From contig NW_006763151.1 in assembly GCF_000264905.1 (NCBI RefSeq), positions 431,643-495,642 on the forward strand: a DNA stretch of 64,000 nt, written 5' to 3'. This DNA comes from Stereum hirsutum FP-91666 SS1. Lineage: Eukaryota; Basidiomycota; Agaricomycetes; Russulales; Stereaceae. A program made the translations under genes and the position numbers. Within the stretch, counting starts at the first letter, position 1, and each line of letters starts with the position of its first letter. Below are positions 1-64,000 of the stretch, piece by piece. Under the pieces are notes generated by a model. It saw nothing but the letters and a program-made list of their open reading frames with translations, did not search any database and was not told where the DNA came from.

Positions 1-747
1 CGTCCTGGTCCGCACTTACTAACGTTACACGCCGAGAAAAGGCTGTGATACGGGAGTTGTGATCCGTAGGAACGCATCCAGATTGAAGTTCGTGGAGCGG
101 GGTGTGCTGAGAAGTTCATTTGTGGCGTCCTGACGGTTAACTGAGCAAAGCAGCGAGGGGGCATGGGGAAGAAGCCCATACCCTCCGTTCCACTCTCTGA
201 GGGGAAGTCACAAGCGGCATATAAACAGATAGGATATATAGCAGACCGAAGCAGCTGCCCTTTAGCACGAACGCAAACAGCTCGCGGTTCCAGGGTGTGG
301 TCCAGTCGATCATATCCTCCATGCCTCCTCCGCACCTCGACATGGACTAGGGCCCGGACGTCTCGAAAGAGGCAAAGTCGGCCAAATCACCACGCAACAT
401 GCAGGGTTCAAGGACATTTGACAACCCCAAGAGAACACCAGGAAATCCAGTCTAGCTACACGCCATAGGTGTGCTTTTGAAGGCAGTGTAACCAGCAGGT
501 CGAGCAGCTCGTAGCACCTCGTCCACCTAGTGAGCAAAAGCTGGCCATTGTTTCAACCCTGAGGAAGAATATCAGGATCAGACACATTTCTTCAAGGTCT
601 TGAAGTGGTCGTAGTGGTTGTTCGTGAAGATGGGGATGTCGGCCACCCCATTTGGACAAGGGATGCCCCTCCCCAGCCGTGGCTGCGCGTCATCCCTTTC
701 GTTCTCGGACCTACTCTCGCTCTTACTCTCATCTTCCTCCAAGCGCT
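1..747. other. No gene recognised at left edge
   Basis: Short open frames occur on both strands, but none shows a recognisable family, a consistent chain of splice sites or a signal peptide. The last ~150 bases are pyrimidine-rich and lead into the SFT2 start, so they probably include its promoter and leader. Confidence 0.5.
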
Positions 748-1719
748 ATGGCACCCCAACCAAGTACAGAGCAGAATTTCCGCTCTAATCTCTCTCAATT
801 CCGATGGGCTCAAGGCAACAATGACGATTCACAACAAACTCAAGCCAGCCAACAGTCGAGTAACCCGTTCTCAAGGTTCTATAACGCGGTCGGAGGCGCC
901 TATATACCCTTACGCTCGACGGATCGATCGAATGAGGATGAGGCATATTTCGCGCTGTCGAGATGGGAGAGGTGCGCTGCATTGGATTATTATACAGAGG
1001 TTGTACGAGTGTTGACGAGCAGAATTATGGGTGGGAATCGGTGTTAGACTGCTCGGGTTCCTGGGATGTTTAGCAGGAGCTGCTGTTTGCTTTGCGGTTG
1101 CATTCTTCACGCTACCATTGCTGGCTCTTCGACCGGCCAAGTTTGCTCTAGCTTTTAGGTATGAAACCCGCCCATCAAGTATCGTTATTGCCTTGTTAAC
1201 TGACAAGGGAAACGAATTCTCAGCTTGGGAAGTCTACTGGTCATGTTCGGGTATGTTAACATGTTGCGGTCAATCTCTTCGAGACGTTCATTCTATCTTT
1301 GTTTCGTCGCCCTAGTTTCTCCGTACTAATTGGACCAATAAACCACGCAAAACACCTCATCTCGAAAGAGCGACTGCCCTTCTCTATTGCTTACCTCTCC
1401 AGTCTCGGTCTCACGCTATATTTCGCTCTCGGAGTACGCGTCTCTCTTACATCGACCGTCCTCCCGTCAATTGAACGCCCGAGCTAACTGCCACACCTTC
1501 TCCTTAGCCACATTCCTACCTTGGCTCACTTCTATGTGCAGTCGTCCAGGTACGTCGTCTCCTGGCTATTGTGGCGCGCCACACCGGTTTAACACGTCGT
1601 GCATTCAGGTGGTCGCACTGGTATCATATATCCTTGCATATTTTCCCGGAGGTATCCAAACACTCCGTTTCGGTGGCCAGATGGCTCTCAGAGGAGCAGG
1701 CAGTCTCCTTCCTGTCTGA
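748..1719 (+). CDS. SFT2: SFT2-family Golgi vesicle transport protein
   Basis: Small four-helix membrane protein of the Got1/Sft2 family, which in yeast acts in fusion of endosome-derived vesicles with the late Golgi. Spliced model: 748-971, 1048-1158, 1224-1250, 1316-1433, 1508-1549, 1609-1719; all phases agree and give 210 residues, close to the usual ~215. A polar N-terminal tail of ~70 residues ends in ALSRWER. Helices follow (LLGFLGCLAGAAVCF, then TLPLLALRPAKFALAF). The family signature PINHAKHLISKERLPF is intact, and the last helix ends in the typical YFPGGIQTLRFGGQ. The start is the first ATG in frame with this tail. Exon 3 is only 27 nt. What is known of yeast Sft2 gives the function; nothing here is broken. 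Confidence 0.93.
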
Positions 1720-2048
1720 TCATGATTCATCCTCCTTGTGCGGCTCCTTGTCAAATACTTACTTTTACATACACTTACTATAGCATGCGGATTCTTTTCT
1801 CTGATTGTATACGGTTAATGGGGATCATCGTCATCAAAAATTGCTGCCTAATGTCAGGATGATTCTCACCAGGTATCACAAGTAGCATTTTGCAAGAAAG
1901 CACTTTTGCAGAACATAAATATGAGACTAACTACACGAACCCGACGATGTGAGAGATGCGGAAGGGTACACGGCCACCTTCACCCAGATATCTTACTTTT
2001 ATTCAAACAAACAGACAAGCAAGCAAAATAGGTAAAACATTCAAGTGT
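1720..2048. other. Convergent 3' intergenic region
   Basis: This stretch lies between the stop codons of SFT2 (+) and NUP192 (-). It should hold both 3' untranslated regions and polyadenylation sites. No gene seen. Confidence 0.6.
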
Positions 2049-5000
2049 TCAGATCCCAAACCCATCAGACACCCAACTTTCCGTGTCTTCCACCTGCATT
2101 CCCATGGCGTCTATCAACCGTCTTGCCATAACCTCAAGATACGCAAGATTAGACCGCCAGTCGTGTCCCGTCAATTCATGATCCTGTCCCCAAAACCAAC
2201 CACGATGAGTTCCAATAACAACAAAACAGGCGCCGGAATACTAGAAAATAGAGAATCATGAAAGTACGCACGAGATCCAAAGCCCCCACTCTCTGTATCG
2301 CCGGCGCCAATCTCCTCGCTACATCCATTCTGAACTCATCCTCGTCTGCCGCTGCAGACAGGTATCGGACCAAGCCCGCCGTCGACGTCTTTAGCGAAGG
2401 ATTGTTAATGTGGCGGCCCTCGGCATAGAAGGAGATGTGTCGCCACAGTAGCAGAAGGAGCATCTCCACAGAGGCTGTACCGCCCGAAATTTGACCGTTA
2501 GTCCTGCAAAGAAGCTATTTATGATAGCCAGTACGCACCCAAGAGCGTTTTAGCATCATTCAAGAACTCGCCGCGTAATCGTTCCCATTCCTGACATATG
2601 AGCATCCGTTTCTGGCCAATGTTGAAATCTGCAAGGAGTTCCTTGTCGGGCAGGTTCACGAGCTATGTTCATCCATGCTTATGGTTAGTCCGTCTGTATA
2701 CGGATCAAGATGTAAGATAGGCTAACCTCTTCGATGTTCTCGACGCGTATATGATCCCGAGCAGCAAGCTCGGCCGTGATATCCGCGATCTGCTTCAAGG
2801 TGTCGGCTAGGTCTACACAAATACCGTGCAAAGCTACGATAGCATCCCCCACGGTCGGAATAGTAGCTGATACAGAGAAAGTATTCAGGACGACGGCTTT
2901 TGGGAGCTTGAACGGCGACGTACCCATCAATCGAGTCGCTCGCTCTTCATGTCTGGGCGTAGTCGTCACCGGCGACAAAACGAGTGTAATCTCCGGCTCT
3001 GCAAGGTCATTGTAAGGCGTAACTGAGCATTTCGACGTCATCGCAGTTCGATTCAACACCGACATACCTGTGAAATCGCTCGCCATGCCCAAATAGACGA
3101 TCAACGCCTTCCGAAGGAGCTGCTCTTTTCGAATGACCTCAACATCGAACTTTGTCTCTTCGCCGAACCCTGAACCACACCCCATACCCATATCGACGAT
3201 CAGTACATCTTTTCCTCATGATTCGGGTGCAGGGAGCGCGCACGTAAGAATTGGACGGATGACGTACCGGATGCAATGATTGAAGCGTTCAGTTTCTCTG
3301 TGTCCGTGTATGGCTGGATGCGGCGAGCCCAAAGGTCGTGCCCTAGACACCTTGCTGAAAGACTCAAGAGCGCGGCATGCACGTTACCAAACCCAGAGTT
3401 GGCGGAGACCTACGGAACGTTCAGCATCAAGCAGTACGAGCAGTACAGATAAACGATGACGCACAAGTTCAGACTTCGGCACTTGAGGGAATACCGAAGC
3501 GCAGAGGGAGACTAGGAGATGAATCTCGTCGAGAGCGGACAAGGAAAGTTGTTCCTCTTCGCTCTTGAGCATGATCACGATGGTGTCTCGATGGCCCGAG
3601 AGGAATTCAAGGCCCTATAATGACATCAAGTTGTGTGAGTTCCAATATTAGGAAAGGCGAACCAGTCAGACAAACCTGGCTCAGTGCAGTTGCATGACTT
3701 GGCCCAAGTGTGGCTAGTAGTCCATCGACAAGTTGTAAAGCGGGCATGAAGAGCTGGTGGTATCGCTGGACTGCTGATGGGAGGAAACTGTCGTGATCTG
3801 AGGACACCTGACGTGAGTTCACCGAAGACGCAGAATAAAAAAGAGTCTGGGGAAACACATACCCAAGAAGGCCTGATCGGCTTCTGGCCGTGCGTCCAAG
3901 TAATCACAACTTGCCAGTGTTGAAAGTAGCCTCGCCTCCAACAACCGCTCAGCACCCTGTCTTGTCTGCGCGACCTGGATCAACAAGGACATCTTGGCCT
4001 CGTAGATATACAGTGGGTTTAGGTCATCTTCAAGGCGACGCCAATTCACATTAGCCGTGGAATCGATGGCGCGCGATCGAGTGGAAAGGGCATACCAGGA
4101 TCAGGTTTCAAAACGGACTGCAATCTTTCATCTGCTTCTTTCAGGCCTCTGGCAAAGTTCATCAGGAACCCGTTCTTTGCCATCGTCCCCAACACCAAGG
4201 CTTGTCTGTCCCCCCTTGCCAGGTGGACTAAACAGTCCAAAAGCATGAACGCGACCGTCTTCCAAACTTCCGTCCCGTCAGTCGCATCTCGACAAATGGT
4301 CGTCATTAGTCGCTCGATAACGGGCTTCATGACAGCGAGGGTACCCTCTTCGAGTGCAGATGGGGTTGAAAGATGAGTGTTGGGGGAGAAACGGGATGAG
4401 GTGGGTGTGGCTGAACGGAGAGAGTTGGACATGGAGGTGCTGTCGCTGAGGAAAGAAATTTCACGGAGTGAGAGGTTGGTGGAGCCCGCCAGGGAGAGAC
4501 TGAGATTGACGGCCTTGTTGTCGGATGAGTCGGGAGATGAGTCGGATGAGATGAGGTGGAAGTAGTTGATTAGCGCGGCGTAGAGGTTACCACGGACTAG
4601 TTCAACACGATGATCCGCGATGCATTCCAATATACTTCGGAATAAGGCATAGAGACGTTCCGCAGGAAGAGAACCGGCGTCCGAGTCCACACCGGCAGAT
4701 TGGACCAATCGTTGACTGCGCCTGTCCTCCCGAATTTTGGTGATGAGGGAGAGCGAAACCTCAGCAAAGAGAACAGCTGTCGAGTCGGTGATCGCGCCTG
4801 ATCGGATGATAGGTGGCAACTCATGTAACAGGTCAAAGAGCATTGTCTCTCTCCTGTCCCTCGGCAGCTTCGCGAAACACTGTACGAGTGTCATATCCAC
4901 CAGTCTCCTCCACGCCTCGAACCCATTCGCCACAGCGAATTGAACCTCCCGCCTATGATTCTCCACCGCGCAACTTTCCAGAACATAGGCCGTCTCCGCG

Positions 5001-8000
5001 TCCAACTTCTCCAGATGCGCGGGATTGACGATGTGGCCTTGGGCGTGGAGGACTTTCCTCGCAGTAGAAAGCATCCCGAGCAACGCGTTGCGATCGACAA
5101 TCTCGCATCCCTTCTCGTCCAATTTCACACATTGTCCCAAGCCCAAGCCCCCTAGGAACTCGAGCTCCACTGCCGCCGCCTCGGTAGTCAAAGCCAGACT
5201 GTCGACCCACTCAAACGAGAGTGACTGTACGAACTCAATGATCCGCATGTGCGTCTGTCCGATTTGGTGCGGCTTGAATGGCCTAAACGTCTCGTCCTCC
5301 CAATCCTCGTCGACCACATCGTCTATCTTCTGATTCCCGTAAATCAGATCTAACAGCTCTCCTACGCCACGGAAATGTGCCTTCTTCGTCAGGACGTGCA
5401 GATCCAAAGCGACGAGGTCGAAAATGTATGACCGCAGTCTGAGGAAGGACGTGAGCACAGAGATTGATGTCGGCACCCTCGCCCCATCCGCGTATTGGAC
5501 TTCCACGGTTGGCTCCGCAATCCCCGTCGGTACTTGGAATGGTAATACCGCCAGTTGCCTCGCAAAGAAATCCTCCTGCGCCCTCAAGTACCGCATCGTC
5601 ATCTCCGACGTGTCTCGATGCATACACATCTGGTACAATATCCTGTAGTACCGCTCTGCTAGCTCCGGGAAACCTTCGAAGAGAGGTCGACCTTGAGTGC
5701 TACCTGCCTGGGCGAGTTCACGCTCTTTGCCTTTCGTGTGAAGGCGGGGCACACCGATGTTGACCCATTCGAGGATGACATGGAAGGGAGTTTCAAACCA
5801 GTCTACGGCACGGGGATCTTCGATTTGCTTCACCTTGGTGTCGCGGAGGAGGATGAGGTGGGCAACGTTGGGATACTTGCTGCCCTTTGCAGTGTTTTGG
5901 GAGAGGAGGTCGAGGGCGGCAAGGCGAACAGCTTGAGAGAGGCTTATTGGAAGTTCCTCCATATCGGGAGCACCAGCACCGGTGTATTGTTCCGTGTCGT
6001 CCTCCGCAACGTCGATATCTTCCAGAGATTCGAGAGCAAGGATGCTACGATAGGCGATGACAATCTTCGTGCTTTCAGGGCTCTCGGCGAGTATCGTCGT
6101 CAGGTTGGGAAAGGCGGCCGAGGTCGAGAGGATGGTAAGTATCTTGACAGACAGGAGCGCGACCTCGGGATGCTGCATATGATGGGCGAACGCCGCGATC
6201 GCAGGTGCATAATGCGATTCGAACGAGAGCGCCTGGTCCAGTTTCGTGAAGAACGATCTCGGGCGAACGCCACCTACAACGATCATATTCGCGTCGGGAT
6301 ATTCAGCCGATAGCGGGACGAGGACGTCGAGGAAGATGTCCTGAATTTCGAGCACTCGATGCACGATTCGCAAAACTCGGGTAATGGTGCTCTTGAAGAC
6401 CGGTTCCTCTGACTCGAAGTTTTTGTCCAGGAGCTCGATGCCGCTCGTGATAAACCTGAAGATGGCTTCTTGGAGTGATGATGCGTTCGTGAGCAGCCGG
6501 GCCATGATTTCGTATCCTGGGTGGACGAGCAACGGAAGGAACGACTCTCCTCTGATCTGTTGCTCCTCCGCTGACGCCAGAAGGGCCTCAAGGTCGAAGC
6601 TCGCTAACGACCGTTCCATGAATGCCAAACAAAGGTCGTACATCAACCACCTATCCTTCTGAACCCTATACTCCCTGAGCGTTACCCTCAAGAATACCTG
6701 GTCGATCACGAAAGCGACGAACGGCCCTATCCCGGGCTGTCTGTATCCTAGTCCAAGGTTATCTGGCACCGTATTGATCGGCTCAGCATCGACAACACGG
6801 CTCTTCAGCGGGAGCCGTTTGGGTGTGTGAATGAGCGTACTGAGAAGCCGAAGGAAGGGGATCGTCCCGGGATACTGTCCACCCGGCTCCTCAACCGTCT
6901 CGAGCTCAAGTTCAACACCTTTCTTGTTCAGCGAGCCTCCGGTCCCGCGCACATTAATGACCTCGAGTCGCTCCATAAGCGTCCACACCGCACGACCGAT
7001 CTCGACACCGGGAAGGCCAGCACCGGGTTCGCAGAATGCGGCCAAAGCCGCGAAGATGGATCCCTTGAGTTCGACGGGTACAGGAAGAGGAACGAGCGAC
7101 ACGAGAGTGGGGATCGCGCGCAGGTGTGCGGTACTGCTCAATGCTGTCCGTGCGTTGACGGCATATGTGACGACGTTGGAGAGGAGGCGAAGGAAGGCTT
7201 GAGCAAGCCAGACGTCTTTCGGTGTCAGTGTGAACTGTGGTTGTTGTGGCACATGCTGCTGAGGGTGGTGAGTCGAAAGCATGCCAAATTGCGAACTCGA
7301 AAACGAAGGAGGGGGTGGTGCTGGTGGACGTGTGGCCGAGGAGCTGGCTGCGGCCCACGACTCGAGGAGTTGAAAGATGGCGGACCAGGAAACAAGTGCA
7401 CCATTTGCCGCTGAGTTCGATTGTGGCAACATGCTCCCCGGGATGACCTCACCATTACCTCTCGCCATAAAATTGTACGCCAATTCGCTGCATTGTTGAC
7501 CCTTTGCCAGACCAGCGAGCATATTGTACAACGCGATAGACATGTCCAGGTCTCGTGGCTGGGTGGACCATACTGACCATTGCAAGAACGCAGGTAGTTT
7601 CCCGGCCGATACTTCGTTATACTCAAGCCAGGAAAGAGGCTGCGAGCCCGGTGGGCTGCAGCCCCAGAATTGTAGACCACGTTCAGGAGGTAGAGCAGAG
7701 AAGAGTTCGCCGATGAAAGTGAAGAACATGGCAATGTCGTTCCGTGTGATTGAGGTGCTTTTATCGAGCTCTGTGCGAGAGGTGTGGGATGAGCGGAAAG
7801 CCCTCGAGCGATCGGAACGAGCGTTGGCCAAGATCACGTCTTCTTGTCGTTGCTTGATCTTTCGGAGCTCGGAAGATGCGTGAGTGATGATTGAACGGAC
7901 GAGGGTCTCGAATGAGCGCAAGACGACCGGCTTGAACTCATCCCCGACGAAATCGTGTAGTTGTTGCTCTGCTTCGGGAGCCGATCGCAGCAAGGAGTCG

Positions 8001-9685
8001 GCGAAAGAATTTGATTGAACGTGGCCTTCGCGTTTTTCGAGCTCGACGACACATGAGGTGAGGTAGGTAAACGCGTCTCCCTGAACGGCATTCCATACGT
8101 TGGTTTCCAGTTCCTCCGTCTTGAAACCTTCGCGATGCTCCAATGTCGGATCTCGATGCCGTACCTCTGTCAGAAACAGGGTCCATTTGAGTAAAATCGC
8201 TGCCTTCAACCCGGGATTCTTCCACTCCGTCGTCGGGCTCAACTTATTCTTCATGAGTGAGAGCGTGCTGGCATGAACTGCGAGGTCATGGCGGTTCGTG
8301 ATTGATCGTGAGCGCGGGTCAATGGGATCAAAAGCAGCGAGGACGGTGGTGAGGATATAGTATGTCATTGCATGGTGGGGGTTATTTTGCAGCCAGGGAA
8401 TCATGCGCTCGATTTGGTGAGAGGAGACAGCGCCAAGGCGGACCAGAAGGAAAAGAAGAGTCGCGAGTGACCGTCGTTCATATTTGAGTGACTCCAATCT
8501 CGGGAGGAGGGCGTCCTGTCCCCAATTAATATTTTGCCCTATGAATGAACTCGTCAGCGTTGTTCTCTGCAACAAAATTGTTCGATAAATAGCCTGTAAC
8601 GAAGATGAGATCGATCTGGCCCAACGAGACAGCGTAAACCTATCGTGATGTGAGAACTACAGGCATGTGGGCAAAGGACTGTGTCTGTTCGTTGTTCCGT
8701 AGAATGCAACGGAAAAATGTACGTTGGCAGTTGACTCTATTGCCAAGTAGAAGCGTCCAGTTCACTCTAGAGGTATATTATCGTAGTAGCGATATATGTC
8801 GTCATCTTATGACATCGTATGCCGAGGTCAACCTCTGCAACTTCTGCATGGCTTCCCCAGTTTACTCCATTCAAAGCTGGAGTTCGAGATGAGGGCCGTC
8901 CTTTGGACTCAAATTTGAGAGACGCTAGGCCAATTCAGGCAGAAAGACTTGTTGGCTGCTATGGCCTTCAATGGGCGCTCCTGGCGACGACCATTGGGCA
9001 GCAAAGATCCGTATAGAGTGTGGCTCACCTTGGACATCTGTCGTACTGACAGCGTTCTGCGTTTGTGTCTGTGCTGTCGCTATAGCTTGCTCTAACGCCT
9101 CAACCTGCACCAGAATCTTCTGGGTAAGGCTCTTTGGCCCCAAGGCCTCCCCCAGAAGGTGTTTCGTGACAAAATCCGCTAGACGCTTGTGTAGTTGGCT
9201 CGACTGTTCTGGCACTGCACATTCGGTGATGTCGAGTAATAGTCGGAGGCAATGGACGATGTCTGCACGTCTTTGATGATGCTCTGCTACGGTCTTGATA
9301 ATGAGTTGTTCGGAAGTGATGTTGGGGTTGGTTCTTGTGACGAATAGAACGAGCGAGCCGACGTAGAACTCGGAGCAATCGAGAACTTGGGCTATGGAGA
9401 TGATCTGGTATCCACCATCCGCGTTCACATTCTGCTTGACACCATTAATGGTGAGTTTTCCTTGATAAAAACACGTCAGAATCTACAGTCAAGGAAAGGA
9501 ACATGGCCGAACGCACCTTCTCGCAAGTCCTTCTGTTCAGCTTCACTTCGTGGTGGAACATCGAAAAGGTTCAAGAGGGTTGGTCGTGCAGAAACCAGGA
9601 GTTCAAATAGTTCTCGTTCGTCGTCGACTGTTCCTGTGGAAGAAAATGAGAGAAGGGTACTGCGAAGGTGGGCGAGGGACTGCAT
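2049..9685 (-). CDS. NUP192: Inner-ring nucleoporin NUP192/NUP205
   Basis: Large alpha-solenoid scaffold protein of the nuclear pore inner ring. Model on the minus strand: 9685-9517, 9460-9029, 8538-4096, 4027-3863, 3797-3676, 3614-3465, 3409-3268, 3169-3068, 2998-2727, 2662-2539, 2474-2272, 2240-2049. All twelve exons join in phase and give 2,171 residues, in the normal range for the family. The N-terminus (MQSLAHLRSTLLS, then ELFELLVSARPTLLNLFDVP) and the block RLESLKYERRSLATLL match the family. Late blocks such as LYIYEAKMSLLIQVAQTRQG and LLLLLWRHISFYAEG are also typical. One 4.4-kb exon holds two thirds of the protein. The second intron, about 490 nt, is far longer than the others (~35-70 nt); its acceptor was chosen because it alone restores phase before QNINWGQD. 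The final 64-codon exon is open and in phase but I recognise it less well. Confidence 0.93.
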
Positions 9686-10736
9686 CAAGGACGGTGGCGA
9701 ACAACAAACACGAACGCGTCCGGATTTCTGCACGCGTTGGGGTCGTGGGAAAGTGTGGCGGAAAATGAACATGAATCGTGTCAGTGGCACCCCTTCTCAT
9801 TTCGATCCTGCACCTCGACTGGTTTTTCAATCTCACTTCTCTCCTAGCTTCTGAATTACTCCTTGTACCGATGGATTTGGGTATGCTGGTGGTCCCAATA
9901 TCACTCGCTACTCGCGTCCCGCCTTCATGTCCCGCCTTCATGACCTTCGATTTTTCTGGGAGAAACTTAGACCCCACTGGAGCATCAGCACCGCTACTGA
10001 AGGCTCATTTTTGGCATATAGTAACTTAGTGCCTAAAACAATCGATGTGCCAGTGTAACCCGCATGTCCCGTTCCCGCTGTTTTCATTTCGGATCGTCGC
10101 CACATGCTACCACATCGTATGTTTCTCCCGCTCACCCTTGGTATTTTTGACGGTCAGACGACTCGTTGCCGTATGGTCACGGAATGTATGTTTGTTTCGA
10201 AGTTTCTGAACTGTCTATGTCTGACAGGGCACGTTGCTGTGTGTTGATTAGACTCTGTCAATTGTGTTGGTCCACCACTGCCCCTCTGCGCGTCATTTTC
10301 GATTGCTCGTGATGCTTGTGGATCCGGGGTGCCAGTCATTACTTGAGGAATCAACGTCCCACCGAGAACGGGATGGTATCATTTGCATGGCATCTCATGC
10401 ATCAGATCTTCTCCACATCCAGGCATTTGAAAGGTCTGCAGCCAGAAGACCTATAAAATGACTGACACTGGGAGAAAAGTTGCACACATGTACCTAATCC
10501 CAGAGTCATCAGGGCACCACTATAACGCTCGTCCTTTGCAGCACGTATCAGATGTCGCCCGACAGTGCTTCTCAATTGTGAGCCTTTGGTTGGACAGACA
10601 CCTGCTTCGTATATCTCGCTAACATGACCCAAGGGTGGGGAGCCATACTATACCGCTCATCTGCTTCGGTACATTTGTGCGGCCTAATATCATTGTTGTG
10701 CTGGGACTGATACTCTCTACTGGCGCTAACTCTAGC
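9686..10736. other. Divergent intergenic region
   Basis: This region separates the NUP192 start (-) from the first supported exon of the DUF6533 gene (+). It must contain both promoters and the unresolved first exon of the DUF6533 gene, probably in the last ~120 bases. No other coding signal is convincing. Confidence 0.5.
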
Positions 10737-12285
10737 TATACTATACTACGACTACGCCCTAACCTTCACCGCAGAGGTTACCTACTTTTGGCCCCCGCGT
10801 AATCAATTCAGGTGGCCCGTGCTTCTGTTCTTCATGAACCGATATCTCGTTGTGTGTGGGCATGTCGTTATGGTCTTGGATATTTGCATGTATCCAAAGA
10901 ATATATCGGTATGCGTTAAGCTCCACCTTATACTCTCACTGTCGCTGACTACGACATTTTGCCTCCGAAGCTGTCAGTCACAGTCTTATTCAGGTTCATT
11001 CTGCTATATGAACCAACATCTACTAAATTACGTTTTCTTCGGTCTTATAGATGCTCTTATATCTACAAATTCCATGAGCCCTACGTAGGAGTTGTTCAAT
11101 TGGTGGTAATTGGTGCACACGACGTCTTTCCATCCTTCAACGTTTCGCACAATTGTTAACAGCATCGTTGCAGGTCTCTGCATCACACGAGTATCGGCTA
11201 TGTACAATAACCATCGTTTGGTTCTTGGGTTTCTCACGCTTGAGGCAGCGGCGATTGTTGGTGTAACCGTCGTGCGTACCGCATTACCAGTCATTTCGAG
11301 AACTGGAATGCTTTGACTCATTTGACACACATCAGTCTTCTGTTCTGGCGGACATGCATGCTGGAGAGTATCCACTTCTACCTCTCGACAGCGTTCCTGG
11401 ATGTAACCCTCTGGTAACAGCCAAATAGTATGTCCAGTCCTCTGTAATGCATACCTACGTTATTGAAGGCCATTGCTTCTCATAGTGCGAAGCGTAAGTC
11501 ACGGAATACTCATTCATGGCTTGATATTGATGCGTGGGTGCTTGTAGGTATCGCAATTCCATGGAGTGCCCTCCTCGTATTCGACTTCAGCATCTTCTTC
11601 CTGACCTTGTACAAAGCACTGCGTTGTGGTCAGAATCCACCCATCAAACTAGTAACTATCCTTGTTCGAGACGGTAAGTCTACTCTCATTCCGTGTTTTA
11701 CAGTTAAGCTCATTGATCTTCCACATGCCTTCAGGTGCGCTGTACTTTGGGTATGTTCCGGTCCGTTTCACGCTAAAATATGGGACATGATATTGAAAGG
11801 CTCTACGTGCAGCGTACTGTTCACAGTGAATCTCACGAACGTATTTATGCTATTTGTGAGTGACACATGTTCTCGATATTTATTCAGAGATACTTGTTGG
11901 CACTGATCCAAACACTGCCAAATACTGTTTGCCCAGTATGCTCCGGTACGAGTACAACTCTTCTAATTTTACTGTCAATTCGTTCAATCGGTGCTCACGC
12001 CATAATCCATCTTACCTTGGCTTCAAGCCACTTCTAAAGAACGTCAATACGATTGTGTCCAATGTGTGAGTGCACCAAACCAATAATACTCCCAGTAATT
12101 CCCTCGCTTCCCAGAGATTTAACCTTCCTTGATTTTGTAGGCTCTCGAGCACTCTGATGTCTCGACTGATGCTGAACCTTCGCGACGAGGCAAACCGTAA
12201 GGAAGATTCAGAGGCCCAGCTCGACACACTTTCCGTTCCGCGATTCCGGACTGGGTCGTCTGTCAGCAGCACCGAGGATGTATAA
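10737..12285 (+). CDS. DUF6533 multi-pass membrane protein (5' end unresolved)
   Basis: Member of a large Agaricomycete family of membrane proteins with an N-terminal DUF6533 domain and no established function. The first visible exon carries the diagnostic YYDYALTF, followed by RWPVLLFFMNRYLVV. Later hydrophobic exons include HEPYVGVVQLVVI spliced to GLCITRVSAMYNNHRLVLGF, then WSALLVFDFSIFFLTLYKAL and LVRDGALYFG. A polar cytoplasmic tail begins LSSTLMSRLMLNLRDEANRK and ends SSVSSTEDV with TAA at 12283-12285. The exon order matches seven-helix family members. The start codon lies upstream in a separate exon I could not fix: exon 1 must end in phase 1, and no upstream ATG gave a phase-consistent join. 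Function unknown. Confidence 0.75.
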
Positions 12286-12909
12286 CTCGAGCGGATTCTA
12301 AAACTTAGAGGAGAACGATGATCCTTTCTTCATTGAGGCTGATCCTAGCCTGTCTTTGGTACCTACGGACTGCTTTGGGGCTTGTTGTGAGGATGTTGTC
12401 GGTTTACGTCTGAGTCCTTGGACTTTCTCATCGCACGGTCCCAAATTCATCAGTCGTGTAATCAATCATAGGATGAGTCAATGTAAGTAATACTCAAGCC
12501 TGAGGCTACTACAAGCTTGAAAGTCGTGCATGTAAGCAATAGGGGCTCTTCACTCGAGAACTTATCTTATCGGTTCGCGATAACCACCGCCACAATGGTC
12601 ACTCGGGTGGCGTTCACTGCTACCACCGTCATCTTGAGCTCTGCGCCCACCGCATATAACAGGAGTTCCAATCGTAGTCGTTGAGCACCCTTCCATCTTC
12701 CGTCTATGACTCATGCAGAGGTCAAGTGGTCAAGGCTGTGATCTCCTTCTGAGTCTGACGAACCCACTTCGACGATTACTCAGGCTCTACGCCGACCGAC
12801 TGGAGTACTTATACTTGCATAACCGAGCCTGCTGCAATCTCAGGCCTTTTACACCTTTCTCAGTCTTCTACCATTCATCTCACGCCCAGTGCTATCTCCA
12901 CCTGAAAGA
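12286..12909. other. Intergenic region
   Basis: This lies between the DUF6533 stop and the DUF427 start. A frame of about 58 codons (12306-12485) is open directly after the DUF6533 stop and begins with an acidic-aromatic stretch. It could be an alternative 3' exon or chance. No other gene seen; the promoter of the DUF427 gene should lie near the right end. Confidence 0.45.
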
Positions 12910-15900
12910 ATGACGATTCCATTCCCTCCCCCTGGCTACGTAGAGGCCTCGCTCAAGCGCGTTCGTGTATTCTTTGGTGGACAATGGATTGTCGACACGA
13001 AGGTAGCTAAGCTCGGGTACGCCTCTCCTCTCTGTGGTTCACCAATTTGAACAGACACTCATCCAGTGTGATGTATGTGCAGGTGGGAACATCCGAACTA
13101 CCCGCAATATTTCTTCCCCCTATCTGAGGTCCCCGAAAAATACCTCGAAAAATCTTCTGAAGATACATACGATGTCGTTGTTGATAGCAAACGTGCGGCT
13201 CAAGCTGCCATAGTCTTCAAGGGCGGCCCATTTTCTGGACTTTTGCGGATTGTATTTGGGAAGATGGACGCATGGTTCGAGGAGGAAGAGCAGATTTTCA
13301 TTCATCCGAAGGATCCATATAAGGTGTGTACACATTAGGCTCTGACCAACCGTTATATTTGAAATCGTGAAGATAATCGTTCACTGTTATAACGGCTGTT
13401 CCAATTTGAGGGCCTTTTGCGGGGCGCCTCCGCACCTGCCTCATTGGGACATGTTGCGCACTTGGCTCGTCGCGCGCGGGCTTGCGGGCCGAGAAGTACC
13501 CGGGCGCAGGGAACTCGAACGAAAATTCACTAGTGTACCAAATATAATCATTTGAAGCCTATATCCTCCTTGCTTGCTCGAAAGCTAGCTTCCATAACAT
13601 GTCTGAGCTACAATGGGCTGAGCCTACTACAGGAAAACCGAAGAAAAGAGCTCCAAACGGTAGTCGTACACCAAGAAGTGCTTCACACCGCCGTGTGGCA
13701 CCGACCCCCAGTCCAGCATCTGTGCCTACAACACCAGTCGGTAATGTGGATTCAACTATATCAATACAACACTCACTCATACTCCACCAGTTTCGCAAAA
13801 TCCTACATCCCTACCCCCCTCAGCAGCCACAGTCCCAACAACTACACCTACCGCCGAGCCCGCCTCCACGCAAAGTAATCCCCACACGGTCCGCTTCATT
13901 CATGTATCCTCGGGTCCTCAATCTGCTGCGTCCAACGCACAGCCACCAAAGAAACCCACCGGCGCACAGCTGGTTGAGCTTGTCTTGTCGTTCATTTCGA
14001 GTGAGGAGTGTGGCGAGGCCACCTTGGCCGACTTCCTCTACCATCTCTTCAAGGAGAGCACGACCAAGGACCGGATGGTCACCACTCTTCTGAACGGAAC
14101 CTGTCACTCGAGCCACTCCTTCTCTCAAATCCTGAGTACCCTCTTAAATCGCACCATCGCGACTGTCTTCCGCAAGAACGATCAGACCGCCCCAGAAAGC
14201 GGCTACTACTATACACCGGGACAATCGTCGCAAGAGCACGAACACGCCCATCCCGCTCTCATTGCGTGGGCGTGTGAGCTGGTCGCGGAGCTGGTCCATC
14301 GGGAATCTGACATCATGATCTCCAGGAAGGCCGGGCTCCACGTTCGCGCTAAGAATACATCGAAGAAGAAAGCAACGAGCTCGTCCACGGCCACACCGCC
14401 ACTCGGTTTGAAGAACACGGCGCCACTCGAAGAAGGTGTGGTGCCAAACGAGGTGGACGTTGAATTGGGTGCCATTGGAGAGGACCAAAGTCGGAGTAGC
14501 AACACGGGAAGGGTCGAGGGCGAGGGAAGGGAGGATGGAGTTGATGATAGTGCAGATATTGAGATGGCGCTTGCGGACAACGAGCCGGAGTCTTCGGAGG
14601 AAGAGGGTATGGATCACGATGAGTGTGAAGATGAACGGAGGGGTGACAGGCCGGCGATGCAGGAGGTGCAGGAAGAGGCGAGGGAGGACGTAGTGAGGGA
14701 CGAAGCTGCGAGAGGGAGAGCTGAGGGCCCATCCATGGCGGACCGTCGTACTGAAGCACCGATGTCTGACGACCACATCACCTGGCAGAAAATAATGGAC
14801 TTCAGTCATGGGAAGATGCAGAAGACAGCGAGGAAACACGCACCGATTATGTGGATGTTGATTAATCACTATACGTCAGTCCCCCGCTTGACAAAGGACG
14901 ATGCGGGAGGTCGGGTTGTTGCACAGAGGGTCTATCGTCCAAATGAACTTGTATGTCTGGTAGCTCCTTCTAAAATATAAAAAGCGAATCATTAAGCTGT
15001 CGTGAGCAGGTATGCATCAATGCACTGATGTCCCTTACCTTCGGTCGATCCAATCGAGCGAATCTTTACCCCATGTGCCGAGGTATCTGGCTCTTCGCAG
15101 TGATGGCACCGAAAACCATCTTCCGCGTTGAGAGCCGACTCGCCCAAACTGTCGTCTACCAGACTGTAATGGACGCGCTCTACTCAATGGCGAAAGGTCA
15201 ACGCGAAGAGCTTCGTGCTCTCATGAGAACCAACTCGGGCGATCCAGACGATCCAAATTGGCAGCCTCCGACTGACTTTTGGGACGTCAGCGATAACGTC
15301 CAGTTCTTCCGGCACGTCTACGACCAGCGATTTGGGAATGAAAGCGGGATGGTGACGGGCTATTGGGGCACGATGGTCCAAATGGCTGATTATGAGACGG
15401 ACGCACTGCTTGCGGCTCCACTGATCGCGGCACAGAATCACATGGAGCGTAAACAACTTTCAGTCGACATTCTGCAGTCTAAAATCAACCATACTCACCT
15501 CGACAATGTCTCTTGGACTGCAGTTCTGCGCCCGCTCCTGGAATTTGACCCGAACCTCAGCTACCTGAAGACCTCATTCGAAGCACGATCCACCGAGCTT
15601 CTCAGGGTTCATCAGATTCCGGAGAGTCGCGAGACAAAGATCTTGCCATTTTCTTCCAACAATGCGAACGAAATGACGCCTGCCGGTATGAAGCAAGCGA
15701 TTGCGGATCATTTTTTACAGCGAGGAATTGATCGGGATACTCACAAAGGACGTATCTATATTCACTCCGGGGACGGGAAGACCTTTGACATGTACCTCAA
15801 GCTGCAGAAGTACCTCTCCACGCACGAGAACGACATTGAGGCTTTGCGCTGCCTACTTCCGATGCTCGAAACCTGGCATACAAAGTGGACGGACCTCAGT

Positions 15901-17812
15901 CGGACGATTCGCGCGTCGTTAGGAAAAGACGCACCAGATTCGGACCCTTCGACTCTCAAAGCATTCGCAAGAGAGACGAACTGTAAAGTGCCGACAGATC
16001 CGCATAAGATCAATTTCTACGAAGGCAAGCACTTATTAGAATTAGCTTTTAATGCGCATATACTGGTACTATGGGAGTGAGTACTCACATCATCTCTGGA
16101 CACTTGGTTGACAATGCCGACTCTGACCCTTGTGACATTGTGGTACTGGTAGAGATATCCTGGGAACGACGGACATCATCAAATTCTTCGCAGAAAAGGC
16201 CGAGGTGAAGGACCATACAACGACCTTGGCCTTGCCTTGAACGATCCACAGGAGATCTGGAAATTCGTAGCCTGCAAGTGTATGAGACAGCTCGTGTACG
16301 ACAACACGGACGTTGGGCCGCTCGTTGCTCTCCCGGTGAAGTGTGTACTGACCCGGAGACAGACTGAGTGCTTTGGCGATCTCGTATACCGCTGGACCAT
16401 CCTCTAACGTCCCCGTCACGCCGATGCATACGGTATGAGGTAGTAGTCGTTTACGCAGAACCCCAATCTGGAGGTAAGCCTTCCGAAATTCCTTCCCCCA
16501 CGACAGAAGTGTCTGAAGCTCATCGATTCCTAGAATGATGAGCTTGTCAAGGAACTGATCATCGCGTATGATTCGATTGACCTCCGGGGACACGAGACGT
16601 TCGGGCGAGAGAAGCACGACCGGCCAGTCGCCTCTGCAAATCTCATCATAGATGCGTGGACCGTGCTTCTTGACAGTTTCGGAATGCAGAGCGATAGCTT
16701 TGAGGCCGTATTCTGCCATCTCCGCGACCTACACCATTCGCTGTGAGTATCCTTGTTTTGATTGGAATATTTCTAGCCCTACCTGACTGTTTTCGAGTTC
16801 GACAAGGGGACTGATGATGATCGCGATGGGGTTTTCTGGTGCTGGTCGTCCGGCGATAGTAAATTTTATTTTGTGTTTGATTAAGTAGAGTATGATTATG
16901 ATGGGTGCGTAGAACAGCGCTGTTTTTCCTCCTCCGCATGGAACCTCAATAAAATGGTGTTCGCCGTCCATGGTATAACCCCAAGAAACATGCTGAAATT
17001 TTCGAGGCCCTGTTGTCCATTGAGGAATGCATCTGGCGATTATGTGGTCGAAAAGGGAGTGTCTTTCAGAGGTGAGCAGGTTGGTAAGGAGAGCGGCGGA
17101 GTCGACATTGTCGCTCATTGAGAATAAATAAGTTGAGGGTGGTTTTCTCTATGTTTCGCTACATAGACTACGCTACCGAAAAGACATTGGGCGCGACGCG
17201 TCGAAGTCACATGGTCGCGTTTCCGGGACCGACGCGCAGCTCTGAGCTTGCGCAACATGTCCCGATAAGGCAGGCGGAGAGGCGTCCCGCAAACGGCCCT
17301 CAAATTGGACAAGACTATGTACACATCCCCTCCGATATTAACCATGTTATTCTATCAGACTCATGCTTTGACTCTCTGCTGTACATACAGCGTGTAGAAG
17401 TGCTCCCCTCTTCTCGTCACATCCGTGTCGAAGTTGACGGTGTAGAAGTTGCAAACACGAAACGAGCTCGCCTCCTCTTCGAGACCGGCTTACCCGTTCG
17501 CAGTTACATTCCTAAAACCGATACACGTTTGGACATACTGGAACCCTCCAGCCTCACTACTCAATGCCCTTACAAGGTGAGCAACTGCTCGAGCCCAAGC
17601 TGTGTATCTCATGCTGACTTGAGCAGGGGGTGGCGAGCTACTACAATGTGAAGCTGCCTTCGGGCCAGACACGCGATGATATAGTATGGTGGTACCGTAC
17701 GCCACTCCTGGAGTGTTCGGAGATCAGAGGACATGTGGCTTTTTATGATGAGAAGGTCGACGTTTGGGTCGACGGGGTGAAGGTTGAGAGACCGAAGACG
17801 CATTTTGCTTGA
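12910..17812 (+). CDS. Two-domain DUF427 protein, split by a 4-kb intronic insertion
   Basis: Model: 12910-13016, 13083-13323, 17391-17576, 17627-17812; phases agree and give 239 residues. Domain 1 (about residues 15-115) has VRVFFGGQWIVDTK and WEHPNYPQYFFPL. Domain 2 (about 118-239) has VLPSSRHIRVEVDGVEVAN, RSYIPKTDTRLDIL, CPYKG, DIVWWYRTPLLE and the family ending AFYDEKVDVWVDG with ERPKTHF. DUF427 domains have a compact beta-rich fold, and their function is not settled. Intron 2 runs 13324-17390 (4,067 nt) because a mobile element sits in it; without the element and one 9-bp repeat it would be 76 nt. The donor (GTGTGT) and acceptor (CATACAG) are intact and both junction codons are phase 0, so the reading frame survives. 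Whether the long intron is still spliced cannot be seen. Confidence 0.9.
13327..13335. repeat. Left 9-bp flanking repeat (candidate target-site duplication)
   Basis: TGTACACAT occurs here and again at 17318-17326, just outside the two ends of the inserted element. It lies inside intron 2 of the DUF427 gene. Removing one copy with the element leaves an intron of exactly 76 nt. Confidence 0.65.
13400..13460 (+). repeat. Left inverted repeat of the element
   Basis: A 61-nt arm starting TCCAATTTGAGGGCC and ending GGGACATGTTGCGCA. Its reverse complement is at 17249-17309 with seven mismatches and no gap. The arm begins 64 nt inside the inferred left end, whereas the right arm begins only 8 nt inside the right end. 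Confidence 0.88.
13599..16240 (+). CDS. DUF6589 protein of the mobile element, probably C-terminally truncated
   Basis: Model: 13599-13740, 13791-14950, 15010-16076, 16153-16240; phases agree and give 818 residues. The N-terminus is Ser/Pro/Thr-rich and low complexity. Residues ~125-180 contain GAQLVELVLSFISSEECGEA and ATLADFLYHLF, as in family members. A charged disordered stretch follows (~235-365), then the conserved core with SLTFGRSNRANLYPMCRGIW and APKTIFRVESRLAQTVVYQT. The DUF6589 body includes VSWTAVLRPLLEFDP, MKQAIADHFLQRG, GDGKTFDMYLKLQKYL and LETWHTKWTDLSR. The acidic GDGKT motif is a plausible catalytic site, but no function is proven. The ending after FFAEKAEVKD is short for the family and overlaps the helicase gene in antisense, which suggests a deletion cut off the normal C-terminus. 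Confidence 0.8.
16090..17118 (-). CDS. RecQ-like DEAD/DEAH helicase of the mobile element, truncated
   Basis: Superfamily 2 DNA helicase, N-terminal ATPase lobe. Model on the minus strand: 17118-16783 and 16728-16090, in phase, 324 residues. Motif I is PCGGGKTALFY (about residues 59-69) and motif Ia is around ISPLVELENSQ. The region PVVLLSPERLVSPEVN follows, then motif II as IDELQTLLSWGKEFRKAY, where RecQ proteins usually have DEAH. Motif III is GVTGTLED. After NVRVVVHELSHTL and LLWIVQGKAKVVVW the family-like sequence stops. The remaining ~35 residues are the antisense of DUF6589 coding sequence, so nearly all of the second RecA-like lobe is missing. It reads away from the right inverted repeat, whose inner edge is only ~130 bp upstream of the start. 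Probably inactive as a helicase in this copy. Confidence 0.8.
17249..17309 (-). repeat. Right inverted repeat of the element
   Basis: A 61-nt arm, the reverse complement of 13400-13460 with seven substitutions. It lies upstream of the helicase gene and probably includes part of its promoter. Confidence 0.88.
17318..17326. repeat. Right 9-bp flanking repeat (candidate target-site duplication)
   Basis: Second copy of TGTACACAT, directly after the right end of the element. It is followed by the rest of the ancestral intron of the DUF427 gene. Confidence 0.65.
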
Positions 17813-18803
17813 GCTTAACACGGTAATCAGGAGATGTGATTCGGTTTACGGCAGTGATACTCGACCGCTCATTCCAAAATCATGTACAGTCTATACGTCG
17901 TATTGTTCGCTGCGGTCAAAGACAGTGCACAAAGAAGAACCTTCCCTCTAACTTCCCTCGAGTCACGTCGGGCCACATTCGTTACTTGCCGCTGGCAAGC
18001 TCGCTCGACGCCACCTATCGAGCCTGGTCCGTGCGCACTCTGCCATCCTTCATAAGCGCGCCTTCGACATCTGGAAAAGGCATACTTACCTTGATGGGAT
18101 ATTCCCCTTCATGTACCTGGGAGTGTCGGCCGTTGGGTTCTTCCATTGCACGGCGACCTTGTCCCCAGAGGAACCTGGCGGTTTGTACGGTCCTATGGGC
18201 CGTGCACCGTCTCAATATTTTCCTGTCCCACTCCGGCCCTCGGGCTGGGTGGGCCATTTTTTTTTGGCCGGTTCGCTGGGCTAACCCTAACCCTATATTA
18301 CGCCTCAGTGGCGAAGAAAGTGGGTGCCACATTACTTACCTCAATACTGTATTATCCTTCCTTGTTTTTGGTGGAGTTGCAAGAGGTTGTGGAGTGACAT
18401 CATATCCACTCCGTTCTTTGTATACACCTTGCTCGAACTAGGAGTCACATTCATTCGAATCAGACTAGTACTTGGCCTGCAGCTGAGCGGACACACTATA
18501 ACTACGGAGACGCACGCAAAGATAAACACAAATAATTGAAACATGACACGCGGCAACTTATCGCGAGTTTGAAGTTCCTGTGAGCTCGCGGAGGGAATTC
18601 TTCACTTTTGTAGCTCATTGTGCAAAATTGAATCGCTATGGCCCTTTGCACAAGAATGCTTACGAAGTGCAATAATCCTAAGCCTTCATTTTTCTTTTGA
18701 CCACCCCAGTAAGTCAACAGTAAGTAATTACGTGCAGCGCCGAACGGTGGACCAAGAACGAAAGAACGGGGAGTGCCGTACAGGCTTTCTTTTGTTTGCG
18801 ACG
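17813..18803. other. Intergenic region with a short telomere-like repeat
   Basis: No supported gene lies between the DUF427 stop and the next F-box gene. At 18282-18294 there are two tandem units of the CCCTAA telomere type, just after a run of eleven T. Short frames are open on both strands but show no family. Confidence 0.5.
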
Positions 18804-21310
18804 ATGACTCAGGTTCATCCTCCATCTCCTCATCTCCAAACATCAAGTGTAGATGGACTCTCTCGTAGCTCTGTACTCCAGGTAAGCATGTTTTTCGAGA
18901 AACCTACTTCCTGGGGAACTGCTCTTTACGTCGGGTATGATTTCACTTCCCCTTTCAGCCCGCAGGTGTTTTGGCCCTCGATCTCTCGATCCCGTCTCGA
19001 TAACTTTTACAGATCATTCAACAACTCCTACCATGATGAGACGATCCTACGAAACGCTGCAGCATGGTTAAAACAGGAGTTGTCTGCGATAAACTCAGTT
19101 GAACGCACAGTTTCATATATGCGTGAACACCCCAACGACGGATGGGGCACCTTTGGACAAAGATCGATTGCTATAAAGACCCAGCGTCCTGGAAGGTGAG
19201 TATCCCCTCAATCTGTGCAGGCCGTTCTACTTGCGTGCTGAACACAATGGATAGTATCCACCAATATTGGTATGAGCTGGCCGAACCACGCCTCATGGAG
19301 ATATACCTGATCGCTTGGTCTTTCCCTCAAGCCACCAGCCAGCAGTTCCTCGATACGAACTTGCGATCCGAAAGCAATGCATTGCTTGCTTTGCAGCCGA
19401 CTCTCAGGACTGCTCTCAATTCTCTCGCACCTGTTGAACGTCTGCCTCCCGAAATGTTGAGCTATTGTTTTCTATTGCTCAGGACCGAAGAAGTGGAGAG
19501 ATTGAGACACGCGGACAACTACCGCTCTGACTCGACTGGCATACAGTGGCTGATGGCTATCACCCATGTCTGCCGAAGGTGGCGGACTGTGGCGCTGGAT
19601 GCTAAGCCTCTTTGGCGGCAGCTAGACGTGCGTAGTGGTTCTCAATGGTTCCAAGCTATGTTGTCGCGGGCTGGGTCTCTCCCGCTCGTTATTATTTGCC
19701 ACGGTCTTGACATTGGGGCTTGTGTGGCTTGGATTCAGGACGACGTCATCCCCAACATGGACCGTGTAGAAGAGATCCGTCTATCTTGCATGGTTTGGGA
19801 TCCATTTGTGTTGGACTACAGTGACTACCTTGTGGAGTTATGCGCTCATGCGGCCCCAATGCTAAAATCATTTCACTTCGCGCTGTTCCAGGGACAAGGT
19901 GACGAGGCCGGACTGTTTCAAGGCGTGTACATGGACTTACCAGAGCCCTTGTTTGGAGGAGCTGCTCCTCTGTTATCCAAAATCACACTCTCGGGCCTCT
20001 CAGTATTTCATCCTCCTTCCTGTTCGTCCTTCCACAATTTGACGTCGCTATTCTTATCTGCTGCCGTTGAAATAGACTTTGGGGGCGTAATCCCTCGCGA
20101 TGAAGCTCCATGGTTCTTATACTTCGACCAGGCCCTAATCAACTTTGATGGCCTTCTCGACGCGCTGGAACAGTCGCCCTCTCTCCAGTACTTGACAGTC
20201 ATTTCGTGCCTTAGCAACACGGGGTCCGACGTTGACCACGACGGAAACGTGACGCGTGTTGTGCGACTACCTCACATGAGGAACATAATACTTTGGGAGA
20301 ACGCTTCTGAATGTGTACGCTTGATGCGACATATCTATCTCCCTCCGACCTCTCTCCGATCTATCTCCGCCAGGGTAGAATGGTACATTCTAGACGATGA
20401 GGCCTTACTGAAGGACCTCGTGAGGACGCTGATGCTCCATGATGGTATGCAAGGCCGCATGCGAGCCGTTTCCATCGAACTTCAGCGTGAGGATAAGTCG
20501 GAAGAGACACGTGTTCATCTGAAACACTGGCTCCGACCTGCTCTCAATCGACCAGGCGACTTCGACGACTGGGAGGTCCACCTCCCGAAAACCGTCCCCG
20601 ATATAAGAATCACACTCGCAGGACCTGAAGACATGGAAGATGAGTTCCATGTCATCATAGACGCGTTAACCCGAGGGACAGATTTTAGCGCAGTGGAGAC
20701 ATTTTCCGTTTATTACGATGCCGGGTCTCGGTGCCTTGAAGAACCGTCTAAGATCTCCGTAGACTGGTGGTTGGATAACCTCACTCAAATGCGACGGCTG
20801 AGCCGCATTGCCCTGTCCGAGAGGCTGGGAAATATCTTCATCGAGGTTCTCTCCCGGAGTGGAATGTCCGGTGAAGACATGTATCACCCTCACCTTAGCC
20901 ATGTCGCACTATCCCAGGTCGACTTTGACGAATGTCTCTTTGGCGAGCAGACGGCATACGACACCTTATACTCTGCACTCGCCTCCAGGTCGTCGGCAGG
21001 GCGACCCTTACAGTGGCTATTGCTCGAGGATTGCACGATCCCGAAGCGCTGGGTACAGGAACTGTCGGAGGTAGTCGACGACGTGTTGTGGGACGATAAC
21101 CGGGGCAGTCATGACAACGAGGATGAAGGTAACACTAGTGACAGCGACCAGTGGCAAGGGAGTCTTGAGGATGAGGACGAAGGTGACAGCAGTGACATCG
21201 ATGGTGGGGACGATGACCGAGGCCGTCCTCAGGACGGGGACGAAGGCGACATCAACGACAAAAATAATGAGGACGAGAATGAGGATGATGGCCGTGACGT
21301 TCACTGTTAG
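18804..21310 (+). CDS. F-box protein with acidic C-terminal tail
   Basis: Likely substrate adaptor of an SCF ubiquitin ligase. Model: 18804-18881, 18966-19195, 19255-21310; phases agree (787 residues). The upstream exons were added because donor, branch and acceptor sites and phase all fit, but the first exon is less certain than the long one. An N-terminal helical part (VERTVSYMREHPNDGWGTFG) is followed by the F-box region around residue ~185: LPPEMLSYCFLLL, then WLMAITHVCRRWRTVALDAK and LWRQLDV. This is the usual Agaricomycete F-box pattern. About 450 residues of irregular leucine-rich-like sequence follow, with no exact repeat. The last ~75 residues are almost all Asp, Glu, Gly, Ser and Asn in loose repeats of an EDEGD type, and end GRDVHC. 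The target is unknown. Confidence 0.85.
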
Positions 21311-22598
21311 ACATGGGCACTTTCAAAGACGTGTACTGGTGGATTCCTTGGGAGATGACACGGGCGACGAAGAGATGAATTACCTAGACCGAACGAGGCC
21401 GCAGAGAAATAGTTAAGCACCATATTTATCAGGCGTAAGTTACATGTGGTGGTAGTGCCAATGAATACGACGTTCAAACTGTCTGTAACAGTCCATTGAA
21501 TACGATGGTTTTTTGTCAAACAAGCACTTCGCGATACATGTAGCCAAATAGATTGTTCGAGTCCTTCGCCGAACAGCACAAAAGATACTCACCCTATCCA
21601 CAATCTCACGAAACGCAACGACAATCACCAGCCGTTTTCCCATATGTGTGTTTGAATGTCCATTGAAAACAACGACTCGATGCTACATTAGTATATACTG
21701 TACCACTTCCACTGACAGACCCTCGAAAGTATGGCTCTCCGCTATGTATACTGTAGAGTAGACAGTGGGCTCCGTAGATACTGTACATTTGCGGGTGCGG
21801 CGTTAGTGGCATTGCTTGGTTGGAGTGGTGAGAGAACAGGGTTCCCTTTGAGGGAGAGAGATAGCACTGTGACTGCTGTTTAGCACTGAAGGTAAGAACA
21901 GCTATCTCAATAATGTTGACGCATCTTATATTCTCATTTCTTGGACCTGGCGCCATAGGGCCACAACAATTGTGATGTGGCCCGGGCCGACGCCCTTCCT
22001 AGCGGAGCCTAAAGTCAGAACTTGCATTGGGTCTGAGGGAGATGCATCATCATGGCACGGACCGACACGACGCTCCTCGATTCTTCTCCGCTTTACGCAT
22101 CTTTCCTTGATCTCTACTCATGGCGAAAACCCACCTTCTCCCAGTCTCAGGCCTCAGACTCTATCAGACGACGCCTGTCGTACTCTGTACTTCGGGGAAG
22201 TATGTCCCATTGTGGTAAAAGGAAGGAACAGCCATATCACTGTGCAAAAGTTAGCAGAAATATTCTAGAGACCTAACACACCAATGGATCTTGCCTCGGC
22301 GAAACACCGTTCACCTGCTTTTGGAACCTTTGGAAGGACGGAATTTACTTCTTAGGGCCTGGTCTGGATTCTTATCAGACTATCGCTGCGGTGACCTATC
22401 GATGTCTCCGTCTCAGACAAAAGTGTGCTCTATACTGTTTCAGCTTGTTGACAATTACCATATCTGCTCACGATCACTCGTTCTAGCACTTTGAACTGGA
22501 CTTCTCTCTACCTCGCGGCATGTCCGCTGTAGCACTTATACGGCGACCAAGGTTCTGCTCCTCCACGAAGACATTCGTATCAACCGACCGACCATACC
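21311..22598. other. Intergenic region with relic of an MFS gene
   Basis: This spans from the F-box stop to the MFS transporter start. It holds a relic copy of the transporter's 3' end (21776-22101, listed separately). The rest shows no coding signal. The ~500 bases before 22599 should contain the transporter promoter. Confidence 0.5.
21776..22101 (+). pseudogene. Relic 3' end of an MFS transporter gene
   Basis: About 326 bp closely resemble 24471-24797, the last ~30 codons plus 3' flank of the intact MFS gene downstream. In the coding part (to the TAG at 21881-21883) the frame is preserved: the residues GAALVALLGWS are identical, most differences are at third positions, and there is one in-frame 3-nt deletion. 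No upstream exons of this second copy remain recognisable. The simplest reading is a tandem duplicate of the transporter that has lost everything except its 3' end. Confidence 0.75.
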
Positions 22599-24577
22599 AT
22601 GTCTCAGGACGTATTTCCCCGTCCATCCACTCCGATTGAGCTCTCTCCTTTATCTCTAACACCAGCTCCTCATCTTGCCGTATCAGAATCGCCTCAAATG
22701 GACCATGTTGCCGAACAACTCGTTCCACGATCTGCGCGGAACGAGACGTCACTACACCCTGTAGACGGTGGATGGCGAGCTTGGTTGTTTGTACGTCAAG
22801 TGTTGTTTCGATCAAGGCCTCCAGGCTCATCACACCATGTCTCTAGCTCGGTGGTGCTTTTCTCGTCGAAACATTTGCTTGGGGGTTCCCTACATCCTAC
22901 GGTGTCTTTCTCTCTGCATACCTCAGTGATCCAGAGTGGTCCTCCCAGCCTCGTGCAGACTATCTTCTCCCTCTTATCGGCACGCTGATCTCGGGACTGA
23001 TGTATGTCGCTAGTATGTTCTCTCCAGTATATTGCATGTTTCTGTATCTCTAACGGGTGGCTCAAAACATCAGGCTTCTTCCTGTGCCCTCTCGCAAATC
23101 GTTTTCCACGGTACAGGAGGGCCATGATGTGGACCGGGGCCGTCCTATGCTGGGTATCTCTTTTTGGAGCTAGTTATGCAACCGATGTCCGTCAACTCGT
23201 CGGACTACAAGGTTGTCTGTACGCTATAGGAGGAGGTAAGTCACCTCCATATCAAAGTATCATTCGCCGCTGACTACGAATGATATTCCAAGCTATGCTC
23301 TATGCTCCCATCCCAGACTTTCTGCAGGAGTGGTTCGTTAAACGTCGTGGCCTCGGCTACGGCGTTATAAATGCAGGTTGGTTGTTCGCTCCACACGCTT
23401 ATATATTCTTCAATACATCTGCACTTTCACGTACCTCAGGGACTAGCTTCGCTGGAGTTTTCTTCCCCTTAGTCCTTCCTGCCTTGTTTTCCTCCTTTGG
23501 AACTGCGCAGACGCTTCGTTATCTGTCAATCGCTCTAACGGGATTCACCGCCTTCGCCCTTCTTCTAATACGCCCTCGACTTCCGGAGCGTCGAGTGCAT
23601 GGGCCGAGGAGGCAGCCAGAAATCTAAACATGGTTCAAGGACTCAAAATGGTGGCTTTTGATTCTCATCAACACGATCCAAGGCTTTGTCTACTACGTCC
23701 CCATTGTCTGGCTGCCCAGTATGTCTCCCTTCACAATTTGCTCAGGGATAACGCGATAACAGCCTACCGTAGCTTATGCGTCAGCATTAAATGTGTCGAC
23801 GACGATCTCGTCACTCTCAGTCGCCCTTCTGAATGGTGAGCCCTCGTTCAGCTGACGTCATAATTGACTTGGCCTGCCACTCGAAATAATATATATACCA
23901 TAATATTCGTCATCTAAGGATCTTCTGTTCTATCCCGCTTGTGCATGGGTAGCCTCTCTGACCATGTCTCCCCGTGGATCCTTGCGCTGATAATGTGCGC
24001 GAGCTCGTCTTTGGCAACGTTTGTCCTATGGGGAGTCACTGGCCATGCCGTGGCCGGTTTGCTTGTTTTTGGGATTGTGTATGGAATTGTAGCCGGAGGA
24101 TGGTTTGTGCTTTGGGGAGCGTTTGTCAAAGCTATTGCCAGTATGTGTATTGACTGTTTCTGGGAACCATGACGGGGATACTTAGCTGATGCATCGCTCT
24201 CAGAGGACAATCCCACGTCGTCCATGATGCTAATTGGTATTCTCATGTTATCGAGTAAGTCTCACTTGCCTTTAGTTATTCTCTCCTGCGATACCAATTC
24301 CCAGACTAACACGCCGTTGTCGTCAGCCGGTCTGGGAAGTATCCTGTCAACACCCATCTCTTCCGCACTGTCTTCATCTGGTACATCCTACGACAGAAGC
24401 CAGCACTCAAACGCTCGCAGCGGCTTTGGAGTCGAAGGTGGAAGATTTGAGACGATGATAGTTTACGTGGGTACTTGTTTTGCGGGCGCAGCGTTAGTGG
24501 CGTTACTTGGTTGGAGTAGTGAGAGAACAGGGTTCCCTTTGAGGGCGAGAGGAGATGGCACTGTGACTGTTGTTTAG
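22599..24577 (+). CDS. MFS transporter, monocarboxylate (MCT-like) family
   Basis: Twelve-helix plasma-membrane transporter of the fungal monocarboxylate-porter type; the substrate cannot be read from sequence. A hydrophilic N-terminal tail of ~50 residues precedes the signature DGGWRAWLF. This is spliced to LGGAFLVETFAWGFPTSYGV, the usual first helix, and then YLSDPEW. Later exons give FFLCPLANRFPRYRRAMMW, GLGYGVINAGTSFAG (central-loop motif), KWWLLILINTIQGFVYYVP, WILALIMCASSSLATFVLWG and GLGSILSTPISSAL. The gene has about ten exons with short introns. The protein ends DGTVTVV with TAG at 24575-24577. The start is the ATG in frame with DGGWRAWLF. The last 100 bp of coding sequence and the 3' flank are duplicated upstream at 21.8-22.1 kb. 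It lies next to a secreted hemicellulase, but co-function is only a guess. Confidence 0.88.
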
Positions 24578-24797
24578 CACTGAAGGTACGAACAACTATC
24601 TCAATGATGTTGACGCATCTTACACTCTCATTTATTGGACCTGGCACCGTAGGGCCACAACAATGCAATGTGGCCCCGGGCCGATGCTATTCCTAGCGGA
24701 GCCTAAAGTTAGAACTTGCATTGGTTCTGAGGGGAGATGCATCGTCATGGCACGGACCGACACGACGCTCTTTGATTCTTTTCAACTTTACGCATCT
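24471..24797 (+). repeat. Parental copy of the ~326-bp duplication
   Basis: Last ~107 bp of the MFS coding sequence plus ~220 bp of 3' flank. It is matched by 21776-22101 about 2.7 kb upstream, in the same orientation, with scattered substitutions and small indels. Similarity stops on both copies just after a shared TTTACGCATCT. Confidence 0.85.
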
Positions 24798-25189
24798 GAC
24801 AAAACGTGTCGCGTGTCCCCTGCTTTACTGTCTCATTTGACAGAACAAAAATACCATCCAATGCGGCCACAACGCCCACCGTTGATGACCTATTTTGCCT
24901 CACACTCCACATTAACGACAGGAGCATAAACCACATAACCATGGTCTCGTGTATCGGTCCTGGTACGTACGACTTCCCTACTTCTCCATCATACACAGAA
25001 AGACCGCTATGTTGAGCACACTCGGCGGTCCGAGGATCGGCCGCATTGGAGAGTAGTCTCTAGTCACAGGACCTATTAACGGAACGCCTGCTGAGAGCGA
25101 TATTATTGGGGAGTATCAAGTGGATGTTCCCTATTCACTTTAAAAGGCCTTCGAATGCTGATCTCGCAGCTTTTTGAAGATCAGCCACC
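24578..25189. other. Intergenic region
   Basis: Transporter 3' flank (part of the duplicated block), then the GH115 upstream region. No gene seen. Confidence 0.55.
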
Positions 25190-28100
25190 ATGGTCTTGCG
25201 AACGGTTTCGCAAATCCTCCTTTTTCTCTTAACTTCATGCGCTGGTACCAGCGCTATAGGCCAGAGTACCTGCGTATACTTCGACCAAAGTTCCTCTAAT
25301 TCCTCCTCCTTTTCCATTGTCTCTGACGGTCAAGCTGTTCCCGTGTTCCTCTCGTCTGATGACTGGGGTGGTGTTCAGCTCGCCTCTCTGAGTTTCGTCA
25401 GCGACATCCAAAAGGTCACCGGAGCCACTCCGAGCATCGCTAATGCTACTACATCATCGTTCTCGAATGGCACCAACAGCTTCGCCACCATACCACCAAT
25501 CATCATCGGAACACTCGGCCAGTCCTCACTCATCTCTGCCATCGTCAATCATACGAATATGGACGTATCTTCGATCGATGGACAATGGGAGGCGTTCATG
25601 ACCATGGTGGTCGACAACCCTCTGCCTGGGCTCTCGAAAGCGTATGTGATGATCGGGTCGGACAAACGGGGGACAATATATGCGCTCTACGACCACTCAG
25701 AACAGTTTGGTGCGATAATGCTCCATTTAGCATAATATCAGAGGGATTGCCCTGAATTCTGACCATCTCCCTGATGTCTCTCTTTAGGTGTTTCTCCGTG
25801 GTATTGGTCAGTTTATCCATGTTCTTCGTAGGATAACTTGGGGCTGATTATTTTGTAATGTGCTTGATAGGTGGGCCGATGTCCCAGTGACTCGACACTC
25901 CGAGCTCTTCGTCGTTCCGTCGGGTTGCTCTCACAGTGGCCCCACAGTCAAGTACCGCGGCCTGTTCCTCAACGACGAGCAGCCCGCCCTCCAGAACTGG
26001 GCGGCAGACAAATTCACCAATGGAACAGGGGCTCTACTTACTGGGTCACCTTTCAACCATTCCTTCTATACGAACTTGTATGGCTCTGATCACTACTGTA
26101 ACAGTTGTACAGTGCTAATTATAACTAAACAGGTTTGATCTGCTGCTGAGGCTGAAGGCGAATTACCTCTGGCCCGGTATGTGATATCTATAACTCACAT
26201 GTTTTCAGACTGAAGAAATCCCTTTCGCACAGCTCAATGGAGCAGGTACGCATTATTAGCCACAGGAAATTCGTTCTTGCTGACTGCTGTTTTCCAGTGC
26301 ATTCTGCGTAGACGACCCTCAAAATCAATTTCTTGCAGATTACTATGGTATAGTCATGGGTACAAGGTGAATATGCCATGCACTGCGCTGATACCGATCT
26401 ACATCTAACATTTCATGGATCAAGCCACGAAGAGCCCATGCAGCGCAGCATTCCTGTCGAGTGGTCTCTTTTCGGCAATGGGACAGCTTGGGACTACGCG
26501 ACGAACTCGCAGAACATCTACAACTTCTGGGTTGAAGGCGTCGAACGGGCAAAGCCATTCGAGACCCTATATACTATTGGAATGCGTGGCGACGGCGATT
26601 GTGAGTACATTTGATTTTTCGGCTATGTCTGAACGAATAATGAGTTGACGCATCCGAATTCGCGTAGTGCCACTCGGAACGTCTACGAATGTGCAGCTGT
26701 TGGAGAAGATAGTCTCGGACCAGAGGGGCATCTTCCAGGATGTGTACGGAAATGACACAAACGTGGCAACCATTCCGCAAATGTGGTGTCTCTGTGAGCA
26801 TCCCATCGAACGGATGCTCTTTGAAAGGCTGATAATGTGGCCCAAACAGATCAGGAGGTCCAAGGATACTATGAGGATGGTATGACCGTACCTGACGACG
26901 TTACACTCCTCTGGACTGACGATACGTACGTTTTCATTCTTCCTGGATAATGCGCGACTGCAGTACCCTGACACAAGGCAATCAGCTGGGGAAATGTACG
27001 TAGGTACCCTGTGCCGAGCGAGAGGAACAGAACGGGTGGCGCTGGAGTGTACTACCATGTCAGTCCGCATGTTGCCCTCCCTTTCGATTGCATGCGAAGC
27101 ACTGACGAATATTTATTGCTGTAGTATGACCTTGTGCGTATGATAGTATTAACTCTGTGATGCAACGAATGTGTCAAGTCTGAAGCGAAAATCGTCCAGG
27201 TCGGACCTCCTCGAGACTACAAGTGGATCCAGAGTACCCAGATTTCCAAGGTATGTCATACATTCCAGATTATGATACTTCTATATATTAATTGGTTTGG
27301 GTACAATACAGGTCTACGAACAGCTTTCTCTCGCCGTCGACCGCGAGGCCACCCGCATCTGGATTCTCAACGTCGGAGACCTCAAACCCTACGAGATGTC
27401 CATCGAATTTTTCATGACCCTCGCTTGGAACTCCTCTGTCTGGAACCTCAACAATCTCAATACTTTCGTCTCTTCTTGGGCCACACGGGAATTTAGTCTG
27501 AACCCGGAGGATGCGGACGAAGTGGCCCAAATATCGGCGAATATGACGATGGCGCTGGCTAGGATCAAGCCCGAGTTGATCAATTCGACGACATTCAGTC
27601 TCATCAACTATAGAGAGTGCGTTATTCTCCTCTCTCATCTAGCGTTGACTGATAGATCACTGGGTGGGGCATTACTTGTCTCCTGCAGAGCTGAAACGAT
27701 CTTGGGCGCATGGACCGCCATGAACGAATCCGCCTCCCGCATCTACAACTCCCTCCCGTCTGAGGCCCAGCCTTCCTTCTTCCAACTTCTCTATCACCCC
27801 GTACAAGCTGGCTTCACACTCACGAACATGTGGATCTCCGCCGGCGTCAACAACATGAGGGCGATGCAGGCTAGGCTAAGCGCGAATAAATATGCGGACA
27901 CAGTGGAGAACCTGTTTGAGGTAGACTATGACTTGGAGGAGTGGTACCATGGATTGTTGGATGGTTCGTTCTCTTTTTTCTCGTCGGGATGGTGTTTACA
28001 TCTGGACTGAGGCGGCTTTTATATGGTCAGGGAAATGGGACCAGATGATGGCGCAAACCCACACCGACTACAGCTACTGGCAGGAACCGACGCAGAACAT

Positions 28101-29624
28101 GTGAGCTCACCGTTGTCGCCTTTACTTCTTCATATATATAATATGATCCAGGATGCCTCCTGTTTTGAGAGTCTCCTCTCGAAAACCAAATATCGCCGGC
28201 GCAATGCGCATAACACCAGAAGGGACGATGGGTACCTGGTACGTAGTTCTATGTTCTTTGTCCAATGGCGCAGAACGAAAACTCATGATTTGTTTCGACT
28301 ACAAGGCCCGGTGACTCGCCCTATCAGTGTGCTCAAGGTTATAGTTGTCCAGAACCGAGTATCACCATAACTCGCTTCACTCCCTTTGGCAACAAATTCG
28401 TCGACATCAGCATGGGAGGATCCATACCTTTCACTTTCATCGTCACCTCTAACGCATCCTGGCTGTCCATCTCTTCCTCCCCTCCAACATCCACTAACAA
28501 CTCATCAGACGCAAGCCCTGTTGGAAGCTCATTCAGTGGCAACATATCGACAGACAATATGGAGCAGAGAGTATTTTTGAATGTGGATTGGAGTGGTGTA
28601 GAAGAAGGAAGCACGGAAAATGTGACGGTCTGGTTCAATGCCGCGACGCCGGAGGAAACGCCGGGTTTTCTGAGCCCCACAAGCCAGGTCATGCTGACGG
28701 TGACGGCGAACAATACGATGCCGGCTGATAATTTTACTGGTGTGTCTCTCCTCGCATTGTATCTATGTTGACTCGTGATCACCCTTACTAGGTTGAACTG
28801 ACTGACATGTCCCGGATAGGCTTTGTGGAAGGTGACGGTGCGATTTCCATCGAAGCCGCCCATGCAACGAGCAACACTACCGTCGGTGAAGTGGCGTGGA
28901 CTGAGATTCCGAACTATGGCAGGACGCTGAGTGGAGTCACACCATGGCCTAGGTTAGGGAACAACGAGACAAACTACACGGCGGGTACCGGGCCAAGCCT
29001 GTACGTCTCCCCTCTTTCTTTTCTCACTTTGATTACCTTTCGATCCTTCCTGCTCCCCATCGCTCATTCATACTCCTAATATTCGTGTACAGGAAATACT
29101 CCTTTTACACCTTCAATTCCATCGACCAATCCGGAAATATCTCCGTCGTGCTCAACCTCTCCCCCTCTCTCAACGCCAACGGCGACGACCGCCCTCTCGC
29201 TATCGCCACCCAGATCGATTCTCAGACCCCGAGGACTTATTACCCCATCCCCGCTGCAGCACCAGGCGGTGAACCTCCGGATTGGCAAGGCTGGGTGGCG
29301 AATGCTTTGGTGCAGGTGGGAGGGGACGAGTTTTGGGAGGGTGTGTGGCCGGGGGCGCATACGCTGACGGTGAGTCGATGTATCTGTTGCCCTTTGGCCT
29401 ATGGAAGCAGTTTGGTGTGGGATAGAGGGCTGATGGTGTTTTCGCGCTCTTCGTTAGGTGTGGATGATCGAGCCGGCGGTGGTCCTGCAGAAAATACTGA
29501 TCGGTACGCTTGATTCCTATTCATCGACTTGGTTCGATACTAAATTCTCATGTATACACCTACTATAGATACGGGAGGCTTGCAGCCGAGTTATTTAGGA
29601 CCGCCGGAGAGTATTCTCGTCTGA
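25190..29624 (+). CDS. Secreted GH115 xylan alpha-1,2-glucuronidase
   Basis: Glycoside hydrolase family 115, which removes (4-O-methyl-)glucuronic acid side chains from xylan; expected outside the cell. The protein starts with a signal peptide of ~23 residues ending near TSAIGQS. Conserved blocks in order: IVSDGQAVPVFLSSDDW, IIIGTLGQSSLI, YVMIGSDKRGTIYALYDHSE, VSPWYWWADVPV, KYRGLFLNDEQPAL, LLLRLKANYLWPA, QWSSAFCVDDPQNQFLADYY, GIVMGTSHEEPMQRS, MWCLYQEVQGYYEDGM, VTLLWTDDTWGNVRR, GGAGVYYHYDLVG, YEQLSLAVDREATRIWILNV, GDLKPYEMSIEFF, and the C-terminal GH115 beta region ending IDTGGLQPSYLGPPESILV. The gene has many exons with short introns, including a 13-nt microexon at 26233-26245. TGA at 29622-29624. 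Length (roughly 950-1,000 residues) is normal. Many Asn-Xaa-Ser/Thr sites fit a glycosylated secreted enzyme. Confidence 0.93.
26233..26245 (+). other. 13-nt microexon of the GH115 gene
   Basis: CTCAATGGAGCAG is flanked by an AG acceptor (CGCACAG) and a GTACGC donor. Including exactly these 13 bases joins YLWPA to QWSSAFCVDDPQ in phase, which restores the conserved family block. The flanking introns are 56 nt (26177-26232) and 52 nt (26246-26297). Other acceptor choices break the frame. Confidence 0.8.
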
Positions 29625-30442
29625 GTCAAGGCAAGAACGACTGGTGTGAGTAATAAACTGTACGAGTAGTAGTGTTGGCTCGCTGTATTTGTAAACAGGC
29701 CATATTCTCTGTCTACTATGTTGGCCTGTTCGCATCTAAGTTACCCAACCGCGCAATTGTCGCGCTCATCACAGCACTGCAAACTTACCCGCCAAACGAC
29801 CCATCCGATACAGAACCATCCAACACAATCAGCAAACCTCGAGACCATGATCTGATACCAGGAGCAAACTCGATCAGCATTGACGATTTCACAACGAAGA
29901 ACTAGGACTAATATGCATATTGAATTCCATGTTGAAAGCTGTAACTATATCCTTAAGTGTTAATGACAGGAAGTTAAGAAAGAAGGGACGGTACAAGTCC
30001 TGCGTGACCTAGCGAGTAAATGACCGGATAGTATGTACATATATATGTACGCTGCAGGCAACTCGAACAAAGTAGAAAAGCGAAAGGAGGAACGAAGAGG
30101 AGGAGTAGTGACAAAGAAAGAAGAAGAAAATGATAAGTAAGCACGAAAGGAAGTCAGGTAGGTAAGTAAAGGCGAATCAGGACAGTCGAGCGGCGAGCAC
30201 TGAGACTAGAAATACAGCACCGAGACGAGCACAGGTGAATACAGCGTTGGTGAGTAAGCGAGCGGGCGAGAGTGCGAGGCAAGGAGTGAGGAACGGAGGG
30301 GACGAGGGACGGGCTAGAGGGATGGATGTGACACGTACGAGGCGGGACGGAGAAGAACGAAGAACGAAGAAGGATAAGTACGAATCAGAAGCTCATTCAA
30401 GACGAAGAACAAATAATGTATGTTGACCCGAAAAGCTCAGGC
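29625..30442. other. Intergenic region with purine-rich tract
   Basis: Convergent 3' ends of GH115 (+) and the Ser/Thr-rich membrane gene (-). From about 30070 to 30420 the + strand is strongly purine-rich (runs of GAAG, GGAA and GAGG). No gene seen. Confidence 0.55.
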
Positions 30443-33400
30443 TCACAAAGCCCTCGCAGACGACACATCGCTCCCTCTCCAAACCTCATAATCCCCGCTC
30501 CCCCCACTAGTCATCCGACTAACCCTCCTCTGCCCCTGACCCTCTCCCGCCCCGATCCCCCCATACACGCTCTCCCCTTTCGCGTTCCCTCTGCTCGGCG
30601 ACACACCCCTCCTCACCGCCACCTCATCCCAAACCGGCATAACCCTATCCCCCGCCGGACTCGTCTTCCCGTTCTGCCCTCCTCCTCCTCCTCCTCCCGC
30701 ACCCGCACCCCCACTATAACTAGACCAAGTCGACGCCCTCGAGCTCTGCCTCGATATCGACAGATGATTATCCCGCGCGTACATCGAGCCAGAATAGGTA
30801 GACGGCACGGCGCGTCCTTCGGCTTCGAATGGAATGGGGATCGGATCCCAGGAGAGAGCGGGGGATGTGGGGCCGAGGACGGCGTAGGCTGAGGGGAGGG
30901 AGGTGTTCGTTTCTCGTCGGGCATTAGCACTACCCTGTGCCGCCGACGATGACGATGACGATGACAAGGGCTGCTGCTGTGAGTACGAGAAGGGTACGGT
31001 CCCAGGTGGGTTCGCGAATGGATCGGCGTTGGCGGTGGCGGTGGCGGTGGCGTCGAGGTTGAGAATATTCCGACTATCCTCGAATGGATTCTCGTTATAC
31101 CCTCCATACACAGGCCCACCCACTATCTCCACAGAAATCCCACTCGCCCTCCTCCTATCCCTCTCCCTCACTCTCACCGGAAACGCAGGACTAGGCAACA
31201 ACGGACTCGCCACCCTCCCATTCGCATTCCCGTTCGCATCCATCCCCCGCACGTTCACAAGCAACGTATTCCTCGGCGAACCCTCATAATACGCGCTCCC
31301 CGTCGCGCTCGGACCCGACATCGAACTGTCTCGCTGGAATTTCTGCGGGAGGGACGCGAGGGGGGGAAGACCGACGTAGGAAGGCATTCTTGGTCCTGTC
31401 CCTGTCCCTGTCTGTGTCCGTTGTTGCATCATCGGCTGCGATCCACTCCCGTTCCCGTTCCCGTTCGACGTGGTGGTGGTGAGGACGTTGTTGTTGTTAC
31501 CGTGATGCACGTCCCTCGACCCAAAACTCGCATTACTACCATCCGAGCCGGATCGCCCGTGCGCGCCCGATCCCCCTGATCCAGAGGGCGAGTTCGCGCG
31601 CCGGGTCCATAAGTTTTCGGTGAGGAAGCGTTCGTCGGTCGAACCGTAGCCTGCATGCGAATGGGCGTGGAAGAAAGGAAGTTTCACGCGGGAGCCGAGG
31701 GATCTTAGCTGGAAGGGTAGTCTGATGCGTGATATGATGGATTTGAAGCGGAAGGAGGACGAGGGGTATGAAGAGGAAGAGGAAGAGGAGGGGGAAGATC
31801 GAGAGGAGAAGAAAGGGAGGCGGTGTCGGAGGCGGGTGAAGAAGAGGAGGGAGAGGAGGAGCCCGAGGATGACGATGGAGGCGGAGACGGAGCCGGCGAT
31901 GGTTGCGACTTTTTGTTTCGAGCTGGATGAGATGTCGAGTATGAGTGCGTTTCTCGTAGGAAGAAAGAAAGAAACGTCGAGGGTGCCAGAAGAAGTGCAT
32001 TTAGAAAGAAAAAAAAGTAAGACGAAAGAACATACATCGAACTCCCCGAATCCGCCGCATTCACAGAACTCGACCCACTCGCTCCCGCCGCCGCCGCAGA
32101 TGAAGACGCACTGGCACTGACACTGACACTGTGAACCAAGCTTGTTGCTACTGTGTCGATGCTCGTCGGCGTCGGCGTCGAGGCGAAGTTGTGCGAGCTT
32201 TGGGTTGAGATGATGGATGTGCTACGAATGTGTGCATATGTGAGCGGTGTGAAGACGAGAGAACGAAAAGACGAGGATACAAGAAGACGAGCAAAATAGA
32301 ACGGATGAACGAGCATTCATGACTTACGAAGATGACGAAGACGACGCAGCATCCAACCCCGCAACACTCGAAGCCACCGCGATAGAAGTTGATGAAGACG
32401 TTGGAGTTACTTGCGTGGATGTAGGAGCGGGAGCAGGGGTGCCGAAGACGGCGGAAGAAGAAAATGAGAAAGGGAAGGTCGTGACTGAGGATGTAGAAAA
32501 CGAAGAAGAGGACGAAGATGATGTCGTGGACGATGAAGACGATGGAGATGACGATGAAGATAACGATGATGAAGATGACGATGACGAAGACGATGAAGAC
32601 GATGATGAAGTAGTGGAGGACGCATTGAGGCCAGCGGGGGTAGAAGCCACAGGAATTGAGGTCGAGGTCGAGCTTGACGATATACTCGTGCTCGTGCTCG
32701 TACCAGCGGTGTCGGTGGATGCAGATGTAGGAGTGGACGCGGAAGAAGTAGACGTAGAACTAGAGCTAGCATCGCTCGCGCCAGAGTCGATACCGGTCCC
32801 CGTGGAAAGCGGATCATTGAAGATGATCGTGCTCGTGAACGATCCTCCATCCGTGAACGTCGTGATCGAAACGGAGGTCGAGAGGCTCGTACTCGTACTT
32901 GTCGAACTACACACAAACACAAGCACACAACCATAAAAAATCAACGTTTTTTTGACCCGGTACGCAGCAAAAGAAAGAACGAACCTCGACTCGGACGTCG
33001 ATGTCACGAGCAGATTGGCAGCAACCGACGAAGACGAAGACGTCGCAGCACTATTGAGTGACAGCATATTGTTATTCAGTTCGACGGTCTACATTGATGA
33101 GATACTCCGAATCACTTACGCGGTAGAAACTGACGAAGATGAAGATGAAGGCGTCGTGGTACTAAATATTGAGATACATCCTATTGTTAGTTCTACGGTC
33201 TCTAAGTACATCGATCGGATAGTCCGAATCACTTACGCGGTAGAACCTGCAGATAACGAGAGGAAATGGTAAGCGTGCGACACATGCGTACAAGCAGCCT
33301 GGACGTAGCACAGAACACAGAACACCGCATCGCGTGGTTACCGCATAGACTCGTATCGAGCACAAGAAGCGGACGGGTATGCGTCTGGCGACCGCGTATG

Positions 33401-33828
33401 CCACAGTGCAACGTTCGACGCATGGATCCAGCCGTTGGAGGACTAGGATTCTGTGGAGACGGGAGACGTGTCCAGCCACAGGCTGAATTGACGCAAGCGC
33501 ATATACTATGCACAAGTGTGTGTCTCTTCGTCGATTGAACGATACAGGAGTGTAGAGTGGTCGGACATGATGGCTCCGTGCGGTCCACGAGACTACTCTT
33601 TGTAGCAGCATACCCACGTAGAGTCCAGATGACGAGCGAAGACTCGCACCATCCGAGAGGAGAGCCAACGCAGCACGATTTGCTACCGACAAGCACCGGA
33701 CGCAACTTGCCCAACAAAGAGAAAACCATGATCATACCAAGGCAGAACAAAAACGAATGGCACACACCTGAAGAAGTAGCACTAACAGTGGAGCATGAGC
33801 CCGAACTCGAGCTCGTACTCGTCGCATC
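30443..33828 (-). CDS. Ser/Thr-rich single-pass membrane protein (5' end incomplete)
   Basis: Architecture of a cell-surface sensor or mucin-like protein: a very long Ser/Thr-rich, probably O-glycosylated ectodomain, one membrane helix, and a ~450-residue cytoplasmic tail. Supported exons run from 33828-33768 through a 10-nt microexon (33246-33237) and two short exons whose joins keep phase (STATTTPSSSS, then VSTAAATSSSSSV). Several long Ser-rich exons down to ~32.0 kb follow. The helix is VATIAGSVSASIVILGLLL with SLLFF after it, followed by basic residues. The tail contains ENPFEDSRNILNLD, RRASGISVEIVGG and low-complexity Gly, Asn and Ser stretches, and ends SGDYEVWRGSDVSSARAL. No WSC or other ectodomain family was recognised. 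The signal-peptide exon was not found; it must lie upstream of 33828, behind the first supported acceptor. Confidence 0.65.
32480..32640. repeat. Trinucleotide-type low-complexity tract (poly-Ser codons)
   Basis: Degenerate GAC/GAT/GAA triplets on the + strand, read as long Ser runs on the coding minus strand. It is one of several such tracts in this gene and a likely site of length variation. Confidence 0.8.
33068..33255. repeat. Tandem exon-intron duplication, ~118-bp period
   Basis: Two neighbouring units each contain a near-identical block ending in CGAATCACTTACGCGGTAGAA (at ~33106 and ~33224), preceded by related intron sequence (TCGACGGTCT and TCTACGGTCT). Each unit holds a splice donor and part of a Ser/Thr-coding exon of the membrane-protein gene. 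Confidence 0.75.
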
Positions 33829-35181
33829 CTGCCTTCGATCCCTACCTCTCCCTCTAACAACACCCATAACTAAGATTCCTCGTCCAGGCGGCAGCCGATT
33901 CCTATTAAAGGGACCGACTTGTCAAGAACGAGCCACCGTGAGTCGAACGGTATCGTGTGTATAAAACTGTAGGTCCTTCCTCGTCAAGAGGAAGTTAAAG
34001 TAAGAGGCCCAATCGACGTGGGACAGGCGCTCTCCAGGAGCAAACTTGGTCGGGGCGGGGCGATAAAAGAGATGATGATCAGAGGTGATTCAAGTTGTAC
34101 AGCAAGTCGGGATGCTGTATGGAGGTAAGTATTCCAGGAGAGTCAATGCGTCCAGAGTGAGGTAGTATCGACCGAGAAAGGGAGTAGGATGGATATGTCA
34201 GTACGAGAGAAAGAGAAAAGACAAGAGAAAGGAAGACCAACGTCAGAAAGAGGAGAACATATGCATATCTCGGCTCAGATACGTTAGACTGCGAACATTT
34301 GTTCCCGAGATGGCTTTGAGAGCTGCGTCAGGACAATACGCACCACTCTCGATGGTGGCGGCTGGCAAGGACCGGCGATTGTTCCTGCGCATGTCAGCCG
34401 AGCTGAGCACATATCGTCTTGACGACCCGACCTTCTTTCCCTCGCAGCCGCCGGCCATCATTCCCTTAAACCATGTGGCGTGCGGGTAGGGTGTGGCCCA
34501 GAGCTCGAACAACCCATTCATCCAAGTTAGTTACAGTACTTCCTACAGAGAATACGAGACAGGGGAGCCAGCGGCAAGTTCACGCTGCACACACGAAAGA
34601 ACAGGCCATCACATTGGCCGGACCCGGTCTAAGTGCTGTACACACCGTCAATGCGCAGTGTTTCTATGGCTTTGACGCCTTCCATACCACGAAAACAATC
34701 GAGGGTGATGATGTAGTACAAAAGTAAGACCCACCGAGTTTGATGATGAGTCCAGTGACACATACGTAGTATCATGACAAGAGCCCCAGAGGTTCGAGAG
34801 CGTTCGTGCCCGTCCCCAGAGTCAGTACCGCCCAAAACCTAGATTTCGAAAACTATCCATGTATGTACCAGTAAATATATCCCAGTGAAATATCATAGCG
34901 AAAACCTGTTCTTGAACGGAGAGGATTCGCTAACAAGTTATGTACAGTAACATAGGCTTACTCTAATCCCGTCTCTTGATCGTCAACTCATCGTCATTTT
35001 CATCGTCAGCGCGTTCCGTCGTGAGATATGTATATGGTATATACGAAAAAGAAAAATCACCGGGGGAATCCATCTACTGGACCCCTTTTTTTCCCCCAAC
35101 CATCCAGTCCCCGTCCGACCGCCCAACCATCTATATCAAATCTCCCACCCCTCCTTCTCTTAACCCCCACCAACCACAACC
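33829..35181. other. Region upstream of the Ser/Thr-rich gene
   Basis: It should contain the missing first exon(s) and promoter of the minus-strand membrane protein, and the 3' flank of CHO2. Several minus-strand frames are open (for example 34243-34521), but none has a signal peptide or a phase-consistent link. Nothing else is assignable. Confidence 0.4.
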
Positions 35182-38100
35182 CTACCCCTCCAACACCTCC
35201 CGACTCGCCAACACCCGATGCGCCAACGCGCTCAAATTCGCATCCGCCATGACCACCTCGGGCGTGTACTCCACCCCGAACGCCTGTTTGATCGCGCGCG
35301 CGATCCGTTTGGCTTGTTTTTCGGACCAGAACCGGAAGTCGTCTGGGTCGGCGGAGGATGAGTCGGGGGAGGGAGAGGTTGGGGAGGCGGGTATGGGGGA
35401 GGTGGGGGAAGTAGGTTCGGATGCGGATGCGGAGGAGGATTGAGCGTCTGTGTCTGTGTCGGTGGCGGTGGCGGTAGCAGGAGAGGTATCATCATTCGGG
35501 GCAGACATGATGTTCGCAGCCTCCGTGATGGTACCCGAGGACGAAGACGTAGAAGCAGAGGTAGAAGACGAAGATGGCAGGGCGAGAACGGGACGGCAGG
35601 AGATAGGTATGAGCGACGGGTCCGAGTCGAGGCAGAGCGGGACGATGCGCATGAGTGAGGACCGGACGGAGGCGAAGTCGAGGTTTTGGGGCTGGTCGAC
35701 TGTTTATATAAATACGGACAGTTAGTCATTTGGGAAAATGAGAGGGAATGAGAGGGGTGACGAGGAAAGGCAAAACGCACCGTAGATCTCAAACGGCCCG
35801 TCCAGACTCATGACATTATACTTCCCATCATGGTGGTACCGAACCTATCAACGCACAGACCCGACCATTGACCGTTGAGTGTCTACGCAATCCGCGATTT
35901 TAACGGATAACAACGCACCTCATATCGCCCGACTCCCCACGGCAGCTTATCCCCCTTAAACACGACCTCCCCACTCGTCGGCGTATCCTTCGCACCTCCC
36001 TCCACGATCCCGATCGGCACGTCTCCGTCCCATTCTTCGTCGTGCACGGGGAGCCACATGCCCAGTGAAGAGGTCTTCGTGACGAGGCTCGACTGGTTCG
36101 CGCCGACCTGTTTTCCAATGCATAATATACATCGAGTGTAAGTCAAAAAAAAAAAAGGAGTGGGGTGTGCAAGACGATATCTGGGAAAGAAAGAAGGAAC
36201 GTACCCTGTAGATCCCAATCCAATCCTTCCTCGAATGATTCTCTGGAGCCTGCCACTGCACCCTGATCGGCTCTCCCAGATGGAACCTGGGCGCGTTCGA
36301 ACGCTTAGAGTCGGAGTCGGAGTCGAAAGTGACATTCGAGTCGGAGTTGGAAAGGATCGTAGCGCGGTACTTGTCCGTTTCGTACGAGGAGAGGTCGTTC
36401 GCCACGCGTCTGTGTTCAAGTTATATTAGTGAGTAGGGAGGAAGGGGGAGGGGGAGGGGAGGGAAGGGGAGAAATGAAACGTACGTGATGACCAGTTTCT
36501 CTCGGGATTGCTGCAGCAGGAACTTCGTGTCTTGCATCACCTCTGGGATCCTCGACCGGGCTACACATCCCCACGAAAAGAATCCGCTTGTCAGCGCCTT
36601 CCTCCTCCATGTTCTCCTCTAAAACGAAGTCACGCATGCACAGAAACAGAAGAGGAAAAACTCACATTTCGCCAAAAACTCCTCCACAACCTCCGCCGTC
36701 TCCTCAAACACCTTCTCCAGATTCCCCCTCACCTCCCTCACCACCTTCACCACCCTCGTCATCTCTGGGCCCTGTCCGATCTGTCCGAGGCCCAGTCTGC
36801 CCGCGCGCCGCTCGAGCAGCCGCGCGTTCTTGGACGCTACTTTCTTGATCACTTTCACGAAGCCGGCGTCTTTACGGAGCGAGTCGCCGTAGAGCTTGCG
36901 CATGTGCGGGCTGTTTGTTGGGGAGGATGTACAGACGACTGATGAGCGAGGGGAAAGGAACGAGCGAAAAGGCGAGACGGGAGACGGGAGGAGACAACGC
37001 ACTTTTCCACGTTCCGAAGGAACCACCAGTAGCTCAGATGTCTGATCACGGCGAGCGTATACACCACTTTACTCCCGCTGATGAGCGCAAGACCGAAGAA
37101 CGCGGCGCCCGCGACGATCTCGGGGTTGTTCAGGTACCTATTCGCGAGCATTCGATATCACCGCCACCACCAATAACAACACCAGAAAAAGAGAAGCCCC
37201 ATCAACCACGGTACAAGAGAGAATGGAAAGGAGCGGCTGGACGGAGACGAGAAGAGAAACGCACCGGTAAATCCCAGAATAATCTAAATTGGACGGGAAG
37301 TCCTCCATGAAGAAGTCGCCGTAGAACCAGCCGAACACTCCGAGGACCTCGAAGCTCTCTTTCGCGGCCCACATGTGGAACGCAACGAGCGCCTGTAATA
37401 TATGTGTATGCGGTCATTTAGTAAAAGTTCTCATGGCATTTGAAGGCGGAGAGAAGAAATACGTGGGCGAAGGTGGAAAGCGGACGGGTTGAGTGAGGGA
37501 GAAAGGGGAAGGGGAATGTAAGAGAAAAGAGAAACACGCACAACGCCCATAACATGCCTCAACAGCTCATCTCCCTCCGTCCAATCGACAGGCAACCTAT
37601 ACGTGTTCCACACTAGCCCCAGGAAACTCGCTATCCACCCAACCCACGACAACAAAAAATCAGCTTTCCAAAATCGAAGCGACGAACGCAAACTAAAACG
37701 ACAACGAAAAAGAATGACAAAACGCACCATAAGTCATACACATACTCAAATTATACACAACCTTCCAATTCATAAACGCCTCCCTAACCGCGCCCTCTCC
37801 CGCCCCATCGTCCCTCGCATGCCCATGCCCATGCCTGCCCTCCCCATGCCTTCCCTCCGCATAAATCCCTTCCCCGAGCCTCCCCTCCTTCCCGCCATAC
37901 CTCCTCCCCGCCCCACTCGTCGGATAATGATAATGTTTCAGATAATGTCTCACGAGGAACTTGCCCTCGCTCTGTGCGCGGAGCACGCTCCCGAGTCCGA
38001 AAGAGTGGAAGAGACACCAGGCGAGGGCGTGCGTTGCGTGGAGGACGATAGAAGAGGAGGGGGAGGAGGGGAGGAAGAAGAGGAGAGAAGTGTAGGAGAG

Positions 38101-40801
38101 GAGGAGGATGAGCATGAAGTCTGTTGCGCTACATGGATCACGAAAAGGCGACAGGCGATCAGTCTGACGAAACGATGGGGAGGAATTGAGGAGTCGAGAA
38201 TGGGTGAGGCAGAGTGTATGGAGGGAGGGGAAGGAGGGGGAGGAAGACAGACAGACATACCGGAAAATATCCAAATTCTTCAAAAAGATCGTATCGTTCC
38301 TAAAATACCGATTCATCAAATCATGCCCGCTCGTCGTCGTCGGGCTCCTGCTCCTCTCCCTCCGTCCCATCATCGCCTTCCCTGCCTTACTTCCCCCCAG
38401 TCCTTCATCCATCTCGAGCCCCGTCGCCGTTTCTTTCATGCAAGTAGTAGTCGTGGTCGTGGTAGTACTCGTCCCCACCAACTCAATCTCCGTCTCCGTC
38501 TCAGTCTCCACCTCATCTTCCTCCGTCGCCGTATCCCCCTCCGTCGCACTAGGCGTCGACATCGCGCTCGCGCTCGTCGCGTCCGAGACTGACCGGGCTC
38601 TGTTCGTCGGACTACCACTGCCTCCACTTTCCACCTCCGTCAACTTCTCTACCTCGTTCTCGTTCTTCCCTCCTGTGGCAGTGGCGGGCAAACTAACCAC
38701 CGAAACCGAAGCCGATCCGGAAACGGGGGTAGACACAGAGGTGGAAACAGATAAGGAAGGGTTCGAAGACTGGGATTTATGCGTGCGCGAGCGGCGGGGG
38801 ACGAGGACGCGTTCGGCGAGCGGTTTGCGTTGGCCGTACATGCGTTCGATGTCTGCGTGGGTTTGTGTTTGCGTTTGTGTTTCATTAGTGCGTTGGTGGA
38901 GCAGGATATGTATAATTTACGATGGAATACGAATTCGGATCCAGAAGTCAGCAAGTCGAAGAAAAATGTTATCAATCCCGAAATTAGGAGTGGAAACTGT
39001 CCAGGATAAAAGAGAGAGAGAGAGTACGCACGAGGATTCTCGAACCACACCAAAAACGCGAACTGGGCCGCGTGCGCCGCGATGGAGACGAACAAGACGG
39101 GATAAGAGCCGACGATGAGCGAGAGGCCGTAAAACCATGCGTAGCCTGTTGCGTTCATTGTACGTTTACCCATCGAGCCAACGCAAAAAAAACAAAAAGA
39201 TCGTCAGTACTCAGCCCCATCCGCAAGAATCTCCAAACCCGTAGTCAAGAAACCCAAAATATGAGAAAAGAGACATACCAACAGAATACATCGGATGCGG
39301 CGCCAACTCGAAAACCCCGTCGAAAACAAGGTTGCCCCGCTGGAAGAAACAGTCGCCCCAGTACCAGCCATAATCTTTCACGACGTGGTGTGCTTCGGAT
39401 TTTACCCAGAGGTTGAAGGCGATAAGGGTCGTGCCTACTATCCATCTGTGTTTTTTATGGAGGGGAAAGGGGTTGAGAGGGAGGGAGAGGGGATGGTGGG
39501 GATGAGATGAGCATGAGGGAGAAGGGAAATGGTTAGTCAATTGATTTCTTCGTTTGGATACGGAGGTTAAGAGGCAAGAGAATACGAGAGAGGTGTATAT
39601 GGAGAGGACAAGGGTGTGGCGACCGAACACGCTATGGGAGCATGCCCGCTGTGGCACACGACCACTTCGACTGAATCGGTCTAGAAATAATAATTGTGAT
39701 ACTTCATTTCGCTTCGCTACGAACGCGTCTCATAAGGGCTCGCACGTACATATACGCGTCTAGGGTGCTTCTGCCCCTTTGCACGCTCCCAGCTCGTATC
39801 TGAGTACGTATGTACTCAGTGTGGATGCTTCGCCACGACGCGTACGCAAGACGTCGTATAACGTACATGGACCCGACACGTTAGGGTCGAAGGTCGAGAT
39901 GTGCTCTCCCCATAATTATCACAGCGAGTATGCACCTCATCGGCTTCAAAAACTAAAGAATGGGAGAAGAACATACCTCAAGACATGGACCGGAATGGAC
40001 AAGCCAGTCGGGACGCGGAAACACGCAAAGGCGAAGAGGCAGAAGGACAGAAAGTCGCTGTGTACAAGAGAAGGGGGTGAGCAAGACGTAAGGACGGGAG
40101 TGAATCGACGTACTTGATAAGGATGATATCGACTGCTTGACGGAAGAGCAACCAGGCGTTATATTCCAGTGGGAGTTCCTATACACATCTCATGAGAAAC
40201 ACTTTAATCACAAAGAAAGAAACAAAAAAAAACACCAACATCGAAACTATAATCGCTCCCCATCTTCCCAACCAACTGTTTCCGAATCCACTCCCTAACC
40301 TCCGGCCTCCTCTTCCCATCCAACCACCCCATCCTCTGCACCTCCCTCACGATCCACTTCCTCCTGCTCTGTTTCGTCAACACATAGCCCAGGCCAGCAT
40401 CGTACGCCGCGCGCCAGAACGCAAAGTACGCAAAGAAGAAGACTTTGCGGAGTGTCCCGGATGTGGTGCAGAAGAGGACGAGCTGGAGGGCGAGGAGGAG
40501 GAGGTTGAGGATGTCGAGGTGCGACTTTGGGTGGGAGGGATGTAGGAGCGCGGTCACGACGTCGTGCGTCGTCGGGACGCGGAAGACTGGACGCGACGAT
40601 GAGTATATGCGTTTGAAAGTTGAGCGAAAGAATAAGGGATGAGGAGGACGTACCCTGGCCGCTAGGCGTCTTGCCCCAGACGACCTCTTCCTTCTCCTTC
40701 TCTGGCTCTGCTACAGGAGAACTCGACTCTTTCATCGCTGCTGCTGCTGCTGCTGCAGTTGTCGTTCGCAATCGCAGACCTTCCTGGGTACCGGCCGACA
40801 T
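35182..40801 (-). CDS. CHO2: Phosphatidylethanolamine N-methyltransferase
   Basis: First methylation step from phosphatidylethanolamine towards phosphatidylcholine, using S-adenosylmethionine, in the ER membrane. It starts [13 protein letters not shown] at 40801 and ends at TAG 35182-35184, with many short introns. Multi-pass blocks in order: [101 protein letters not shown] (first methyltransferase motif) and LVWFENPHIERMYG. A ~200-residue Ser/Thr/Glu linker follows. The second half has [37 protein letters not shown] (second motif) and [19 protein letters not shown]. The soluble C-terminus has [35 protein letters not shown] and [20 protein letters not shown]. This is the full fungal CHO2 architecture (yeast protein ~870 residues). 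The long charged linker is the main departure. Confidence 0.93.
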
Positions 40802-42017
40802 TGTTCGAGTTGGAAAGGAGGCGCACACGACCTCGCGAAGTTGGGGATGCGAGGATGAGTCTCGTTTCAGCGACTCGAGCTCACGGAAACTTACGCGACC
40901 TGAATTCGGAATCGAATTGGGCTCGGAGCACGTAACGAAAAAGTAAAACGAAATTGTGTTCTTTCGCACGTGTTTCTTGCATCCTAAACCCCGTCTGATA
41001 CGTGGCAATTATTGCGGGGAGTCCCTTCCGATGTCGGACGCGCTACATGACGAGGAGCGAAACAAGTTCGGACGGCGGACTGGTGAGAGCTCGAGATGGG
41101 GATGGGGCTGCTTGTGGAGGGAAAGTCGACGGTGTTGTAGAAGGGCGTCGTGTGACTCCGTAAGCTTGAGTTTACTTCAGGTCTATATATGTATGTGAAG
41201 CTGAGAAAGGAACAAGGGACTCGGGACGACTCGGTTTTGTGGCTGCTATCTGCGATTCAACATGGAGTAACTGTTGTTGGACTCGCGCCCCTATTCTCAG
41301 TGAATGTTGCATCCAGAGCTCGAACGTTCAATCTGTCGAAGGAACAAACTCAGGCTGAGCAAAAATATCTCTCAACTCGCCGTGTTCAACGTAACGGGAA
41401 TAGAATACGAACAAAACACGATCATCGACGGCATGACTATCGACAATACTCATACACTACCTACAGTGTGTGTACATCAAGAAACATGACCTATCGTGCG
41501 ACTCTCGAAGTCAGGAGGACGAGGGCGCAGACGGGAGGAAGACGAGATAGATGTATGTATGTACGTACGAGACCGGAAATGTACAGATTGACACCAAACA
41601 ATGCACATGAAAAGCATGGACTATAGAACAGAGATCCTAAGAATGAGTTCGAGTTCGCGAGTCGAGAGGTAGAGAGAGGGAGGGAGAGAGGGAGATATAA
41701 GGTGGGATAGATAATGTGACAGAAAAGCAAGAAAAGAGCAACGACGGAGAGCGAGTAACGACGAGACACAAAAACAGACAAAGAAGTCAGCAGCAAACAC
41801 GGCAGCTCCCGAAAAGAGGGAGGGGTGTAATCAAGAAAGGAATCCAAAGCATGGGGATGGAGATTAAAGAAACTCAGATGGACAGCATACCATATCAAGA
41901 GACGAGGCCTTCGAACCCGAGAAAGAAACAATCAAGAAAGAATCAAACAGTCCGCGACAAACTCAAAAATCACAACAAACCGCACAATTCCCCTCTACAC
42001 TCACCCACCAACCCACC
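40802..42017. other. Intergenic region
   Basis: CHO2 promoter side and the 3' flank of the F-box gene at 42018. An Ala-coding CTG/CAG run lies just inside CHO2. No other gene seen; the stretch 41640-41990 is purine-rich on the + strand. Confidence 0.5.
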
Positions 42018-45000
42018 TCACCCCCTCCTCCTCCCCATAAAGAAACACCCCTCATACCCCGGCACCGCCGCCGGGCTCAACGTATCCCTCCACCTCCCCG
42101 TAAAACTCCCATACTTATCTCCCACCAAAAACCCGCGATACAACCACTTCCCCCGGTCCCCGTCCAGATACTCCTTGCTCAAGCTCACGAACCCGTCGTA
42201 GGGCCGCACACGGCCGACGAGGTTGAACTGGCCCCAGGCGGAGTGGCCTTCGCCCGTGATGAGCACTTCGCGCACGCGGCGCTGATAGGCGGGCTGTGCG
42301 ACCGGCTCGATTTCGTCTTGCGTGGTAGTGGGTGGAGGCGACGCGTTGGATGTCGAAGGATTCGGAGGGTCGGTCGTGGGCACAGACGGTAAACCAGGAC
42401 ACCTATGATATACCAACATCCCCCTCCTCCCCGGCTCCCTCACCTCCAACCTCTCCTGCCCACCACCAACGACGCTGATATCCACTCCCGTAGGTAAATG
42501 CGCCCTCAGCGGGTCTCCCATCGAGAGCGGGCGGTACCGATCGGGTACGTTCGCGGTGTTGGTGTTCGTGTTGGTGTTCGTGTCCGTGCTGCCGCTCTGG
42601 GGTTCGTTCGGTTCTTCGGGACCGAGAAGGTGGTATTCGCGGAGTTTCCAGGTTTGCTGATGGCGAGCGACGAGCGAACGGTGAAGTGTGGGTGGAGGGG
42701 CGCCGGAGAGGAGTGCGGCGTACGCCGTGAATTCCGTGTACTACCAAAGCGATCTAAAATCAGCTTTTTCTTTCTTGAGACAGAGAAAATAAGATAACGA
42801 GAAGACGCACGGTGAAAAGTCCCTCCCAAACCCCTTCCAAACTTCCTAATCTGAACGCCTCAGTGGGCCTCACCGTCTCCCTCTCCTGCGCCCTCGTATT
42901 CGCGCCCGCGCCCGCTCCCAATCCACCACCACCCATCCCGCCAAATCCACCACCCAGCCCTCCCATCACCCCCGCCGGTCCTCCCATACCAAACCCACCC
43001 CCATGCCCAGGTCCCATCCCGCCCAATCCAAACCCACCAGTGCCGGCAGGGCCCCCAGGCCCAACTCCTCCGAACGGACCCATCCCGAGGCCCGAACCAA
43101 GCTGAGGCCCGCGCTTCGCGAGGCTCAGAGCCCGTTTCCATTCCGATTCCCACTCGAAGCTGAGTTTGACGTGGTGGAAGTCGAGCTGCCTCTCTTCCTG
43201 CTGGACCGGCTTGTCTCTTTCGGTGGTGGTGGCAGCGGCGGCGGTGGCGGTAGTATCTATACCTTCTGCGACTTGCTTCCCATTCTCCCCCTCCTCATGT
43301 TCCTTCCCCTTTCCCTTATCCACCGTAACATTCTCCGCTCGCTCTCCCTCCCTCTCTGCATCACCACCTTCGACCTCCGCATCCTCCTCTTCCAGACTCA
43401 ACGCCTCCTCCCTCAAAACCTGCCATATCCCACTCGGCGCCAACGGGCTGTTCTTGAACGTGTCCGCCTTGTTCACGCTCTTCGGCGCCAGACTGAGATA
43501 GCTCAGGATCGCGGGCGCGGCGAGAGGCGGGGCGACGAGCGGGGGGTAGGAGGCGTAGGATGTCGGGGTGGTGTTGCGTAGGGGGGATGGGGGGAGGAAG
43601 TCGATCCATTCGGGCTGGGTTACTGGGTACTGTTTAGGATGGGAGGGAGTGGGTTAGCGAGCAATTTCAGGCGATTTTCGGAGGCCAAAGAAATATGTAT
43701 AAAATATGATATGGAACGGTGGAGAATATTGACACGCGAGAAATAAAATCGAGGCAATGCCACATTATGGAGGAGAGATGAGCGTGCGAGACGTTCTGTT
43801 CAATCGTTCAGAAAAACTATCTGACGGAACCCGCGCGTGAATCACCACCTCCCGCGTTGTCGTCTCATACTCCGAGCTCCTCAAAGAGCTGAATGAACAT
43901 GCACAAAACACATCCACCACAGAAAGCCCCAAACCCTCGAAAATGCACAGGACGTACATATTCCGAGATCGTGGGTCAATGTATATGAGTGCAAGCCGTC
44001 ACGTCAACTTCAATCGCTCCAAACAGCGCACAAAAACGTGGCCGACGCTCACGAACTCCAATTCGCTCTACACACTCTCCATCGTGTGTATCGAATCAAG
44101 ACCATCGATACGCAGTTAAACAAACCCACGAAACCGCCTAATCCACGCACACCTCGCATGGCGAATGACCTCACTCAACGACCACGAACACGCAACCCGA
44201 ATCATCGCGATCTTTGACAAGACACCCGAAGGTATTGTGTGAATGCCACCGAATCGCGCTTTACGACAGATCTTCGCCGCACGATACGAGAACGCAGGTC
44301 GGGGCTCGCAATCGCCCGGGGACAAAATGAGGACCTTTGGATTTTTCATTTCCGTCAATCCACTCTCGAGGAGTGTGTTGTGAAGAAAAATGAAAGAGGA
44401 GGCGTGAAGGGGCCTATGTGAGTAAGTACTGCCGTTATTATTACCGGCGGCATTACTTACATATCCCCATAAAAGAGAGCACGTAAGCTCAAGACACGGC
44501 TTAGCGATGTCAACATCAATGTTAACAGCCGAGAAAGGATGAGTGCCTGTCCTAACGTTTGTTTAACGTTACGGTAATTCTCGAGTTGTTTGGAAGACAC
44601 GGCGATCAAGCGAACGACGGGCGCGGGAGACGCCGCGTAGTAGAGACGAGATGGAACGTCCACGAGTCTCGCGACCATCGTCATCGCGATGCGCGCATGC
44701 AAGACGAACAGGAACGGCGAAAACATAACAGCGATAGGACAACTTGTGCAGAAGCCGTGATGCACGGCGATTATGCACGGAAGACGCCGACGTCCAACAA
44801 CGAAATAGTGAAGCAAAAAATTAATCTCCAAAGTAATCACGCCCGTCGTCCTCGTGCTCGCAACGCCAACGATCTCGAGGAACACGCAGAGACGTGCCTT
44901 CGGAGGACGAGATGAAATAACGTCGGTTCAAAGCGACGACAATGGATGACGACACCGCGAGTTCATCGGAACTCGCGCTTTGCCCCACACCGCCTACTCG

Positions 45001-46171
45001 CACACACGAGGCGGTTACGGAGACCGCGAACGCGATGATCTGCGCCTAGAAGGGAACGAGTAGAATGAAATAAAACGAATGCGGAGAAAGGCGAAATGCA
45101 GAACGCGAGAACGCGCTTCATTTCGACCGTTTTGCACAGGAATTTACGCACGGTAGCATGGAAGATAGAGAGAATGATAGGGCGCGAAGCAAGGAGAAGC
45201 CCAAGAGAGAGAGAAAAGCACAGAGAGAAGAGAAAAGGATAAACGTTCTCGAGGACAGGAGATGCTCACCTTGTGTGCGCCCAGCGCGATAAGCTTGAGG
45301 ATGCTGACGACGGAGCGGAAGGTCTGTTCGTCGAGGACAAAATACTCCTCTGCCATATCGCCCAGGTTAACATCGCAAAACGAAATTATAGAAAGAGATA
45401 CAACATACCTGGCTTGAGCAGGAACCAGAACAACCACATCGCCAGCGTCGAGAACTCCGAGTCCGGCGGCCAGATATTATCCTTGATAGCATACGTAGCG
45501 AAGCTCGCCCCCTCGGGATCGAACCAAAAGTTACGAAGCCAAATATCGAGCCTCGCATACTTCCTGAGCGTTCGCTCGTTCAGTCCGTCGTTCTCGAGCA
45601 TCATGAGATACGCCATCCAAAGCATCTCCTTCGTCTTCAAAGTCGCCTTCGCTCCATCCTCGTCTCCGTCTCCGTCTCCGTCCCCCTTCCTCTCGCTCTG
45701 ATTCTCCCTCTCACTTCCACTCGCAGCAGGAGTATGGTGATCTCCTTCGGCAGGTGCGGTTGGGCTAGGGCTCGGAATAGCCCCATGCCCAGGGAGGCGC
45801 GGGATCGGCGCGTTCGTGGTCTGCATCTGCTGTACCTGCACGAAACAATGCTGGAGCCTCCTAAACCTCGTCAACAGCGTGAACCTCCTCTTCAGCTCTC
45901 TGATCACGTTCTCCGAGATCTTCGCCTCGGGCCCCAACCTCCTGAAATAAGCCTCGGCATCGAATTTGGCCCTGAAGATCAGGACGTAGAGATGCGGGTT
46001 CGTGGACGTGGAGAGCGTGGATGCGAAGCGGCGAGAGACGAGCTGGAGAGAAATAAGGTCGGCTGGGGGACCAGGGGGGCCTAGGGTTGCGGTGAAGAAA
46101 CCGACATGTTCAATGATCTCGTTGGGAACGCGGTCGAAGGGAGCTGTGACCACTGTTTGCGTCGATACCAT
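42018..46171 (-). CDS. F-box protein with conserved C-terminal module (paralogue 1)
   Basis: Probable SCF ubiquitin-ligase adaptor. The first exon starts at 46171 with MVSTQTVVTAPFDRVPNEII; the F-box-like stretch is FDRVPNEIIEHVGFF with LISLQLVSRRFASTLS. Then LKRRFTLLTRFRRLQHCF, LWMAYLMMLENDGLNERTL and FSTLAMWLFWFLLKP follow. The next exon has FRSVVSILKLIALGAHK. After a gap of about 1.6 kb (45262-43633) come YPVTQPEWIDFLPPSPLR, NKADTFKNSPLAPSGIWQVL, a Gly/Met-rich low-complexity stretch, and RLGSLEGVWEGLFT. The C-terminal module is HSAWGQFNLVGRVRPYDGFV with KWLYRGFLVG and TGRWRDT, and the protein ends CFFMGRRRG. It is paralogous to the gene at 47838-50937, which has the same exon order. The 1.6-kb gap is either a very long intron or a sign that two genes are joined here. 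The shared layout with the paralogue favours one gene. Confidence 0.75.
43633..45262. other. Unusually long presumed intron, with a hairpin
   Basis: No supported coding sequence lies between the exon ending LIALGAHK and the exon starting YPVTQPEW. It contains an inverted repeat at 44422-44460 (arms GTAAGTACTGCCG and CGGCATTACTTAC, 13-nt arms with one mismatch, ~13-nt loop). Short minus-strand frames are open but match nothing. Confidence 0.45.
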
Positions 46172-47837
46172 CTGTAGTGACTCGTTGATAGATGAACAAC
46201 AGAATCAAAGACGAGCTGTGCGATGAACGTTGAAGCTGGGCAGACGACGAGGGTGGTGGTCAAGAGCAACAAGGAAAGCGTCGAAGTCGCTCGCGAAGAA
46301 AGCAAGGCAAGGTCAGTCGGCAGCAAGTGGCTGGAGTAGAAGTCCTTCGAAGTGCAGATTAGCACGCCTCGTTCCTCGCCTGGGGCTTTGCCTTCTCCGG
46401 CCACCCCTTCAGCCCGCCACTTTCGCATCCTACGTAAATAATATCAGAATAAAATGCACCTTTCTATCTATAGCGACCCGTTCTCCCACCCGCTGATTTT
46501 TGCTTCGTTTTTGTTTCGAATTTCGTCTCCTACATACACGCCACAAATCGCATCCCCACAGATAATGCACGCTCCAAACCTCACGCGAGATATCCCCATT
46601 TTCCCAGATTTTCTCCTACGCTACATTGCAGCATGTCACCTGCACACCCCTGTGACTTTCACTATACATGCAGATTGAACGCTATGCTATGCGCAACGTT
46701 TCACGATGACATCGGACGCATCATTTTATGAACTCACGTCTTCCCCTCGTTCCTCCTCGGCTTCCTGCTTCCCCGCATCCTGTCTTCCCTGATTTACATA
46801 CTGGCCTTGCCTTACCGAAAGACTAATAAAGCGGAGCCGAACCGAGATTCAAGAGCTTCCGAGGGACAAGGCCTGCGGAGAGGTCATGATACGCGTTGAC
46901 AAAGGAGACAGACGACGGGACACGATGGTGGACGTCGCAACGTTGACGGCGGACCACGGTGAGCATTTCATCGATCATTGGCGGACTCGACGGAAAGACC
47001 TGCGGGAGGACCTGACGAATTCGAGGCGGGTTCTGGATCTGGCGGGGCAAGGCAAAGCAAAGTGACGCCTCCTCGGAGCGGCGAACTCACGGGAAGAGGG
47101 TTCTGCCTTTGAGCCGGGAAGGCTGCATATAGGAGTAGGAATAGGAGTAAATTGTAAAGCATAGGGATGGCCCACGGGGAACTCGAAGAGTCCGTCAGCG
47201 ACGATGTCGACGACGGCAGGGGACGGGGAGGAGAACAGAACAAATCACGCATGTATTATTTCTATTCGTAAATTAACGATACTGTAAGCCGTGATTGAGA
47301 GAAATGTATGCATCGTTCGAGAGATGAAGACAGGCTTGGGACATGTATGAAGCACATGGGAGGAGATAACTAGACATGGGATGGCACGAGAGAGAAGAGA
47401 TGATGGAGTATGCGAGGCGACGAGATGAGCATGGATGTATATATGTACGTATGATATAGGATGATTTCGAACTAAGCAAGAAAGGGTCGTGCGGAGACGG
47501 AGACGTGTGCAATGGCTAGAGGAAGAGATACATAGCAATACAGCATTAACATTACGATGAGGAGACGAGGACAGTGACGAGAACAAATAACGAGCACAAG
47601 ACGACAGCTATTATGTGTGGCTCGTAACGTAAGTACAGCGACAGGCGTGACACGACAAGAACAAAATAGTAGAGTCCACGATGTGATTGAACAAAAATAA
47701 AAGCTCGAAACGGAGTGGGGAGTAGAGAAGAGAAAGTAATGCAGCAAGTGCTACGCGTTTCGGCACCGCCTTACCATGGCACGGAGTGTGGACTAACCGA
47801 ACAGATTTTCACCATGCAGTCTCGAATGGAGGAGCAA
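46172..47837. other. Intergenic region between the two F-box genes
   Basis: Promoter of the first F-box gene and 3' flank of the second. On the minus strand at ~47240-46830 there are open stretches with some protein-like text (for example ADGLFEFPVGHPYALQF, and NAYHDLSAGLVPRKLLNL in another frame), possibly exons of a decayed or small unknown gene. I could not join them in phase. Confidence 0.35.
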
Positions 47838-50800
47838 TCAAACCATCTCCTTGCGACCGAGGCTGAAGATCCCTCGCCAGCTCTGGTCGTCAGACTTCAG
47901 GATGGTGGAGGTCGAGAACGTCCACCTTCCGACTAGGTTCTGCGAGGAAGATACTGTGAAAGATAAATCAAGAGAGGAAATCAGTAAGCAGAGAAGGATG
48001 GAAGGAAGGAAGGCCAAAGAACGAAAAGGGTTGAAATGATGTCGGATTCTCAACAGGCCCGATGACGAAGAAAAAAGGTTGAACTACTCACGATAGCCAA
48101 CGAACACCGTGTTCCTCGAGCCCGGAGTGTTGCCCACCTGTAAGAGAACGTCAGAACATCTTCTACTTCCTTCGTAGCAAGAGAGACACATTGAAAAAAA
48201 AAAAAACTAGGAACGTACCGGTTTCCGACTCAGAACGACCAACCCGTCGCTCATGCGCACCTTCCCGAAGTAGTCGTAATCGCCCCAAGCCCGAGCTGCG
48301 TCTGGGGGCGTCTATGAATCCACGACGCGACCACGATGGAACAAAACGATGAGATTCGCACAAAAGCTCAAGCACAATACAAGAAAGAATAGATGAATCG
48401 GACGTACCCTACCCGTCAACACAATCTCCGTCACCTCCCTCATCTTCGTTTGCACCTTCGCTTGCGTTGCATCCACTGTCGTGTCTTCATGCAAGGGCAA
48501 AGGCGAAGCGCAGGCGATTAATCGGGGTATTGAGGCCATCAGATGCAGATTCGCACTGGGACTGTCATTAGATCTCGGCACGGGACGAAAAGTGGTGGGA
48601 AACGGGGTGTACGTCTTGTAAGAGGTCGTCGTGAGCTTGGGCCCGGTTTGCGGAGGGGAGGTCTGAGCTGAAGTCGAAGTTGAAGGCGAGGCCGCATCCG
48701 AAGACTGTAGTGTTGAAGAGGGAGTGTGGACCTCGATGCCGTCCTACAACGAACGTATGCAATAAATAATGGAGACGGTCAGCGTCCGGCCACATCGGAT
48801 GCCACACCACAAGGAATCCGTAATTGGAAGAACGAAGGACGATAGAAACGGACACCACACCTCGAAACCCAAACCCAGTCCGAGATAGAAAGGAAAGACA
48901 TGAAAAAAGCTACTCACCCCGCTCGAGTTCATCCTATAACTCCACTCTCCGTCCTCCCACCCTTCAAGCTTACACCCATCCGACTCCTTCCCCCTCTTCT
49001 CCACATCCTCGTGACCTCCGACTCCATCGGCATCTTCACATGGAACCCGCACAGTCCTCCAGTGTTCGGTCAAGTCCACGTACAACGGTCTCCTCGTTAT
49101 ACAACCCTCGGGGTCCTTGACAGTCTCCGGGGTTGAGACATCGAGACTTGGGAGCTATAATCGTGAGCGCGACAAATGAAGGAATGCGGCATTCGGATGA
49201 TAAGGTGGAAAGGGAGACGAAATGGGCAGGGAGATGTGGGAGAAAGACCAGACCGTGGAGAGGGGCGCCACCCGAACAACGAAAATACCACCCACGCAAA
49301 CGCGCATCGTGCACGTCACAATGCCGAGCCCGATCGAAAATGCACAAGACGAGTAAACACGGCGCAAAAGAAGAGCGGTCACGATCAGCATGCGGAACTA
49401 TACACACCCACCAGCGTCAGGAGAAAGGAGGAACGAGAAAGGAAAGAGGACGAGGTGGCCGTGTGTCGGTGCCACAACGTCATGCACACGATCAACATGG
49501 AGGCGCCAAGGGTTCGATGACGATGACCGACCGAGCAGAAATGAAAAGGCGCATGGAGAGAGGAAGGGATAATAATAATCCGAAACGAAAGAAGAAAGAG
49601 ACTCACCATCAAGGTACCGCGCCACGAGCCCGTTAAACTGCCCAGCACATACGCCGATGCCCCACCCTTCGGACCATGACCATAGTCGGAAGAGGAATGG
49701 ACGGAGGACAAGTCATTATAATCGGATGCGGAGGTGGAGGTAAGGCGGGCCCAGTCTACGTCTTGTCGCTCGCTCTTGCTGGTGCCCTCCGCAAGAGGTT
49801 GGTATTCGTTGAAAGGAAACACAGGAGCGCCAGCCATTCCTTGCTGGGGATGAGACAAAGGCGAGGATGGCCGTGGAGATGAACGCGACTGAGGCACGTC
49901 CCACTGAGGATGTTCTAAGCATTGCGTCTTCATCGCTTCATTGTGCTCCACAATATCTTCGACTGTCGGCTCATTGACACCCATAGCGATAGCGTCCGCT
50001 CGTGTATTGAGTGCGTATTGGGGTACGTTGAGAGGGTTGCAGTCGGCGCGGACGACGTATGAAAGAATGGCTGGGAGGCATAAAGGGGGGAGCGTGAGGG
50101 TTATGGTTCGGGAAAAATGTGGCAGCGTGATGGTTCGTGGACGTTGAAAAGAAGTGGATGATGAGTGAGAAGGTGATGCTAGATGAATGGGATACTAGAG
50201 AGTCTATGAGCAATACGAACGTGCTAAACGTGCATTGTGGCGTGTGGCGTACCCGAGACCCGACAACCACGATGGGGAGGAGCAAGTTTTGGATATGGTC
50301 ACGATGGCCTTTGGCCTCGGCAGAGACCATACCTGACAGATGAACCTTTTAGCACCACATCTACTCGAAGCCGCCAGCAGAGTCAGGAACAGCGTCGGCG
50401 CCACACACCTTTGTCGGTCAGCTGCCAGAAGATGTTCAAAGCGAGTGCGCTGATTTCGTTATCCACAGGCCACCCGCCCTCGCTCTCGCACAACCTCTTC
50501 TCCAGCCACTCCTCGACGAAACCGACCAGCCCCGCACCTTGCAATTTACCCGCGTTCGTCCCGTCATCCTCCAACAGCATGATATACGCCACACCAAACG
50601 CCTCCGCCAACTGCTTGTCGTCACCACCGACGTACACATCTCCTCTCTTGAAGAGCTGCATGGCTGTGAACCTCCTCTTCATTTCGAGATGCCTGGATGA
50701 AGACGAGAACGCGTCAGGGTCCAACCTCCGTTTAGGAGCAGCGATATCGAATTGCGAGTCGAATATCTGGGCGTACAAGCCAGAAGATGGCTCCACTGCA

Positions 50801-50937
50801 AGCATCGAATGGAAATCGCGGCAAGTGAGTAGCAAGGAATGTAGGCTTTGTGGGGGACCGAGAGTGGTTGCTCGACTGGAGAGGAGGACGATGTGGTCTA
50901 GTATGTCACGGATGAGAGGAGGTGGGGTACCAGACAT
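47838..50937 (-). CDS. F-box protein with conserved C-terminal module (paralogue 2)
   Basis: Probable SCF ubiquitin-ligase adaptor, paralogue of the gene at 42018-46171. It starts at 50937 with MSGTPPPLIRDILDHIVLLS (F-box-like) and SLHSLLLTCRDFHSMLAVEP. Next come LEMKRRFTAMQLFKRG, AEAFGVAYIMLLEDDG and NEISALALNIFWQLTDK. The next exon (near 50.3 kb) has AEAKGHRDHIQNLLLPIVVV. A long exon then gives LSYVVRADCNPLNVPQYAL, EAMKTQCLEHPQWDVPQ and YVLGSLTGSWRGTLM. This is followed by RPLYVDLTEHWRTVRVPCED and MREVTEIVLTGR. The C-terminal module is ARAWGDYDYFGKVRMSDGLV and VLSRKP, then VGNTPGSRNTVFVGYR and QNLVGRWTFS, ending WRGIFSLGRKEMV. The exon order mirrors paralogue 1, with strong sequence divergence. 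Exact internal splice sites were not all fixed. Confidence 0.75.
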
Positions 50938-53379
50938 AAGACAAGCCTCGCGTACTTATAGGTAAATCGAGCGGGAGGCCCGAAGCAGGCAGGACGGGAA
51001 GCAGCTGAGGCGGGGAGCGACAGGCGTGCGTGCAGGTCCAAGGTGTTGGGGGCTGAGAGTGGCTGGGCGGGTTATTATAAGCTACAGAGCGGTAGGACGA
51101 AAGAGGAAATAGACGGAGGAGTGAGCAAGGGACCAGGACGCTGTCCGAGCAATTCCATCTGGGCAGCGCTATGGACATGATCATGATGTATTTCGAATAC
51201 GACTTGTCGGGGCTGACGGAACTCGAGGCGACGGTGTCTTGGGAATCGCCATCGAACCGCATCGGCGTCTCTGCCATTACACGGATTGGGCCGCAATCTT
51301 CCCCTGGGACGTTGTGGCAGCGATCTGGGTCGGCTTGGACATTACATAGATGCGTTTCATGTTGCCGGCCTGATGGCAGAAGTCGAGGATACGTGAATAT
51401 GAAAGACGGAGCAAGCGGAGTGTGAAGGACTCATGCCCCCATCATGGATCTCCCTCGCAAGATTTCCGAATCGCTGGCTGCTCCTCGCAGGCGCAAATCA
51501 CCCATCATACGACCAAATCCGACAGCAATCGTTCTTCTCCCAGGATACGTCTATACGAAGACGCCCGTTTCGAGCGATCTTGTCTGCGCTGTGATGTCGA
51601 CGGCCAGCGAGCGGCTGTAACCGCCTCGCGGTGTGAAACCCCAGATCGAATCGATTCAGAAAGGTCCCCGAAAGCGGGGCTCTCCAGGGGGTGATGAACC
51701 CCCAAGTCGAGATGAGAACCATCGCGGCGAAGAGAAGGTGGCAGTAGCGAAGACGGCGGTGACGGAGCCATCCTGAGCACGTTTCTTGTGCTGCGCGAGA
51801 CGCGCAACGCCCGACCGGCATCATCGCAAATTTGGTCGCCGCAAACATCCTTTCAGCTTGTCTCTTCCAACTCCGTGGCTATTCTCCGCGTCGCGTCATC
51901 ATCCTCATCCAGTCTTAGCTGAATTTGTGGCAACCGATTTCTGTTTCAAAACTTTGGTGCTTTTTTCGCTTCCTGCTCACGGCGTTGTTTATCTCGATGA
52001 ATTCATGTTTCAAAGCCCGCCCGTAATATAACGTACACAATCTAACATATAGATCCACAGATTCCGATGAGCAAGGCCCGTCTGATCGGCTTCGGCAGGG
52101 GTGGACTCAGTTGCCGCGCCACAACATCACTGGAAACTTACTCGTGTTTGCGGACCAGTGGATACTCTGTTGAGCTGGTAACTTTGAGCGCACAACAAGA
52201 CCGGTCGCACACTCATATGATGATCTATACTTATGGGACCAAAGAACCCTTGAAGCAAGTAAGCTGAACAAATAGTATTTCATCTCGTGACGACATTACG
52301 AGAACAGTGCAAGAGCCTGAAAAACAACGCGATCCACCGCTGGCCTTGTTCTTCTAAAAGGGGGTTTGTAAAACATTCCACAATACGGAGCACCGTGTAT
52401 CCAGCCGCAAGCAAAGCAACGCCGAAGGAATGAGGGCGCCGCGGTAAGTATCGCCACATTCGCATCCAGCCATGTCTCCAGCCCGATGCGAGAGAAACGG
52501 AAGACTTGGATTGAACAAACTCCATCAGCGGGAGGTTCACGTACTCTCGTTTTCGCGGTCATTTGTATGTAACGGACCCAACTAAGGTCGTATGTGGACA
52601 AATGAAAACCGGAGAGGACGTACAAACCGAGTACAGCAAGGTCGTGCAGTATCTGAGAACGGATCCGTCAGAAATTCGGGAAGCATAGAGGACGTGATTC
52701 ATTCACGCCTTCACGAGAGAGCTCCGTCGCAGGGTGGCTTGATGGAGAAGCCGTTTTGTCAACTGAATACGATACAATTGTACCCGTTGCTTCCATCCAA
52801 TGCCCACAGATATGTCAGCTTTCATTAGTGCTTGTGATCCTAACCTTCAATGGAAATAGTCAGCGTCGACTCCAAGTACGCTATAGCGCAGAACAGGCGG
52901 ACTTGATGGAAGAAAGTAGCGGAGTGTACGCAAACAGAGCGCCCACAGCTTGGAAGGATAGAACCCATTCTGTCCATGCATGGACCCATGCAACGCCGGT
53001 CCTAGCTAAGATGTATGTAGTCAATTGCATGCGAGGTCGAGCCGCAAAAGTAACCGTCGTTGTTTCCGCTCAATTGAACTCTGTCGTATAGCGCCGACGT
53101 TGTCCATTACATGGAGCATGGGAGAGCGTCACAAGACCTGCATAAAACCATATACGGGTTGCCGAAGAGTAATATTGTAGAGCCCTCACGCCACAGATTT
53201 GCATGACGGACAAAACGGGAGGTTCCAGCTCTGAAGTGTATAGTATAACTTTGCTATGACGGCCTGAGGGCAGACCGTGTAACCGCACCACCTGTATGTA
53301 CGTCAGTGTTTCCGACAAATAGAACACGGCACCATACACCTTACACTCATCACCCATTTCAAGCTGTATGAACCTTTTA
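50938..53379. other. No assignable gene
   Basis: The first ~300 bases are the upstream region of F-box paralogue 2. Beyond that there are scattered frames on both strands. One minus-strand stretch (52540-52280, with a hydrophobic SFGVALLAAGYTVLRIVECF) could be a membrane segment but has no partners I could connect. Confidence 0.4.
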
Positions 53380-54963
53380 TCAGGCGCCTCGCCCGACACC
53401 ACACGCCACATCGAGAAGTTCTGATTCATGATGGGATGAACTAGATGGAATAGTCGTGTGAAGAGTGGCGCCTGAGAAGAAGATGAAAAGGGACAAAGCA
53501 GTGTGAAGGTAGAGACAATGTACAGACGTGCGCTCCGTCACGGATAGGTTCAGCTTTAGGGACGGCCTTTCCAAGAATGCTCATCGATCGTTTGTCGTAC
53601 ATCAATCCACACGTTATTCAGAAGATCTCCAGCTGATGATCACGTACCTGATGTACAACTGTGCCTCCATCCACTATCTTCCGGTGCGCCGCCGGCGACG
53701 GAACGTATTCGATTATAGGACAGCTGTGGTCGGAGGATGGTTCGAAGCTCTTGGGATGTGTACCGTGACGAATCTCCCGATGCTTCAGGTTCTGATTCTG
53801 TTCCGCTGACCTCGAACGAGCGCGATATTCCCCAGGACAAGAGAATTTACGTACGAGTTTTCGTTGCGTGTGCATCGCTTCAATTCAATCCATACCATCA
53901 CAGAAGACTGAGGGGCGGGAACAACTCACCGTAAGCAAGTGAATATCAAATCAACAAAGCCTGCAAGAGACCATATTGACTGTGACAGTGATTGGGGAGG
54001 GTCAAGGACTGCGATGGCCAAATGATGAACTTTGTGGTCGAGGACGACGGCCAAGCACTAACCGTTAACCATGGACCGTACCGTCAGCACGCCACATGCT
54101 CACGCAGGCCAACGCAAAGGACTTGCTTCATAGCTCGCTCGCTCATTCCGTGGGTGTAGTCGGACCGAGTGTCGTCGATGAAGACGGTTTGGGTGTGGGG
54201 ATACTCCGACAACACGTTGGCTCAAAATGCGATCGCCGCTCGTCCAACGGGAGAAGTGACTGTTTTGAGTGCAGAAGAACCCGAGTCCCCGGTTGCCCGA
54301 GTCTCTTTGGAGTGCCGTATTGGTCGACGGGACAGGCGAAGCGGCTTTGGGGGCTTGAGGCTGACGTTAGACAAGGATACAGGAGAACGGAGCGCGTGGA
54401 GGTGAAATGACAGCGAAACAGGAAACTGGGATGAGGAACGGCGAAGACGCCGCGTAATGCTCAGTTTAGCGATGACTTCCACAGTCGCAAGAGCGCTCCG
54501 CTTTAACCCGTATACAGCGTCGAGAAGTAGAGCGCCCTGTATTTCTGTCGAAGATGAACGCGGTAATGAATACGACAACGGAACAAGTAAACATTGAGAT
54601 GATGAAATGGACGTACTTGAGGCCTGGAGGATCCAGTGAAGAAGCCATGCATTCGACATGATTGATCTTCGTCCTTAAGGCGTATGGGTGGTAATACAAG
54701 CCAAGTTGGACAACGGTCATGCCGGGTGCCTGTACCATGAGGCGGTTGTAAATTTCGTCATGGTATGATGGCCGCTCGCGTCCCATGCGGAAACATTGCA
54801 GCCAGTCAGAACAAAAGCGGGGCCGGAATAGGAGAAAGGGACGGAAAGCGCGCCGTTTCACACCCACATCGATAAAGTCATACAGCATGCTACACTTTTC
54901 GCAACGATGATGACGAACCACGCATACCGTGCCGTGGCGGAGTTCAGAAGAGTAATTATGCAT
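53380..54963 (-). CDS. Possible minus-strand gene fragments, unknown
   Basis: Weak candidate. A minus-strand frame starts MHNYSSELRHGTVCVV at 54963 and continues through YHDEIYNRLMVQAPGM to VECMASSLDPPGLK, where a GTACGT donor follows. A frame beyond a CGACAG or ATACAG acceptor reads ALLLDAVYGLKRSALATVEV and IAKLSITRRLR. Further minus-strand pieces lie at 53840-53640 (RTILRPQLSYNRIRSVAGG) and 53430-53380 (SMWRVVSGEAPDKRF). No family is recognised and the phases were not proven, so this may be a decayed gene or chance. Confidence 0.22.
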
Positions 54964-55580
54964 TATGCATCGTTGAAAGATTCAGATCTCAGAGGCCGAG
55001 GATCATCGTTAAACGTGTCGCATAAATCTACACTCCGCTCGAGAAATTAAGCACTAGTAGTCACACATAGCGTCGGCACTAGGTGAAAAAAATGAAAGGG
55101 AAATTTGCACCTCATTTCTAGAGCCGCACTACCTCCCAATCTCGACGACGGAGACTTGCGGGCCAAATCTCGGACACCTCAACCATCAAATGCCAAAAAA
55201 AGGAATCTCCCGGCGCTTGAGCTACCGAGTCGAGTCAGCCCAAGATGAAAACTCGAAGCACCAGAAGACCTCAGAAGACGCCACAAAGGCTCAGATCAAG
55301 TCAAATTTGGTCGTCCACAAGAAGGACAGGGACAGCGTTTCTAGAAACGTCCACTCGCCAAGAGCGAGCGTCGAAGCATGTTGAGCGGTATACAACAAAG
55401 ATAAACGATGATCCTATACGGGTTTCTCCGCCTCGTCAAACTGAGCCCAAAGACCATTTACCGCAGCTGTTATTGATCTCCACTAAATCCGCGTCCTTCG
55501 ATTTCCATTCAAGTTACGGATATGGGCATGATCGTCGAGGTACATCTGAACTGCTCGCGGTCGCCTTGGACGGCAAGATC

Positions 55581-57249
55581 TCAGTGCGATGATTCGGTGA
55601 AAGGACCGATATAGGAGGTGGACCTCGTGTTGAGAAACGACTGTCGGAGTTCGAACTCGAGCTGTTGATCTAAGACGGCGTCTAGAGGACAGTGTCCGAT
55701 TCGGTATGTGCAAAACATGTCCGCAAGAGGTGCGGACGATCTTGTCGAGGAAATGAGCATCGCTTGTCGACCTCTAGTACGGAATGCCAGTAACATCAAA
55801 GTCAGATCCCAAAATGTAGGAGGTGAACGAAGTACTTGCACACAACTTCACAGAAACCTGCCAGAGATGATCACAACGCGATTGGCCGTCAAAGTGCGGC
55901 GCACGTCGCCGGTCACCTCCTTTTCATTTCGGAGGACGAGGCGAAAGCCAGATCCACGTGGCGGTATGTTCCGCTCTCGCTAAAATGAAGCTTTTTCAAA
56001 TCCGGATTACCACATGGACCCACAATACGAATCACCGTCAATGACTCTATGATGTTCATTCTTTGAACGCCGTCCATAGAAAGAACAACTTACACCTCGG
56101 ACCGCCGAATGAAACACAAGTCGTCGCCGTCAAAGAGGACGACAATGAGAAACAGGGAAAATCGCAGAGGCCTCGGGAAGCTCCACACTCCGTCACGAAG
56201 AGCCGAATTTGTATAACGCAATTTGTAGTCGGAAAGCGAGGCGATTGAAGATGAAAGACTGACATGAACCTCCTGCTCTTGTGTGTCAATGCGAGTAAGG
56301 ACCAGGTGAAGACCGCTGCGACCAACAGCAGTCAGAGGATGCGGAATCGAGGAGCACCTCCCTCAACCTAAGGCGGAGTGAGCTAGTGCATGCTGAACGT
56401 GGTAGTTTCCACTATGTCTTTACGGACTGACGACACAACACAGCGGCCGCCGCCGTCTTCCTAAATGTTTGCGGTCTGTGACAGGAAGGTCATGGCATCA
56501 CTACGACTGGGTATTTTTTTCATCGCCTAACGCAACGCAAATCAGCGTCCTGCACAGGGTCTGCGTGTGAAACGATGTCGATGAGAACGTCCCGGTGGTA
56601 ACAGAAACCGACCTTATGCGACCAAAAGCCTACGGCCACCGGATCGAGAGGCAGAGTCTTCGGACACTGCCATTTGGACGTCATCATGCTGTTGGTCATC
56701 GAAGTGCGCCGCTGGAAGAAGGCAAAGCGAGAGCTAAAGCAGTAAGTAGTCCGCTCTACCGAGCCGATAGCAAGGTACTGAGTCCCGTGGTGTCCTTGCA
56801 CCGCTCATGATGGAATGGTAGTCCTTGATGGTAGTGCATGAGAACCTGGTATGATGTGATAGGACCGATGCGACGCGCGAATAGTGAAGGTCGTTGTCCT
56901 CCTGATACCGACAGTTTCGGGAGAAAGCTGGTTTGTCTGGCTGAGTTCGCGCTGAGAGATGGGGAAGATAATTTCAATGGCGGTTACCGACAGACTGACG
57001 CGTAACCGCCAAAAGGGTGGAGGGTGGAGGACAAGTGGCCGCTGTTACCAATCCTTTCCTCTGATTCCGTGCGTATACTTGGAAAATAGAGCAAATGTTA
57101 GCGAGGATGAATAGGAGATGGACTCTTCGAGATGAACAGCAGAAAAAGTTGTCTCTGACAGTCAAGTGAGCCGACGGAAGAAGATTCATGATAACCCAGA
57201 AGGTGTGGATAACGGCATCGAGCAAGGTTTGAGTGCAGAAGAGGTGCAT
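55581..57249 (-). CDS. Possible fragments of a multi-pass membrane protein
   Basis: Weak candidate on the minus strand. Hydrophobic open stretches appear in order: LLDAVIHTFWVIMNLL and RRVHLLFILANICSIF (57249-57080), VAAVFTWSLLALTHKSRR (near 56.3 kb) and WDLTLMLLAFRTRG (near 55.8 kb). The order and spacing recall the seven-helix Agaricomycete membrane proteins such as DUF6534-type, but no diagnostic motif is present. The intervening frames are poor. It could be a degraded gene. Confidence 0.2.
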
Positions 57250-58005
57250 CGGCGATCACAGTGGGTCTCGACTTACGGGTGATAATACTGCTCCAGCAAG
57301 CTTGAACATGTCATAACTGCGGCGGATAGTAATCTTGAGTGCGTCTGATGAGCGACACCGTTGAAAAACACAAAACAGTCAATCCAATTGTCACTCGCTG
57401 CCTAAGCCACACAGATAGCAGCATATATGCGTAAGTGTGCGTCTAGAAGGCGAGACTCGGTCGGGTATTTCTGTGTGCTTATTTCTATAAAGGCCTGCTG
57501 TGTTTGTCGCACCGTCTTGACCTACGCCGATTAAAAGGGGCTAGCATACATCGGCGCTGGAACGACGGGCTCTAAAACTTGACCACGGTTGCGTATGTCG
57601 CATCCGTACGCCAGAAGGACGAAGATGAGACGCCGGTTCCAGGCACGTACCTCGCAACAAAGCTAATAAGAAGCTTCGTGATGTATTAGGTTTATATGCT
57701 GCGATTCTGCTTCCCACATATACTCATAGCGGTAGCCGGAGATGAACCGCTAGCACTGGATGCTGGGCATAAGATCACAAGTGCGGTATACAGTGGTATA
57801 CATGATTCGAGTTTATAGTGACAGGAAGCCAGTGGCTTCAACGAAAAGCGTCAGATGTACGAACCGGTAGTGAATGGTGGGGGGAGGGATGATGGCAGTC
57901 GGGGGCAAAGGGCGGTGGCGACCGGATGGGCGGCAGATTCCAGAGCCTGCCCTAAACCTGGCACGTGGTCGCCGACTCTGATTTTCACGACAATTTTCTC
58001 ATCCA
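57250..58005. other. Upstream region of the elongation factor gene
   Basis: No coding signal. It should contain the EF-1-beta promoter towards its right end. Confidence 0.5.
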
Positions 58006-58067
58006 TCGATCCTTCGTCCACACCATCTTCATCGTCCTCCACTCACTTACCTTCATCTTCTTATACA
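58006..58067 (+). promoter_or_regulatory. Pyrimidine-rich leader of the EF-1-beta gene
   Basis: The 60 bases before the ATG are almost free of G and made of CT-rich runs. This is the pattern usual upstream of strongly expressed fungal genes such as elongation factors. The transcription start itself was not identified. Confidence 0.45.
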
Positions 58068-59221
58068 ATGTCTTTCGATCTCGCGAAACTTGAGGATCAT
58101 CTTACCACTCGTTCTTACATCGAAGGGTGAGTCTGTCTGCTTATACATGGTCTATCTTTATCGCTCTCTTTTTGTGATGAGTACTACGCTATGGTCCGTG
58201 TTTCCAAGAAGCGACTAGACATCGCTGTCCAAGTATGCCGATATCCAAATTTCTATGGCTCTCTGAATTTCTTTGTCTCCCCATGCTTGATATCATCGTG
58301 ACCCGACAGGCATGCGTACTAAGCCTATCGAAATTTTACCCAATTTCAAGGTACACCCCATCCCAGGCCGATGTCCACGTTTTCAAGGCCTTGACTGGCG
58401 TCCCTGACGCGAAGACTTCACCTCACTCTGCCCGCTGGTACAACCACATCAAGTCCTACACCTCTGAGTTTGACTCCCTGGCCGGTTCTAGCACAGCCGG
58501 CGAGGCCTTCACCGCAGCTCCCGCCGTCAAGGAGGCAGCTCCTGCTGCTGCTGAGGAAGACGATGATGAAGTCGACCTCTTCGGCTCTGACGACGAGGTT
58601 GATGAGGAAGCTGAGCGTGTCAAGGCCGAACGTGTTGCTGCTTATAATGCGAAGAAGGCCGGAAAACCCAAGGCTGCCGCCAAGGTTCGTATTTTATCTC
58701 TGCTTGAATTACCTCTTTGGTGGCGCCGCCACTATATCCACTTTTGTACCTGTGTCGATTCGTGTGTGATGTTAAGAACACAATTTTGTAACGTGTTCGG
58801 TAATAAAACACTATGGAACAAGCGTTTATATTTGTCTCTACTTTTAGTCTGTCGTCACCCTCGAGGTGAAGCCTTGGGATGATGAGACCGATATGAAGGC
58901 ACTCGAGGATTGCGTCAGGTCCATCGAGCAGGAGGGTCTTGTTTGGGGTGCATCGAAGCTCGTTGCTGTCGGTTTTGGAATCAAGAAGCTCCAGATCACG
59001 CTCGTCGTCGGTACGTTTTCGTATATCCGCTATATCGTACCGTGTGATTGATGATTGGATGTTCAACAGAGGACGAGCTGGTCTCGACCGATGAGCTCCA
59101 GGATAAGATCGCTGAGTTTGATGACTATGTTCAGAGCACCGACATTGCTGCCATGCAGAGTGAGTTCATCACGGTCGATTTTGTGTGCATTGCTAATCTT
59201 TACTTTGTCACAGAATTGTAA
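58068..59221 (+). CDS. EFB1: Translation elongation factor 1-beta (eEF1B alpha)
   Basis: Guanine-nucleotide exchange factor that recharges eEF1A with GTP during translation elongation; cytosolic. Model: 58068-58126, 58351-58684, 58848-59010, 59070-59159, 59214-59221; phases agree and give 217 residues, the usual size. The N-terminal GST-C-like part reads [20 protein letters not shown], then [16 protein letters not shown]. The acidic linker [19 protein letters not shown] and the [12 protein letters not shown] segment are typical. The catalytic C-terminal domain has [34 protein letters not shown] and the ending [12 protein letters not shown]. The last exon is only 8 nt (three bases of coding overlap plus Leu and stop). 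The first intron is long (224 nt), as is common for highly expressed fungal genes. Nothing is broken. Confidence 0.96.
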
Positions 59222-62200
59222 AGTGCTGTTGCATTATGTTTTTACGGGAATGTCTTGTATGCCTCGAGCGTCTTGTTGTACTCTTTAGATTCAATGAACA
59301 AACGGCTCATGTCGATCTGATACCTCGCCGCTGCATTGCGTATGTTCATGAATAGTTTTCTGTCTTCGGCCGTGGCTTGACTCAGTTCTTCCGACTACGT
59401 TGGTCGTCGCAACCAATACGAAGTGGGCCTGGTTGGGTTCCGGTCGTCGTAAAAGACCGGTTGCTTCGTCATCCTACATATCTTTGGAGCGCAGCCTCTA
59501 CTTCGACTGCTGACATCTATCTTCATAGAATATAGCCTCTGAATTGAAAGTTAGCCAAGACCAGTCGCTGTTGTCGCTCATAAGCATGTTCGCCATGAGA
59601 CCTGAGCTCTGTCCTCGTCTCGTCACGGCCTCCGAATCTTGAATCTGATCAACATGGACTATCGCAGCTCCGCCATCTTTCTGCAACCCGCAACAAGATC
59701 CGTTGCAATAGGTCGTGATATACGAACAGAATTCTCTCACTTGAGCACTTCCGCATGTTCTTCGAGGTCCGTTCTTCTCTGTCGTACCAGTGCACAGCCT
59801 GTCTGATTCTTTTCGGCCTGCTTTGATGCATGATACCAGAGAACATAGAGCGCACAACTGTTGGTACGTCTTCTCGGGTATTCTATCCACGATAGCCACG
59901 GAGATGAGTGGGAAGCTCACGCCTCTTCTTTTCAGCACACCACCTCACTGGCGCACAACGCGTTCTCATTCTCCAATTGTACGGCTTCCAACAATCGTCC
60001 CGGTGAGACGATACCGCTGATGATCAAGTTAAGTGTATGTGAAGTGTATGCCGTCTGTTCACGGCAATCTTTGTTATTGGTGGGATAAAGAGGCTGAGGA
60101 CCGCAGATGCATGGAAGCGTACGCATGTACGTGATCTACGCCGGGCTCCGCTGCGGGCCCGTCTGTAGACTCCTGGACTGCGATGCGCCGGGACCTATAG
60201 CAGGACTCATGGCTTGTGTGTCAAAGCGTGGTCATTGAGTGCGATCCCGCCTTTGCGGGCGGGGATTGGTGACCTATGACGAAGTTGGCCATAGGTCAGG
60301 CTCTAGCAGACTAACAAGTGGCCTGAGCAGTAGAGCTTGTCGAGCCTCAAGTCGCTTCTGGCTGTCGACCATCTTTGCGCTTTACCTCTTCGCTCCCACG
60401 TCGTCCATCTTGGAGTATGTTGAGACTCATAGTGACAGAACTTCGAGTGATTTGCGCGCATCTGTTGCTGTAACTCATTCCTTCAATCGCCGGGCGTGGA
60501 TAGCACTGTGTGGTGCCGTTGGACACCCAGGGCTCGCCTTCGTTGCTTTCACCTGCGTACCTGCTTCCGTGTGGCTAGTAGTCCGCAACTCTCTGATAAT
60601 GCACACCGATGCAATGAGCCCAAAGAGTTCGCCTCAATGCTACGTGGCTATCATTTTCTTGCATCAGTCCACGAGAGAGCGATAGAAACATGGGCTGATG
60701 AGGTCTTACTCCGCGCCATGATCCTCTTGTCACTGTCAATGTGACAGCTCATTATCCACACTTCACTTCGCGCTACTTGGTATGCTTGCGGAAGATGTAT
60801 AACTCACTCGGGGCTGTAGATAATCATTCTTCCCCCAGTAAGCGGGCCAGAGCTGCGGTTCCGTGTAGTTTCACCGGCCACCAGCCAACTTCGCTAACAA
60901 GATTGGCCATCTCGGGTTTCATTAGGCCTTTAATACGCGACATTCTTTGCCGATGGCAGTGGGCCATAGCCGCGCATAGAATGACGGTAGAATCACTGGG
61001 ACATTTCGTCATAATCATGAGTGTCTGAGCATGACCGTTGGAAGAATTTGCTTCGTTGAGCGCTGAGGGACAGAGGACAAAACTTACCTAGCGGCCATTG
61101 ACATGTGAAGTGGTCGTGTGCCACGGTAATCGAAACCTGGCGTCAGACCAGAGTGTGGGTACCTCTGTGGGTCCTCGAATTGTCCGCTCAATGCTCAGCG
61201 AAGCAGTAACATAACAGTGCGAATAGACGTGTTTATCACTTCCGACTTCCCCCGTTCATATCTTCATTGAGAGTCCTTCGGTCACACGGTCACTCATCGC
61301 GGCCTTACGCCTCTCGTATGCAAGCTTCCAAGCTCCCCGTCTCCGCAGCCAAATGCAAAGCTCCCAGCATGATTGACTTTGTATCATGACGAGCAGCAGA
61401 ACAACAACGACGTCACCTCGATCGCTCGTCCCTTGTCCATTAGTCTGAAGTCTTCCCTACTTCATCAACTACAACGGTCTTTCCAAGTCTCTTGTTTCTG
61501 TTTCCCATCCAACGCTCTCCCCACGGTAGGAGCGGAGCCATCTCAATACGTGAGGTTCTACGCCGCCCTCGCTGGTGACGACCTGAACTGGTCCAGCGGA
61601 CTTGACAGAGATTTGCCTCAGGCTCAAGCTCAAGATCACACACACTAAGTAAGGCTCCCTAGCACAATACGTATGCCGTCCTCATGTGGTGAGATATTTT
61701 TCTCCATCAGTGGGAGAGCGGGCTTGACGTTGCATGCCTGACGATGAACTCGGGTGGGATTCACGGCTTTCCCACAACGTCAGGTTTTATGTCAATCCAG
61801 CCACATCATCCATGGTTAGATTCGGGTCCCACGGGCAGCTATTTGAACCTTCTTCTGGTCTCCGGCCCAGAGTCTTCTGCAGGTTTCTTTCTTATGTACG
61901 CCACACACGGATCCCGGGCTAGCCCAGCTTTGACGGCTAGCAATTCATTTTCTCGTTATGCATGGTGTGATCGAACAGCACGGATTCATAATCGAGATAT
62001 TACCGAGCTATCCTCTCTCAGGCCATGGATCGCCCAGGATCGCCTTGCCTTCGAGATCAAAGCGACTAGAAGAAATATTACTTCTCAGCGTCCGACTCGA
62101 GCCTCGAGAATATAGGAAGCACATCCCAGGTGAGAGATACCAAGCACGATCCAGCGCATAAAATAGAGTTTTACTGCCCAATGCAGTCTCTTCGCCGACG

Positions 62201-64000
62201 CTTCTTCTGCCGCTCAGCGTTCATATCCCTCAGCTGCGACTACTTGCATGAGGCACCGGTGAGCGTAACATACTGAAAACTCTGCTCGTGCATCGATGCG
62301 TGAATGTCCACCGACTCTTTACGTCCCGGCGGGCTCTAGCGCGACTTTGAGCACACGCTTGTTGGCTTCCCCGTCCATGCGATTTAGGTGGAGCTTTGAA
62401 TGGGCGTTTATTCTATTTCCCGTAATACTCTCTGAGGTTTTGAGAGACCGCAATCGGCATGGAGAGTCAATACTACAGCGGGGCCTCGAGGAATTCATAT
62501 ACCAGATCGGTCGGCATAGCTCACCATTTTTACAGACATTGATACCGTCGGCACCAATCGCGGCACGCACAATCATCCACGCAAGCAGGCCACATTACAG
62601 TTGTACGTCTTTTGACCTTGACTCCAAAGGAAGCAACTCACACTTTACCACAGCCAGAGACAGGTATAGCTCGAAATAGTTCGAGTCGGATATTCGTGCA
62701 CCCCGACAGCAGTGATTTTAATCGACTCGAGACCCAAAAATACCTCAGTGCCCGAGCTTGTCTATGATGCCGTGGTATCATGACCTGTGCTCGGTGGCGG
62801 TCAGCGTCTGTCGACGTCCGGTGAGCATTTGGGCGTTATAACATGTGTCTCTTGACGTACAATATTGTAAGTTCAAGGGGAGTCTGCAAATTTTGTAGTC
62901 CGGAACGACCGCTTTCAGCGATCGTTCAAGAACGGGAATGAAGCTCTTGCCACCCGCCGCCATGACCATACGTCCATACGCCGTTGCATCCTTCATAGCC
63001 GACGAACGTTGACACTGTTTTGTTTTCGGCCCGATGTCGATTCTATGGGCGACTGTTAACGGCTGGTGGGTACTTTCTGTTGTCTTTGACACACAAGGTC
63101 TGGGGGAAGTTTTGTTTTGGTCAGAATTCTTTGTGTTCCGCTCCTCTGGTCTTTCAAGTTACCTAATGGTCCTGGGGTGGTGTGGCGCCGCGTTCGCAGC
63201 TCAACAAGAGTACCTCATCCCTCATCCGTCGACTGTACTTCTGAACGGCGAACCCTTGAACAGGCAAGGGCGCACATCAGCTCCTGTGGACGTCGTCTAT
63301 AATTAGGCCCTCTTCGAGGGACTTGTCTCGGCTTGCTCTCGGCCAAGACACGGCTCAGAACTTCAATTCCCGTGGCGCCCTGGAATAGAGTAATATTCCC
63401 CAAGGGTCTTCGCGGTCGACGAAGAAACACCAAGTCAGTCTATACGACATCAGCACCCTCCCCGTACATCGGAGAGACGCAACGGAAGGAGCTGATTGAC
63501 CTGAAAGGAAGTGCTTCAACGCGCTACTAGCGCACCTCCCTCGAATCTTATTCACAAGTGCACAACCGCAGTTTAGTCAATCCTATCTCTTCTGAACTTC
63601 GAACCGACCTAGGTACAACCCAGCCGCAGACGTGCAACACTCAACCCTGAGCTGCTCAATTTCTCGTTCAATCTTTCCAGCCGGTCGTCCTCTTCCTCTA
63701 CCTCGGGCTCATGAGACATCCGCAACACAACATCCTCAACATCTCGCAGTAGCCATATACTCTCACGACCCGTGCTACTCAGCTAACCCTATACGTATAT
63801 GTAGACCAATGGAGCTGCCTTAGAGCCAGGAGTACTTCATAGTAATACCACTATATAATCACCCAAGACACCTAAGACAAAGATCTACACCCGTACGAGT
63901 ATGTACTGTAACGGTAGTAACACGATTACAAGAAAAGCCACTGCAGTCATGGACCGACGGGCTGCCAAAAGAAAAAGGAGAACATGTACAAGAGAAGGCA
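59222..64000. other. Gene-poor right end
   Basis: No gene could be assigned. Hydrophobic + strand frames (60239-60685, 62296-62679, 63034-63306) and several minus-strand frames lack families or consistent splice chains. A GC-rich hairpin (ATCCCGCC, TTTG, CGGGCGGGGAT) lies near 60243-60265. Part of this stretch may be decayed genes or transposon remnants. Confidence 0.4.
59498..59938 (-). CDS. Possible small cysteine-containing protein
   Basis: Weak candidate: a 146-codon minus-strand frame. The second half looks most protein-like, with FCSYITTYCNGSCCGLQKDG, then AIVHVDQIQDSEA and DNSDWSWLTFNSEAIFYEDR. The first half may include an unrecognised intron. No clear signal peptide was seen. Unknown function. 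Confidence 0.25.
   Translation of the reverse strand: MLKRRGVSFPLISVAIVDRIPEKTYQQLCALCSLVSCIKAGRKESDRLCTGTTEKNGPRRTCGSAQVREFCSYITTYCNGSCCGLQKDGGAAIVHVDQIQDSEAVTRRGQSSGLMANMLMSDNSDWSWLTFNSEAIFYEDRCQQSK

Follow-up and report, generated by a model that had tools for sequence, protein, structure and literature searches.

The founding paper on AcademH, a lineage of the Academ superfamily, is reportedly that of Kojima (2020, Mob DNA 11:15). The name AcademH has already been given, in two papers (PMC10045372, PMC10799480), to helicase-encoding transposons whose target-site duplications measure 9 or 10 bp; these papers present the helicase as the distinguishing enzyme of the lineage (PMC10045372) and the lineage as low-copy in Basidiomycota (PMC10799480), and Academ is counted among the DDD/E superfamilies in a third (PMC9587614). 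The same source describes KolobokH, a fungal DDD/E transposon that, like the elements analyzed here, carries a RecQ helicase. A further paper treats RecQ-like helicases of fungi as subtelomeric genes and reports a mushroom with numerous copies of the helicase core (PMC7473861).

Here we report the analysis of an insertion within a 64,000-nucleotide stretch of DNA from Stereum hirsutum FP-91666 SS1 (hereafter, the window), and of related elements, some of them fuller, elsewhere in the genome that holds it (46 Mb, 38 contigs). We consider it highly probable that the insertion is a copy, non-autonomous and with an internal deletion, of a DNA transposon whose genes for a DDE transposase (DUF6589) and a RecQ-like helicase converge; this transposon belongs, most likely, to the AcademH lineage.

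The insertion is bounded on both sides by the 9-bp direct repeat TGTACACAT, and the original prediction had placed it correctly to the base (Table 1). With the insertion and one repeat removed, the joined flanks form an intact host gene whose intron runs from GT to AG and measures precisely 76 nt, as had been anticipated; the protein deduced from the joined flanks matches the DUF427 profile over positions 1-93 of 93 (E=2.5e-38). Downstream of this gene, a short run at 18281-18293, CTAACCCTAACCC, resembles two interstitial telomere repeats. The predicted 61-bp inverted repeat was reproduced with the same number of identical positions, and its arms turn out to be subterminal, the left one starting 64 nt and the right one 8 nt inside the insertion, whose outermost bases are TAG...CTA. 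Three miniature copies likewise combine the left and right ends of the window element, and every one of them has an exact 9-bp duplication of its own. As a chance control, ten comparable genome blocks from outside the window were each dinucleotide-shuffled 60 times; structures of 1.5-14 kb with TAG, an exact 9-bp repeat and CTA arose 0 to 0.05 times per block, and the stricter TAGNCTY form with an 8-bp repeat was absent from the shuffled blocks. The window insertion is a DNA transposon.

Profile matches confirmed that a DUF6589 gene and a RecQ-like helicase gene lie on this one insertion, and both are incomplete. The open reading frame 14974-16080 matches DUF6589 (E=1.5e-37) over profile positions 11-211 of 410 only, a second search extends the match to position 224 of 410, and a relative, P0001 (77% identical), runs on beyond the truncation point. 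The window helicase matches the DEAD domain (E=8.8e-12), and its best solved relatives are RecQ proteins (E=1e-12); Helicase_C was sought in it by a Pfam scan and not found. The relative P0018, whose alignment spans 59% of the query at 90% identity, matches it up to about the place where the DUF6589 homology ends and then extends into that domain. The DUF6589 gene (plus strand) and the helicase gene (minus strand) converge, and both are truncated at one junction near 16,210. The simplest reading of this sequence is that a single internal deletion took the 3' halves of both genes, so that the window copy could encode neither a complete transposase nor a complete helicase; lost with them are the likely third catalytic residue and Helicase_C.

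Table 1. Features of the window insertion and its host gene, other gene-pair elements with both ends, and solo left ends with exact repeats (window positions unless a contig is named)
Feature	Position	Strand	Remarks
Host gene, DUF427 (NTP_transf_9) protein	12910-17813, end approximate	+	exons intact
Host intron containing the insertion	13324-17390	+	76 nt without the insertion
Left target-site duplication, 9 bp	13327-13335	.	TGTACACAT
Window pair element (insertion)	13336-17317		3,982 bp; 9-bp duplication
Left terminus, 64 nt external to arm	13336-13399	+	starts TAGGCTCTGACC; recurs in genome
Left inverted arm, 61 nt	13400-13460	+	54/61 identical with right arm
Truncated DUF6589 (likely DDE transposase) gene	13599-16213	+	profile positions after ~211-224 of 410 missing
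DUF6589 exons, modelled	13599-13740, 13791-14950, 15010-16076, 16153 to ~16213		splice sites placed by eye, after GT/AG and relatives
Internal deletion junction	16204-16219	.	homology of both convergent genes ends; by eye
Truncated RecQ-like helicase gene	16216-17118	-	DEAD domain kept, Helicase_C missing
Helicase exons, modelled	17118-16783, 16728 to ~16216	-	
Right inverted arm, 61 nt	17249-17309	-	54/61 identical with left arm
Right terminus, 8 nt external to arm	17310-17317	-	last bases CTA
Right target-site duplication, 9 bp	17318-17326	.	TGTACACAT
C17 pair element			6,601 bp; 9-bp duplication
C6 pair element			6,700 bp; 9-bp duplication
C7a pair element			11,138 bp; 9-bp duplication
C15 pair element			7,401 bp; 8-bp duplication
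C9b pair element			10,910 bp; 8-bp duplication
Seven solo left ends, exact repeats (G000)	C14:182335, C8:1304784, C13:1133219, C9:1065679(-), C17:466828(-), C9:1709244, C17:1289291		loci L002, L003, L077, L078, L079, L094, L097

In Pfam, DUF6589 is a family with no assigned function that occurs in proteins of many mushroom species; a full-text literature search by this name returned no paper, and PF20231 gave one match, on nanophotonics by its title. The nearest proteins from named organisms were those of Artomyces pyxidatus and Amylostereum chailletii, both Agaricomycetes, and no relative was confirmed among viral contigs when these were searched with the DUF6589 alignment. For a model of a full-length DUF6589 protein, the nearest solved structures in the VIA-align list, where the absence of a family is no ground for exclusion, were hAT (Hermes) and P-element transposases, although the identity in rows 1-7 is just 6-8%; Foldseek gave no significant match. 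As in those structures, a helical stretch precedes the putative catalytic E. The DDE-transposase-like model supports the proposal of DUF6589 as a candidate transposase, and the family is likely to supply the DDE transposase of helicase-encoding transposons. Elements of the hAT and P groups make 8-bp duplications and are not known to carry a helicase gene.

The DUF6589 family has at least 21 matches at a minimum of 13 separate loci in the same genome, and a search with the window helicase exon yields at least 13 matches, of which 10 have a DUF6589 locus no more than ~7 kb away, all these counts being lower bounds. A helicase match adjoins 10 of the 13 DUF6589 loci found; three loci of each kind are unpaired. 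The helicase lies on the opposite strand, converging with DUF6589, in nine of the ten pairs, and the C7a pair is divergent. Element ends were sought at all ten, and at six of them (the window, C17, C6, C7a, C15 and C9b) TAG...CTA ends with an exact 8-9-bp duplication were found, in line with the expectation that such pairs are regularly flanked by ends and a duplication, here checked in the same genome. Both ends are present at C9a, with unlike flanks; C36 has one end, and its contig runs out before the other; and the search for element ends at the C7b and C23 pairs gave none. Among the unpaired DUF6589 loci, no ends were found at C2, which was fetched with wider flanks, and the end scan at C31 and C11 covered the short loci only. 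The outermost 111 bases of the two C6 ends are identical at 109/111 positions, and this element looks the freshest of the copies.

Some further structures were noted around these loci. The C9b element contains a nested open reading frame of a DDE_3/HTH_33-type transposase (G000 C9:838492-839250), and the positions of an inverted repeat, C9:834390 and 845098, differ from those of the C9b ends. Two TAG/8-bp/CTA structures were set aside: one of 1,549 bp at C7b, for which shuffling expects 0.13 and which does not enclose the gene pair, and one of 584 bp at C31 (G000 C31:23454, locus L025), whose inverted ends have another sequence. The latter sits close to a degraded DUF6589 match.

The C17 element is inserted in a dispersed repeat, of which six related loci were compared with the joined C17 flanks. 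Four of them, which are paralogous copies and not alleles, run uninterrupted across the insertion point, with identities over 240-243 columns of 99.2% (L052), 98.8% (L053), 97.9% (L054) and 93.8% (L055); L057 matches the joined flanks only partly, and L056 gave no match. The sequence GCATCCGCA occurs once, unchanged, in L052 and L054, and with one base different in L053 and L055. Without recourse to the window, the uninterrupted copies therefore establish TAG...CTA as the ends and 9 bp as the length of the duplication. The repeat represented by L052-L055 (G000 C8, C2, C22; 94-99% identical to the joined flanks over ~240 bp) has internal inverted similarity and may itself be another recently active miniature element.

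Taken together, pairing at ten of 13 loci, ends at six of the ten pairs and four uninterrupted target copies support the original prediction of a single transposon system made up of DUF6589 and the helicase, subject to two corrections: the window copy has suffered a deletion that leaves both its genes truncated, and helicase-encoding transposons had already been described, as AcademH. We propose that the DUF6589 protein would bind the TAG-ended termini and the subterminal inverted repeats and cut at TAG/CTA by means of a metal-dependent DDE active site (putative catalytic residues D237, D397 and E703 in the relative P0005), and that the element would be inserted at staggered cuts, which would turn into duplications of 9 bp. 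The part of the helicase is probably to unwind the ends or to aid gap processing, in what would be a cut-and-paste reaction rather than another pathway.

Other readings of the gene pair were weighed against this transposon system. Mutator-like transposons (MULEs) typically have a ~9-bp duplication and long inverted repeats, and a MULE with DUF6589 and the helicase as passengers would fit the 9-bp duplication and the 61-nt arms, which are here subterminal and not terminal. We nevertheless regard it as very unlikely, since Pfam scans of four window-element open reading frames and of selected relatives gave DUF6589, DEAD, Helicase_C and one nested DDE_3 element and no MULE transposase, and since the same two genes recur in elements of differing end sequence. 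That recurrence, across subfamilies, also bears on the idea that two unrelated genes were caught together by chance and owe their mobility to another element, for which the DUF6589 and helicase loci that stand apart, three of each, would speak; with most DUF6589 loci paired and a transposase-like DUF6589 model, we find chance capture exceedingly improbable.

KolobokH would account for the combination of a fungal transposon and a helicase, as one paper states that this lineage encodes a RecQ helicase and is only known from fungi, and that one rhodophyte Kolobok has the RecQ helicase on the complementary strand (PMC9587614). The Kolobok duplications given there are 4-bp TTAA (PMC9587614), whereas those found here are of 8-9 bp, varied and not TTAA, and the KolobokH helicase lies downstream of the transposase domain, in contrast to the opposite-strand, predominantly convergent arrangement of the present pairs; there is thus only the slightest chance that the elements belong to KolobokH. 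A DUF6589-helicase transposon of AcademH type remains our preferred reading.

The most unusual feature of these transposons is a set of solitary left ends. The left-terminus pattern of the window element occurs at 23 places at ≤3 mismatches, of which the four that reach 3 mismatches were set aside (the sequence of one, C10, looked unlike the rest), leaving 19. Both ends with an exact 9-bp duplication are present at four of the 19, namely the window element and three miniature copies, two of them 222 bp long and one 224 bp, this last copy ending in CCA instead of CTA; the remaining 15 have the left end only. Exact 9-bp repeats flank seven of these 15 solo ends, where the element part measures 44-62 nt; at ≤1 mismatch the number with 9-bp repeats rises to ten (44-66 nt), and five show no flanking repeat (C1, C3b, C18a, C18b and C12). 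In controls, 9-mers taken from eight other upstream offsets gave 0/15 each, and left 9-mers sought in other loci gave 0/210 exact matches and 8/210 at ≤1 mismatch. Several solo ends have TATAAC as their inner boundary, a motif located six nucleotides outward from the inverted arm in the window, and others stop earlier. A search for solo ends of the other end type at seven further loci yielded no convincing duplication; at L088 the match is of 8 bp and lies at a distance of 1,466 bp, with no CTA before it. At C12 (L099, G000 C12:814343-814703), two left termini of the window subfamily apparently stand face to face over ~130 bp.

Possible causes of the solo ends are left cleavage near the arm combined with precise right-end cleavage, gap repair interrupted after excision, and one-ended transposition. 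A hairpin of the left terminus was also considered and found unsupported, the DNA fold having z = -0.74 and 42/200 shuffles folding equally well. We tentatively suggest, as a possibility that we consider rather doubtful, that the solo left ends with their 9-bp duplications are products of these transposons and the signature of a helicase-coupled, end-asymmetric reaction, either one-ended transposition or an excision that is precise on the right and falls near the subterminal arm on the left.

If DUF6589 is, as is likely, a DDE transposase, a set of unexplained mushroom genes could be recognized as mobile-element genes, and the same perhaps applies to some multiplied RecQ-like helicase genes. 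Besides this probable function for DUF6589 and the puzzle of the solo ends, the interest of the system lies in its defined ends, duplications and 222-bp miniature copies, which are substrates for probing a RecQ-like helicase in DNA transposition. The window element is best classed as a new AcademH-like, helicase-encoding transposon with an internal deletion. It differs from AcademH as published in being a deletion derivative, and two of the related elements, C15 and C9b, differ in their 8-bp duplications. Judged by published descriptions, the present elements are most likely AcademH, with DUF6589 as the presumptive Academ transposase, because they share with that lineage both the helicase, present at 10 of 13 DUF6589 loci, and the 9-bp duplication, exact in the window, C17, C6 and C7a elements and in the three miniature copies.
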